A stretch of DNA of 64,000 bases from assembly GCA_029204225.1 (NCBI GenBank), contig CM055111.1:47915594-47979593 (forward strand), written 5' to 3'. The notes beneath the pieces are model-generated. The model was not told where the DNA came from and did not search any database. It saw only the letters and a program-made list of their open reading frames with translations. The position numbers and the translations under genes are program-made. This DNA comes from Diphasiastrum complanatum (taxonomy: Eukaryota; Streptophyta; Lycopodiopsida; Lycopodiales; Lycopodiaceae). Below, piece by piece: positions 1 through 64,000 of this stretch. The stretch's first letter is position 1. Each line of letters begins with the position of its first letter.

Positions 1-829
1 CAATATTATTTGTACATTTTCCACAAACCTATCTCTGCAAAGGTGTTTCCTTTAGTATGGGTAGATTCTGTGCCACCCCAAGAGAAGTGGGTGACAATAT
101 CCCCCCCCTCTTCGTGGACGAGCTCAAGGTGGTTCATAAAGTAGAAGGGGTCGAAGGGGAAGGAGTAGGGGAAGGGGCACGTCTCCACATGCCTCTTCCC
201 ATGATATCACTTCTGCAATCTCCACTTCCGCTCGTTCCAGGATTGTGGATGATGTGAAGTGGTTTCTTTCTTTGCCGAATGTTTGTCTTGGATTTCTAAA
301 TTTGGATTCAGTCCTCAGCAAAAGCAAATCGAGCATGGTATGGACAACACCACTGGTTGGGAAGTAAAATTGTTTGAGTTTTGTGAGTCCTTCAAAGAAC
401 TGAGCGCTTTTAGAAACGAAATTGATGTATACATATATCTTGCATATTTGCAAGGGATTATAGCAAGGATCCTTAGGTACAAGGCCTCTTGGGAACACTT
501 TTTGGGATTTTTAGTGTCAGAACAAGAGGGTAAGCCACTCGCCGAAACTCCTGTGGTGGAGGGGATGGTCTCGTCCCAGTTGAAGGGTCCCAAGCTATTT
601 GTTTGGAACTGTCAAAAGCCCTTTACTTGCAAGTTACAACTTGAGCTTACGGCGTCATGAAAAAAAATTTCGTCATCTTGTCAAAAAATGAAAAACTTTC
701 TCGGACTATAAGGTTGTTGGCTCTCCAAACTTTGCGATCGTTTTATTTTAAAAACTTTCTGGAGTTGAGAAAATTGGAACACATGATGTTCTCACGCACA
801 TTACCAGTTAGAGTCAAATTGGAAATTTA
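1..829. other. unassigned left edge
   Basis: No gene can be assigned. The longest open stretch is 259-660 on the plus strand (133 codons). It has no motif I recognise, and short open stretches in other frames overlap it upstream. It could be an exon or a decayed gene whose start lies outside the window. Confidence 0.3.
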
Positions 830-2004
830 ATGGGCAGAACTGAAATCCTTTGTACTATTATTATCATCCCGATATCAGCTTGATGTATGTCTAGCATGTT
901 GATCTCAAAGCTGAAACTTTATTTTCTGGTTTTTGAAAGTTGATTTCATGAATAATAAGGTAGTTGCCTGGGTTTATTTCTATGTCTTTTGTGGCATGAT
1001 TTTTCCTTTTGTTTTTCTAAAAATCCTTTTTTGGCTGCACTGCATGCCCATGTTCATGATTGATGTCAATTTTTTTCTTCAGAGGATCGGAAGTTCAAAT
1101 TTCTCCACTTCAAGACCCTGAGCACCAATAAGATTCTTCTTTTTGTTTGGAGTGCAGGTTGTTCTTGTCAGGCTTGATCGTGTCCCTCAACTATTCGTTG
1201 AAGTTTTCAAAGCCATGCACTTTGTAGCTCAAGCTTGCAGCTTCATGAAGTAAGAAGCCAGTCCTCTTGTGAAATCAAAAACATTCTCGAACTGTAGTAT
1301 CAGGTAGTTTTATTCACAACGCTGCCATTTCTCACAATCTCAAGCATGTGTTCAGATGTTCAATTGAGGTCTGTGCCCCTCTCAGTTTTGCACTACATTT
1401 GCTCAGTCTCAATTGAACAATCTATAGTCCCAATGTAGTGCAAAAAAGAGGGGCACATGCCTCAATTGAACATTTATACACGTCCTTGAGATTGTGAGAA
1501 ATGGCAGTGTTGTGAATAACTGATACTGCAATCTGAAAATGCTCTTAATTTCACAAGATGACTAGCTTCTCACTTCATGAAGCTGCAGGCATGAGCTACA
1601 AAGTGCATGGCTTTGAAAACTTCAATGAATAGTTGAAAGACACGACCAACTTTGACAAAAGCGACCTGCACTCCAAACAAAAAGAAGAACCTTATTGGCG
1701 CTTAGGATCATGAAGTGAAAAAATTTGGACTTCCGATCGTCTGAAGAAAAAAATTGACATTAATCATGAAAATGGCCATGCAGTGCAACCAAAAAAGGAT
1801 TTTAAAAAAAAAACCAAAGAAAAAATCATGCATCCCCTAAAGACATAGAAATAAAACACTAACTCAGGCAACAACTTTATTATTCATGAAAACAACTTTC
1901 AAAAACTGAAAATAAAGTTTCAGCTTTGAGATCAACATGCTAAACATATTACATTAAGATATCTGGGTGATGATAATAGTACCAAAGATTTCAATTCTGC
2001 CCAT
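830..2004. repeat. 1.2-kb foldback: two ~570-bp inverted arms
   Basis: The stretch from about 830 to 1401 is repeated in reverse complement from about 1431 to 2004, leaving a loop of about 29 bases. Matching landmarks are ATGGGCAGAACTGAAATC (830) with its complement ending at 2004, AGCATGTTGATCTCAAAGCTG in both arms, and TTGCACTACATT against AATGTAGTGCAA at the loop. By eye the arms are 80-85% identical with small indels. A transcript through it would fold into a long hairpin. The right arm runs on into a short minus-strand open frame (1932-2165) of unknown nature, so the fold may have formed by inverted duplication of a gene fragment. A foldback transposon is the alternative; I see no target duplication. 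Confidence 0.8.
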
Positions 2005-2448
2005 CCTGTTATCACTCCTACAATGGCTTCATCACTAATCTCAAGACCATAGTTGAGAGCATACACACGACGGGGGAGGTTCTCGTTGCAAGGAGTTTGT
2101 AGTTCGTTGCAAGAAGTTTGGCAAAAAAAACAATACCTCTTGCTCGAAACCCACCCATCTATCAAGCGTGTCTGGTGCTTGGCCCATGATGCCCATGCTT
2201 TGCTCGAACCGGCAGACTAGGACTCTTCCTTTCTACCAAGATGTAAGTATTCTTCATCATCCAATGACTCCTCTATCCTTTCTCTCCAGGTTGCCATCAT
2301 TTGCAAACCCTTTCAACACTAACAACCAATGTTTGAACACCCAAATACACCAATAGCAGTTAGCAAGTGCATAGATGGATAATTGTGTGTGTTGGAACAG
2401 GAGGATCCTTCTCTCTTCTTCTTCCTCTTCTATTGTTGCGCCTCCTTT

Positions 2449-2523
2449 GTAATTTGAAAGAAAATATGAAAGGGGGGGGGGGGGGGGGGGTGGTATGTAA
2501 TTTAAAAGAAAATATGAAAGGAA
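2449..2523. repeat. short direct repeat split by a G19 run
   Basis: Two copies of a roughly 25-bp sequence, GTAATTTGAAAGAAAATATG and GTAATTTAAAAGAAAATATG, flank a run of 19 G at 2472-2490. Slippage or duplication around the homopolymer is likely. Run lengths like this are also often misassembled. Confidence 0.8.
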
Positions 2524-2935
2524 GCGTAAGTAACCTTTGAGGGTAGGGAAGAACTAAGCACTTGTAGCAGCAACTGGAAATGCAAAATTGATAGGGCTCA
2601 CTTTCGAAAAACGAAATTGGCCAGTAAAATCACACAACTGCTGCAATATTTTTCACAAAACAAATAATAGCCAAGCCCATCAATAAACTAAGAGATGCTT
2701 CCTTGATGTTGTAAACTGAAAAGTCACGAGAAAACACACACCTCAGCCTAACATTTCCCTGTTCATATTACAAGAAGCACAAAAGAGTTCTTTAAAGTAA
2801 ATTAAGCTTAGTACCTTATGCGGGATACAAGGAACTTGGGCCATTTTGAGAGGTACATAGGCAGACGTCCACCGACCTTTTAGGCATTGAATTTTCAATT
2901 CAATCCTTGATATCGCTTGCATATGTTAGGAAAAT
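2524..2935. other. 3' flank of the PPR gene
   Basis: This 400-bp stretch lies downstream of the minus-strand PPR stop codon. It holds no open frame or repeat that I can name and probably includes the 3' untranslated region. Confidence 0.35.
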
Positions 2936-4903
2936 TTAAGTAGATTGTTGAACCACAATCTTCAACCTCTTCACTATGTCTGCTTTATCATCCCACCTGT
3001 GAGAAGCCGCATAGATATTTGACATGAGAGCATATGCAGCTTTATTCGTTGGTTCCAACTTCACAATTGACTCAAACGACCTACGACCTAGGTCAACCTT
3101 TCCATGTGTCCGGCATGCTCCGAGCACTGACATCCATATTACAGCATCGGGTTTTAAGGGCATATTGCTGATAAACTCCTCTGCCTCATATAGATGGCCA
3201 GCGCGGCCAAGAAGGTCGACCATACACACATAGTGCTCCATCTGGGGCGTAATATCATGCACATCTGACATTGATGTAAAGAGTTCCACGGCTTTAGACA
3301 TAAGGCCAACGTGGCTGCAAGCTGTGAGCATAGAGATGAATGTCACCTTGTTTGGCTTCAGGCCATCTTGTTGCATTAGGTCAAATAATCGAAAAGCCTC
3401 GCAAGCAAGGCCTTGTTGGGCATACCCACTAATCATTGCAGTCCATGACACGACATCACGCTGGGGCATACCGTCAAATACTTTACGAGCCTCGTTAAGA
3501 TCCGCACACGAGGCATACATGTCAATCAGGGCATTTCCAATGGGCACATGAGATTCAAGTCCATTCTCCTTTATCTGACTGTGAATCTTCCTTCCAGGAC
3601 TCAAAGCCGCTACGCTCGCACATGCCTTAAGCGCACTTAAATAGGTGACGCTATTTGGAGGAATGGCTTCTTGCTGCATTCGATCAAATAATTCTAGGGC
3701 TTGCTTACCAAGACCCAGGTGGGTATACCCACTAATAATGGAGGTCCAAGACACTACATTACGATCTGGCAGTTCGTTAAATACTTTGATTGCCTCGCAA
3801 ATGCTGCCGCATTTGGCATACATATCAATCAGTGTGCTTCCAATCACAACATCCATTTCCCATCCACTTCTTACCATGTCTTTATGTATTAGTTTACCCA
3901 GGTCCAGTGCTGCTAGGCCACTACATGCTTTGAAGATGCTCAAGAAAGTTACTTTATTCGGCTCGAATCCCTCCTGTTGCATTTGCTCAAAACGATGCAG
4001 CGCATCAAGAAATAACCCATGCTGTGCATACCCTGAGAGTAGAGCAGTCCACGATATCACATCTCGTTCTGGCAATTTGTCGAACACTTTGCGAGCTTTG
4101 TCAAGCCTACCACAACTTATGTACATGTCAATGAGGGAATTTGCAACCACAACAAGGGATTCAAGGCCGCAATCAATGGTCTGTGCATGGATCTTCTTGC
4201 CCTTTTCTAAAGCGCCTAGGTTTGCACATGCCTTAAGGCTTGTTACGAAAGTGATAATATTCGGCCTAATGCCTTCTTGTTGCATTCGATCAAACAGCTC
4301 TAAAGCGTCATTGCCGCATGATTGCTGAGCATACCCTGTGATCATCGCCGTCCATGCAACCACATTAGGGCTAGGTAAGCTATCGAAAACCCTACGAGCT
4401 TCGTCGAGACTGCCACATTTTGCATACATGTGGATCAGACTGCTGGCCACAAAAACACTCAATTCTACTCCATTTTCCTTAACATGCCTATGAATCAACC
4501 TGCCGCGGATCAGGTCATTCATGCTCGCACACGCTTTGATGACAGCCACATAAACCCGAGGGCTAGAATTAGGGTTCGGCTTCGCCGCTGCCATTTCAAA
4601 ATAGAGCTGAAGGGCTTGTTCTGCTTGGCCATGCTGCAAATGCGAGGATATGATGGCAGCCCAGGCATGCGCGCTTGGCTGAGGAAGCCTCCGGAACACC
4701 TGCTTCGCTTCTTGCAGTTCCCCACAGGACGCAAACATGATAATAAGATGGTATGCCAGAATGGTATTTGTCTGGAAGCCATTGCTGAGGATGAGGGAAT
4801 ACACACGCCTGCCCGCAGAAACATCCTTTTTCTTAATGCAATCCTGCAGAAGAGAGTATAGTATGGTGATGGAAGCCTGTAGGTGTAACTTTGGGTGGAT
4901 CAT
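2936..4903 (-). CDS. PLS-class pentatricopeptide repeat protein, E1-terminal
   Basis: This is a 655-codon intron-less frame that starts at ATG 4903 and ends TAA. Plant PPR proteins of this class bind organellar RNA in mitochondria or plastids for editing, splicing or stability; the target cannot be read from sequence. About 16-17 PPR motifs run from residue 12 to 565. They repeat the order of P motifs (VTFLSIFKACSGL-type), L motifs (LIDMYAKCG) and S motifs (DVVSWTAMISGYAQQG) seen in PLS arrays. Residues about 570-650 form an E1-like motif (LMSNIYAASHRWDD), after which the protein stops. E2, E+ and DYW domains are absent, so it cannot itself be a DYW cytidine deaminase and would need a partner for editing. 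No clear targeting peptide is visible: the first 15 residues are only weakly basic, so the start may be further upstream or in a lost exon. It has no neighbouring partner gene. Confidence 0.93.
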   Translation of the reverse strand: MIHPKLHLQASITILYSLLQDCIKKKDVSAGRRVYSLILSNGFQTNTILAYHLIIMFASCGELQEAKQVFRRLPQPSAHAWAAIISSHLQHGQAEQALQLYFEMAAAKPNPNSSPRVYVAVIKACASMNDLIRGRLIHRHVKENGVELSVFVASSLIHMYAKCGSLDEARRVFDSLPSPNVVAWTAMITGYAQQSCGNDALELFDRMQQEGIRPNIITFVTSLKACANLGALEKGKKIHAQTIDCGLESLVVVANSLIDMYISCGRLDKARKVFDKLPERDVISWTALLSGYAQHGLFLDALHRFEQMQQEGFEPNKVTFLSIFKACSGLAALDLGKLIHKDMVRSGWEMDVVIGSTLIDMYAKCGSICEAIKVFNELPDRNVVSWTSIISGYTHLGLGKQALELFDRMQQEAIPPNSVTYLSALKACASVAALSPGRKIHSQIKENGLESHVPIGNALIDMYASCADLNEARKVFDGMPQRDVVSWTAMISGYAQQGLACEAFRLFDLMQQDGLKPNKVTFISMLTACSHVGLMSKAVELFTSMSDVHDITPQMEHYVCMVDLLGRAGHLYEAEEFISNMPLKPDAVIWMSVLGACRTHGKVDLGRRSFESIVKLEPTNKAAYALMSNIYAASHRWDDKADIVKRLKIVVQQST

Positions 4904-5189
4904 CAGAGCTGCTATGGTTTGAAGCTATGGCGTCAGAAAATTTCTCAGCATCACCATCCAACCAGACTCTTTTTTCTTTTTTTTTTGCTTCTTTACCAAA
5001 AACAAAAAAAAAAGCGAGTTTAGAGAGAAAACAAAGAGAGTGTGGCAAGCCACATGCCCTTACTCAAATCTTGCTTTGCTTCCTTTTTTTTTAAGAAACT
5101 CGTTGACAATAGTAGCATGTAACAATAGATAAAGGTGAAGAGCATCACGGTTTTCAAAGCAAAAGGAATAAGATTCTCTCCAATCGTGG

Positions 5190-5650
5190 GATGACATTAA
5201 GCCAGCTCTTTATCTTAAGTTGCATGAGAAGAAGCAATAGTACCTTCGCTGTCATGCGCTTGCTGCTCAGTGGGATTCGACTTCGGATGGTGTTTCTATA
5301 TCCCCTGTTTATCGTCGGTTGTGTCACTGTGTTTTACTTGGGCAAGTGGGTGAGTATTCTCATGCAGCTCGTGCTCTAGCTCCTACAAGTCCAGCTACTC
5401 CTTCTGCTGCAACCCTTCAGGCTTTGGAGCTTCTTCATCCACCGGCAAATGACTCCCTTCCCTCTTTTGTTGAGGACTTCGAACTTGATTCCGATTTGCA
5501 GCTCTCAGAATCTCATTTTCTTAATGCTTTTCTACGCAGCCCTCATCTATCAACTGGGGGTCCTTCTGGTATGGTTTTCGAGCATCTTCGTGATTGTTTT
5601 TCTCTTGATGACTCTGCTAGCGGGTTTGGTTTGCTCTTTGATCACTGACT
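5190..5650 (+). pseudogene. non-LTR-type reverse transcriptase fragment
   Basis: In the frame of 5319-5648 the translation contains GQVGEYSHAARALA, ALELLHPP and LRSPHLSTGGPSGMVFEHL. These match the region just before the reverse-transcriptase core of LINE-like proteins, whose usual form is a glycine-rich AG/PSG-L--EHL block. Upstream the same frame is coding-like back to about 5190 but carries a TAG at about 5238. The frame stops at 5648, before any FxDD catalytic motif. It is therefore a short dead 5' or internal fragment. The family assignment rests on one motif block and is moderate. Confidence 0.5.
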
Positions 5651-7284
5651 GAGGTGCCTTTGCACATCTTGAGTGTCAGTACTTTTTTTTTCTCAGAAAG
5701 AGACGAGTCAATATATCTGAGTCGGTGCTTTCACACTTATTATTCTCACTGTACAGTGTATTGTGGTGGGGCCCACTAGGTAAGGCTTGGCCAAAAGTAC
5801 TTTGAGTGGTGGGACCCACTTGTTTATTTATGTACAGGAAATACCCACAACAAAGATCCATTATATCAAAGTTTCTAGTTTGTGGTTCAAAATATTGGAG
5901 ACATCAATAAAAAATGAAGGTTCAATCAGAATATCATTTGTCATTGCCAGAGATGATCAATCAAAATATGCTGATTTCTATATTGGAAATGTAATTTGCC
6001 AAATCCAAACTAGTAGGAATTACAATGGAAGTAAGCTAATAGCAAGAAAGGTACAAAGCATTCATGATAGCATATCCATAGAAAGCCAGAAACAAGGAGA
6101 TCTCCATGGAATCACATTAGGCATGGAAGAATGAGTACATAGCAATGAATAGAGCATGGATTCATGTAGATAAGGCACATGAGACCTAGCAATGGAAATC
6201 CCAAAGCTCATATTCACAAGAGAAAGCTTAGAGCTCTCTCATTTGCAAATGAGCCAAATGATCCTAAGATTGATGTCTCTTGCCTACTTATAGGAAAATC
6301 CCTTAACTTAACTTAACATAACTATCTTGAGGGATATTTAGCCCTTGTTAAAAGCCTTATTAAATTTATTTGGCCTATTATCTTTATTGAGGTAATTTGA
6401 AAGACCTAAAGAGAGACCACCTTGTTCTTAAGGTTAATAACTCCTTTTGGGCCAAATAAAGCTTACATTGGATATTATCATGCATCCCGAGACCAGTCAG
6501 TCTATGTATGAATGTAACCTCTTTCAAATTTATCCTTGGGGATGATTACCATTTCGGTTTCGCCTCCGGGATTGGTCCAAGTGGAAGGACCCTTACTACA
6601 ACCTTTTTGCGTCGCCGGTGTCCAAGGGTCCATGTCACCGACATGTGGCTCGCCGCTATGCCAATTGGTCAGTTTTGGCGACCACTATGCCTTGGGTTTC
6701 ATGTGTGGTTTGTCTTTGCCTTTGGTTACCTTTTGGGGACGGATTCTGAGTTGGCTTTCGGGGTGGTTGGGATTCCAGTTTTCTTAAGTCTGAATGGTTA
6801 AGCTTGTTACGTTTCTAGGTTGGCTTTCACGTAAGTGCATGATTAATGAATGTTAGACTTAAGCGCATGTTGGGGAAACTGCTCAAGTCTCAGCGCCCTT
6901 TGAGGCGTCGGCGCAACAAGAGCTTAGGGATCTCAACACAAAGTGCATCAAGGACAAATCAAGAGCTCAAAGGAGTTCCAAAGTCAAAAGTCAGAAGCGA
7001 CATGGACGGACATTTCACAGAAAGGCCTCTGTCACCAGTTAATAAGGTTCTTGGGTTTCACGTAAGCGATAAAAATCTACGCTTTTCCAAGACAAAGTGA
7101 TATTTTCAAGTTATGTAATTCTTCAATACAAAGAGCTGAGCCTCCGACTTTTGGTGTGCCAGCCACCATGTTAATAACAAGTGGCCAGTAAACTGAGTAC
7201 TGTGCCAAGTAGCTTAAATGTATAGTTATTTTTAATTGGGAGGCACCTTTACTTTAATCTGACATCTGATGAGGACATCAAATT
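5651..7284. other. unassigned, possibly LTR debris
   Basis: No gene is recognised. The stretch at 6480-6800 has the look of LTR R/U5 sequence. A basic, coding-like stretch near 6865-7030 has no identifiable family. Open frames here are short and mutually overlapping. Confidence 0.3.
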
Positions 7285-7518
7285 TTATAAAGGTGGGGTG
7301 GATGTTGTAAAGCTACCTTTACAAGCTTTACTTCCGGCGTCACTGGCGCCAACATTGCCCCCGGTGCCAGCAGCGCCACTACTGCTCCTGGCGCCACTGG
7401 TGCCAACATTGCCACTCTCAGCGCCATTGTAACCAGAATCCAGCCGATGCCAAGTTTCTATGGCTGAAAATCTTTGATCGGTTTTAGCGAAGTCCAAAGA
7501 GCTCAAATTGATGTGCAA
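7285..7518 (-). other. open frame with imperfect GCGCCACTGGTGCC repeats
   Basis: A 77-codon minus-strand frame is made largely of Gly, Ala and Ser, because an imperfect GGCGCCAxxxTTGCC/GGTGCCA repeat runs through 7335-7430. The N-terminal half (FAKTDQRFSAIETWHRLDSG) is not low-complexity and may be a coding remnant. No family is recognised. Confidence 0.25.
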
Positions 7519-7693
7519 TCACCTCACACGATCTAGGCATGATTTAAGGGATAAATAAATTCTAGAGAGAAAAAATGACTTTCTAGAGAGAGATAATACT
7601 AGAGAGAGAAAATGTGCTTTACCAGCTTGGATAGAGTACTTGGTATGAGGGGAGGTGGCGAATCCCACCAATACTATAGGGGAGTGCGGATTG

Positions 7694-8375
7694 TGTTAAA
7701 AATTCACAATTCTAGCTTGACTAGTTTTGGTCATATGACTTGTAAATAGTTAGATGGTCATGATGTGGCTTGTCACACGTGCCAAATAGCATAGGATTCC
7801 ATTCATAAGGATGTTCTCAAGTAGACCTAAGTGTTAGAACCTTTGGAATGAGTCCAAATTATGCTTAGATACAAGGGAGAAAAAATAGGAGCTATTTTTG
7901 GTAATTTTTGCATTGTTGAGGGATCTCCAAGATTCCAACCCTAACTTGGTAGGGATGAAAGATCCACCAAAATTAGCATTAGAGATAGGTTTAGGGCTAC
8001 TCATACCTACCCAAAACCGTGATGGATCATGTATATATAGGTGATGATATCTCACCAAAATCAATCAAGCAATTTCATGTTTTTTCTCTCATAATGGTGC
8101 AATTGCTCTCTATGTTCATAATTATTTGAGTACTTGTGATTACTAATGATTATAGGATTGAATGTAGGTCTGGTGTACAGTACTCAGACTGTGGGAGGCC
8201 GTACTTTCACACGTGTGAAGCCTTCTTCAAGGATTTGGGCCATTTAGTGAGGTTCAAGCATAGATTTTTGATGGATTTTGATGGTTCAACTTGTGCTAAT
8301 CTTATGAAATCATAATCTATTGTTTTCCTCATCATTTCAAGTGTTTTAGGATCCTTATTTGCTGTAATTTTTACA
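7694..8375 (+). repeat. 5' LTR of element 1
   Basis: It begins TGTTAAAAATTC and ends ATTTTTACA. A TATA-like GTATATATAG at 8031-8040 probably marks the promoter. It carries the palindrome TTCACACGTGTGAA, a G-box core, near 8205 and a CACGTG near 7779. Confidence 0.95.
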
Positions 8376-8388
8376 TGGTATCAGAGCC
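8376..8388 (+). other. primer-binding site of element 1
   Basis: TGGTATCAGAGCC directly follows the LTR. It matches the initiator tRNA-Met primer site used by most plant Copia elements. Confidence 0.93.
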
Positions 8389-9100
8389 TAAAGGCTGAAA
8401 TGAGCTAAATCCTTGGTTTTCATTCAATTTGATCACAATTTTTGATCTAAATCTTGTGTAGATTGGATCTTAGCATCTAGTATTGATTCTAGAACTCAAA
8501 GTGAGTTAAATACATTGGAGATTGGTGTTGTGTGACTTCATTTGCAGGTGTTTAGGTGTCTAAAACCAGAGGCAAAGTTGAATTCAATTCACATTACCAA
8601 GATAGCAAGTTTTGCTTGCTCCAAGCATTGATTTCTAAGCGAGTTTTGGAGGTGATTTCATAGAGGAGGCTTTCTAGCATTCAAGGAGAGGGAAGATCAG
8701 AGTTTTGGGGACTCTTCAAGGCTGTTCTAAGGTGTAGTAGACACCTCCTAAAGTGATTTAGGTTCAGTCCAACCATTGCTTGACTTATGCACCAAATTAG
8801 ATCAATTTTTCATCAATTTTGATCCTTTTTTGCTTGTGATTGGATAGTAGATTGTGTTGCATCCTCATTAAGTTCCATTTAGATCTTTTACAAGTGATTT
8901 TGGAAGTATATTAGGTTGCTGAAATTCACTCTTGATCAGATCATTTGGAAGCTTTAATGTTCTTTATAGAAAGAGGGGCAATTCTACTAGTATTGTCTAC
9001 TTCAATCAAGCAAGTGCATTGTTTCTAGTATTCTATGATTTGATTTTGTTAGAGATCATTCTTAGATCTTTATAGGAAGTCTATTACTGATCTTTTCAGG

Positions 9101-12100
9101 TCCCTAAGAAGTGGGATAAGGTAGACCTTCATCCTCAAGAAAAAGCCAAATACATCAAGAGGTGCAATGTTGCACTACATTGCATAAAAATGAATGTTGC
9201 AAATGAACTCTTAAGAGAGGTAGGAGATTGCACTTCAGCTCAAGATGCTTGGGAGACTTTGCGAAAGGTCTATTAATCCAAGAACCAAACTAGAATGTTA
9301 GCTTTGAAGAATCAAATCTATAGAAGCTATCAAAAGAAAGGAGAGAGTGCACATACTTTTGTCCTAAGAGTAAAGGAATTGAACAAAGAGCTAGCCTTTA
9401 TAGGTGACCCTATCAAGGATGAAGAGCTTGTTCAACTCATATTGAATGGACTAAGCTTTGAATTTGACAATTTGGTTCAGGGATATGCAATTATGGGTAA
9501 GCTACCTATACTTGAAGAACTCCAAGGCACACTCATGGTCGAGGAATCAAGAAGGAGCCAAATGCAAGAGAGGATGGATAGGCTTTCCATCCAAGGTGGA
9601 GATGACCAAGCTCTCTTCACCAAAGGCAAAGGCAAGTCCAAAGGCAAAGGATCAACATTCAAGAAGTCTACAAAGCTTGAGGATCAAGAAGGACCCCCAA
9701 AGGCATCTCCATCAACCACCAAAGTCAAGAAGGACAAATCAAAGGTGAAGTGCTACTATTGTAGCAAGATGGGGCATTATGCCTCGGAATGCTTCAAGAG
9801 GAAGCAAGATCAAAGCCAAGCCAACATGAGCAAAGAGGAGGAGGAGGAGAGTTCACATGAGGACTCTCTCATGATGTCCATATTTTCTTCAACAAGCTTC
9901 AAAGGAGAAGATCCTTGGTGGATTGACTCGGGTGCTAGTTCACACATGACTAGTAAAAGGGAGTTTTTCTCTTCTCTCTTATCTTATGATGGACCTATAA
10001 AGTCTATCTATACAGCAAATGATGAAGCTTGTAAGATTGAAGGAGTTGGTAGCATTCCCCTTTGCTTAGGATCTTCCAAAAAGATCAACATAGAAGGTGT
10101 TTTGTACATTCCTACAATAACAAAGAATCTACTAAGTGTTGGCCAAATGGTAGACAATAGTTTCAATGTTGACTTTGCTTCAAATGAATGTTTCATCAAG
10201 AAGAAGGGTAAGATAGTGGCTAAGGGCACTAGACTTGGCAAACTTTATAAGCTGGATGCATTTGTGGATACTAATGTTGTCATGTTGGCCGAGAAGAGCA
10301 AAATATCTACCTTTACTTTATGGCACAAAAGACTTGGACATGTCAACTCGCGTTCCATGGAGGCTATGATCAAGGAGGAGTATGCTTTAGGCCTACCAAG
10401 GTCTATTGGGAAGGAAGACAAGGTTTGTGAAGCTTGTGCCTTATCCAAGGCACATAAGAAGGTGTTTCCTAACTCCATCACAAAGTCATCTCATCCTCTT
10501 GAACTCATACACTCGGATGTGCACATTGCTAGCACCAAATCTAATGGAGGTTCATCCATGTTTTTAACCTTCATTGATGACTACTCAAGATATTGTTGGG
10601 TGTTCTTACTTTCCTTCAAGTCTCAAGTATTTGATACTTTTGTAAAGTTCAAGTTGTTTGTGGAAAAGCATCATAATCATAGCATCAAGATTCTTAGAAG
10701 TGACAATGGTGGAGAATTCATCTCCAATGAGTTCAAGGTCTTTTGTGAGGAGGAAGGGATCAAGAAAGAGACTTCTTGTCCTTACACTCCTCAACAAAAT
10801 GGAGTTGCTGAAAGAAGGAATAGAACATTATGTGAATGTTCTAAGGCTTTAAGATTAGATGCTTGTTTGCCCAAATCCTTTTGGGGCAGTCTCTTGTATG
10901 TGCAAACTACTTGATGAATAGGGTGTCTTGCAAAGCCATTGAAGGCAAAACTCCTTCTGAGATGTTGTATGGAAAGAAACCCAATCTTAATCACTTGAAA
11001 GTTTTTGGGTGTATATGTTATGTGCATGTGCCATTGGAAACAAGAACCAAGGAGGATCCATCTTCCACAAGAGTGATCATGCTTGGATATGCAAGCTCAA
11101 GCAAGGGCTACAAAGTCTATCTCCCATCCTTGAACAAATTTGTTGTTTCAAGGGATGTCATCTTTGATGAACATCATATGCATATGCTTGAAGAAGGCTC
11201 AAGTGCTCCAACAATCAAGAAGAAGATGGCCGAGGAGCAAGATCTTGGTTTTGAGGAGGAGCTCATGGAGGAGCAAGCACCAAACCCACCTATCACACCA
11301 AGGAGATCTTCAAGGGCAAAAGTGGAGCCATCAAGGCTCACATATCAAGGCAAAGGACAGCAAGTTGAGGGTATCTCATCCACTTCTTATGCTTTATCTA
11401 GTTTTGAAGAACCGTCTAATGTTGAAGATGCATTGAACTCCAAAGAATGGTATAAAGCTACGTTGGATGAGTATGATGCCTTGATTGAGAATGAAACTTG
11501 GTTGCTTGTTGAGAGACCTCAAAGGAATGTAATAGGATGCAAGTGGGTCTTCAAGCTTAAGTTGAATGCAAATGGGAGTGTTAACAAACATAAAGCAAGA
11601 TTAGTTGCAAAAGGTTATGCTCAAGAGAAAGGGATAGACTATGAGAAAACTTTTGCACCCGTGGCCAAGATGGTCACAATAAGACTAATCATTGCACTTG
11701 CATCACATTTTGGATGGATTCTATGTCAAATGGATGTCTCTAATGCTTTCTTGAATGGTTTTTTGGAAGAAGATATCTATATGGAGCAGCCACAAGGGTT
11801 CATCAAGCATGGAATGGAGAACAAAGTATGCCATCTCCAAAGAAGCATCTATGGCTTGAAGCAAGCCTCGAGATCTTGGAATTCAAGACTACATTGCTAT
11901 CTTATTTCACTTTCTTTTGTTCAAAGTGAAAATGATCCCACTCTTTACATTAAGTTTGATGATGTTGGTATTGTACTTTTACTCATTTATGTAGATGACA
12001 TCATCATTAGTGAAAATAGTGTTGATGGTATTGAAAAAATCAAGATAGATCTATCTTTAGAGTTCAAGATGGTAGATCTAGGGTGTCTTCACTTCATCTT

Positions 12101-12953
12101 AGACATAGAAGTACTTAGAGGGTCTGATTTTATCTTTATAAGTCAAGTAAACTATGCTCAAAGTCTTTTGAAGAAGTTTAAGATGAAAGTATGCAAAAGT
12201 GTTGACACACCAATGGAGCAAGATGTAAAAGTGCCAAATGAAGATGATGAAAGATCCTTTATGGACATCACTTTGTTTAGGCAACTTATAGGTTCCTTAA
12301 TGTGGATCACTATAACTAGACCAGATCTTAGCTTTAGTGTATGTAGGTTGAGCCAATCCATGCAAAAGCCATTGACTATCCATTGGAAAAAGGCTAAGAG
12401 GATTCTAAGATACATCTCGGGTACATTGGATTTTGGGATTCTATATAGAGGAGATGTGATTAACCTTCATGCATTTAGTGATTCAGATTTTGCAGGGGAC
12501 AAGAGGGATAGGAAATCAACAAGTGCCTATTCAACTTTCATAGGAGAAGGTGTGGTTTCATGGCTTTCAAAAAAGCAAGAAACTATATCTCTATCTTCAA
12601 CCGAGGCCGAGTACAAAGCTTTGACAACCACTACAAAGGAGGTACTTTGGATCAAGAGATTATTGGTGGAACTAAAGATCATGGATTCAGAGGAGGCACC
12701 AATCATCTACAATGACAATATATCATCCCAACACCTTGCATCTAACCCAATCTTCCATGCAAGATCTAAGCACATTGAGGTATGCCATCACTTTGTGAGA
12801 GAAATGGTGCAAGCCAAGGAGATTGCTTTGGAGCATGTTCCAAGCAATGAATGTGTAGCTGATCTACTTACTAAACCACTTCAAAAGACACCTTTTATGA
12901 AGTTCAGATCATCACTTGGAGTGATTAGTAAAGCAATGATTGAACCAAGCTAG
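9101..12953 (+). pseudogene. Copia gag-pol, broken
   Basis: Gag homology starts at about 9101, where the frame reads KYIKRCNVALHCIKMN. An in-frame TAA at 9274-9276 interrupts it, and the frame is then open from 9295 to 10914. Visible in order: gag; zinc knuckle CYYCSKMGHYASEC; protease WWIDSGASSHMT; integrase zinc-binding HKRLGH with CEAC; and the integrase core IDDYSRYCWVFLL, SDNGGEF, NGVAERRNR. A one-base frameshift near 10880-10900 moves the frame to 10863-12953. That second frame holds the RT (KWVFKLK, MDVSNAFLNG, catalytic YVDDI), RNase H (SDSDFAGDKRDRKSTSAY, SLSSTEAEYKAL) and C-terminal end, stopping at TAG 12951. The gag N-terminus normally present before KYIKR is missing, and a splice-acceptor-like TTTTCAG sits just before 9097. 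So there are two or three lesions in an otherwise well-preserved polyprotein. Confidence 0.95.
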
Positions 12954-12954
12954 A

Positions 12955-12967
12955 TAGTGAGGAGGAG
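12955..12967 (+). other. polypurine tract of element 1
   Basis: GTGAGGAGGAG directly precedes the 3' LTR. A purine tract of this form primes plus-strand synthesis in LTR elements, and the same AGGAGGAG occurs beside the 3' LTR of element 2. Confidence 0.85.
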
Positions 12968-13649
12968 TGTTAAAAATTCACAATTCTAGCTTGACTAGTT
13001 TTGGTCATATGACTTGTAAATAGTTAGATGGTCATGATGTGGCTTGTCACACGTGCCAAATAGCATAGGATTCCATTCATAAGGATGTTCTCAAGTAGAC
13101 CTAAGTGTTAGAACCTTTGGAATGAGTCCAAATTATGCTTAGATACAAGGGAGAAAAAATAGGAGCTATTTCTGGTAATTTTTGCATTGTTGAGGGATCT
13201 CCAAGATTCCAACCCTAACTTGGTAGGGATGAAAGATCCACCAAAATTAGCAGTAGGGATAGGTTTAGGGCTACTCATACCTGCCCAAAACCGTGATGGA
13301 TCATGTATATATAGGTGATGATATCTCACCAAAATCAATCAAGCAATTTCATGTTTTTTCTCTCATAATGGTGCAATTGCTCTCTATATTCATAATTGTT
13401 TGAGTACTTGTGATTACTAATGATTATAGGATTGAATGTAGGTCTGGTGTACAGTACTCAGACTGTGGGAGGCCGTACTTTCACACGTGTGAAGCCTTCT
13501 TCAAGGATTTGGGCCATTTAGTGAGGTTCAAGCATAGATTTTTGATGGATTTTGATGGTTCAACTTGTGCTAATCTTATGAAATCATAATCTATTGTTTC
13601 CCTCATCATTTCAAGTGTTTTAGGATCCTTATTTGCTGTCATTTTTACA
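12968..13649 (+). repeat. 3' LTR of element 1
   Basis: This 682-bp copy differs from the 5' LTR at about eight positions, all substitutions. It ends TTTTTACA and is followed by the target duplication GATTG. Confidence 0.95.
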
Positions 13650-13654
13650 GATTG

Positions 13655-15185
13655 CGACTCAGGGCGAGCTCCAACCAAGTCTCAGCCTCCCTTGCTGGAA
13701 TGTTGTCCTGGCGCCTGCCTTGGCATGCCAGCACCCCAGAGACTAGGATTGGTCACACACTTGAAATGTAACCTTCTTAGAATTATTAATAAAGTGGGAT
13801 TTTTCTCAGACTGACTCTGATTACCTTCTGGGTTTCAGTGTTCGGTAAAAGCGCCAGTTGTAAGGCCGCTTCAAACTTTTTGATCTGGCACAGAGCTGAG
13901 GGTCGTATCGTGGGACGCTAGCGGTATGCCGTCGGAACCATTCGGTCTATGGCGCCAACGGTATGCTGTAGGGACCATTCGCTCCAAGAACTAGTTGTCT
14001 CCATATCTGTCGCTGCTTGCGGTTCTGAGTGTTTCTTGCATGAACGTGAATGGGTTAAGCTCTTGGGGAACGGGCTCTAACTTGTCGGCTGAGTTGGATG
14101 GCTTGCTTGGGTGGAAGTTACTTGTTTATGGCTGTCCAGTCTAGCGTGGCGCCAGGCTAGCTTCCAGCGCTCATGACTAAGCTTTCAGTTGGTTAAGTCT
14201 GATGTAAGTCAGACCGCTTGCTTGGAATGGATGTTACTCGTTTGTTACGAAGCTTCGAGTTGGTTAAGTTTGATGTATGTTGGGCGGCTTGCTTGGAGGG
14301 AAGTCACCCACATCGGGGCCCCCAATCTGGCATGGCACCAGGTTGGATCTCAATGTTGGTTTCAGAACCTCAAGTTGGTTAAGCCTGATCATTGTTGGCG
14401 AGTTGGCTGCTTGTATGTCAAGTCGAATCAGCCCAAATGTAACCATCGTGGAGAGCCAAGGGGTCGCACCAGTTTGATCCGCATACGAACTATCTCTTCA
14501 CGTTTGTTTGAAGCACCATGTCTGTCGTCGTGCAAAACTTGACTTTCACAATTCCATCACTGGTCAGTTGCCTCACAGTCAAAACAAGAAGTGTACATCT
14601 AGCTTGGCTTCGAGTAGCTCTCTTTGAATCAGACACATGCACCCAGAGTTTGCATTAGTCCGATTTCAATACGAACTGTCCCTTAGCGGCCATTCGAAGT
14701 ACCAAGTCTCTCCAATTCTTTCGTTGATCAGCTGCTTTACATGTAACGGAAGTCAGCCGACTCATTATGTCTCCTCATCATTAAAGTAGATTAGATCTAG
14801 GTAATTAGTCAGATTGATCTTAGAGTAGCTAGACTAATTAGATCAATTAGGAAAGACTTAGAGCTAGTCCTAGGATAGTCGACCGTGATCCATATAATAA
14901 CTCATCTAGGATTAGATTACTTCCTTAGGAATAGATTGTTAAACAGATTAGATTAGATAGATCTAGATTGATAATATTAGGTCCATAAGTACTGGATAGA
15001 TTAGGCTTAGATAGTTTTAGGTTGTAAGTCTTCGGTAAGTTAAGCTTGGAGTATGGTTAGATCATAATAGATAGATAAAATAGATCGAATTAGATCTAAA
15101 GCCCCATAACATAGCCTAGGCATAGTTTTAGAATAGATCAATCAAGTATTAAGCTAGAGAAAAATTAGATTAGATCTAGCAGTAC
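13655..15185. other. unassigned: LTR-like start, then TAGAT-rich stretch
   Basis: At 13670-13900 the sequence resembles the R/U5 part of an LTR. At 14760-15180 it becomes rich in GATTAGAT, TAGATC and TCTAG words without a clean tandem period. No coding homology was recognised. Confidence 0.35.
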
Positions 15186-15189
15186 CCTT

Positions 15190-16038
15190 CATGGTATGAA
15201 TTGTCTTCCATAACTGCTCGTAAATGAGGTTCAAGACCTTGTATGTAGCACACCACATTGGTCTTCTCAATCAAAAATTGCATACATTCAGCTACTTCAA
15301 CAAATTGCACATTGTATTCTTCAACTATAGATTTTTTTCAAATGAAATATCATCTTTGAAATGATCTCCTTGAAAAGACTTCAATAGTCTTTGGTTTGAA
15401 CATAAGGCAACGATTTCTAGTCCAAGCCAATGCTTCATATTCCATCCAATTTTGCCACCAAATATGAGCAAGGCCACTAAGGTACTTTCCCACCATTTCC
15501 AATTAATCCTTATCATTGTGTCAATGAATGGAAAAATGGAGTTCAAACTTTTCCAACCATTGTTCAAATGAAGTAGGGCTCGATTGTCCATTGAAGAATA
15601 GTAATGACGAACCACAATGGATACAAGAAGTGGCACAATAACGATTTTGTTGATCTCCAGGAGAGTTACTGAAAGTGCTACTTTGTATGTAAAGTTGCAC
15701 TGGAGGTGAAGATTGTTCAAGTTGGCAAATAGAGCTCATGTACCACATTGCATGCTCACCACCTTGTGAATTACAATGATGTTTTGATTGTCACGAATTG
15801 GGCTCATCATCACTGTCACTACTATAACAACCGCCATTCATTGTTGGATTGATTCGATTGATATAGCTCATGGTCTTTATATCATAGACCAAACAGTCTC
15901 CGCATGAGTCGTGTTGCTCATATTGATATGAATTATTGTCACTATGCTGTTCAAATTGATCTCCAAAATCATAGTATGATTGGTCATCACATTCATATTA
16001 ACTATCAAATTCCAGCTCATAGTCATAATCAAAATCCA
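15190..16038 (-). pseudogene. retrotransposon gag remnant
   Basis: On the minus strand the translation contains FEQWLEKFELHFSIH, then KDWLEMVGKYLSG and HIWWQNWMEYEALAWT. Near the end it reads VEEYNVQFVEVAECM and GLEPHLRAVM. This is the usual order of a Ty3/Gypsy-type gag domain: aromatic-rich helices, then a central block. A possible start is ATG 16038, which leads into an acidic Asp/Tyr-rich N-terminus. At least four stop codons and one or more frame changes interrupt it. No LTR of this element was located. Confidence 0.65.
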
Positions 16039-16588
16039 TTTTGGCAAATCAAAGGAGAATATGAATTTGAAAGTTTATAAAGAACCTTATAAATTTTTTT
16101 TGAAATTTACTTTTGCAAGGAAATAAGCTCTTGATAGTTTTCTCCACCCACTTAACACTCAGAGTTCTACGATGAGTAAAAGAAAGCAAAAACTTGTAGG
16201 TGGTATGAGATTGAGCACTTTTGCTCTTTACAACAATGAATTCTAAGCTCAAACGCAAAAGTTGTGAGGATTCGAAAATAACTAATGAAAACACATAAAA
16301 TCTGACTTAAAAAAGGGGTCTTGAAAAAAAAAATTGAAAAGTAATAATCACAAAATCTTAACAACTTCTCAATGTCAGACTCGTCATTCTGATCAGTTTT
16401 TGTTTTGATTGCATTTTCTTGACGATGACTTCGATGCGCCATTCAAATGTCCATGGGGCTTGGCATTTTGCGAGTGATTATTCTGCGAGTTTAGCGAGTT
16501 TTTATCTTACCAAGTTTCAAAAAATTGATGGCACGTGGTGTGCCATTTGCATGTGGCTTGCATGCATACAATAAGACTTTGCATGCTA
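16039..16588. other. no gene seen
   Basis: AT-rich sequence with short scattered open frames only. The palindromic word GGCACGTGGTGTGCC occurs near 16532. Confidence 0.3.
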
Positions 16589-16802
16589 TCAAAACATTTG
16601 CATGTCATTACAATTCGTTGATCCTGTTCCCGTGAGCAATGCATAGTTATTGTGCATCCAATCTGGCATTATAGGCTGCTGTGGGTACATGAGAACTCCC
16701 TGAGGGATCTCATCAACGGCAGTTGTATACAACATTTCTTCTGCAGTCGAGAGGTTGTCTATGATCTGAGTAGGAAGAACGGAAAAGCTCTCCCAGGCTG
16801 GC
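16589..16802 (-). other. possible terminal exon, gene unknown
   Basis: A minus-strand stretch starts just after a good splice acceptor (TTTTATTTTGCAG, ending at 16803). It stays open for about 70 codons (PAWESFSVLPTQIIDNLSTA, then EIPQGVLMYPQQPIMPDWMH) to a stop at 16589. Codon content looks genuine rather than random. No family was recognised and no partner exon was found, so it may be a captured or orphaned exon. Confidence 0.35.
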
Positions 16803-17224
16803 CTGCAAAATAAAACGCAATAATTACTCCACATTCATAGTTTGAATATGTATGTTGCTTTCCAATCCAAGAACATGTTTTATTTGAAACAACACAAGAT
16901 ACTCCAAAACAAAGCCCCGTTCTATGTTGTAACACAACTTAATCCAAAGTGTAACAAACATCAATGCAAGTACATTCTCTCTCTGATTTAATTCACAATA
17001 TGACAAAAGTCTGAAAACAAGAAAAAAACATATCAAAGTTGAAATTCAAAAACCCGCAACAAAGAGAATACTTGGCTGAAAAGCGTTGCTTCTAGGTTGG
17101 GAACACTCATTGGCCATATTATTTGAGCACAAACTAGACAACAAAAAACATTCTCACATAGTGGATATTGTTGTGCAGCTGGATCTGATGGTTGAGACGG
17201 AAGATTCCATCTTTTGATCAAACT

Positions 17225-17965
17225 TCGCAGTCATCTATTCCATTCATTGCTAGTGTTGCCTTGCCATCTTTTCCATTTGTTGCCTTGCCATCTTTTCCAT
17301 CTGATCCATTAGGATCTGTGTTGAGGTAGATGTAGCCCTATATGTTGATGCATAAGGCATCGTACTGGTTGTAATTTCATCATCATATCCTCCATCTTCC
17401 TCTTTGACAACGTCTTCCATTGCTTCATTTAAAGTTTTGTATTGGTCTGCCTTTTTTAATTCTCTTCTTCTTTTTTTTAGGCAGTCGCCAAAAACCACAT
17501 GATCATTGCATGTTCAGGTGTTAGGTCGAGATTACATTTAGAACGATGATGTTTGATTCTTTCAATGTAATCACAAACTCGCTCCTTTTTTTTCCGTTCT
17601 GATCAAGATGAATGGATCTTCTAAAAATTTGCATGGCTTGAATCTCATGATCAGAGTTGTTTTTTATAGCCTTCCAATCATCTCCACAACATAATTAAAA
17701 ACCATTCATGGGTAGCTCCAACGAGTGCCATAGGAAATAACTTAAGCTTATCACATGGGATAATTTTTCCACAAATTTCACAAGCTTCTCCAAAGATCTG
17801 TAGGAATCCGATTGGATCAAAAGATCCATCAAATTTAGGACCAAATTCATCCCCCATTTCTAAAATTATGAATGACGCATATCACAGATGCAAGCGTCTC
17901 ATAATGTTCTCATGATAGGAAGCTGACATATGGGTAGTAAAAAAGCTATCGGATATTCCAATTCC
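17225..17965 (-). pseudogene. Ty3/Gypsy gag remnant
   Basis: Minus-strand translation gives PKFDGSFDPIGFLQIFGEAC, then KLKLFPMALVGATHEWF. This is the classic start of the Gypsy gag domain. It is followed by ERVCDYIERIKHHRS-like text and a 82-codon open tail (17250-17498) that ends in Met/Gln/Lys-rich repeats (QMEKMARQ twice). Several stop codons and frame changes are present. It is distinct in sequence from the gag at 15190-16038. Downstream text to 17035 may be a degraded continuation. Confidence 0.65.
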
Positions 17966-18610
17966 TTTCTATTGCATCAATTTAATGTAGATGTGTAGGA
18001 AACTCTGAGGTTTCATTCGATCTTGTGAAGGAAACCTATGATGATGCTCCCTAGCTCTTTGGTAAGGTGGTTGTGTTTAGAGATAAGGTGGCACCTCATC
18101 TAGTTGTGGCAATTCTTGATATTGGATATGGACACAAAGGAAGTGAAAGTGGGTGACAATAGACAATATTCAACACATTAAATAGACCAATGCTCAAAGT
18201 GTTTTGAAGAAAATCAGAATAAGCTTGTATGTTCAACTTTTTGATGAAATTTTAACCTTTTTTTGCCAAAGCAAGCTTAATTCAAAAATACAAAAAACAA
18301 GCTCAAAGAGGCACTCCACAATTTTTGTAGTTAGCAATGTGATTGGAAGAAAAGAACATTTATTTTTGAAGATAAATGTACATGTTGATGAAATACAAAC
18401 AAAGCAAAGTCATGCAATCATGAAAGAATTAGAATAGACATGAAACACGCTTAAGATGTAGCATATTAAATACTTGATGATCAACAATTGAACTATTGTA
18501 ATGTTGCTAAAGAAGTAAGATATCTTGTTTTGTTAAATTGTGTGCCATATGGTCTTAGATTACCTATACAGATGGAGGGCATTAGATTAATATATGAGGG
18601 GCCAAGTTAT
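17966..18610. other. no gene seen
   Basis: AT-rich, with one 77-codon open frame at 18204-18437 that has no recognisable motif. Confidence 0.3.
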
Positions 18611-18772
18611 TTGACTGAGCATTCTTCTTCATAGTAGTATCTCAGTTTAGGTGTGTTATCGAGTGCTTGGTTTGTCGCTTGTCGCTTGTCCGATAAGGGG
18701 GTCCTTAGGTTGTAGATTGTTGATGGCTCCACGAGCACCTAGGTTTCTTGTTCAGAGGTTTCATTATCTACT
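18611..18772 (+). repeat. 162-bp dispersed direct repeat, copy 1
   Basis: The 153 bases from CATTCTTCTTCATAG to CATTATCTACT (18620-18772) are identical to 21946-22098. They are preceded in both places by TTGACTGAG, with one base of difference at the join. The repeat contains the internal triplication GTCGCTTGTCGCTTGTCCG. It has no TIR, no poly-A tail and no reading frame I recognise. Confidence 0.9.
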
Positions 18773-20317
18773 TTGGTAGGTAGGTATGGGTGTTCTCGAT
18801 GCCCACTCAAGGCTCTTTGGCTGCTCCATTATCTCGACCCCATTGTTGCCAAGTCCCATTATGGTACCTAGTGGATGGGTGTCGGTACATTTGTCCATGC
18901 ATAAAAAAAAAAACATAAAGCGGACATCGGATTCCGACGGATAATACGGATGTCGGAATCCAACGTCTGTGACCAAATTCTCAAAGCCGCGTCATTTTTC
19001 TGGGGCTTTCTTATTTTTTATTCTTGCAGGAGATTGTTGGAGATCGTGTTTGGCGCTTCTTCTCAACTCTATCAATTCCATTTGTCTCATTCCAAGTACG
19101 ATTCTTTTGTTTTGTTATGTGCAACTAATATTTCTTTCTTTGTAACTTTTTCTTGTACACTATCTTTCTTGTATTGTATATTTTGTGTAGTTAAACATAA
19201 ATATGTGTCTTAGTGATTTATGTTCATGAGCGAATGAGAGAAGAAGAGAAGGATGTGTGTGAGAGACAGAGAGAGCAAGAAAAATATAGATAGAAAAGTT
19301 TGATTTAATATTATGTTCTTTGTAAATTTTAGGGTCTAGATTTAATGTTATGTTCTTTGTGAAATAGTGTGAGAATAAAGCTCTTGAGGTTTGAATGAAG
19401 ATCATAACCAGCTCCACTATCAAAGATGTAGAGCTACCACGTTTTCTCACTGATTGATCTAGTATGGCTATCTTATTGCTACTCCCTATCGAGCCATAAA
19501 GGGTAATCCATCGCTGCTTGATACATGTAAAATGAGATATCAGCTAGAGAAAGCTAGTGAAGTGTGCTCGGTATGATGGCATTTCTGTTAAAAATCAGAA
19601 CTCAAAATGATCTTTGACATTGACTCACTATCTCCATTGGAAGCTTGAGATATCTTGGCTATGGGATATTTAATTATCTCTGCTTTGTGAGTTAGAACCC
19701 AGTTTTCCTTGCAAGATATTTGGAGAGCTGGCCTACCATCGTTGCTAGATGAGTGAGCCATCTAACCATTCAATCACATTATAGTCGTTGAGGAATTGAA
19801 CGTTGACTTCCAAAATACTGAAGGATTATTGCTGATTTCCAAAAGAGAGTTCAGAGATGTGATTATTAATATCGCTACCTCTATAATACATCTGACCATC
19901 GCTACTACTACTTTGCAGGCCTTCACTACGTCTATGAGTATTAGATATGAAAGAAAGCCAACACTAAGCTAGTTGTCAAATCAGAGACTCAGCTAACTAA
20001 GCCTTCACGACCATGAAAAGGGAGTTTGCAACTGTTGTCTAAAGCTGATGTATCAACAACCATTGAGAACTCACTAATTTATTGTCAATGGGAGCCCTCA
20101 TGGCTGTTCTAGTTGAGAGCAATTTTGTACTTGGAGACTTTATGTATGAATATATATTCGTTGAATTGAAATTTCTTTCATCAAATTTTAAGTGCTTAAA
20201 ATGTAACTCAAATAATTTTTGCAAATTTTTTATTAACAATCATGAACGAATGATTTTGTTTACCAACTTCATAAGAAGTGGTGCAAAAGACTCCTAGGGT
20301 CGGATGGAGTCCATTTT
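18773..20317. other. no gene seen
   Basis: This lies between the two copies of the 162-bp repeat. It holds short AT-rich open frames only. At 18920-18965 two related words (CGGACATCGGATTCC and CGGATGTCGGAATCC) lie close together. Confidence 0.3.
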
Positions 20318-20359
20318 TAGGACAGAATGGAGCCAATAAACTGGTTCCATTCTGTCCTA
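20318..20359. repeat. hairpin, 18-bp arms
   Basis: TAGGACAGAATGGAGCCA (20318-20335) pairs with TGGTTCCATTCTGTCCTA (20342-20359) with one mismatch and a 6-base loop. A T-run follows directly. Confidence 0.85.
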
Positions 20360-20419
20360 GTTTTTTTTTTTTCATTTTTTACTCTCAGAATAATTCTCGG
20401 AACAGGGTGCCATTTTGAT

Positions 20420-20508
20420 AGGGATATACCAAGGGATGGCCCTCGGTATATCCCTCAATAGAGATAGGCCACCAACAGCCTTTTTAGAGGAATATACTGA
20501 GGGCCATC
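20420..20508. repeat. nested hairpins, MITE-like
   Basis: AGGGATATACCAAGGG (20420-20435) pairs with CCCTCGGTATATCCCT (20440-20455) around the tetraloop ATGG, with one mismatch that is a G-U pair in RNA. The second arm also pairs outward: the 22 bases at 20435-20456 match the complement of 20487-20508 with two mismatches. Alternative folds of one sequence suggest a degraded miniature inverted-repeat element. Confidence 0.75.
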
Positions 20509-20689
20509 GATATATCCCTTGATATCCCCGTGCTATAAACAACGCAGAAACGAGATGAAAAAATCTTGATTAACGAGGGATATATCCAGGATCTCGTTCC
20601 GAGACATACTTCATGGTGTATGAAGAGCTTTATGATGTTTTTTCAAAAAAAAAAAATTCTTCATAAAAGCTTTGGTAATCCTCTAGAAT

Positions 20690-21785
20690 CTTGTAGCAAT
20701 TCTCTTCTAGCACTTATACCAAGCAAATCAATGCATAGAATAGTGAAATTTTGATCAACCTTTGATCTATCCTTAATCTAATGACTCTTGCCACTGCCTA
20801 AGATAAAGCCACACTCAAATAAAGTTTAGCAACCTCACTATCTAGAGATCCAATCAAAATTAGGGTTTTGACAAAATCACAAAAGATTGATTATTTCAAA
20901 ATCTACATGCAAATGCCAAAAACTTGATATGCAATCTAATAGCCACCACTTAGGCTTTTCCAGTGATCCAAAAATTGGCCAAATCCAACATGAAATGTGT
21001 GAAATTAGAGTTGATCAAGATTATAAATCTATATAGGGTTTTGATCTACAAAAGATCCAATCTACATATGCAAGAAACTTGATTTTGGTGTAGAATCCAA
21101 TCTAGCATGCTATAGCATTGATATCTTCTCCAAATCATTGATAGATGTGATTGCTTCCTTCATAACCTGAAACCATATGAAGAATTTCTAATCAATAAAG
21201 ATCCAAATCCATAAAATGATCATGGGTTAGAAAGACAACATATCACCAATCTTGCCAATGTAGAAAAATCAGCATCTACTTTAAGAATGAGATGCAAACT
21301 CCGATAGATCTTGACAAAAAATGAACCAAAACATAAAATAATGTTTTTGTCCATACACTTAATCTAAAAATAGCAATTAATGATCATTCTACACATAGAA
21401 TTGCAAGATATCACAAGTATAGTGCACCAATGGATAATAGAACCCAAGCAAACCATGTATAAGCATGAATGAGATAAGAGAGAGAGTGTGATCCCTCTTT
21501 CCACGAGTTACATCCTTTTATAACAGGTCCAAAACCTAAATTGCCACTTGGTTTCCCTCCATAATGAAAATCCTACTATTTTTGGGACTAGATTCAATTT
21601 ACCCGACATTCAAATTTGAATGTACTAAAAATCGGCTTCTACATTTCCTACACTTTCAAAAAGTGTTTATTCAAATACTTTTAGACTACTTTGAAAAGTC
21701 AAACTCTAAGTCTAACATGAAATTGGCCTCAAATGCCAAATAAACAAATGTAGCAAATATGACTAAACTAGTTGAATTTCTCACA
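20690..21785 (-). mobile_element. Copia family-B 5' fragment (LTR plus leader)
   Basis: The sequence matches, in reverse, the element that ends at the right of the window. An LTR spans about 21176-21785 (5' end TGTGAGAAATTCAACTAG at 21785). A degraded primer site and then leader sequence follow, down to about 20690, where a GTGCTAGAAGAGAATTG word is shared with 63522-63538. No gag is reached, so only the 5' end of the element remains. Confidence 0.75.
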
Positions 21786-21935
21786 CAAATCAGTCTCCAT
21801 TTGGGGTCCACTAATGCATCAAATTACATTGGGATCTAGTTCACTTGTGCTAGATCACCACTCAAGAGAGTTTCACAAAGGAAGGATGGCACTAGAGATC
21901 GTGTTGGTCATGGGCATGTCCTCGTTGTTCTTGGG

Positions 21936-22098
21936 TTGACTGAGTCATTCTTCTTCATAGTAGTATCTCAGTTTAGGTGTGTTATCGAGTGCTTGGTTTG
22001 TCGCTTGTCGCTTGTCCGATAAGGGGGTCCTTAGGTTGTAGATTGTTGATGGCTCCACGAGCACCTAGGTTTCTTGTTCAGAGGTTTCATTATCTACT
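21936..22098 (+). repeat. 162-bp dispersed direct repeat, copy 2
   Basis: This is identical over 153 bases to 18620-18772. The flanks differ on both sides beyond TTGACTGAG, so the repeat itself, not a larger unit, was copied. Confidence 0.9.
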
Positions 22099-22109
22099 GA
22101 TTTCTTTTA

Positions 22110-22789
22110 ACTATTTAAAAAACTAAGCAGTGATTAATACATATTTGTCATTTTTAAAAAAGCATCAAAATCTTCAAAGTTTCGAGTTTGGAAAAATCAA
22201 GTAACTTGAATTTGATACTTACATGTGAAACAACTCTATTTTGGTCCCTATCACTTGACATAGCCCATTGAATAATCATAATTAACCAGCATCACATGAG
22301 ATAGCTCAAACAACTTGATGTCTATCAATGTAAAAAGACTCATTTTGGCACTTCTCACCTGAGGCTCCTCATAGAGTGATCAACTTTGAGGGATTTCATC
22401 CAAATAGATTAAATTTGTTGCCTATCACTTGGGAATGCCAAAATTTGATGCCCAATGTGTAATTTTTTTTCTTATCACCCAACATGGCTCATCAAGTTAT
22501 TAGACTCAACTAGTTTCAAATCTAGTATATTTTGTTACACCAGTTATTGTTGACGTTTGATCCCTATCACATCAGATAGCTCAAATTTGCTATCTACCAT
22601 TAAAGATAGTTGTATTTTTGGCCTTTATCACTCGAGATTGTCTATTAAGTGATGAAACCAATAGAATAGTGACTTCAAGACATTGAAATACCTTGAATTT
22701 GGTACCTATCACTTAGAATAGCTCAAATTCGATGCCTAACATGTGATTTTGATGCAGTCACTCGACATGGCTGGTCAAGGGATTAGACT
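22110..22789. repeat. diverged repeat field with a recurring ~45-bp word
   Basis: A sequence like CGACATGGCTSRTCAAGKGA followed by TTAGACTCAACTAGTTTCAAATCTA recurs at about 22486-22530, 22758-22810 and 23166-23220. Between the copies are variants of CCTATCACTTRRRATAGCTCAAATTTGATGCC. This looks like an old tandem or dispersed repeat family; no coding sequence was recognised. Confidence 0.5.
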
Positions 22790-23165
22790 CAACTAGTTTC
22801 AAATCTACTATGAATGAGATCTAATGACTTAGAAGATCTAGTAGAAGAGTTAGCAAATGGTTGCTTTCGAGCCTTTGAGAAAAGCCTCATTTGCTTAACT
22901 AAACCACTATCCATTAGTTGCCCAACACCAAGCGAGCTCCTAGTAAGATTAGAAACATAGAGTACATTTTCTATATCCAATCTTTTAGAGGATACAAGAC
23001 TTAAAGAGATTGTTCCCACTCAATCTATTCTACATTCTTGATCACTTGCTGTTAGAATAAACTTTTTACAACCTAAAAAGGATACAAGAGTTGAGAAGAA
23101 TTCCTTTTGGAATGTCATGTGGGAACTAGCTCCACTCTCAATCCACTATGTGTCATTGGAGTAGC
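22790..23165 (-). pseudogene. Copia protease remnant with internal deletion
   Basis: Minus-strand text reads WIESGASSHMT, a variant of the Copia protease active-site block (usually WIDSGASSHMT, so the catalytic Asp is Glu here). It continues with VGTISLSLVSSKRLDIENVL and GVGQLMDSGL. It then jumps to FANSSTRSSKSLDLIHS, which belongs near the integrase zinc-binding region, so about 100 codons are missing. Stops are present upstream. It is a dead fragment inside the repeat field. Confidence 0.7.
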
Positions 23166-23334
23166 TCCACCCGACATGGCTCATCAAGTGATCAGACTCA
23201 ACTAATCCCAAGTCTAGTATAGTAAGATAGCTCAACCTTGACCCATTGTCAACGAAATTGACTGCATTTCATACGTTTATTGTTTACCAATAATTTTTTG
23301 TTTTTTTTCTAATCATCAATTTGTGTTGATGTAG

Positions 23335-23705
23335 GTTGAAGATTATGGGCATAAGTATACAAATGTCGAGTACAATATTGGATATTGCCAAGGCTATAGT
23401 GCCTTGGTTGATCATCTCGCGGCACAAGGCGTACATCCAAGGGTAAATTTTTGCTATATAATTTGTATTTCTCTTATTTTTTATACACAATTTGTATTTC
23501 ATTTCAATTTTATGACAAGTGTTTGGCTAATAATTATTAATCTGTTTTGTGAATGTGTATGTAGCAGGCATCCGCTTCCTTTGTGAAAAAAAGTATGGGA
23601 GGAAACCAAGGAGAAGAAGGGAATGAAGATGAAGGGGACAAATTCGAAGACGAAGGACAAGATTCGGCTATGGACAATAATGAGGGAGAAGATAGCGAAG
23701 ACTAA
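23335..23705 (+). other. two terminal exons of an unidentified gene
   Basis: After an acceptor (GTTGATGTAG) an exon at 23335-23442 reads VEDYGHKYTNVEYNIGYCQG and on to VHPR. A donor AGG|GTAAAT follows. The next exon at 23568-23705 starts after TATGTAGCAG and encodes an acidic tail (MGGNQGEEGNEDEGDKFEDE) ending at TAA. Both junctions are phase 0 and both exons stay open, which supports a real gene end. No upstream exons were found nearby. I do not recognise the family; acidic tails of this kind occur in some plant transposon and host nuclear proteins. Confidence 0.45.
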
Positions 23706-24322
23706 GAAACCTACTATTACTTCTTAGATTTGATGTATTTCTAGTATTTGCAAATGTAGAAAAAAAAGGGTATTAGTATCAATGCTCTTTTCATGAATTA
23801 GATGCGAATATGTACGCTTTTTTCAATTATGAATATAAACTTTTGTATTTGATCATCTCTATCTCATTATGTATGGAATGATTGTTTATTGTTTATGTTT
23901 TTCTATTTCATCTTGTATAAATTTGTTGTAAATATATACAAACAATAAAAAAACAAACAAAAACATCAATTTAAGATGATAAAAACATACCTCATCTATT
24001 GTTTGAATGATCTTTAATTCCTTCTAAGATGCATCTCTTTTTTTCTCTATAAAAGCAAACAATGAAAACCAAATCATTGTTAGATTAGAAATCAAATAAT
24101 CATTGTTAGATTACAAATCAATCAACAAGATGATAATTGTTAGAATACAAATCAAAGAATCATTGTTAAATTAAAAATCAGTAATCATTGTTACATCAAT
24201 CTCACCATGTTGAAGATACTATGAAAATGCACTTTATGACTCAAATGTAATCTACCAAAATTTGCAATGCATAATATACCTCATGAATAAACAATGAAAA
24301 ACTAAGAAACAAAACTATCTCA
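23706..24322. other. no gene seen
   Basis: AT-rich sequence. The word CATTGTTAGATTA(G/C)AAATCAA recurs several times between 24075 and 24200. Confidence 0.3.
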
Positions 24323-24708
<386 letters not shown>

Positions 24709-24795
24709 AGCTTTTCTTTCAAAAGCTTCTCTTCACAAAATCTATTTGCAAATGCAGTCGAGGCCCCCACCTTTTCCATATCGCGGGTTTTTCTT

Positions 24796-25175
24796 GTGGC
24801 ACTGCCACGCGTGGCAGTGCCACGCCCAAATTCTTTTTTTTCCAGAAAACTTGCCACGGCATGGCAAGTTTTTGCTTGCTGGAAAAACTTGCAACTTCAA
24901 AATTCTTTTTAAGAATTTTGCCACGCATGGCAAAATTCAGCATTCTGGAAAAAAAATGCCATGCGTGGCAGTAACACGCGTGGCAAATTTTCAGAATTTC
25001 AAGCGTGGCAGTGCCACGCGAATTTAAAATTTGAATAGCTCTAAGCCCCCCCCCCCCCCCCCCCCCCAACAAAAGAATCTGTTCAGAAGAAGAGCCGGTG
25101 ATGGAAAACTTTGATTGCGTGGCAATGCCACGCGTTCATTGCCACGCAGTTTGCCACGGACATTGCCACGCGAGG
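24796..25175. repeat. cluster of GCCACG palindromes
   Basis: At least six hairpin-forming palindromes share the core TGCCACG/CGTGGCA. Examples are a perfect 28-bp palindrome at 24796-24823 (GTGGCACTGCCACG and its complement), 10-bp arms AAACTTGCCA/TGGCAAGTTT at 24847-24871, and 11-bp arms GAATTTTGCCA/TGGCAAAATTC at 24913-24938. There are also GCGTGGCA-G-TGCCACGC near 25003-25020 and 12-bp arms TGCGTGGCAATG/CATTGCCACGCA at 25116-25148. The spacers between them are AT-rich and unrelated. No function is known to me. Confidence 0.9.
25046..25067. repeat. C22 homopolymer
   Basis: A run of 22 C interrupts the palindrome cluster. Confidence 0.9.
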
Positions 25176-25379
25176 GACGTTGGATCAAATTTGGTCCCCG
25201 TCTTATGTGTGTGGCAATGGGCATGGCAATGGGCCTATATTTGTAGTTGTAATCCTGAGAAAAGGATAAGTACAAAGGTGAGACACCTGCATCATCCTCG
25301 AGCTATACTTTGGAGGATGAAGGACTTCAGTCCGTAAGGACTGAGGAAGGAGAGAGATTTGTCACATTAAGTATATCTG

Positions 25380-26200
25380 CATACAGTAATAAAGTAGAAT
25401 ATGTAGATAGAGGAGATTGTGGAGTTCCAAAGATTAGTGCTATTATAGGAGATCATACTATGATAGAATACTAATAGACTCAGGATCCAGTATCAACTTA
25501 ATAATTGAAACAATGGTTAAGGACCTAGGACTAGAAAAACAGATACAACCTATTACTTACCATGAAATCCATTTAGCAGAGGCATCCAAATGCATACCAG
25601 TAGGAGAGCTAAAGGGTATTAGTGTAGTTATAGAGACATAGACATTCGTTATGAATTTCTTTGGCATAAACCCAGTAGATACACCACCATATTCAATATT
25701 ATTTGGAAGATCGTGGCTATATCAAGGATATGCTATTATAAACTGGTCTACTAAACAAATATTTTTTCCAAGCATTCTCACAACTAGTCCAATAGGGGGT
25801 CACCTTCTGAGATGGGGTGAGGAGTTAGCCAGACCTACTGAATCCTGTATCAATTTCATAGGATGTTATGAGATCGACAAGGAAGAGAAAATTCCAACAA
25901 CATCCGAGTCGAGAGAAGTTCTGGGTGGAACCGGAGCAAGCCTGACCAAAGGGATGGTAGATAAGACAGATTATGTAGAAATAGAAATTAATAAAGGTGA
26001 AATTTATATAAACACCAATCGGACTAGGAATGTGAAGAGTATATATTACTTTTTCAGAAATATCAAAACGTATTTCCTTGGTCAATGGACGATTTAATAG
26101 GAATATCAGTTAAATGGGGAGAACATAGAATAGATCTCAGGGAGCAATACCTGTTAGGCAGCGCCAATATAGACTAAATCCGAAGTATTCCTTGTTAGTT
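25380..26200 (+). pseudogene. Ty3/Gypsy protease and RT stub
   Basis: The frame gives LIDSGSSINLI, the retropepsin active-site block with Asp at 25477-25479. It continues PITYHEIHLAEASKCIPVGE, then the second protease strand ILFGRSWLYQGYAIINW, as in plant Gypsy proteases. A TAG lies at about 25638-25640, and the frame then stays open from 25651 to 26097. Just after it, RQRQYRLNPKYS-like text (about 26155-26200) matches the start of Gypsy reverse transcriptase. The RT then breaks off, so the catalytic RT and RNase H are deleted. Confidence 0.75.
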
Positions 26201-26261
26201 TGAAAAAACCTCAAAAAATAAAACTTATTATGAAATCCTTGCGATATCATCTTATTGCATG

Positions 26262-26956
26262 ACAATTATATAAGTTAGGTATTTATGGTATTACACGACA
26301 TTGTCCTCACGAATTTGAAGTCTGACAGATTATTGCCTTGACACATGAAGGTATCGGAGGTGGATATTTTTCCTCCGATGCTACTGCTAGGACAATTCTT
26401 TTGCCAAGTTTTTGGTGGCCAACCCTTTTCAAAGACACCCATGCTTATGTAAAAGTTTGCGACATTTGTCAACGTGCAAAGAATATAAAAAAGGCCGACC
26501 ACAATCTCCGTACTCCAATACTTGAAAGCGAAGCATTTCACAAATGGAGTATCGATTTCGTTGGCCCTATTAGTTCGGCAACATGTGGCACACAATCCCG
26601 ATACATCTGGATTGCCACTAATTATGCGACAAAATGGATAGAGGCTAGAGCAACATGCAAAGCAGATACAAAATCTATAACACGTTTCCTCTCTGAAAAT
26701 ATTATCACTCAATTTGGTTGTCCAATAGAGCTTGTTAGTGATCAAGGTTCTCACTTCCTTAATGAAGTAATCAACAGTTTACTGACTCATTACTTCGTTA
26801 GCACCCCGTACTATCCTAGATGCAATGGACTAGCTGAATCTATGAATAAAACAATTTGTAAAGCCTTAACCAAGATAATAGAAATAAGTCGATCAGATTG
26901 GAAAACGAAATTATTTTCTGCTATCTGGGTGTATCGAACAACGTCAAAGCGAGCCA
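26262..26956 (+). pseudogene. Ty3/Gypsy integrase, first copy, interrupted
   Basis: After the RT deletion the sequence resumes in the integrase: THEGIGGGYFS and WWPTLFKD, then CDICQRAK (zinc-binding CxxC). The catalytic triad follows in IDFVGP, SDQGSHF and NGLAESMN. The usual second zinc-binding His of the GGH motif is Tyr here (GGY); the related copy at 39.4 kb keeps His. The frame is open from 26338, but from 26957 onward it reads into an inverted LTR-side insertion, so the C-terminus is foreign. Bases 26614-26956 recur at 27262-27604. Confidence 0.85.
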
Positions 26957-27261
26957 CTATTCTATGGGCCATTTCTAAGGCCTCAAATTTTGCTCTAGCC
27001 ACATTTTGGGCGGGCTGGGACCCCTACCTATAGGAAACTGTGTGCTGATTTTACCATTAATAGTCGAGTTTTACATGCCGATTTTTATAGAAAATTGTGA
27101 AAATTGCTTTAAAAATAGTCCGTTTTTTCTTCGAAAATATCGGCTAACATGAGTCGATTGCTAAGTAAAGGTCTCAAAGTGGAGAAAACTTGGGTAAGAA
27201 TATACATAAACAAAAATGTTTATTTGAATCATTATATACAAGAGAATGGATCAGAGAGAAA
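26957..27261 (-). repeat. inverted copy of the 3'-UTR/LTR junction inside integrase
   Basis: These 305 bases are the reverse complement of about 28197-28502, which is the end of the element's 3' untranslated region plus the first 190 bases of the LTR. Both ends join integrase sequence abruptly (after CGAGCCAC and before TGCCACTAATTATG). This pattern fits template switching during reverse transcription. Confidence 0.88.
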
Positions 27262-28180
27262 TGCCACTAATTATGCGACAAAATGGATAGAGGCTAGAGC
27301 AACACGCAAAGCAGATACAAAATCTATAACACGTTTCCTCTCTGAAAATATTATCACTCAATTTGGCTGTCCAATAGAGCTTGTTAGTGATCAAGGTTCT
27401 CACTTCCTTAATGAAGTAATCAACAGTTTACTGACTCATTACTTCGTTAGCACCCCGTACTATCCTAGATGCAATGGACTAGCTGAATCTATGAATTAAA
27501 CAATTTGTAAAGTCTTAACCAAGATAATAGAAACAAGTCGATCAAACTGGAAAACAAAATTATTTTCTGCTATCTGGGTGTATCGAACAACGTCAAAGCG
27601 AGCCACAACTTGGAAAACACCATTTGAGCTGGTATATGGCGAAGAGGCTTTTATGCCAGTAGAGTTTTTAATTTCTTCTCTATGCATTACTTTAGCTTAT
27701 GCCACTGACTTGTGTGACGATAGTGCTTATCAACACCAAGTTTAGAATCGACTCTTTACATTGACGAAACTGTGTGAAACATGACTCATATTTTATCGAA
27801 ACATGACTCATATTTTATCATGCACAGTTAGTTCATAAATGACGGCAAAAGGCTTGGCATGATCATCATGTCAAGACTAAGGATATTCATGATGGTGATA
27901 AAGTTTTACTTTATACATCTTCCAAGGTCCATCCAGAAGGATATTCATGATGGTGATAAAATTTTACTTTATACATCTTCCAAGGTCCATCCAGGGAAAT
28001 TAAAATTCCATAGCCAAGGTCCTTACGTTGTCAAGAATTTTTTTACAAATGGTGTCGTGCAATTAGAGACATTAGAAGGCATACCCCGTGACACATTAAT
28101 CAATGGTAGCCGACTACAGTGATACTATGAGGATACCTCTACAGTAGATCCTACCTGTCTAAGAAGTATTTCAGGGGTAT
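27262..28180 (+). pseudogene. Ty3/Gypsy integrase, second copy to C-terminus
   Basis: The first 343 bases repeat 26614-26956 with about eight differences, including the TGA-free loss of Lys to a stop after NGLAESMN (TAA at about 27497). The sequence then continues beyond the first copy: WKTPFELVYGEEAFMPVEFL, then the C-terminal domain text KLKFHSQGPYVVKNFFTNG and VQLETLEG. Several stops and a short internal duplication (GGATATTCATGATGGTGATAAA twice, 27880-27960) break it. This is the true 3' end of the pol gene. Confidence 0.85.
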
Positions 28181-28310
28181 TGTTTTTCTCTTTCAATTTT
28201 TCTCTCTGATCCATTCTCTTGTATATAATGATTCAAATAAACATTTTTGTTTATGTATATTCTTACCCAAGTTTTCTCCACTTTGAGACCTTTACTTAGC
28301 AATCGACTCA

Positions 28311-30051
28311 TGTTAGCCGATATTTTCGAACGAAAAATCGGACTATTTTTAGAGCAATTTTCACAATTTTCTATAAAAATCGGCATGTAAAACTCGACTA
28401 TTAATGGTAAAATCAGCACACAGTTTCCTATAGGTAGGGGTCCCAGCCCGCCCAAAATGTGGCTAGAGCAAATTTTGAGGCCTTAGAAATGGCCCATAGA
28501 ATAGTTTACGGCCTTAGAATTGGCCCAATTATACTACCTGACACTGCCAAGTAAATTTTCAATGTACTCCGTTACTTTTATTAATGCAAAAATTGCCTAC
28601 TGTGTTTTTCAGGGAACCAATTGCCTTGAAGAAACCCCAAGTCATGAGTGCTCGCCAGTAACGACACACGGGAAAAACCGGCAAAATCAACTCGCAACCA
28701 ATGATCGAAAATTATGGGACAAGGTCAAGGAAACTTCAACAAAAATATAGGCAAGTTCTAGCGCAAGTTGAAGCAGCACACTGATAGGAAAATCACCTCG
28801 ACAGCTTAAGCCATGGGCCACAGACACACAAAGGGAAAAATGCAAAGGGAGGCCAAAAGTGCATAAGAAAAAATATCCTACCTAAAAGTGGTAGGGGTTG
28901 ACCACAAGTAGCAAAGAGGACTACTCAATTAAGAAATACAAGCAAGTAAAGTACTCGCCATTTACACTACCAACAAGTGCAAAAGAGGAAATTGGGTCAC
29001 ACAAGTGGTACCCCAGTACCAGTGACCCAAAACATCTCTCAAAACAAAGGGGGTACCACTTCAAGTCCAATCCCAAGTTAAAGAGCCATGTACAAAATGG
29101 GACTCATGTCATGAAGGCCTAAGGATGAAAGTATGACATTTTGAAGGGGAAGGTGTGAGAGATGCCTATAAGAGGAGGGCCTTTTTTTTTTTTTTGGCAT
29201 AAACGTTGAAGGATAGAGGAGTTAAGAAACTAGTTGATGATAGAGAGTGGTTGATGTTGGTTCATGTGAATTCAAGGAGAGTTGCAAGAGAGTGACAAAT
29301 AGTGTTGTTGGGGTTGGGAGAGAATTCTTTTAGACGTGAAGCAAAGATGAGAACTTTTTGTGGAATGAGTGGGGGATTGAGGCCAAGCTCGTTGAATGTT
29401 ACGTGAGAGGAGGTGTGTGTAAAAGAAGAAATACGGAGGTACCATCTCCCATCCCGCATAAGATCAAGCTGTGATCCAAATGGCTTGTAGAACGAGTCAG
29501 AGACAGGCAATCGGAAGACAACTACCGTATTAGAGATGGATCAGAAACCAATGGAAATCCTTCATGAATCGGTGTATTGTTTCAACCGTCATTCGTCGCT
29601 AAGGATTTGGGGGTCGGAAAGAGTGCGGTTTGATCACTATTAGCTATCCACTCTGTGTGGGATGCAATCTATAGCTCAAGCGTGGTCCCTCAACCTACTA
29701 TATGTGATCCGTCGGACCGGAAACTATGGTGCACGCTGCCTCCTCTCTGATGAAGTCGCTGCAGATCCAAGAGAGAGCTACGCAATGGGTATTTGAAGTA
29801 TGACAATCCTGCTACTCCTGGCACTGACTGTTTGAGTGACCCAGAGGATACACATACCCATATGAATAACGTTTAGCTCTCTGTCTGAGTGACATATATA
29901 AAGTATCAAGGCGATTGAGTGTCGTGTGATCTCCACTCAGGTGTACCTAGCTACTGTCATCTTCATACCAGAACTGCAACGTCCACCGAGCCCATCATGT
30001 TCACAATCAGCGTTGATCTCGTTGAACCTCTGCTAGCTCGCTGGGGTGCTG

Positions 30052-30092
<41 letters not shown>

Positions 30093-31409
30093 TGAATCCA
30101 TGCTTATTGTCTAAACCTTGTCTGGAACCTGCTGTATCCTTGACAAAGTCCAATGAGTCTCTGTGGGGATTTCGCTAATTCACTAGAGCTCTATCAAGCT
30201 TGGGTCGCCGGTTGAAACTCTTCTGGAATCCGCAGACTCCTTGCTAAAGCTCCCTGAGCTCGGAACCTGCTAGCTCGACGCATCTGGACACGCCCACCTG
30301 AAGCATAACTGCAGATCGACCAGCAGCTACAACATCTCAAAGTCATGCGACCTCCAGTGAGGCTAGAAAGAACGACCAACGAGGCCAAGATGAGCTATGA
30401 ATACCACCATCCAAAAGACCAACGAACCTCGTACCAAGGCTTATGGCATCTATCGGAAATGGTGTGAACTCATGATTTGGGGGAGTCCAAGGGCACTCTG
30501 GTCTCCCGTTTTCACATAAGGTATAGTTTTCAGTTCCTTGTTAAAGCATGTATCTTTCCATATGTCATGAAATATAATGTCATCCTTGGAATTTTGTGGG
30601 CATTGCTTAGCATAACTTGGATTTGGCGTGGCTCTCTAGCCTGACTTCGATTATAAATTAGTATTGTTACCTTGGTATGGGTTTGCTTGACGATGATCAA
30701 ATTAGATAGCATGCTAGTCGTGTCTCCTCAGAGTATGCTCACAATCATCAAAAGTTAAAATCTCTATGCATATTATGCTTAGATTATAAGACTTAGTTTG
30801 ATGTTGTATTTGGAAATGAGATGTTTTGTGTGTACTTAAGTCACTGGCCTGACCTCTTTGAAATAGAAGAGTGGGCCGTCACTGTACGTGGTTGAAATAC
30901 CCCACCTCGGTTAGGGGTCATCATAGTCACCTCCATTCTGCCTAGCGAAATAACTAGGCCTGACGTTTGGCAAAATACCACCGCCTATCAAGCAAGGCGG
31001 CGCGTATAATTGACACCCTCACACTGCACGGAACTAATCATGACATATCGTAGCATAATTATCTGAGAACGGTTTGCTTATCTCACCCTGATCAGTTGGA
31101 CACTCTAGTGACGCATTCCAAGTAAGTAACAAGCAACAGACGATGGCTCCATTTCATTTGACCTATGAGTGAGCACCCCTATGGAAACCTCTATAGCATT
31201 TGGAAGTAATTACACTCGGGTGGCCTCGAGCCGTGAACCTCGACCATTGTGAAGTACCAGAAACACTGGCATGAGCAAAACTACCCAGAATAGTATCTCG
31301 AGTTATAGATATGATCTCGTCTTGACAATAGTCGGTGCCTCTAGAGACCTAGGATGGGGGACGCGCCAAACAACTTCCGTACTCGTGGGGGGTTGGACCC
31401 TTAAACATA
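28311..31409 (+). repeat. long direct repeat, copy 1: probable ~3-kb Gypsy LTR
   Basis: The sequence begins TGTTAGCCGATATTTTC directly after the pol 3' untranslated region and matches 34337-37379 at about 95% by eye. A TATA-like CCTATAAGAG lies near 29168. A (GA)n run at about 30056-30089 is present here but not in copy 2. The match runs on into the gag-like frame that follows, to 31869. The reading as an unusually long LTR shared between tandem elements rests on its position between pol and the gag-like frame; the 3' end and a primer site were not found. Confidence 0.5.
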
Positions 31410-33261
31410 ATGGATGAGAATCAGTTCCACCCTATATTAGGGGATGTCTGTCAATTAATCCGAGAAGGAGCCATACACTACTATGTCTATACCCCGGCAC
31501 TCCACCCTCACCTACGGGCGGGAGATACTATATTTAGAGTACAACATTGCGGGGGTTATAATAACTTTGAAACCTATGAGTTCAATATTGATGGGTTCTG
31601 GCATCTGACTTACGCCGTTTCCACCGATTACACGAAACCCACGCAGCCTTTCATACCATTTGGATCGCCAGCGCAGTCACCCGGACCAAGTGGCAGTACT
31701 AATAGACCCCCATAATTAGATCCACCAGAAACAAAGAGAGATGAAACCAGTAGCAATGACCCCTCTACGAACTTCTATATAGAGGGATGGCCAATCTAGA
31801 GGACGAACAGTCTAGGCATCAAACCGATAGGACTGAGATTGCAATTACACCTCCCTACAGCCGTGCCTCTGGACATGCCTAGCCCCGTGGACCCGAAAAT
31901 TCAAAGTACAAACAAAACTATGCAACACCCTCAGAAAATGCCTAGCAATATCCCTTCAGAGGAAAGGATGAACAAAACTAGGAAGAGAATGAGAGTAGAG
32001 ACCCACAACAAGAGAGTTATTCCCCAGGGACAACCATCAGTTACAACGCCTTTAGAAAAAACTGTCTTGGGGGCTCTACCCAAGATAACTCCACTTGTGC
32101 AACCCAGAAATATCATTGATCATGAATCTGCTAACGAAAGTATATGGGAAAACATGATTGGGAAATGACCTCCTAGGATCTGCTTGGAAAAGGGAATCAC
32201 CAATACTTGGCTATCGCCTAGAGCCAAAGAACCAAAGCAAAAAGACACTACCCCAGAAAAGGAGTGTGTTTAAGTAGTAGCATAGGAAGTGTAGACCTAC
32301 CAAAAATTTCAAATGATCTGAACATAGAAGTAACTTTGTGGCAATTGCTTAGACTATCCCCGCTGATGAGAAAAAAAGTCAAGCAACTGATAGGGTCATC
32401 TGTTCTTCAAAAGCTAGTTCCACCCAATGGCGAGCTAAACTATTACAATATCCAACATGAGGCTGATAGAGATTTACCACCTACAGACCTCAAAGTAACC
32501 CCTCAGGATAGATGAGATGAGACCAATGACAAGAGGCCCCCGACACACTCAGAAAGCACACCCATACCCAGAGAGGCTAGGGCGAGTGTACTGAAGATAA
32601 CCCAAAGTGAGTTACGAACAGACCCCCCTAGAGAAGAGTGGATGGAAGAGAGTGAATGGCAGGTGAGTCTTTGGAAGTCCACTAAGTCTGAGGAGGAAAT
32701 ACTAGCAATATTTAGCAATCAGCCAATTGAAGTTGTACCTCCTAACGAGGGCAACAAAAATGGTAGCTCAAAATGGGAGGAAATAGAAGAACCCGTATGG
32801 ACCACCCCTACAAATCACTCTGCTAGATCCAGACGCACAAATCTAGATTCCACGACTTTCGATAAAGAATATGACCTATTCGAAGATCACGTGACCATGG
32901 TGGGCATGAGTACGTTGATACACAATGGTGAAACTGAGTACCAAAATCCTACCCAAGGAACCCAAGAGATGCCAGTTGATACACTCTATTGGGTGGATTG
33001 CCGGGCTTTGATTCTAAAGTTGAAGATGAAGATCCCGAGTCTGGATTTAAAGGTAAAGTAAGAAATACCCCAACCATGGATAGGACCAAAGGTGAGGAAA
33101 TCTATGATATGGCCGAAAGAATATTCCAAGCTATATGTATGGATCTCTCATTTCTACTATGGAGTCCAAATATACATGAGAATCACATGCATCAGACGAG
33201 AGATCTGAGCTCTTTGGCCCCTAACCCTATACATCATGATAGATCTACCACAGAGGATTAA
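31410..33261 (+). pseudogene. decayed ~600-codon gag-like frame
   Basis: The frame starts MDENQFHPILGDVCQLIREG and runs through AGDTIFRVQHCGGYNNFETY and FWHLTYAVSTDY. It stays in one frame with stops at 31713, about 31794 and 32166, then shifts near 32260. It is open again in 32264-33061 with one stop (LWKSTKSEEEILAIFSNQ, EEIEEPVWTTPTNHS), shifts once more near 33000, and ends at 33261. No zinc knuckle or known domain was recognised. Its position after the probable LTR suggests a gag-like structural protein; that is inference. Its first 460 bases recur at 37380-37842. Confidence 0.45.
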
Positions 33262-34336
33262 TACCCAGATAACAAGCTCGATGTTGGGTAGATGATGCGA
33301 TAACAGGCCACACCCTTATCTTTAATTTTACCTATGGGATGAGGGAAAATAGGAAGTTTATGTTTTATTTTCATTTGTTCATTTCGTTGTTTTGCTAATT
33401 TTGTTGTTTGGTGAATTTCTTTCTATCTATATATTATGAAAAAAAAAAATATTATTGTTGTATGCACTACCCGTTGTTGGAGTGCAGAAACCAGATGATC
33501 CAAAAGTCAAAAGCAATTGCACCCACCACCTTTGCACTTGCATCATATAGTCACGACGTGATTAGACCAATTGATTGCACGGTTGAATGAATGCATCCAT
33601 ATCCATGCACTCTGCATATACCTTGAGCTGCATAAGGCATTGTGCATTATTGTAATGGGCATACGTTTGACTGACATAGAAGCATATGGGGGGGTTAGAG
33701 AGAAAAGTTGGGAATGGAAACATTGTAGCGAGGAGAAGAGTGACTCCTTTGCCCAATAGATAAGACACTGAAAAAAAAAAGCAGGTTCACATTGCTCTAG
33801 TCGGTTGTAGATAGAGAATTGTGGTAAATCATCTTACGCACTTTGGATTCAAGCTAGGAACATCTCATTTAGATCGACGATGTTTACAAGAGCAAAGCTA
33901 GTCTTCGAACTGTGCAACATTTTTGAAGCTGCAACACACATGCACACTGCAATCACGCAATATTAGACACAGCACTGGTAACCTGCATCCATGCTAAATC
34001 ACTCAAAAATGCATTTGCATATCCCTCCATGCATGGGTCTGAGACGGGCATGTCTTGAATATGATGGGTGGGAGCATTTGCCAAATAGGTCATGGGTGTT
34101 TTGATGCAGGTATGAAGACACTAGCTTATTTGAAGATGTTGCAATGAAGACCAACCAGTTGCAGATGGATCCTAAAGGCTCAACCAATGGCCTTTGGAAA
34201 GAGAGCAATTCAAGACACCATCCTTGTGGTTAGCATCACCCAGCAAGGGTGCTGAGCCCACTATCGTTGATTCACCACCAAGAACAGTCTGAGTTCGTTC
34301 GTGTGCGGACCACACTCCCCAGTGACGTCGCCAATG
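33262..34336. other. non-coding 3' part of the tandem unit
   Basis: No coding sequence was recognised. It is AT-rich at 33350-33450. It ends CACTCCCCAGTGACGTCGCCAA directly before the second TGTTAGCC repeat. Confidence 0.35.
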
Positions 34337-37300
34337 TTAGCCGATATTTTCACACGCACAATTGCCTATAGGTAGGGGTCCCAGCCCGTCCAACATGTGG
34401 CTAGAGCAAATTTTGAAGCCTTAGAAATGGCCCATAGAATAGTTTACGGCCTTACAATTGGCCCGATTATACTAGCCGGCACTGCCGAGCAAATTTTCAA
34501 TGTACTCCGTTACTTTTATTAATACAAAAATTGTCTACTGTGTTTTTCAGGGAACTAGTTGCCTTGAAGAAACCCCAAGTCATGAGTGCTCGCCAGTAAC
34601 GACACACGGGAAAACTAGCAAAATCAACTCGCAACCAATGGTCAGAAATTATGGGACAGGGTCAAGGAAACTGCAACAAAAATATAGGCAAGTTCTAGCG
34701 CAAGTCGAAGCAGCACATTGATAGGAAAATCACCTCGACAACTTAAGCCATGGGCCACAGACACGCAAAGGGGAAAATGCAAAGGGAGGCCAAAAGTGCA
34801 TAACAAAAAATATCCTACCTAAAAGTGGTAGGGGTTGACCACAAGTAGCAAAAAGACTATCCAATTAAAAAAGACAAGCAAGTAAAGTACTTGCCATTTA
34901 CCTCACCAACAAGTGCAAAAAATAAAATTGCAAAAAATAAAATTGGGTCACACAAGTGGTAGTGGTACCCACTACCAATGACCCAAAACATCTTTTCAGA
35001 ACAAGGATACCACTTCAAGTCCAATCCTAAGTTAAAGAGCCATGTACAAAATGGGACACATGTACAAAATGGGACACATGTCATGAAGGCCTTGAAGGAA
35101 GAAAGTATGGCATTCTGAATGGGAAGGTGTGAGAGATGCGTATAAGAGAGGGCCTACATAAACGTTGAAGGATAGAGGAGTTAAGAAACTAGTTGATGAT
35201 AGAGAGTGGTTGATGTTGGTTCACGTGAATTCAAGGAGAGTTGCAAGAGAGTGACAAATAGTGTTGTTGGGTTGAGAGAGAATTCTTTTAGACGTGAAGC
35301 AAAGATGAGAACTTTTTGTGGAATGAGTGGGGGATTGAGGCCAAGCTCGTTGAATGTTACGTGAGAGGAGGTGTGTGTAATAGAAGCAATACGGAGGTAC
35401 CATCTCCCATCCCGCATAAGATCAAGCTGTGATCCAAATGGCTTGTAGAACGAGTCAGAGACATGCAATCGGAAGACAACTACCGTATCAGAGATGGATC
35501 AGAAACCAATGTAAATCTTTCATGAATCAGTCTGCTGCTTCAACCGTCATTCGCTGCTAAGGATTTGGGGGTCGGAGAGAGTGCGGTTTGATCACTGTTA
35601 GCTATCCACTCTATGTGGATGCAATCTATAGCTCAAGCGTGGTCCCTCAACCTACTATATGTGATCCATCGGACCAGAAACTATGGTGCACACTGCCTCC
35701 TCTCTGATGAAGTCGCTGCAGATCCAAGAGAGAGCTACGCAATGGGTATTTGAAGTATGACACTCCTGCTGCTCCTTGCACTGACTGTTTGAGTGACCCA
35801 GAGGATACACATACCCATATGAAGAACGTTTAGCTCTCTGTCTGAGTGACATATATGAAGTATCAAGGCGGTTGAGGGCCGTGTGATCTCCCCTCAGGTG
35901 TACCTGGCTACTGTCATCTTCATACCAGAACTGCAACGTCCACGTGCACCAAGCCCATAATGTTCACAATCAGCGTTGATCCCGTTGAACCTCTGCTAGC
36001 TCGCTGGGGTGCTGCCAGGCTTACTGAATCCATGCTTACTGTCTAAACCCTGTCTGGAACCTGCTGTATCCTTGCCAAAGTCCAATGACTCTCTGTGGGA
36101 ATTTCGCTAATTTACTAGAGCTCTGTCAAGCTTGGGTCACCGGTTGAAACTCTTCTGGAATCCGCAGACTCCTTGCTAAAGCTCTGGACACATCTGGACA
36201 CGCCCACCTGAAGCATAACTGCAAATTGACCAGCAGCTACGACATCTCAAAGTCACGCGACCTCCGGAGAGGCTAGAAAGAACGACCAACGAGGCCAAGA
36301 TGAGCTATGAATACGACCATCCAAAAGACCAACGAATCTCGTACCAAGACTTATGGCATCAATCGGAAATGGTGTGAACTCATGATTTTTGGGAGTCCAA
36401 GGGCACTCCGGTCCCCCGTTTCCACATAAGGTATAATTTTCAGTTCCTTGTTAAAGCGTTTCCACATAAGCTATAGTTTTCAGTTCCTTGTTAAAGCATG
36501 TATCTTTCCATTCGTAAGTTCATATGTCGATGAAATATAATGTCATCCTTGGAATTTTGTGGGCATTGCTTAGCACAACTTGGATTTGGCGTGGCTCTCT
36601 AGCTTGACTTTGATTATGAATTAGTATTGTTACCTTGGTATGGGTTTGCTTGACGATGATAAAATTAGATAGCATGCTAGTCGTGTCTCCTCAGAGTATG
36701 CTCACAATCATCCAAAGTTAAAATCTCTACGCTTATTATGCTTAGGTTATAAGACTCAGTTTGATGTTGTATTTGGAAATGAGATGTTCTGTGTGTACTT
36801 AAGTCACTGGCCCGACCTCTTTGAAATAGAAGAACGGGTCGTCACCGTATGTGGTTGAAATACCCCACCTCGGTTAGGGGTCATCATAGTCACCTCCATT
36901 GTTGGAACTGCCTAGCGAAATATCTAGGCCTGATGTTTTGCAAAATACCGACGCCTAACAAACAAGGCGACACGTATAATTGACACCCTCACACTGCACG
37001 AAACTAATCATGACATATCGTAGCATAATTATCTGAGAACGGTTTGCTTATCTCACCCTGATCAGTTGGACACTCTAGTGACGCATTCCAAGTAAGTAAC
37101 AAGCAACAGACGATGGCTCCATTTCATTTGACCTATGATTGAGCACCCCTATGGAAACCTCTATAGCATTTGGAAGTAATTACACTCGGGTGGCCTCGAG
37201 CCGTGAACCTCGACCATTGTGAAGTACCAGAAACACTGGCATGAGCAAAACTACTCAGAATAGTATCTCGAGTTATAGATATGATCTCGTCTTGACAATA

Positions 37301-37379
37301 GTCGGTGCTTCTAGAGACCTAGGATGGGGGACGCGCCAAACAACTTCCGTCCTCGTGGGGGGTTGGACCCTTAAACATA
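34337..37379 (+). repeat. long direct repeat, copy 2
   Basis: This matches 28311-31409 but lacks about 120 bases near its start (after GATATTTTC) and lacks the (GA)n run. It carries its own 40-bp tandem duplication at about 36417-36499 (TTTCCACATAAGSTATARTT twice). Confidence 0.6.
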
Positions 37380-37842
37380 ATGGATGAGAATCAGTTCCAC
37401 CCTACATTAGGGGATGTCTGTCCATTAATCCGAGAAGGAGCCATACACTACTATGTCTATACCCCGGCACTCCACCCTCACCTACGGGCGGGAGATACTA
37501 TATTTAGAGTACAACATTGCGGGGGTTATAATAACTTCGAAACCTATGAGCTCAATATTGATGGGTTCTGGCATCTGACTTACGCCGTTTCCACCGATTA
37601 CACGAAACCCACGCAGCCTTTCATACCATTTGGATCGCCAGCGCAGTCACCCGAACCAACTGGCAGTACTAACAGACCCCCATAATTAGATCCACTAGAA
37701 ACAAAGAGAGATGAAACCAGTAGCAATGACCCCTCTATAGACTTCTATATAGAGGGATGGACAATCTAGAGGACGAGCAGTCTAGGCATCAAGACTGATA
37801 GGACTGAGATTGCAATTACACCTCCCTACAGTCGTGCCTCTT
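37380..37842 (+). pseudogene. gag-like frame, truncated second copy
   Basis: This copy starts MDENQFHPTLGDVCPLIREG and is 97% identical in protein to the start of the 31410 frame. It has the same stop at codon 102 (37683). The match ends abruptly at 37842, mid-frame, where an unrelated GC-rich segment begins. That shared stop means it predates the duplication. Confidence 0.6.
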
Positions 37843-38003
37843 GGGGCCTGGAAAACCCCCATCGACTGGGGAGCACGGGGTGATTTAGACGGCCCTCGGG
37901 ATTGGAAGCGACATCCCTCAATCACTTGCGTAAGGTTAGTGTGGGCCCTTCCCCTGTAGGGCAACCTGGCGAGACCAAACCCCCCGTCGGGAATTTTCTC
38001 CTA
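37843..38003. other. GC-rich junction segment
   Basis: About 160 bases rich in CCCC and GGGG words separate the truncated gag-like copy from the Copia fragment. Nothing was recognised. Confidence 0.3.
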
Positions 38004-38990
38004 TCAACTCACATTAAGTGTTCTTGGTAATGGATGGAATGAACAAAACATCTTCCAAATGTTCCTATTTGTAGAGAGAAAAATAAGAATTGTGCCAATC
38101 CCTTTGATTGCACACTCATCATCATTGGCAATATAGATCACCCTCTTGTCATCTCCATATGCCAACAAAGAAGTGAAGTACTCTATAGTCATGTGCGAAC
38201 TTGCTCCACTATCAATCCACCATGGATCTAGATCTCCATCATTAGCAAGCATACATGAAGACATCACAAAAGCATCCTCATTTTGAACATCCAAACCATC
38301 CTCATCAAGAGTTAGATTACCTTGCTTGTCTCCTTGATCTTTTTTTTTTTTGTAGCACTCACTTGCAAAGTGTCCTTTGATGCCACAATAGAAGCACTTG
38401 AGCTTTGACCTATCTTTCTTTTTTTCATTTGAACTCCCCTTGATCTTGCCCTTTAGACCACTTGCTTTTGCATCTTCCCTTGAATTTGCCCTTGATGAAC
38501 ATAGCCTCTTCTCCAACTTGAGATGTTTGTGAAGATCCACCTCTTGCTTGAAGCCTATATTCTTCATTGATCAAGATCTCTTGAAGATCAATCAAACTTG
38601 GAAAAGTTCTTTGAATGGAAAGACGTTGTACAATGTTAGCATGAGCATCCAACAAACCATTAATAATAAGTTGAACAAGCTCTCTTTCCTTAATGCTCTC
38701 ATCAATGCAAGCCAACTCATCATTCAAAGATTTTACTCTCAAAACCAAAGTATTCGGACTTTCTTCACTCTTTTGCAAACATTGAAAGATTTGTCTTCTT
38801 AGAATCAACACTCTAGAAGTAGACTTGGATTCATAACGCTTCTTTAAAGAATCCCAAACATCCTTTGATGAAGTACTCTTACCAACTTCCTTGAGAAGTT
38901 CATTGGTAACATTCATCTTGATCATATGTAGAGCTCTTTTAGCTCTCTTGTCATACCTCACTTGGTCTTGCATTCTACACAGACCATCAA
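38004..38990 (-). pseudogene. Copia family-B gag-protease fragment
   Basis: Minus-strand text begins RYDKRAKRALHMIKMNVTNE and runs through LKKRYESKSTSRVLILRRQI and LVQLIINGLLDAHANIVQRL. A frameshift at about 38430-38560 follows. The zinc knuckle CFYCGIKGHFASEC and protease WWIDSGASSHMT come next, and the frame breaks off at about 38004. The gag resembles the N-terminal gag at 63639-63887. It lies inside Gypsy sequence, so it is a later or recombined insertion; no LTRs flank it. Confidence 0.85.
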
Positions 38991-39009
38991 GCCCTTCTAT
39001 ATATCGTTA

Positions 39010-40501
39010 ATAAATCTTGTAAAATGGGACGCATAGCTCGATGGTTGTTGATTTTAGAGGAATTCAATTTTCGCGTAGTCGTTCGGAAAGGGACCCAACA
39101 TTTCATGGCGGACCACCTTTCCCGACTACCAAGTGCTGAAAAAGCAACTGCACCAGTCAACGATGATCTCCCTTATGCATGCCTTTTTCGGATTGATGCT
39201 ACACCCTTATGGGCTGAGGAGATCACTTAGTTTCTAACAACAGGTAGGCTCAAAGAAGGCCCAAGTACGGCGGCAAAAAGAAATTTTTTACTAAAAGTAG
39301 TGCCCTTTCAGTTAATTGCGGGACAACTTTACAAAAGGGGCATTGACGGTATCATTTGTCGATGTGCTTATGGATCTCAAATACAACCTATCATATCTTA
39401 GACTCATGAGGGCATTGGAGGTGGCCACTATTCTGCTGAAGCCACAATGAAGATTATCCTTCGAGCAGGATTGTGGTGGCCATCTTTGTTTAAGGACACG
39501 TTTGCTATCATTAAAGCGTGTGATGTCTGTCAACGAGCAAAGAGAAATACCAAAGCAGACTTCACACCACTGACTCCCATTATAGAAGGCGAAGCCTTCC
39601 ATAAATGGGAAATTGACTTTGTTGGACCAATCAGTTCAGTCGCAAAACATACGCAAGCTCGTTACATCCTCATAGCCACCGAATACGCCACTAAGTGAGT
39701 TGAGGCTCGAGCAACAAAGGACGCCAACGCAAAGACAGTCGCGCGTTTTCTTTAGAAAAACATTAGTACACGTTCTGGCTATCCCATAGAGCTAGTTAGT
39801 GATCACGGCATGCATTTTTTAAATGCTGTTGTTGATAACCTCCTATGCCATTACCTTGTCGTTCACAGAAAAAGTCTACCGTACTACCCTAGATGTAATG
39901 GCTAGGCTGAATCAACTAACAAGACGTTATGTAACATTTTGACCAAGATAGTTGAAACTAGTCACTCTGATTGGGAAACAAAACTTTTCTCAGCTGTCTG
40001 GGCTTACCGCACCACCCCGAAGAAAGCCACTGGGTGGGTTACCCCTTTCCACTTTTAGTATATGGTCAAGAGGCGGTAATGCCCGTAGAATTCTTAGTAC
40101 CTTCGCTAAGAGTCATGGAAGCTTTTTCAACAGATCTCTGTGAAAAAGCTGCAATCGAACAACAAGTCAAAACCAGACTATTTACGTTAGCCCAGTTATG
40201 CGAGACACAACTTATATCTTACCACGCACAACTGGTTAACAAATGACGCCAAAAGGCCTGGCATGACTGTCACCTACGCAATAAAGATCTACACTTAGGT
40301 GACCAGGTGCTTCTTTATACATCAAAGAAGCACCCTGACAAATTGAAATTCAGAAGTGAGGGGTCGTATGTTATTAGTAAAATCTTTCCTAATGGTGCAG
40401 TCCAGTTACAAACACTTGACGGGATACTCCTAGACACTGTCGTAAACGGTGGTCGTCTACGACGGTATTACGAAGAGTTGTTCTTTGTTGACCCAATTTA
40501 A
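39010..40501 (+). pseudogene. second Ty3/Gypsy RNase H-integrase remnant
   Basis: The sequence begins in the RNase H end (MGRIARWLLILEEFNFRVVV, QHFMADHLSRLPS). It continues through the integrase zinc-binding region (THEGIGGGHYS, CDVCQRAK), core (IDFVGP, SDHGMHF, NGxAESTNK) and C-terminal domain (GDQVLLYTSKKHPDKLKFRS, LQTLDG). It ends FFVDPI at TAA 40499. At least six in-frame stops and two frame changes interrupt it. It is only moderately similar to the integrase at 26-28 kb and is not followed by the TGTTAGCC repeat, so it is a different subfamily. Confidence 0.85.
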
Positions 40502-40920
40502 CATCTTTTCTCTCGTATATATTCTACATTTTATTTTTATTTTTTGTGTTATTTTTTATTCATTCTATTACTTTTTATTTTATTTCCTTGTTTGTAATTC
40601 TCGTTTTGCATGCCTGTTGTTCACCTCATTCCTTGTTTATACTTCATACCATTTCTTATGTACTATCTATGCATTTTCTTTTTTCTGTACATACTCATGG
40701 GTCATGGATGTTCTAGATCAACAAATGATAGGCTACACCATAGGAAGTGATTCTCACACTTTAGCCACCTCATCTTCGTCTGACTGGTATCTCAGGCATA
40801 CAAACATTCCTGGAGATACACCTTCTTCGTAAGAGCTTCTACTCTGAGCCACAGTCATGTTTTCCCTTGAAGTTCTTCACTTGCAGAAAATAGATCAATT
40901 CCTTCATATTGGAATTTTGT
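40502..40920. other. pyrimidine-rich 3' flank
   Basis: T-rich sequence follows the integrase stop. It has one 127-codon hydrophobic open frame (40449-40832) that I judge to be a composition artefact. Confidence 0.35.
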
Positions 40921-41120
40921 CAAATCTCAACCGACTGGATCCGTTCAAATCTCAACCGACGGGATTCGTTCAAATCTCAACGGATGGGATCTGCTCAAAT
41001 CTCAACCGATGGGATCCGTTCAAATCTCAACCGACGGGATCTGTTCAAATCTCAACCGACGAGATTCGCTCAAATCTCAACCGACGGGATCCGCCCGAAT
41101 CTCAACTGATGGATTTTCAT
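40921..41120 (+). repeat. 25-bp minisatellite, eight units
   Basis: Eight head-to-tail units of 25 bp occur, of the form CAAATCTCAACCGACGGGAT plus five variable bases. They start at 40921, 40946, 40971 and so on to 41096. A degenerate ninth follows. Because 25 is not a multiple of 3, all plus-strand frames are open and read the same 25-residue pattern. Confidence 0.95.
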
Positions 41121-41809
41121 CAAATCTTGACACTTCTCATTCAAAATCCAACGAACAGACACGTCCCATCGCGCCCGAACCTAGCCGACGACGACCATAA
41201 ATGCCATCACTTCAACGCCATTCACACTTCAGCAAAGTGCGAACTCTGGAGCTCTCTGATGACAATCTGTTGGTGAGTTTCTGGCTCTCCTACACGATCT
41301 TGGCGCTCTCTCGTCCGGTGCATCAGTCATTGCTTCCACACCATCTCCACCCAATATCAGCCATCCTAGTGTGTTTCCCATTGAGAGTGCCATCACAAAC
41401 CATCTCCAAACCTTATATTGCCAGTGGAGAACAAAGCATTTGAAACATTTCGCACGCTGAGGGGTAGTGTCATGCAAGCCTTCAACACACTTCCGTTACA
41501 CTATTGAGTATCACCTTTTAATCTTACACACTTTTCTTTCATCCTGTCCAAACACCCGTTTTCACCGAAAGCTACTTTCTTTACATCTCCCAATATCTTC
41601 ATCCCTTTCGCTTAGTCACAAACATATATCAACATCTTCTTTTTCGGAACTTCTACTTTCCATTGTTCACACCATACTTCATTTTCCACACATCCTCCAT
41701 ACCCTTCTATCCACAACGCCTCCACTTTCACACACCTTCCTTCCCAACCTCAGTTCCTCACAGTCCATTCCTTTCCCGCCATCACTCCCTTCAGCCAGCC
41801 TTTCCATTA
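41121..41809. other. no gene seen between the minisatellites
   Basis: C- and T-rich sequence with overlapping short open frames. Nothing was recognised. Confidence 0.3.
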
Positions 41810-42010
41810 CATCTCAACCGACACATTTCCATTACATCTCAGCCGACGCCTTTCTATTACATCTCAGCTGACGCCCTCCCCTCCCATCTCAGCCGACGCC
41901 CTCCGCTCCCATCTGAACCGACGCCCTCCGCTCCCATCTCAGCCAACACCCTCCGATCAAATCTCAACCAACGCCTGTTAACCCTGTCTGAAATCTCAAC
42001 TGACACCATT
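41810..42010 (+). repeat. second 25-bp minisatellite, seven to eight units
   Basis: Units of 25 bp such as CATCTCAGCCGACGCCCTCC start at 41810, 41835, 41860, 41885, 41910, 41935 and 41960. The half CATCTCAACCGAC is shared with the array 700 bp upstream, while the other half differs. The period is the same. Confidence 0.92.
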
Positions 42011-42042
42011 TTTTCTAGATTCTTCTTTCCCAGTTTTTCATC

Positions 42043-43828
42043 ATGTCTACCAACCCTGCCTCTAGTTTTGATGATCCTGATGCCAATAAGCTCGACATCC
42101 AATTGTCCAAATTGGATATTACTGAAATGCAACACTGGTACCAATAAGCAGCGTCCTTATTTCAAGCCATTGAGTTTCAGATGCCAGTCTTGATGAGGTA
42201 TCAAAGCCTGTACCTCGTGCATATGATATCTGCCAACTACAATGCTTCAGCAAGGTTGTGCCAGCTAATAGTTCCTCCTGTGAGGAACTATGTTTACAAC
42301 ATATCATTTGCATCGGCTGACTTGCAACCTTTTGGGTTACCAGGAGGACCCAATGCTGTCACCAGAACACTTAAAAAGATCAAGCAGACAGTATATTTTA
42401 AATTCATTGACCCATCCATGGCCAAGTGAGAAAACAAGGATGGGTATTGAGTCGAAGCAATCAATGACTCACAACTACAAGCGACATGTGTGTACTTGAC
42501 AAAGTGCACACAATGACCAAGAACCAAGTTGCAGAGTGTACCCATGTCCATGTTTCACATGATGGCAGATTCACGACTGCATTTTCAGAATCTCTATGAT
42601 TGGGCACAGTTTGTTTTGAACTGCCTTCATGAGTGCATTAAGAACAAGTAGCCAATAACAATACTCAGATATCTCTTGACAGATATCACCCTCCACCAAG
42701 TCTAGAACGGGCCAAAGCTTCAACACCACTTGCAGCTTGCGAACAAGGCATGGGACATTCCCATCGAGCAAAAAAAGTCCAAGCGTGCACGATCACGAGC
42801 TACCTCCCTATCAGGATCCCAAGATAAACGAGTCCACACCAGTATTCTCCCTCTGGTACAGAAGCAAGATCAACAAATCACTGCAACCTCCGAAGCTCAA
42901 GAGGCCGATACCTCCAAGGCCCAGTTGCCAAACACATGACAACAAATGATGCAAAAGTAGCTTCAAGTTGGGAGCACCTCACCAGTGGGATCAGTTTCAG
43001 ATGGTTCTGCCTCAGATGATGGAAGCTCATCCATGTCATCACAACAACACTCATCACCCTCACATGTCATCAACGGGGGTGATGGAGCAACTACCTCCAC
43101 ACCGGCACCTGACACAACAGTATCTCAAGTCACAGGTCAGCCAGATAGAGTCACCACTCCACCCACACTGATTACTACACCAACGCCACCAACATCAGCA
43201 CCGACACAAGTTTTGGGGAGGGGACGAGTGGGGATATCTAGTCCCTAGGACACAGAGGCGGCTCAACAACCACACGACCAACAACCACAGGCCCAACAAG
43301 TCCACACATTGGACACATTGCAATATTTTGATGCCGCGGACTTGATGAAAATAAACGACGACGAGACAGAAAAGGGGAAGCAGCCAAGAAGAAGTATGAC
43401 CCCTCCACTAACCACCACCACTACAACAGTTACTAACATCATCCCTCCACTTCCTCCACCTCCACCTCCACCTCCATTTTCAGCTCTAACACAACGGTTA
43501 TTTTTTGGTTTAGCCTCACCATCCCACACTCCAGATCAGTACCCAACCCAAAGATTGTTTCTGGGATCGAGGCTTGGATCCCATCAAGATCAACCTGAAT
43601 GTAGCTCTCCAGTCGAAAGAAGACCATGAGATGATGGCCAAGCTATACTACAGAGCGGCTTTCATGTCATCATGCTATGTGACCATGGTGGAGGACTGGC
43701 AAGAAATGGGCTTTGTTGAAAAGGTAAGAGAATACCTGGGGCCCCTCAATTTTGGAAGTAAGCTCCGCTTCCAAGTTTTTGAAGCCCTGGGGCGAAAGAT
43801 GAGTGAGAGAAAGCAAACAGCACGATGA
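42043..43828 (+). pseudogene. decayed ~590-codon reading frame, unidentified
   Basis: From ATG 42043 (MSTNPASSFDDPDANKLDIQ) a single plus frame can be followed to about 43560 with roughly nine stop codons but no frame loss. A one-base shift then leads into KINLNVALQSKEDHEMMAKL and MVEDWQEMGFVEKVREYLGP, stopping at 43826. The N-terminal third is folded-looking (MRYQSLYLVHMISANYNASA, DWAQFVLNCLHECI). The middle is Ser/Gln/Pro/Thr-rich with a run of eight prolines. Most stops are TAG or TGA in contexts that would be CAG or CGA before a C-to-T change. No family was recognised. It may be an accessory frame of the Gypsy element upstream or an independent transposon gene. Confidence 0.4.
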
Positions 43829-44009
43829 CGAGGCGAGCAGGACTCGCAAAAAGCTCTCAACAGGGCTGGAATGTAGCGGCCAATTGAGAGACTTCCAATT
43901 TTGAAGAATAAGTTTTGCAGATAATAAGCTCCTGGTTTTACGGAAGCGAATGAAGATCCACGCTTTTCCAAGTGCCAAGCGAAAAGACATTACTGGTGTT
44001 GTAGTGGGT

Positions 44010-44044
44010 CATTAGAGGAGTTCTCAATATCAAAAAGACCCTTT
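44010..44044 (+). repeat. left 35-bp inverted repeat
   Basis: This matches the complement of 51260-51294 at 34 of 35 positions. Sequence just inside differs between the two ends. Confidence 0.85.
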
Positions 44045-44477
44045 GTATAGATATTTTTATTTTTTATTTTTTTCAGTTTCGACCGTCACCAGGTCCAATC
44101 AAAATGCACAGATTTGAAATCTACGTAACGTAGTTCAAATTGACTAAAAAATAAAAATGCAATATAGCGAAATTTAAAATTTTGTCCGGGCAACATGTAC
44201 GTATCCCATTGGTTTCTTTTTCCTGCTCGACACATGCTAATATGCCCGACGTCAATATCTCAAGTTAAATTTACTTTACTATGCTAGTTAGTATAATGAA
44301 ATTTTCTAACTATACTAGTTACGGTTATAGAAATAAAGTATGTACAGTTACATAAAATATGGTATACGCAGTAATTGTGACTATGTTGGCATTCACATTA
44401 GATTAAATGTGATACGAAAAATTAAAACCAAGTAACATATCAGAGAGATTTTTGGCGCCCAAGCTTTGAAAATAGCA
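44045..44477. other. left subterminal region
   Basis: AT-rich and non-coding, with small palindromic words (TACGTAACGTA near 44125; CTAGTTAGTATA and ACTATACTAGTTA near 44285-44325). GTGACTAT here (about 44378) is shared with the right subterminal region (about 51136). Confidence 0.4.
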
Positions 44478-45852
44478 ATGGTGAGGAGACCCAGATCTAC
44501 AATCGATTATGTGATTCTTTACAATGAGAAAGATGAAGCTGATAACTAGAAGCCAACAAAATATACGAAGAACTCATGGGTATTGCTGCATCCATCATCA
44601 AAAGGCAATTTTCGACAAAAGAAAAGAGCAAAAATGACTTACAAATCTTATTGGAAAGCAAAAATTTTGGGATTTAAGACTACCCTGGGAGGTTAATCGA
44701 TATCCGAAGTCTTAGTGCAACATGTATATATGCATTCAGAAATCAAAGTACATGATATCAATCCTCATGATCATAAAAAATGTAATTGTAAGTATATCAA
44801 AACATATGCACTCTACAGCAATCATAGGTGATTTCCTTTATTGATGCTCTTCAGATTATGATTTAAATGCTTCAACATTGTTTTTTTTTTTTTCGGATTT
44901 ATATCCATTATGCATAAGTGAATGGGAGCCCGCACAATCACTTGCAGGAATATTAGACATGATTCACTCTGATGTTGGAAAGCTACAATACAGAGGAAGA
45001 AGTCCAAAGGAACTTGCAGATTGTGGTATCTATTTTTATGAATCTTTATATACGCCACAAACAGATGGAGGTTTTGGCAAGCTCGAAGCAATTCCATTGC
45101 CTAGTTTTCAAAGTGATGAGTGGCCTACTCCTGACAACATTGTTTCTGAATCCTTGAGATGCAAGCTACTCATTGATATTAAAAATGCTATGAAGATAAG
45201 CACAAGCTCAAAAATTGTTCACCTAAGTTGGTTTATCTCATTGCATACATTTGTTGATTTTTTCTCGAGTGCTAGTGTTTGTAGGACACCAACTTTATTT
45301 GTTTGCAAGGATTTATCAGATGAGACTTTGTCAGATCTCATGGATCAAGGCTGGGATAGTAAAACAAATAATGGCATAGAATTCAGGATTAAAAAGTACT
45401 CAATGATCTTTCAATATTATATCGAAAAGCAAATGCTCAGTCTCACATTTAGCTACCAGAGATACAAGAAAATTGAAGGTACATGGCTACCACTGGATTA
45501 AGACTTTGAACTAAATGGTCACACAAACTGAATGGAGATAAGCATTATCTACAATGAGGAATATTTGACTATGGTTGAGGTGGAAGAGCACTAAAAGCTT
45601 GATTTTATCAGAACAGAGCTGATGCTATTACAAACCAATCTACCAACATATTTCAGATTTATCATCAACGGAAGACTCGTAAGTACTTTATGTTTATTGC
45701 CATTTCAAAATAGAACAAAATAATAGAAAATGTCATCATTTACAATTACACATTCACTAATATTTGCCATGTCATAGATGCGAAAAAGACAGGAGCTGAT
45801 AACGTGCTGCAAAGATCTACCTACAACAATCACCATTGTGGGAGAACAATAG
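44478..45852 (+). pseudogene. gene A of the candidate element, unknown protein
   Basis: Three exons can be proposed: 44478-44691, 44948-45678 and 45778-45852. Junction phases agree (phase 1, then phase 0) and the last donor is a strong CTC|GTAAGTA. The basic N-terminus (MVRRPRSTIDYVILYNEKDE, RQKKRAK) leads to a folded-looking middle (GILDMIHSDVGKLQYRGRSP, DDFFSSASVCRT-like region, FRIKKYSMIFQYYIEKQ). The end is YFRFIINGRL then MRKRQELITCC. In-frame stops lie at 44547, 45499, 45529 and 45592, with no frameshift. Total length would be about 340 residues. I recognise no domain. Its placement next to the left inverted repeat and its orientation toward gene B are the only clues; a DNA-binding or transposition role is only a guess. 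Confidence 0.5.
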
Positions 45853-46047
45853 TTTCAAATAAACTTTGGTAAAAATCTGTGTATACACCCTTTCATTCAA
45901 TAAATGAAAGCCCAAGTTGGGCATCTGTACATGTATTTTGTGCTCCCAAATTCATAAACTGGAGCAACATTTGATATATCAATGTATATTTTTCTATGAA
46001 GTCTATACATGTATTTTGGTTCTATGCTATCTATATTGTTTCTGATT
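45853..46047. other. A/B intergenic region
   Basis: About 195 bases lie between the convergent 3' ends of genes A and B. They should hold both polyadenylation regions; AATAAA-like words (TCAATAAATGAAAG near 45897) are present. Confidence 0.4.
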
Positions 46048-47762
46048 TTAATTTAGTACAACTACATCATCTTTTGTACCATCATCAATAACGGGAGGCT
46101 GAAGCCTTGCCCGAGCCAGTATACTCAGGATAATTTCTTGTCTAAATCTGTACACCTGGCTTGATGTGTACTCTGGAAGTGTAAACTGCAAAATAGAACA
46201 TTTATGCATTAGTAATGGCCAATAACATCACCAGAATAGAAAACTAATCATGATTCCAAAATAAGAATAAACAGAATTTATTACCTTAGAAATATCAACA
46301 TCTTGTTGAAGGATGAACCACTCAAAAAACAGCTTGGCATTGTACAATGTGTACCACCCACAGTTGAATGAATCATTTTGCTAGGGTGACTGCAAAATAA
46401 TTCAGCACACAAGAAATCAATTATGAAACAGAATGAATTAGATTGAAAATATTTCATTGGAATACTGATTTCAAAATGCTATTAAGAAAGAAGAGTTTAC
46501 CTCCAAGCTGACGATCTGCCAGTCCACGGAATGGGGAACGTCTGTAGGAATATATTTACTTAGATATGGAATGAATATATCTACATCCTTATGCGTATTT
46601 CTCGCCGAATTCATCTTGACACAAGAACATTTAGTAATATTATTTACAGATCTCTTAATAGAGATCAGGTTTAAACTCCAGTGGTCACTGCAAAATAAGA
46701 TTGAAAGTACTTTAGCGGCAATTCTGAGAACTATTTAAATTGAAAATGTCAATGTTAATGCATAAAACAAGAAGAAGCACTTAATATATCTTATTTGGTA
46801 TGATAAGGAATGACCAGATACTTTGTTGCTGGTGTGAATCCACTTGTCAGACACTGTGACAATGTGTCATTATTCTCCTTGAAGGCCTGGAGCCGAAAGT
46901 TACTCAGCACCAGCAACTCGTTTGATGAATCTCTTGCAATGTCAAATTGCAAGAGTGTCAGTCCGGAATCTATCACAGGATCAATGATAGAAGCCCATCT
47001 GTCTTTGAGATCCAGACAATCTAGAACTCTAAAATCAATACTAAAATCAAGTTCTTCTAGTCTAAAACAAAAAGGAGTACCAATTGTATCTATAGCATCC
47101 GATATGTCTTTCTCAAATTTAAGATAATCATGCGAATCTATATATGTATAGAAACTGGGAGGAGGAGGAGGAGGTGGAAGTGTAGTATCTACAGCAATAT
47201 TAGGAGTATCCAAAACAGAGGTAGCTATATTTACAGCATTATCTACAATGGATTCTGGGATAGGCTTCACTTTCTTAGGAGCATGCTTGGGGGCTGTCTG
47301 CTTCCTAGGACGCTTTGTAGGAAGATGAGTCCTATCTACAGGAGTTGGTCTAGGAGCAGCAGGCTGAGATACATGTAACCTATAGTACCTATCCCTCATT
47401 CTCATCAGAAGCTGAAAATCCTTGGGCATTATGGTAACCCTCTTGGTATGGATGGCAAGCAAAAAAGAATCCTAAAAAAAAAGGCTAATATAATCTTTAG
47501 CAGCCTCCTGAAGGCACTGAAGAGCACTCGGTGTGAATCTAACGTGCTATCCGAGATCATTTCTTGTTATGTTTCGGATAGCACAGTAGAATGGAGCTCT
47601 TGGGATCAACAGAGCTGTTGACCTCTGATACTTGCGTATCTCAGAGAGCCACCTGCTGCGGTTGCGCGTTCTAGGTCTAGCAGGGGGTGTGATGGCAACC
47701 GTAGGAGATGAGGATCAGCCAGGAGAGAAGAAGTCTCTCCTTGTCTGCTTTCTCCTATCCAT
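46048..47762 (-). pseudogene. gene B: CENH3-like histone fold fused to Ulp1/C48 protease
   Basis: Four exons: 47762-46795, 46687-46501, 46389-46285 and 46185-46048, about 465 codons. Codons 1-37 form a basic tail. Codons 38-128 are a histone H3 fold: LSEIRKYQRSTALLIPRAPF (alpha N to alpha 1), RFTPSALQCLQEAAKDY (alpha 2) and LAIHTKRVTIMPKDFQLL (alpha 3). The LLIP, DSFL and KDF residues and one extra residue in loop 1 are CENH3-like rather than canonical H3. A Pro/Lys linker with an NLS-like KRPRK (150-154) and seven prolines (196-202) follows. The Ulp1 core is YLVIPYHTNDHWSL (His 325), KMNSAR (Asn 349 where Asp is usual) and QNDSFNCGW (Gln 389, Cys 395). Nonsense codons sit at 16 (47717), 72 (47549), 97 (47474) and 388. 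The intron 1 donor reads ATAAGAT; introns 2 and 3 are intact GT-AG. A 223-codon uninterrupted stretch (47462-46791) spans from histone alpha 3 into the protease, so the fusion is real, not an assembly of neighbours. Ulp1 enzymes process or remove SUMO-like modifiers. Confidence 0.85.
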
Positions 47763-48499
47763 GGGCGTGAACTGTGTGATAGCGGACTTGTGCGTGAAGG
47801 TTAGGATGACAAGGAAGGGATGATAAAGGACTCGCAGAGGACCACTATGTACGGACAGAATGTACGGTATATCGGACCTATGCGAGCCGAATATCAGAGA
47901 GAACGATTAGATTTGAGGAAAGACGCACAAGTGCGATATGGGGTGACACGTAGGAAGATGTATCAGACCTGTGCGCATGGAAGGTAGTAGGAGGAATTTT
48001 GATCGTGAAGGACGCGCACAAATGCGATATGCGAAGCGAGAAAAAAGTGAAAAAAATTCATCGAAATTTGTGATTTTATATCGGGGTTTGCACGTGCGAA
48101 AGAACGTCCTGTCACACGTGTGGGAGTTGTACGGACAAATGCGAGAGCGACACGTGTCACTCTGTCACACTACACGTGTGGGATTTGTACGATCGAATGT
48201 GAGAGCGACACGTGTTTATAAGCACTCGAATGAACACGCGACACGTGTCTAGGTGTCATTTCACACATGTGCAGGTGTCATCTCACACGTGCCTGCGCCT
48301 GTTGTCGAATTGAAAGTAGACATGTGTCATAAGTCCGTTGACCATGTGCGAAAATTTAATATAAATGGCACGAAAACCGAATATTTTTTTACCTTTTGCG
48401 TTCTCGAAATTCGCGACATATCGCTTTTGTGCATGCTCATTTCATATCTACATGTTTTCAGGACTGTATAACCAAATTCTGACGTATTTTATAAACATT
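47763..48499. promoter_or_regulatory. divergent B/C promoter region
   Basis: This 740-bp region separates the starts of gene B (minus) and gene C (plus). It contains the G-box cluster described separately and a 45-bp direct repeat (TGTGGGAGTTGTACGGACAA and TGTGGGATTTGTACGATCGA, each ending GAGAGCGACACGTGT). A bidirectional promoter is inferred from the arrangement. Confidence 0.5.
48091..48291. promoter_or_regulatory. cluster of seven CACGTG G-boxes
   Basis: CACGTG occurs at 48091, 48115, 48151, 48173, 48209, 48242 and 48286, with near matches CACATGTG and ACATGTGTC between and after. Most sit in ACACGTGT palindromes. G-boxes are bound by plant bZIP and bHLH factors, including ABA- and light-responsive ones. 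Chance expectation for a 6-base word is about one per 4 kb. Confidence 0.85.
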
Positions 48500-49800
48500 A
48501 TGTCAGATTCAGGGATATACTTAGAAGCCTATTTCCTCCATAGGTCAACTCCAGTACATGCATTATACTGATCTTGTTCATTTCTTCCCAGCTTTTAGAC
48601 ATAGACTGGATAGAATGTTCACCAAATTGTTTGATCTTTTCAAAAGTAGTTCTATGTGTTCGTATTGCAACAAGAAATGTCAATTGGTTGAATATCAGAG
48701 TGGTTTCGTACTTTTTCTTTTAGTTCAGATCCCAGATGATGATGAGTTTCTTGTTGCTGACTCTCCTTTTGCACCCTCCTCTGTTCATCAGCCATTAGGG
48801 ATATCAGTCACTTTCTTATCGACACTCCTGATAAAGAAAGTGACTTCATTGATTTAAATACTGATGTTCTCCGGGATTCTTTCACTGGCCAAAATACATC
48901 TGATGATGAATCCAAATCTATGGAGGATTCGAAATGTCTTTTCAATTTGCTTGTATATTATATTAATGACAATGTATATTTTACTACTGCTGATTTATGT
49001 AAATTATTTGACTATCGTGAGGACGAGGTTCTATGTTTATTATCCGGCACAATTTCCGAATTCTCCGACTTTGTAGATTTTGAGACAGATGACCTTGTTG
49101 TTGGTATTGATTTTGATGATGAGGAGGGTCTTATGACCGGTGAAGAATGCCTGAATAAGCCTTTATCAAATATAGCTGAGGATGGGTGAGGCAGACCATC
49201 CGATGAAGAATTCACGGCATTTCAATCCCAGATGGGCTTCCTTCGTCCATCATTAATGCATTTCACTGATGATTCCACTTCAATACATGGTCATTATATT
49301 GATCATCCTGATCTGGTTGCTGCTGATGATGAAGAATGTGTAAGTGTTTAATCTTCCTTGCATTTGAATGTTTTCAATCACTGAATGTATTTTCGCTAAC
49401 ATATTTCCTATTGCAAAATGCTCTCATAATAGATGATTTTTCTGTGAGACGAGGTGGTTTCAGACAACACGCATCCTTGTTCCAGAGGGACAGTGGACTG
49501 GGCCACTATCTTCGGCATTTCTTGAAGAGTGAGATCTGTATTGCTCATTCCAAGCTGAGCCCAGTCGGGGAGAGTCTTATAATGGCAGTTAAAGCTTTAT
49601 CATTTTATTTAGGAGGACATAAATTTGTTAAGACAAATAAGATCATTTTTGTCAAAAGATCTTATGTTTTGAACATTTTAGGCTTTACTGATGGGAATGT
49701 TCCTTTAAGGAGATCCCATTATTCATTGTATTCCACTTATATTGAGCTTAGTGGAAATAAGGATAATGCACATCTATTAGATGCATACGCTAGCAGATAA
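48500..49800 (+). pseudogene. gene C of the candidate element, unknown protein
   Basis: Coding-like text begins at or before 48558 (MHYTDLVHFFPAFRHRLDRM) with CSYCNKKC, a possible CxxC pair. A frame change near 48797 leads into RDISHFLIDTPDKESDFIDL, then an acidic stretch (FDDEEGLMTGEECLNKP). There is a TGA at 49187 where the frame otherwise continues to DHPDLVAADDEEC at 49339. An intron of about 90 bases follows (donor GTAAGTG). The final exon (about 49433-49800) reads GGFRQHASLFQRDSGLGHYL and VKALSFYLGGHKFVKTNKII and ends at TAA. The 5' end is uncertain and the intron phase does not fit perfectly. No domain was recognised. The last 24 bases overlap the 3' end of gene D in antisense. Confidence 0.45.
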
Positions 49801-50769
49801 TTTCTTTAGTTTAAATATTGTTGCATATGCTTCCCTACTAATACCTACAAAATCACAAGCACCCTGAACTATAGTCTTATCTAAAATATTTTGAATGTCC
49901 ACCATCAAAGACTCTGCTATTTTAAACTTTACATTTGAAATCCTATTGTTCATCATGATACGCTCAATGGATTTGCAAGTCAATATTGTGCCCAATGACA
50001 TTCCTAGTGAAGCATTGTCTTTAATATTCCGAGGAGCTACTAATGCAGATCTGCAAAAAAAAATAGATAGTTAGCAGAATATCACCATAGCTGAAATTAA
50101 AATCCAAATGTCATTGAAAAACTTACAAAATTTAGAATATGCTTACTTGAATGCACAGATCCTTCTATTTCGATAACCTCCTTTTGAAAGCGTTTGAATA
50201 TCCTTGCAACTTTGTCGCTTTCGCTTCTTACTTTCAGCCTTCTTCTTTACTAAATCCACATCCTTCAGTAATTGCAAGTTTTCAATACGAATAGACTGTA
50301 AGACTGATTGCATTTGCTCTATTTTTGATTTGATATTGATTGCTATCTTCTATAATGATTCATGATTTTTTTTAAGTTGTTCATTTTCTTCTAACGTCTT
50401 TTGGAGATGACAATCTCTATTCTGACAATAAGAGGATATCCGAATTAACTCACCTTCTAAAAAGTGAACTTTATTCATATAAAGTTGTTTTCCATGGTTT
50501 TGCAATCTTTCACAATATCCTAGTAATCCACTATGCCCATTGCATATCCATGTAACTAAATGAGTTATTGAAGAGAATGTGGGATGTGTCAAAGTGCTTG
50601 GATCTTGTGGATATAATGTTCCATCTGTCCACAAATCCACGTTTTTCTTTCCTTCTGCCCTGTAACGAGAACGATCTTCAGTAGATATTTGAACTCCTTT
50701 GCCTCCTCTTCTCTGCAAAGGTGCCAAATCAACAGGGATATCCACATGTAGATGATATAATGTCATCAT
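49777..50769 (-). pseudogene. gene D of the candidate element: coiled-coil protein with NLS
   Basis: Two exons, 50769-50147 and 50050-49777, are joined by an intact 96-bp intron (AA|GTAAGC ... TTTTTTTTTGCAG) with matching phase. About 298 codons start MMTLYHLHVDIPVDLAPLQR. A globular part (WTDGTLYPQDPSTLTHPTFS, THLVTWICNG) leads into a coiled coil (LQKTLEENEQLKKNHESL; IEQMQSVLQSIRIENLQLL) and a bipartite nuclear-localisation pattern KKKAESKKRKR. The C-terminal exon (LGTILTCKSIERIMMNNRIS) looks helical. The only lesion is a TAG at 50352-50350. No family was recognised. Head-to-head spacing with the right inverted repeat is about 490 bp. Confidence 0.55.
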
Positions 50770-51259
50770 AAAAAAAAAATAGAGTAATCACTTGCATCAA
50801 AGTACTATGACCAGATTCTATGAAGCAAAACAAAATACTCATCTTTGATTATATTATATACTATGTACGATCAATCCAATCTCCATGCTTGTATGCTTGA
50901 TTCAAATTTGGAAATGCCGCTCATTTTTTCATTCCAATAGGTAGTTGGCGCTCATATTTCCATTCTTGTGGAAGGAATGCATATGTAAACATTTTGCAAT
51001 TTTTTCTGATTCAAATTTGGGGATGGCGGTCATATTCTAGATCCAGTGAAAATATTGTCCTTTTCGTAACCAATGGAGGGAATATTTTTGAATTTAGTCA
51101 AGTTATACTGCGAACTATTAACAGTTCTTAACTGTGACTATAGACACTGTGGTTAGATCATTGAGAGTTGGGGAGGCCTTGGGAGTGGTGTGGGCAAGCA
51201 AACAAACAATATTGTTTTATTTATTTTGATATTTTTGTATATCCTACATGGCATTTCTT
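50770..51259. other. right subterminal region and 5' flank of gene D
   Basis: Non-coding and AT-rich. It contains AACAGTTCTTAACTGTGACTAT near 51120-51140, which includes a small inverted repeat and the GTGACTAT word shared with the left end. Confidence 0.4.
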
Positions 51260-51294
51260 AAAGGGTCTTTTTGATATTAAGAACTCCTCTAATG
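51260..51294 (-). repeat. right 35-bp inverted repeat
   Basis: This is the complement of 44010-44044 with one mismatch. Confidence 0.85.
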
Positions 51295-52373
51295 CCTGCA
51301 ACAGATTAGGGGAGGATAATGTTAGCAGATTTCGGAGAATCCCCAGATGTCAAGCCAAGTTGAAGACACAAAATATCTCTCACCCATGACCGAGGAGGTC
51401 TCAGAAGGAGGAGAGCAGAAGAAGTTGAGAGCCGAGCATGAGAGCCGAGAAATTACTAGCTAGAATGACAGTAAAATATCTATGTGAGCCTACATGGTGT
51501 ATCCCAGAGAAGGAACGACCATGTAGGAGGTAGCAATATTTCCTAGGCATTGTAAATAAATGTAGACCCCCCTTAAATTAGTTAGAGTGAGCCACCTTTT
51601 GATGGCGACCTTTAGTGAAAGGGCAAATTCCACATGTAATTTCTAATTTGGTGGAATTGCCACTTGGGCTCTACATGGGCAGCCTTCTTGCTTATTTAAG
51701 GGCCCCCCTCTCTTGTGAGGGAGCTTTGAATGTATTATCAAATTCTCTTGAGCAAATAAAGAGGATCCTCCACGAGTTCTTGATGATTGCTAAGCTCCTT
51801 GTTAATGGCAATGTTCTTGAGTGAAGTTTCTATGAGCATGCTACTGTGGATTAACTAGGTTCTTGCTTTCTTGTCTCTTGCTTAGTTACGGATTAGGATT
51901 CATTTTCTTGCTTGTGAAATAAGGTAGAAATCAGCATTCAAGTAAACTAAATAGGCTGGTTTGTGGTGTAGATCTTGCATACTTTCTTACAGTCCAGTTC
52001 TTGATTGTTCTTGAGTAATCTAAGCTTCAAGAAATGAGTGTTTCTTGATTCTTAGACTGTTAAAATGCTGTAAGGAATCTAGTTTTTTCTTGTTTCAGTA
52101 GTTAATCTTGTTCTTGATTGTTTTTTGAATTGGTAGATAGTGGTAGGATTGCTCCCCGTTCCAGAACGTTGATCCTCTTGAGGTATATCTGGTTAAATGG
52201 CTGGTTTATGCACGTAGCTGAGTATCGGAACCGCGACTCCCACTGACAGGCTATGAAATACATGTTGCAATCTAAGTAACACTGTTGTTTTGTAACTGTT
52301 CTAATAAGAAGAAGAACCATAAGAACCGTAACTACAGAAGAACGAAGAAGAAGTAAAAGAAATTCTAAAACCG
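51295..52373. other. LTR-like sequence, family unknown
   Basis: No coding sequence. A promoter-like TATTTAAGG at about 51694 is followed by TCTCTTGTGAGGG and AATAAAGAGG near 51757, an order typical of a plant LTR U3-R region. No second copy lies in the window, so borders cannot be set. Confidence 0.4.
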
Positions 52374-52402
52374 TGTTCACAGATTCAGTGAATCTGTGAA
52401 CA
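52374..52402. repeat. 29-bp palindrome
   Basis: TGTTCACAGATTCA and TGAATCTGTGAACA form perfect 14-bp arms around a single G. It sits exactly at the truncated inner end of the Copia fragment that follows. Confidence 0.9.
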
Positions 52403-53115
52403 GACAAAATCACAAAAAATCGAATATTTCAATTTCTACATGCAATTGCTTAAAAGTTGATATGCAATCTTGTAGCTACCACTTAGGCTTTTCTAATTCA
52501 AAAAAAAATTGACCAAATCCAATATGTGAAGTGTATAATTGGAATTGTAACCTAATTTGAGTTTTGATCTACAAAAGATCCAATCTACATATGCAAGAAA
52601 CTCAATCTTTGGGTAGAAGTTAATCATTAATGCTCTAGCATTGATATCTCCTCCAAATTCTTGATAAATGTGATTGCTTACTTCATAACCTAAAACACAA
52701 GAGCTCTGATACTATGTGAATAATTTCAGACCATTAAGATCCAAAATCATCCCTTTGATCTTTGGTTAGAAGACAACAAATCACCAACCTTGCCAATGTA
52801 GAAAAACCAACATCTATTCTATGAATGAGATGCAAACTCTAATAGATCTTGATCAAACATAAATCAAAACATGAAATGAAGTTTCTGTCCATACAAAAAT
52901 AGTAAGCTACTATTTTTCACACATGTGGATCCGATTATAACATTTAATGAGCATTCTACACACAAAATTGCAAGATATCACAAATATAGTGCACCAATGG
53001 CTAGATGAACCCAAGAGAACTCATGTATAAGCATGAAATGAGATGAGAGAGAGAGAGAATGCTTCTCCTCACACATGTGTATAGCTATATATAGTAGATC
53101 CATGACACATTCTAC
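52403..53115 (-). mobile_element. Copia family-B 5' fragment, second copy
   Basis: Minus-strand LTR starts near 53110 and ends TTCACA at 52715. The primer site TAGTATCAGAGC (52714-52703) and about 300 bases of leader follow. It matches 21785-20690 and the right-hand element, and lacks gag. A purine microsatellite GAGAGAGAGAGAGAA lies in the LTR near 53045. Confidence 0.8.
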
Positions 53116-53199
53116 AAAAATGGATTCAAAACACCTTTAAAAATGACCCTCCTTTGATGCTCTTGACTAGTTCCGAATTCCCGCTTTCCCTTTTGTGTT

Positions 53200-54235
53200 G
53201 TTGAAGCCCTTTGAGATCAAATTCTTGATCTTCCACTTGACCATCAAATTCATTGACTAAGATCTCCTTTACAAATCCTTTAGTTTATGTAAAACCATGA
53301 ATACCAATATTTACTTGCATAGCATCATCTACGGAAGAAGATTCTCCAAACGTGTGAGTAAAACAAAGAGTGTCACTTCCACTTGCTTACCTTTCTCTTG
53401 ATCGTCAAAGATATCAAATATATCAATATCTTCAGACCTGAACCTCTAAAAATTTTCTCTCTCAAACATATGATCTAGATCCAACAAGATCTCATCAATG
53501 TCTGATTTTGAATTTCCACAAAGGTTAGTGAAAACAATGCCACCATCATAAAGCAAAAGATAGATTCCAAACTTTTCATCGAACATGAAGTAGAGTAGGT
53601 GAAGATGAGTATCAAACCTAATAGATCCAGACTTCTTGAGTCCATAAGGAACCTCAATAAGCTCACCAATGAGATCTCCCTTGCCTTGTAGAAATTGCCT
53701 CTCGATTTGCTCCATGTAGTCTTCTCCAACCAACCTTTTTCCATCTCGATCATGAGTGATTAATTCATAATCATAGAATCCTTTGAGTTGATGAAGAGAT
53801 GTGAGATCCATGCCTTGGATCTTCCATTGCTCTTTCCTTCATAAGACTTCCTCTTAATGATTGCATCATAAGAAGTAGAAATCTCAAAAACATTAGAAGC
53901 CATGATAAAAATCATCAGTACCTTCAACATAAGGACGATTGAAGTACTCTCTTTTTTCAAACAAGAACTTCTATTAAATGTTTTAGGTAATGACTAATAT
54001 GATGATGATTATTTCTCACTATCATTCACAAGGACATCATTCAAAGTACACCCTACTTTGAACTCTTCAAATACTTCTCTTCTTCTTGAATTGTGTTTAC
54101 CTCCCTCACCAAGTCTCATGATGGAACCATTTGATCTACTCTCTTTATGAAAATATGTGACTCCACTTGATGCAAAAATGACTTTCTTGGACTCATCACA
54201 AAAGAATGTAGAAGAACCACCTTCTTCATGTATGC
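53200..54235 (-). pseudogene. unidentified coding remnant
   Basis: On the minus strand a coding-like text can be followed through about 340 codons with frame changes: SSTFFCDESKKVIFASSGVT, then MASNVFEISTSYDAIIKRKS. The best part is 53811-53446, open for 121 codons (GFYDYELITHDRDGKRLVGE, SIRFDTHLHLLYFMFDEKFG, DEILLDLDHMFERENF). Beyond its TAG the same frame stays open for another 40 codons. I recognise no family. It lies directly upstream of a Copia 5' fragment and could be a captured or neighbouring host gene. Confidence 0.4.
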
Positions 54236-54328
54236 ATTGTTGGATTTATCTTCTCTACTCTCTTAAATCCTATGTTAATCTACTTCCATTCATGTTGCTG
54301 TATTTTTACTTGTGTTGTCGCACAGTCT

Positions 54329-54420
54329 GCATATTTACATGTAAAATAAGACAGGCGAAAAATGCGGCAGTCACCACAATTTGCATATTTACACGTAAAA
54401 TAAGATAGGCGAAAAATGCG
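54329..54420 (+). repeat. 38-bp direct repeat, period 54
   Basis: GCATATTTACATGTAAAATA... at 54329-54366 recurs at 54383-54420 with two differences; each copy contains the palindrome TTTACRYGTAAA. Just downstream GCCGAAGGTGCCC-like words occur three times (54451-54510). Confidence 0.85.
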
Positions 54421-55552
54421 ACAAAGTTTCACCTTTGTATTTTTTGCGAAGACATAAATGCCGAAGGTGCCCTACAATAGCCGAAGGTGCCCTTATAGAA
54501 AGGCGAAGGTACCTTGCAAATCATTTTCTAAGGCATTGGACAGAGTGTTGCAATTTTCGCATTTTCACCAGCATGAAATTTAGCGAAGCCCGACGTTGCG
54601 GCCTCCTCACGCTCGTTCTATGCACTGTGCAATCAAATTGACAACAACAACAACCACCCACGATCTCCCACAGACAACACAACCACTTTTGTACCTTCTT
54701 CATCTGCACAGCTATAAAATTTATGTAGATATTGAATACCATCTTAGTATTTAAACAACAGAAGATAGAACTAAACATGATTTGTAATTCAGAGACAGAC
54801 ATTGTAGATGCCTTCGCGCATTGATTCTTTCTTTTAGATAGATTGTCAGTAATAGGTTCATAACCTTTACAAATTGTGATTAGCTTTGAGAAGCACACGG
54901 TCACGTCCGCTATTGTTTTGTGCTCGCCTGCAATATTGACTTGTATATTTCATTATACTTAATCTGATTACAAAACCTGCTGGGTTCTACGTTCAGATTT
55001 GTGTCAATACTGCAATGCTTTTCTATGTTTTGTCTGGCTGTCTGCTCTTCGCGACTAATTACTTGTCTATTTGTTGATCAATTCTTGACATGCCACTCCA
55101 TTGATTGTGCCAAAAATACAATCAAACTTATTATTGGACTTAGAAAAGACCACCTTTTTTTTATAAAGTGGACTAGATAAAAAAAAATTGGCCTTTCATT
55201 GGCCTCCAAATTCAATCTCATTTGTCATGTTGAAGTACTATTGTGCTTGAATTCTAATATTGTCATATGTGTATACAACAATTACATCTTTATCCAAAAG
55301 GGCCAATGCATTGTACGTCAAGATGCCACTCTAAAGAGGTGGATGTCTTTGTCAATGAGTGTATTCCACTCCAATGCTTTGCAATCTCTGCACACTCCAT
55401 GGTAGACAACACCCGTTGGGGTACCGGTGAGGGAACCAATGACATATGATCTCTCTTATAATGTGAGATCTTAGCAAAACATTAAAAAAAATATTTTTAC
55501 TATTTGTAGCAAAGATTCATTTGTAGCGTACACAAAGGATCATAGTAAAACT
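54421..55552. other. no gene seen
   Basis: A 127-codon minus-strand open frame (54521-54904) has no motif and an unlikely Cys-rich composition. The rest is AT-rich with no repeats recognised. Confidence 0.3.
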
Positions 55553-55688
55553 TGTGAGAGATTTCAACTAGTTTAGTCAAGTTTGGTCATAATTTGTTTA
55601 TTTAACATTTTAGACTTAGAGATTAACATTTCAAAGTTATTTTAGTTCAAATGTTTTTGAATTACCATTTTTAGAAAGTGAGGGATGT

Positions 55689-56769
55689 TGTAAAACTGAG
55701 AATAGAGATAGAAAGAATCTTTGAATCAAGGTTTACCAATCTAGGAGACCTTGATGGTCTTCGACAACTCAAAATAGATTAAAACCACTAACATGCATTC
55801 GACATGCAAGCATATATGGCAACATGCAAGCAATCTGAAAAAATCAAGAGACATGCATGCAACATGCATGGACTAATACTTGCACATGCAAAAGTAAATT
55901 GCTAGCAAATTGTAAATTTGTTGACATGCGATTAATTGATCATACTTATGAAGCGATTGGATCTACCCAGCTATGGTGGACAACTAAGAAGATGAAGAGG
56001 ATGTGAGCAGAAAATTACAAAATACTCATGAAAGAAACTTGCTTCATTATCTAGAATGATAGTGTGTGTTGTAGGGAGCATTCTAGCATCATTAATCTTT
56101 GATATTGCTCCTTCAATTAGGCCAAATGGATCTCAAATACTTGTTGTCCACAAATTTCCAGCATGAAGAACATAACATTAGCAAGATACAATGAAAGAAA
56201 CAAGATCCAACTAAACACCATTCAAGAAACCATATGGAGAGCATAACACTATCATTAATGAGCAAGAAATCTACCACACAAGAGAGCAAAACACTATAGC
56301 ATATGTAAGAAATATCTCTCCATCAAAAGTGCACCCACTAGCAGGTCTCTTTTATAGATAAGAAACAAATAATATGTGATGTACATGGCTTCCAAGTGTC
56401 AAAGTACGTGTCCCACATGCTAAGTCTCAAGCATGCACTTTTATGCATGGGTTTTCACATTCTCTCTACATGCAATGAGTCTTTGCATGATTTGCCTTGG
56501 TCCACAGGTTTCCACACTAGGAAAAATGCACCCTCTTCTACATGCAAAATTGACAAAATTCCAACATTAAGCTAGAAGTATGTGAAATTGCCTCTAGGGG
56601 CCCATGTACGACTTGTTGGGCCTACTCAAGGCTAAAAACCTTAACAATAAATTATCTTATAATGTTTTACAGACTTGGAAAGTCTTTTTAAAACATTGAG
56701 AGAATACAATGTTGCATGGCGCCAGATTACATGGTGAAATTGATCCAAACTTAAACCATATCAAGGGAA
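55689..56769 (-). mobile_element. 1.1-kb insertion in a Copia LTR, possible solo LTR
   Basis: The segment splits the family-B LTR. It contains a short inverted pair TGTAAAAC (55689) and GTTTTACA (ending 56671), and on the minus strand a TATA-like CTATAAAAGAG near 56352, so a solo LTR is possible. The flanking GATGT/AATGT is only an approximate target duplication. CATGCA words are frequent inside. Confidence 0.4.
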
Positions 56770-56968
56770 AATGTAGGAGGTCGCATTTGGATGATTCAAA
56801 TTTGAATATCTTGTTCATTGAATCTAGTCCACATTAATAGTAGGGTTTTTGTTATGGAGGGAAACCAAGATCATTAATGAGACATGGACCTGTTATAAAT
56901 AGATGTAAACTCATGGGAAGAGAAGCATTCTCTCTCTCATCTCATTTCATATTTATACATGAGTTCTC

Positions 56969-57705
56969 TGTTGAATTTCACACATGTGGACTGTCCACTA
57001 CATGTACTTGTGATCTCCTAAGGTTTGTAGATGCACCAAGATCAAGACTAGATTGAGATTCAAGATCAATTTTGAATCCTATGGCAAAAACACACTACTA
57101 CATGCATTCAATCACTTCCAACTCTCACTCACACGTGTGGGAAGTACTCAAAAAATAATCTAAGTAAAAACAAGCTGCTCTCCTCGAGTAGAGAGAGAAA
57201 ATGCATCATGAGCTCTCGGGTAGAGAGAGAAAGCTAGAAATCCAATAACTCACAAAATCCATGAAATCACCAAATCAATTGACTTCAAAATGAGGAGTAC
57301 AATGATACTAGTAGGTCCACGAGCTACCACTATGCTTAACTATGATTGGACCATATTTTGTCACCTCTTGATCCTATTGGATCATTGATCTATGCACCTC
57401 TTAATTCTATTGGACTATATTCAAGCACACCTCAATTTCCTATTGGACCTCACAAGGTTCCACCTCTAAATCCTATTGGACCTCTTGGAATTCATCAAAC
57501 AAAAATTTTACACTTGTCTACACTCTAATTAGCAAGTGTTTAGCCTCTTACTCTATTTTGGCTCAATAGTGGCATTACAAGTGGAAATGCATGATTTGCC
57601 ATCTATGCCAAATTTATTCCTATCAACATCCTACATCTAGATGCTTGATGTAAAAAACATAAGACCCCTATATCTAATATAGATAATCTTTTTCAATTCT
57701 TCACA
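56969..57705 (-). repeat. 3' LTR of element 2
   Basis: On the plus strand it runs from TGTTGAATTTCACA to CAATTCTTCACA. The adjoining CTCCTCCTAAAAAATT is the complement of the polypurine tract AGGAGGAG. Confidence 0.94.
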
Positions 57706-57723
57706 CTCCTCCTAAAAAATTAT

Positions 57724-60700
57724 CTATGAAGATTTGAACATTGATCTTGATATAACTCCAAGATTAGATCTATGCTTGATGAAAGCACTTTTGCTCAAAG
57801 GCTTGGTGAGTAGATCGGCAATACAAGAGGACGAGTTGACATGCTCCAAATAGATTTCTTCTCCAATAAGCTTTTCTCTCACAAAATGGTGTGCCACTTC
57901 TATGTGCTTGCTTCTTGCATGAAATATGGGATTATTGGCAAGAGCTTGGGCCGAGATGTTATCACACTTGATCATTGGTAGATCATCCTCCTTGATGCAC
58001 TTTAGTTCCAAAGCACTTCTTTGGTAGTTGTAGTGAGTGCTTTGTACTCGGCCTCACATGAAGAGAGAGATATAGTATCTTGCTTTTTGGAAAGCCAAGA
58101 TATTAGATTGCCTCCAAGAAAGATAGTGTATGCACTAATAGACTTTCGATCCATCTTGTCACTTGCAAAGTCCGAATCCGAGTAGCCAATAATGGATAGA
58201 TCTTCACTTTTATAGAGTAGACCATAATCACAAGATGAAGATACATATCTTAGAATCCTCTTGGCCATCTTCCAATGATGGATCTTAGGATCTTGCATAA
58301 CTTGACTCAATTTGTGCACACAAAAACTAAGATCGGGCCTAGTAATGGTAAGCCAAATCAAGGAGCCTACAAGACTCCTAAAAAGTGTGATGTCCTCAAA
58401 GGATCTTTCATCACCTTTATTAGGATCTTTTACAATTTGCTCCATTGGAGTATCTATGCTCTTAGAATGGAACACCTTCCAATTGAAAAAACAAGCAAGA
58501 GATATAAGAATTCTTATTGTCACCATCTTTGCAACGGATGCAAAGGTCTCCTCATAATCAAGACCATGGATTTGAGCAAATCCTTTGGCACATAATCTTG
58601 CTTTATGCTTGTTGATGGTGCCATCATGATTGAACTTGATCCGAAATACCCACTTGCAACCAATCACATGCTTGTTGGATGGAGGATCCACAAGCTCCCA
58701 AGTATTGTTGGTGATCAATGCATCATACTCTTGCTTCATGGCATCATACCACTCCTTGGTATTGAGTGCCTCTTGTACATTCTTTGGCTCTTCATGAGAG
58801 ACATAAAAAACATAATTAGTGGAATCAAGATCCACTTGTTTGCCTTTGTCAACATATGAGAGCCTCTTAGGCTCGGATCTATCTCTCATGGATCTTCTTG
58901 GTGAAAAAATCCGAGGAGAGTCTTCTTCAAATCTCGACCCCATCACATCATGATTGTCTTCAAAATCAATAATTGATGATGCATTCATAGATTTCTTGAT
59001 CTCGGCCTCTTCAAATGATGAGTGTTGATCTTCATGAAAGACAACATCTCTACTTTCAACAACTTGAGAAGTAGAGAGTATAAAGAATCTATAGGCCTTC
59101 TTGGTGGATGAGTATCCAACCATGATCCCTTTGCATGCACTAGGATCTTCCTTCTTCCTTGTTTCCAAGGGAATATGGACAAAGCATAAGCATCCAAAAA
59201 CTCTAAGGTGATCAACCTTAGGCTTCTTAAAAAAAAAGATTTCATATGGTGACTTTCCTCCAAGAGCTATATGTGGGAGCCTATTGCAAAGATAATTTGC
59301 ACAATTGATGGCTTCTCCCCAAAAATCTTTGGGCAAAGATGCCTCAATTATCATAGATTTTGCACATTCACATAGAGATCTATTCTTTCTCTCGGCCACT
59401 CCATTTTGAGATGGAGAGTAGGCACAAGAAAACTCTCTTTTAATGCCTTCAAGCTCACAAAAATCTTGAAATTTATTGGAGATATATTCACCACCTTTAT
59501 CACTTCTAAGATCTTTAATCTTGAATGAGAATTGCTTCTCTACATAAGCTTTGAAAATAAGGAAATGATAAAACACCATAGATTTTGAAGCAAGAAGATA
59601 TATCCAAGTGAATCTTGTGTAATCATCAATGAAAGTAACAAAACAAGTGGCTCCTCCCTTGCTTGTAGTTGATGAGAAATGCACATCCGAGTGGATTAAC
59701 TCCAAAGGATGCTTGCTTTTGATAGAAGATCTTGTAAATGGCTTTTTGTGAGATTTAGCAACAGCACAAGCCTCACAAGGCTTGATCTTCTTGGAGAATG
59801 ACTTTGGCAAACCAATAGCTTTGGTCTCTTTGATCATAGAGAGCATGGATTTGTAGTTGGGATGTCCCAACCTCCTATGCCATAATTCCTCCATAGAGAG
59901 CTTGTTCACAAGAGCAACATTACAAGCATTCACATACTCATTTGGATCTAGTTTATAGATGCCACCAAATCTAGATCCTAATGCAAGTATCTCATCATTC
60001 TTCTTGATAGTGCAAGTATCAACATTGAATTCTACATCAAGGCCATTATCAAGCAATTGGCCAGCACTAATAAGATTCTTGGTAAGCTTAGGTACATAAA
60101 GAACTCTAGAGAGAGAAAGAACTTTAGAGGATGCAAGCTTCAAGGGAATGTTCCCTATGCCTTCAATAGGACATTCAAAATCATTTGTAGTGTATATTGA
60201 TTTCCTCACTCCATCATAAGGTGCAATAGAAGAGAAAGAGTCCTTGAAGCTACACATATGTGAAGAGGATCCACTATCAATATACCATAGGCCGTCCTTC
60301 TTGAAAGGAGTAGATGAGAAACTAGAGACCATAAGAGATCCCTCTCCATCACTTGCAATAGTATCTTCCTTCTCATTGGTAATATTGGCTTGCTTGAGTT
60401 GATTCTTCTTTTTGAAGCAATTGGTGGCATAATGACCTTTCTTGCCACAATAAAAGCACTTGATCTTCTTCTTCTTCTTGAGCTTGGATGATGAAGCATT
60501 AGAGGAATCATCTTCCTCCTCATCTTTGTCTTTGGATTTGACTTTGTCCTTGCTTGAGGATTGTTGATGTTGGTTCTTGCTCCTCTCTTTGTGCTTATCC
60601 TTGGCAAAGAGAGCTTTGCCATCATTATGAGTGAGAGAAAGCTTGTCCATCCTCAAGTGCTTGTACTCTTGTCTTGATTCTTCTGAAATTAGCACACTTT

Positions 60701-61238
60701 GGAGAGTCTCCAAACTTGGTAGCTCCTCCTTAATGGCATAGGATTGGACAAGGTTATCAAATTCACTTATCAAGCCATTGAGAATGACTTGAACTAGCTC
60801 ATTTTGATTGATGGAATCACCAATGCAAACAAGCTTTCTATGAATATCTTTTACTCTCAAAACATAACTAGATGCACTCTCATCACTCTTTTGGCTACTT
60901 TGAAAGATTTGATTCCTAAGAGTGAGAAGCCTAGAGGTATTCTTAGCCTCATAGATAGTCTTGAGACAATCCCAAGCTTCTTTGGCTGTTGTACAAGTAC
61001 CTATCTCCCTCAATATCTCATTAGAGACATTCATCTTAATGTAGTGGAGAGCCATCCTAGCTCTCTTTTTGTATTTTTGAACCTCTTGAAGAACTTGTGG
61101 TTCTTCTTCAAGGCCAAGAACTATGTCCATCACGTCTTGAAGAATCAAGATGGACTCCAGCCTCATTTTCCAAATTGAATAATTTGAAGTGGTCAATCTT
61201 TCACTTGGTTCCAACAAGGATGAACCCATTGAAGACAT
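57724..61238 (-). pseudogene. Copia gag-pol with in-frame RT deletion
   Basis: The frame is open from 61292 to 58002 (likely start MSSMGSSLLEPSERL at 61238). In order: gag; zinc knuckle CFYCGKKGHYATNC; protease WYIDSGSSSHMC; integrase HRRLGHPNYKS with CEAC; and integrase core FIDDYTRFTWIYLL, SDKGGEY, NGVAERKNR. RT begins at GCKWVFRIKFN and reads to SLACFFNWKV. It then jumps straight to SIDTPMEQIVKDP, losing about 165 residues, including YVDD, without losing frame (junction near 58470-58480). RNase H follows (SDSDFASDKMDRKS, SLSSCEAEYKAL). A small out-of-frame deletion after KEVLW ends the frame; the final 95 codons continue at 58011-57724. Confidence 0.95.
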
Positions 61239-61982
61239 TTGAAGTGAAGAAAACTCAAATGATGAACAATAAATGTTGTTACACACTTTCAATAGGATCC
61301 AATAATTGAGTACTATCTCCTCCTATGAAAGATCTTACAACAATTTGTGAATTGATTCTCACTAGCTACTCAAATCTCTCTAAAACAAGATCTGTTTCAC
61401 ATCAAATGATGGAGTATAGGCAAAGTTAGGATCTAACACTCTTAGCACGTGTGAAATACACTAAGAAACCAAATTTGACTCAAATACAATGATATTGCAT
61501 GAAACAAAATGGCTAAGATCTCAAAACAGTGCCTAGATCACATATAGATGAGATTGGCAAGCATACAACTGTGATTTTGGATCAACCAAGCAATCTCTTG
61601 AACAAACCAAATGTGTCCACCCAGGTCTAGGTGCCCTACCTAACCTTCTTCAAAAGCTTATAACTTTTGATTGGCTCAACCAAATGGAATAAAACTGATT
61701 GCAACAGAAACTAGACAAAAATAGCTTCAAAACAAGCTATCAAGCAAGATAAATGGATCAAACATGAGAGAGAATTTTCAAACTGAAATTGGATGTTCCT
61801 CACACGTGTCTGAGCACCTGATTCCGTACAGTACCAGGTCAGACCCAATCAATGTCCTTTTGATCTCTTTTGATCCAAGATTGAACAAGATAGCTAGGAA
61901 AATGGGCCTTGACAACTTATAGCTCAAGATTGATGGAAATTTTTTCACTTAGATGGATCAAAATGCATGGTAACCTTAGGTA
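61239..61982 (-). other. leader of element 2
   Basis: This is the untranslated stretch between the primer site and gag on the minus strand. It carries CACACGTGTCTGAG near 61801 and CACGTGTGAAAT near 61447, variants of the G-box words in the LTRs. Confidence 0.6.
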
Positions 61983-61995
61983 GGCTCTGATACCA
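61983..61995 (-). other. primer-binding site of element 2
   Basis: GGCTCTGATACCA on the plus strand is the complement of TGGTATCAGAGCC, adjacent to the 5' LTR. Confidence 0.94.
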
Positions 61996-62733
61996 TGTTG
62001 AATTTCACACGTGTGGACTGTCCACTACATGTACTTGTGATCTCCTAAGGTGTGTAGATGCACCAAAATCAAGACTAGATTGAGATTCAAGATCAATCTT
62101 GAATCCTCTGGCAAAAACACGCTACTACATGCATTCAATCACTTCCAACTCTCACTCACACGTGTGGGAAGTATTCAAAAAATAATCTAAGTAAAAACAA
62201 GTTGCTCTCCTCAGGTAGAGAGAGAAAATGCATCATGAGCTCTCGGGTAGAGAGAGAAAGCTAGAAATCCAATAACTCACAAAATTCATGAAATCACCAA
62301 ATCAATTGATTTCAAAATGAGGAGTACAATGATACTAGTAGGTCCACGAGCTACCACTATGCTTAACTATGATTGGACCATATTTTGTCACCTCTTGATC
62401 CTATTGGATCATTGATCTATGCACCTCTTGATTCTATTGGACTATATTCAAGCACACCTCAATTTCCTATTGGACCTCACAAGGTTCCACCTCTAAATCC
62501 TATTGGACCTCTTGGAATTCATCAAACAAAAACTTTACACTTGTCTACACTCTAATTAGCAAGTGTTTAGCCTCTTACTCTATTTTGGCTCAATAGTGGC
62601 ATTACAAGTGGAAATGCATAATTTGCCATCTATGCCAAATTTATTCCTATCAGCATCCTACATCTAGATGCTTGATGTAAAAAACATAAGACCCCTATAT
62701 CTAACATAGATAATCTTTTTTCAATTCTTCACA
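61996..62733 (-). repeat. 5' LTR of element 2
   Basis: 738 bp. It contains TTTCACACGTGTGGA at about 62004 and CTCACACGTGTGGG near 62156. Confidence 0.94.
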
Positions 62734-63051
62734 TTCTCTTGGATTCATCTATCCATTGGTGCACTATCTTGGTGATATCTTGCAATCTTGTGTGTAGAAT
62801 GTATTGTTTAGTTGATATTCGGATCCACACGTGTGAAATATAGGAGCTTACTATTTTTGTATGGACAACAACTTCATTTTATCATAAGTTTGATGTTTGA
62901 TCAAGATCTTGTTGAGTTTGCATCTCTTTCATCAAGTAGATGTTGATTTTCTATATTGCAAATGGTGTAAATAATGTTGTTTTTCTAACCAAAGATCAAT
63001 AGGTGATGTTGGATCTTAATGATTGACAAAATATTCACATCGTATCAGAGC

Positions 63052-63638
63052 TTGCGTTGTAGATTATGAATAAAAAAGCCACATTTATCAAAGATTTGGA
63101 GGAGTTATCAATTCTAGAGTGTGCTAGATTGATTTCTACTCAAAAATCAAGCATTTTGCATATGTAGAATTGATCTTTTGTAGGTCAAAACTAAATTTAG
63201 GTTTATGAACTTAAAGAATTCTAATTTCACACATGGCTTACTGTATTTGGACAATTTTTGATGCATTAGGAAAGCTTCATTAGAGGCTACTAGATTCTAT
63301 ATCAAGTTTTTCACAATTGCATGTAGAATTTGAAATATTCAATTTTTTGTGATTTTTTCAAAATCTTATTTTTTTATTGGATCTCTATTTTTTGAGGTTG
63401 CTGTACTTCAATAGAGTGTGTTTCAATATTAGAAAGTGGCAAGATTCATTAGATTGTAGGTGGATCATAGGTTGATCAGAATTTCTTCATTCAATGTGTT
63501 GATTTGCTAGTTATAGTGCTAGAAGAGAATTGAGAGGTTCCATATCTTTGTGATTTATTTTTAAAAACATTTGTTGTTATTCAAAAGAGTGATTTGTGCA
63601 TTGGAACATGTTGAAAGAGAAGATCAGGTCATTGCAAC
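63052..63638 (+). other. leader of the family-B element
   Basis: This untranslated stretch lies between the primer site and gag and matches parts of 20690-21175 and 52403-52702 in reverse. Confidence 0.65.
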
Positions 63639-63890
63639 ATGGCTACGTCAAGTGGTTTTATGTTGGAAGGCAATGATAGACTTACCTCAAGCGACTATTC
63701 ATTGTGGAAGGTGAGGATGGAATCACTTCTTGAAATGAATGACTTGTTAGATATTTTTTTAGGTGTGGAGGAAAGGCCCATGGAACAACAAGATCAAGGG
63801 AGGTATGACAAGAGAGCTAAAAAGGCTCTACACATGATAATGATGAATGTTACCAATGAACTCCTTAAAGAGGTGGTAAGAGTATAAAGG
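63639..63890 (+). pseudogene. Copia family-B gag, N-terminal fragment
   Basis: ATG 63639 starts MATSSGFMLEGNDRLTSSDY. It continues SLWKVRMESLLEMNDLLDIF, the typical Copia gag start, then RYDKRAKKALHMIMMNVTNE. Homology to the related gag at 38.9 kb ends at KEV (about 63873), where the sequence reads GTGGTAAGAGTATAA and stops. The rest of gag is absent to the window end, so the fragment is truncated or interrupted by a further insertion. Confidence 0.85.
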
Positions 63891-64000
63891 AACAATTTGT
63901 TTCGAGCCACAAAGCTCTACTAAATTTAGAGCTCCATTCTGCAGAAACACAAGGGAGCTGCCTAGATGCGAAGACCAAAGCTTCAAGGAGTGAAGACCCG
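63891..64000. other. right edge, unassigned
   Basis: The last 110 bases do not match the gag seen elsewhere in the window. Whether they are an insertion or flanking DNA cannot be decided here. Confidence 0.4.

Follow-up and report, generated by a model that had tools for sequence, protein, structure and literature searches.

We identified a gene on the minus strand of the analysed stretch of DNA (hereafter the window, 64,000 nucleotides) that joins a histone H3 fold in frame to a Ulp1/C48-type protease domain, and this gene is part of a DNA transposon that occurs in high copy number and ends in terminal inverted repeats (TIRs). We regard its identity as a transposon-encoded H3-Ulp1 fusion as close to certain. 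In kind the element is a DNA transposon with an accessory chromatin gene, and the accessory protein is strongly unusual. Ulp1 capture by plant transposons and RAG1-fold transposases are already known; for an H3 gene as part of a transposon, and for its fusion to C48, we found no earlier description. The initial annotation knew of no such architecture, and our search of the open-access literature likewise returned no precedent and nothing relevant on histones encoded by or fused in transposons. The membership in a high-copy DNA transposon and the broken state of the window copy are points absent from that annotation. The features are as follows, with L036/L037 denoting a longer copy of the element elsewhere in the genome and P0010 a relative of its transposase.

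44010-51294, no strand assigned: DNA transposon copy of 7285 bp containing the fusion gene, delimited by piecewise homology to L036/L037 and inverted repeats at its ends
44010-44044, plus strand: left TIR, 35 bp, starting CATTAG, 97% complementary to the right repeat
44896-45684, plus strand: "left" gene, 93.5% identical to L036/L037, with a 32% relative in a second family
46048-46185, minus strand: exon 4 of the fusion gene, C-terminus of the protease domain and stop
46285-46389, minus strand: exon 3, Gln and Cys region (QNDSFNCG), with an in-frame TAG at 46383 in the window copy
46501-46687, minus strand: exon 2, catalytic His region (NDHW), donor GT and acceptor AG
46795-47762, minus strand: exon 1, H3 tail, histone fold, Pro/Lys linker and start of the protease domain, with three in-frame stops
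47388-47654, minus strand: histone H3 fold, residues 37-125 (Pfam Histone 1.3e-24 in the spliced reading; PDB H3 chains 3e-21)
47724-47762, minus strand: H3-like N-terminal tail MDRRKQTRRDFFS, K at position 4 and D at position 9 (numbering after Met)
48445-49806, plus strand: "middle" gene, head to head with the fusion gene, homologous to L036/L037
49807-50757, minus strand: N-terminal remnant of a RAG1-fold transposase gene, alignable with P0010 (23% across 332 columns) and with the L036/L037 transposase
51260-51294, minus strand: right TIR, 35 bp, pairing with the left repeat

Exon 1 is one frame running from an ATG at 47762 to 46795 and encoding the H3-like tail, the H3 fold, the Pro/Lys-rich linker and the first C48 strands; exons 2-4 (46687-46501, 46389-46285 and 46185-46048) continue it in compatible phases. 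The motifs, the frame and these phases confirm the initial reading, in which an H3-type fold runs in frame into a Ulp1-type domain, as does the profile check of the spliced translation that had been proposed with it. In a 465-residue spliced reading with X at stops, Pfam Histone matched residues 27-123 (E=1.3e-24) and Peptidase_C48 matched residues 311-436 (E=4.2e-9; 37 bits versus a cut-off of 20.7). Because both domains exceed the curated Pfam cut-offs, these matches are not due to chance. The best PDB matches of the histone part are H3 chains (E 3e-21), placing it by profile within H3. When the Pfam C48 profile was run against the genome, there were three matches among 150 scored (520 candidates) and none in the window, since exons were matched singly. 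The predicted structure of exon 1 was unusable (mean pLDDT 34), and no plasmid relatives of the long exon-1 stretch were found.

The window copy itself is a decayed member of the family, and a full protein is impossible in its present state. Four in-frame stops interrupt it, TGA at 47717 and TAG at 47549 and 47474 in exon 1 and TAG at 46383 in exon 3 (the last placed from the exon phases), and its first donor is AT instead of GT. The uninterrupted stretch reported initially does exist, spanning 47471-46791 (226 codons plus stop), but of the histone fold it covers just the final portion, with alpha-3, and the gene around it is broken.

Other copies are numerous. A search of the 1.74-Gb assembly with the 226-residue exon-1 stretch gave matches for all 150 scored of 7893 candidates, at 84-100% identity and with the window and its near-identical copy among the 150; copies of the fusion sit on many contigs. 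We aligned 30 copies, comprising the window and the 29 best-scoring further loci, of which 22 reach the ATG and six have an open exon 1. Four (L008, L025, L031 and L032) have no interruption in any of the four exons, and each of their three introns has GT/AG borders. The initial annotation had named the lack of any other copy with both domains as grounds for giving up the fusion; the same genome holds at least three distinct intact ones, a figure that counts L031 and L032 once, since they are nearly identical and could be a single copy that was assembled twice. The protein of L008 has 470 residues, passing from a short H3 tail through the H3 fold and a basic Pro/Lys linker to the C48 domain, and matches Histone at 1e-27 and C48 at 1.1e-10 (42.2 bits versus a cut-off of 20.7). 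A lone chimeric pseudogene or an assembly error is ruled out by the same junction in many copies. Several copies break off inside the histone and run on into unrelated sequence. One broken copy, L005 (C20:47797917-47801594), lies on the same contig at a distance of about 163 kb, is oppositely oriented, is 99.8% identical to the window gene and shares its stops, pointing to a recent local duplication.

The longer copy L036/L037 (8.68 kb) carries four genes: the left gene, the fusion gene, the middle gene and the transposase. Relative to it, the window copy is missing two segments, one of about 250 bp at 48443 and another of 1836 bp at 49806 that includes the transposase catalytic exons, and carries 686 bp (50023-50708) that L036/L037 does not have. 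Homology to another copy, L034/L035, begins at 44008 and ends at 48114, showing that L034/L035 is incomplete. The CATTAG terminus was present in five of the seven left-end stretches fetched (two of the five being duplicates of each other) and in 16/16 right-end stretches, some of which have identical flanks and are duplicates. A 162-bp right-end query matched all 40 scored of 1726 candidates. Neither the left nor the middle gene has a Pfam match above cut-off, and both likely matter to the element since each has a relative of about 32% identity in the second family described below. The neighbourhood holds other repeats. A further inverted pair (53014-53054 and 56929-56969, 41 nt, 95%, about 3.9 kb apart) possibly marks the ends of a different, adjoining transposon, and tandem arrays of a 25-bp unit (TCAAATCTCAACCGACGGGATCCGT and relatives) lie at 40920-41127 and 41791-41975, a few kb from the element.

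A canonical H3 query against the genome gave, among the 150 scored of 6059 candidates, 14 close matches (13 full-length at 96-97% and one partial at 91%), a few partial ones at 77-90%, and many H3-like stretches at about 44-57%. Four of the last group (L081-L084) were read and all four form one family. A copy of this second family (L085+L081+L086, C10:47283106-47297786) has the same gene set as the window family, with relatives of the left gene (33% across 209 residues), of the middle gene (32% across 87, E 2e-7) and of the H3 (41%), and a transposase that is 37-43% identical to that of the window family and 45% identical to P0010. The H3 fold of this copy sits close to the C-terminus of an open frame of 440 residues that is rich in Pro/Gln and starts MSEEMAWTKQTARDPR; the N-terminal part of that frame matched in all 150 scored of 436 candidates. 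Queried with the fusion, this copy yielded no C48 domain.

The transposon histones share fold and tail motif with host H3 but differ from it at position 9 of the tail. After the Met, host H3 reads ARTKQTARK and the window family DRRKQTRRD, so that K4 is kept and K9 is lost. Among 22 copies (near-duplicates included), 21 have K at position 4, and position 9 is occupied by D in 20 and by N in the other two. The second family, whose tail is known from one copy, reads AWTKQTARD. Retention of K4 with loss of K9 thus occurs in both families, whose folds are only 38/85 identical to each other. Against host H3 the fusion further shows a fold identity of 47/85, a short tail and the C-terminal Ulp1 domain. 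In Arabidopsis, non-CG methylation is guided by H3K9 methylation (PMC10398659).

We hypothesize that the fusion is the transposon's own anti-silencing chromatin factor, a role that we infer from these features and to which we give a probability of roughly 0.45. The H3 half would associate with the H4 of the host and either be built into nucleosomes at or close to the element or imitate them; keeping K4 and carrying Asp at position 9, it would not be open to methylation at that site. The C48 half would bind SUMO on, or remove SUMO from, silencing proteins held at the element. Jointly these activities could keep the element expressible, much as the Ulp1-bearing VANC genes of VANDAL transposons go with loss of silencing. 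Ulp1-carrying VANC genes (KIUs) induce hypomethylation of kindred VANDALs, the role of the Ulp1 domain there being unknown according to PMC13317346, and Arabidopsis silencing involves the SUMO-linked MOM1/PIAL2 (PMC6084981).

For this mechanism we count the in-frame fusion, the open copies, the element ends and the copy number, the kept His, Gln and Cys, the tail with K4 kept and K9 lost, the deficit of nonsynonymous changes in the whole gene and the protease part, and the VANC and SUMO-silencing precedents. Counted against it are the absent catalytic Asp, the lack of significant selection on the fold, the undepleted stops and the TAG at codon 97 in 18/30 copies, as well as a review according to which Arabidopsis KI elements show low or undetectable expression and probably do not act on SUMO (PMC6117577). 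The results suggest that this transposon may come equipped with a means of its own to change or evade silencing by chromatin. If the reading is true, a transposon has made a counter-silencing tool out of the main chromatin protein of its host, and the K9 question becomes directly testable with one protein. More tentatively, we propose that a large, hitherto undescribed group of RAG1-fold DNA transposons, in what is probably a land plant, encodes an H3 with K4 kept and Asp at position 9, fused to C48 in one family, and that these elements build or mimic chromatin refractory to H3K9 methylation and strip SUMO, making theirs an arms-race histone.

Among the known systems that come close to this one are VANDAL elements and viral histones. 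The KIU/VANC genes of VANDALs (Mutator-like elements of flowering plants) are likewise plant DNA transposon genes with a Ulp1/C48 domain and a link to escape from silencing (PMC13317346). VANDALs of this kind are non-TIR MULEs, whereas the element here has 35-bp TIRs, a RAG1-fold transposase and a Ulp1 domain fused to H3; its TIRs and transposase fold set it apart from their Mutator-type transposase and lack of TIRs. The word "histone" has no occurrence in the main text of that review (PMC13317346). Viral histones, such as the doublets of Marseilleviridae, are also core histones encoded by a selfish element (PMC9145170), but those doublets are histone-histone fusions in viruses, in contrast to an H3-C48 fusion in a transposon.

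To measure selection we took the introns of these copies as the neutral standard, with one-sided, uncorrected tests in which relatedness is ignored; the near-duplicates L005, L020 and L032 were excluded here and kept in the tail, stop and catalytic-residue counts. Over the whole gene, nonsynonymous changes are fewer than expected both for shared variants (ratio 0.73, p 0.033) and for single ones (0.74, p 0.009). The protease part shows ratios of 0.60 (p 0.042, shared) and 0.71 (p 0.057, single). For the histone fold alone, ratios of 0.86 (p 0.40) for shared and 0.79 (p 0.24) for single variants fall short of significance, nor is there a significant reduction in the tail, linker and pre-protease part. 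Stops are not depleted, at 0.051 (shared) and 0.031 (single) versus 0.037 expected. Codon 97, inside the histone (window 47474), is TAG in 18/30 copies, GAG in ten, AAG in one and TTT in one, and owing to this TAG those 18 copies yield no full protein unless there is readthrough. The interrupted version has spread widely; readthrough or supply in trans is possible.

These figures bear on the reading that capture joined pieces of host H3 and ULP, which the element now carries passively and without a function for itself. It gains from the 26/30 aligned copies that are not fully open, from the codon-97 TAG, from the non-significant selection on the histone part and the undepleted stops, and from the missing catalytic Asp. 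However, open copies persist with all splice sites, nonsynonymous changes are fewer over the whole gene, and the far diverged second family, which has the same gene set, retains an H3 gene in which K9 is likewise replaced by Asp. We consider a mere passenger improbable.

The transposase opens a different possibility for the role of the fusion. Its relatives fold like RAG1/Transib, and all motifs of a D-D-CxxC-HxxxxH-E arrangement occur in P0009 and P0010. Pattern searches over 35 relatives, many of them short, recovered the first Asp in 14, the second in all 35, CxxC in 24, HxxxxH in two and Glu in three. The spacing of the DDE, CxxC and HxxxxH residues is shared with RAG-like (ProtoRAG) and Transib transposases. 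In contrast to that group, the transposase sequence profile matched no solved RAG1 or Transib chain in PDB up to E=10, the TIR starts CATTAG, Pfam recognised no RAG2-like gene (a partner to be expected of RAG-like elements only) in that neither the left nor the middle gene exceeded a cut-off, and there are extra genes including H3-Ulp1. A 5-bp target-site duplication is the rule for the RAG/Transib group (PMC7204232), whereas an exact one was seen in none of our seven end pairs (six independent); one duplicated end pair had a 4-bp match, and no empty insertion site of copy L036/L037 was found. A viral source was also considered and rejected: the transposase profile gave no viral contig encoding a relative (two pattern matches, neither confirmed). 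One annotated fern protein (P0043, Adiantum nelumboides) combines DUF7794 with a piece of the transposase family, a misannotation or an exon capture. This fern relative makes a vascular plant the likely host. Whatever the function of the fusion, high-copy transposon H3 genes and a RAG1-fold transposon with accessory chromatin genes in a probable plant widen knowledge of transposons and of the RAG lineage.

RAG2 binds host H3. By analogy, the H3 half could tether the RAG1-fold transposase or the element to nucleosomes as a counterpart of RAG2, with C48 acting on SUMO-bound transposase and the main role lying in transposition. The RAG1/Transib-like fold of the transposase in relatives, its similar DDE and zinc residue spacing, the retained K4 and the absence of a Pfam-recognised RAG2-like gene all fit such docking. 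Contact between fusion and transposase would have to be assumed, however, and docking alone does not explain the loss of K9. We judge it unlikely relative to the anti-silencing role as stated above.

In the protease half, among covering copies, the catalytic His is kept in 30/30, the Gln in 29/29 and the Cys in 26/29; three copies have Tyr at the Cys position, and the Gln and Cys positions each fall in a gap in one copy. The Asp usual at the catalytic site is missing: the aligned residue in L008 is Lys (against yeast Ulp1, 1euv) or Ile (against 6dg4), and all 30 copies have an Asn at residue 354, near the Asp site. Judged from these residues, protease activity may be lost, and deSUMOylating activity is uncertain because the usual Asp is absent. 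With the protease half as query against 5.8 billion proteins, no relative was found among 1044 candidates (E up to 0.1); the whole fusion returned eight proteins, each of which has a histone domain but no C48 domain in its Pfam annotation.

A catalytically dead C48 that only binds SUMO, recruiting or sequestering SUMO-modified silencing proteins beside an H3-like decoy, would fit a domain that has been kept while its Asp is gone. Yet the nearly complete retention of His, Gln and Cys is not needed by a pure binder, and a Cys-His-Asn triad, as in papain, is possible with the conserved Asn. We find such a SUMO reader distinctly unlikely.

The initial annotation had also drawn the fold towards CENH3, and a CENH3-derived factor targeting centromeres is highly improbable. 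The fusion and the Arabidopsis CENH3 do have LLIP and DS(F/M)L in common, and loop 1 is one residue longer than in H3; the shared LLIP and DSxL are insufficient for CENH3 descent. The window-family fold is identical to host H3 at the 47/85 positions given above and to Arabidopsis and rice CENH3 at 42/86 and 45/86. Identity to CENH3 is thus no higher than to H3, and the tail has KQT as in canonical H3, not the KH of the two CENH3s. The tree that had been suggested, built from 16 rows (ten window-family copies only, L082 and L084 absent), groups CENH3 with H3 apart from both transposon H3 families (99/95), although it is weak, with long branches meeting at that split, unsettled bootstrap and only two CENH3s. 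The spread of the copies over many contigs also speaks against centromere targeting.
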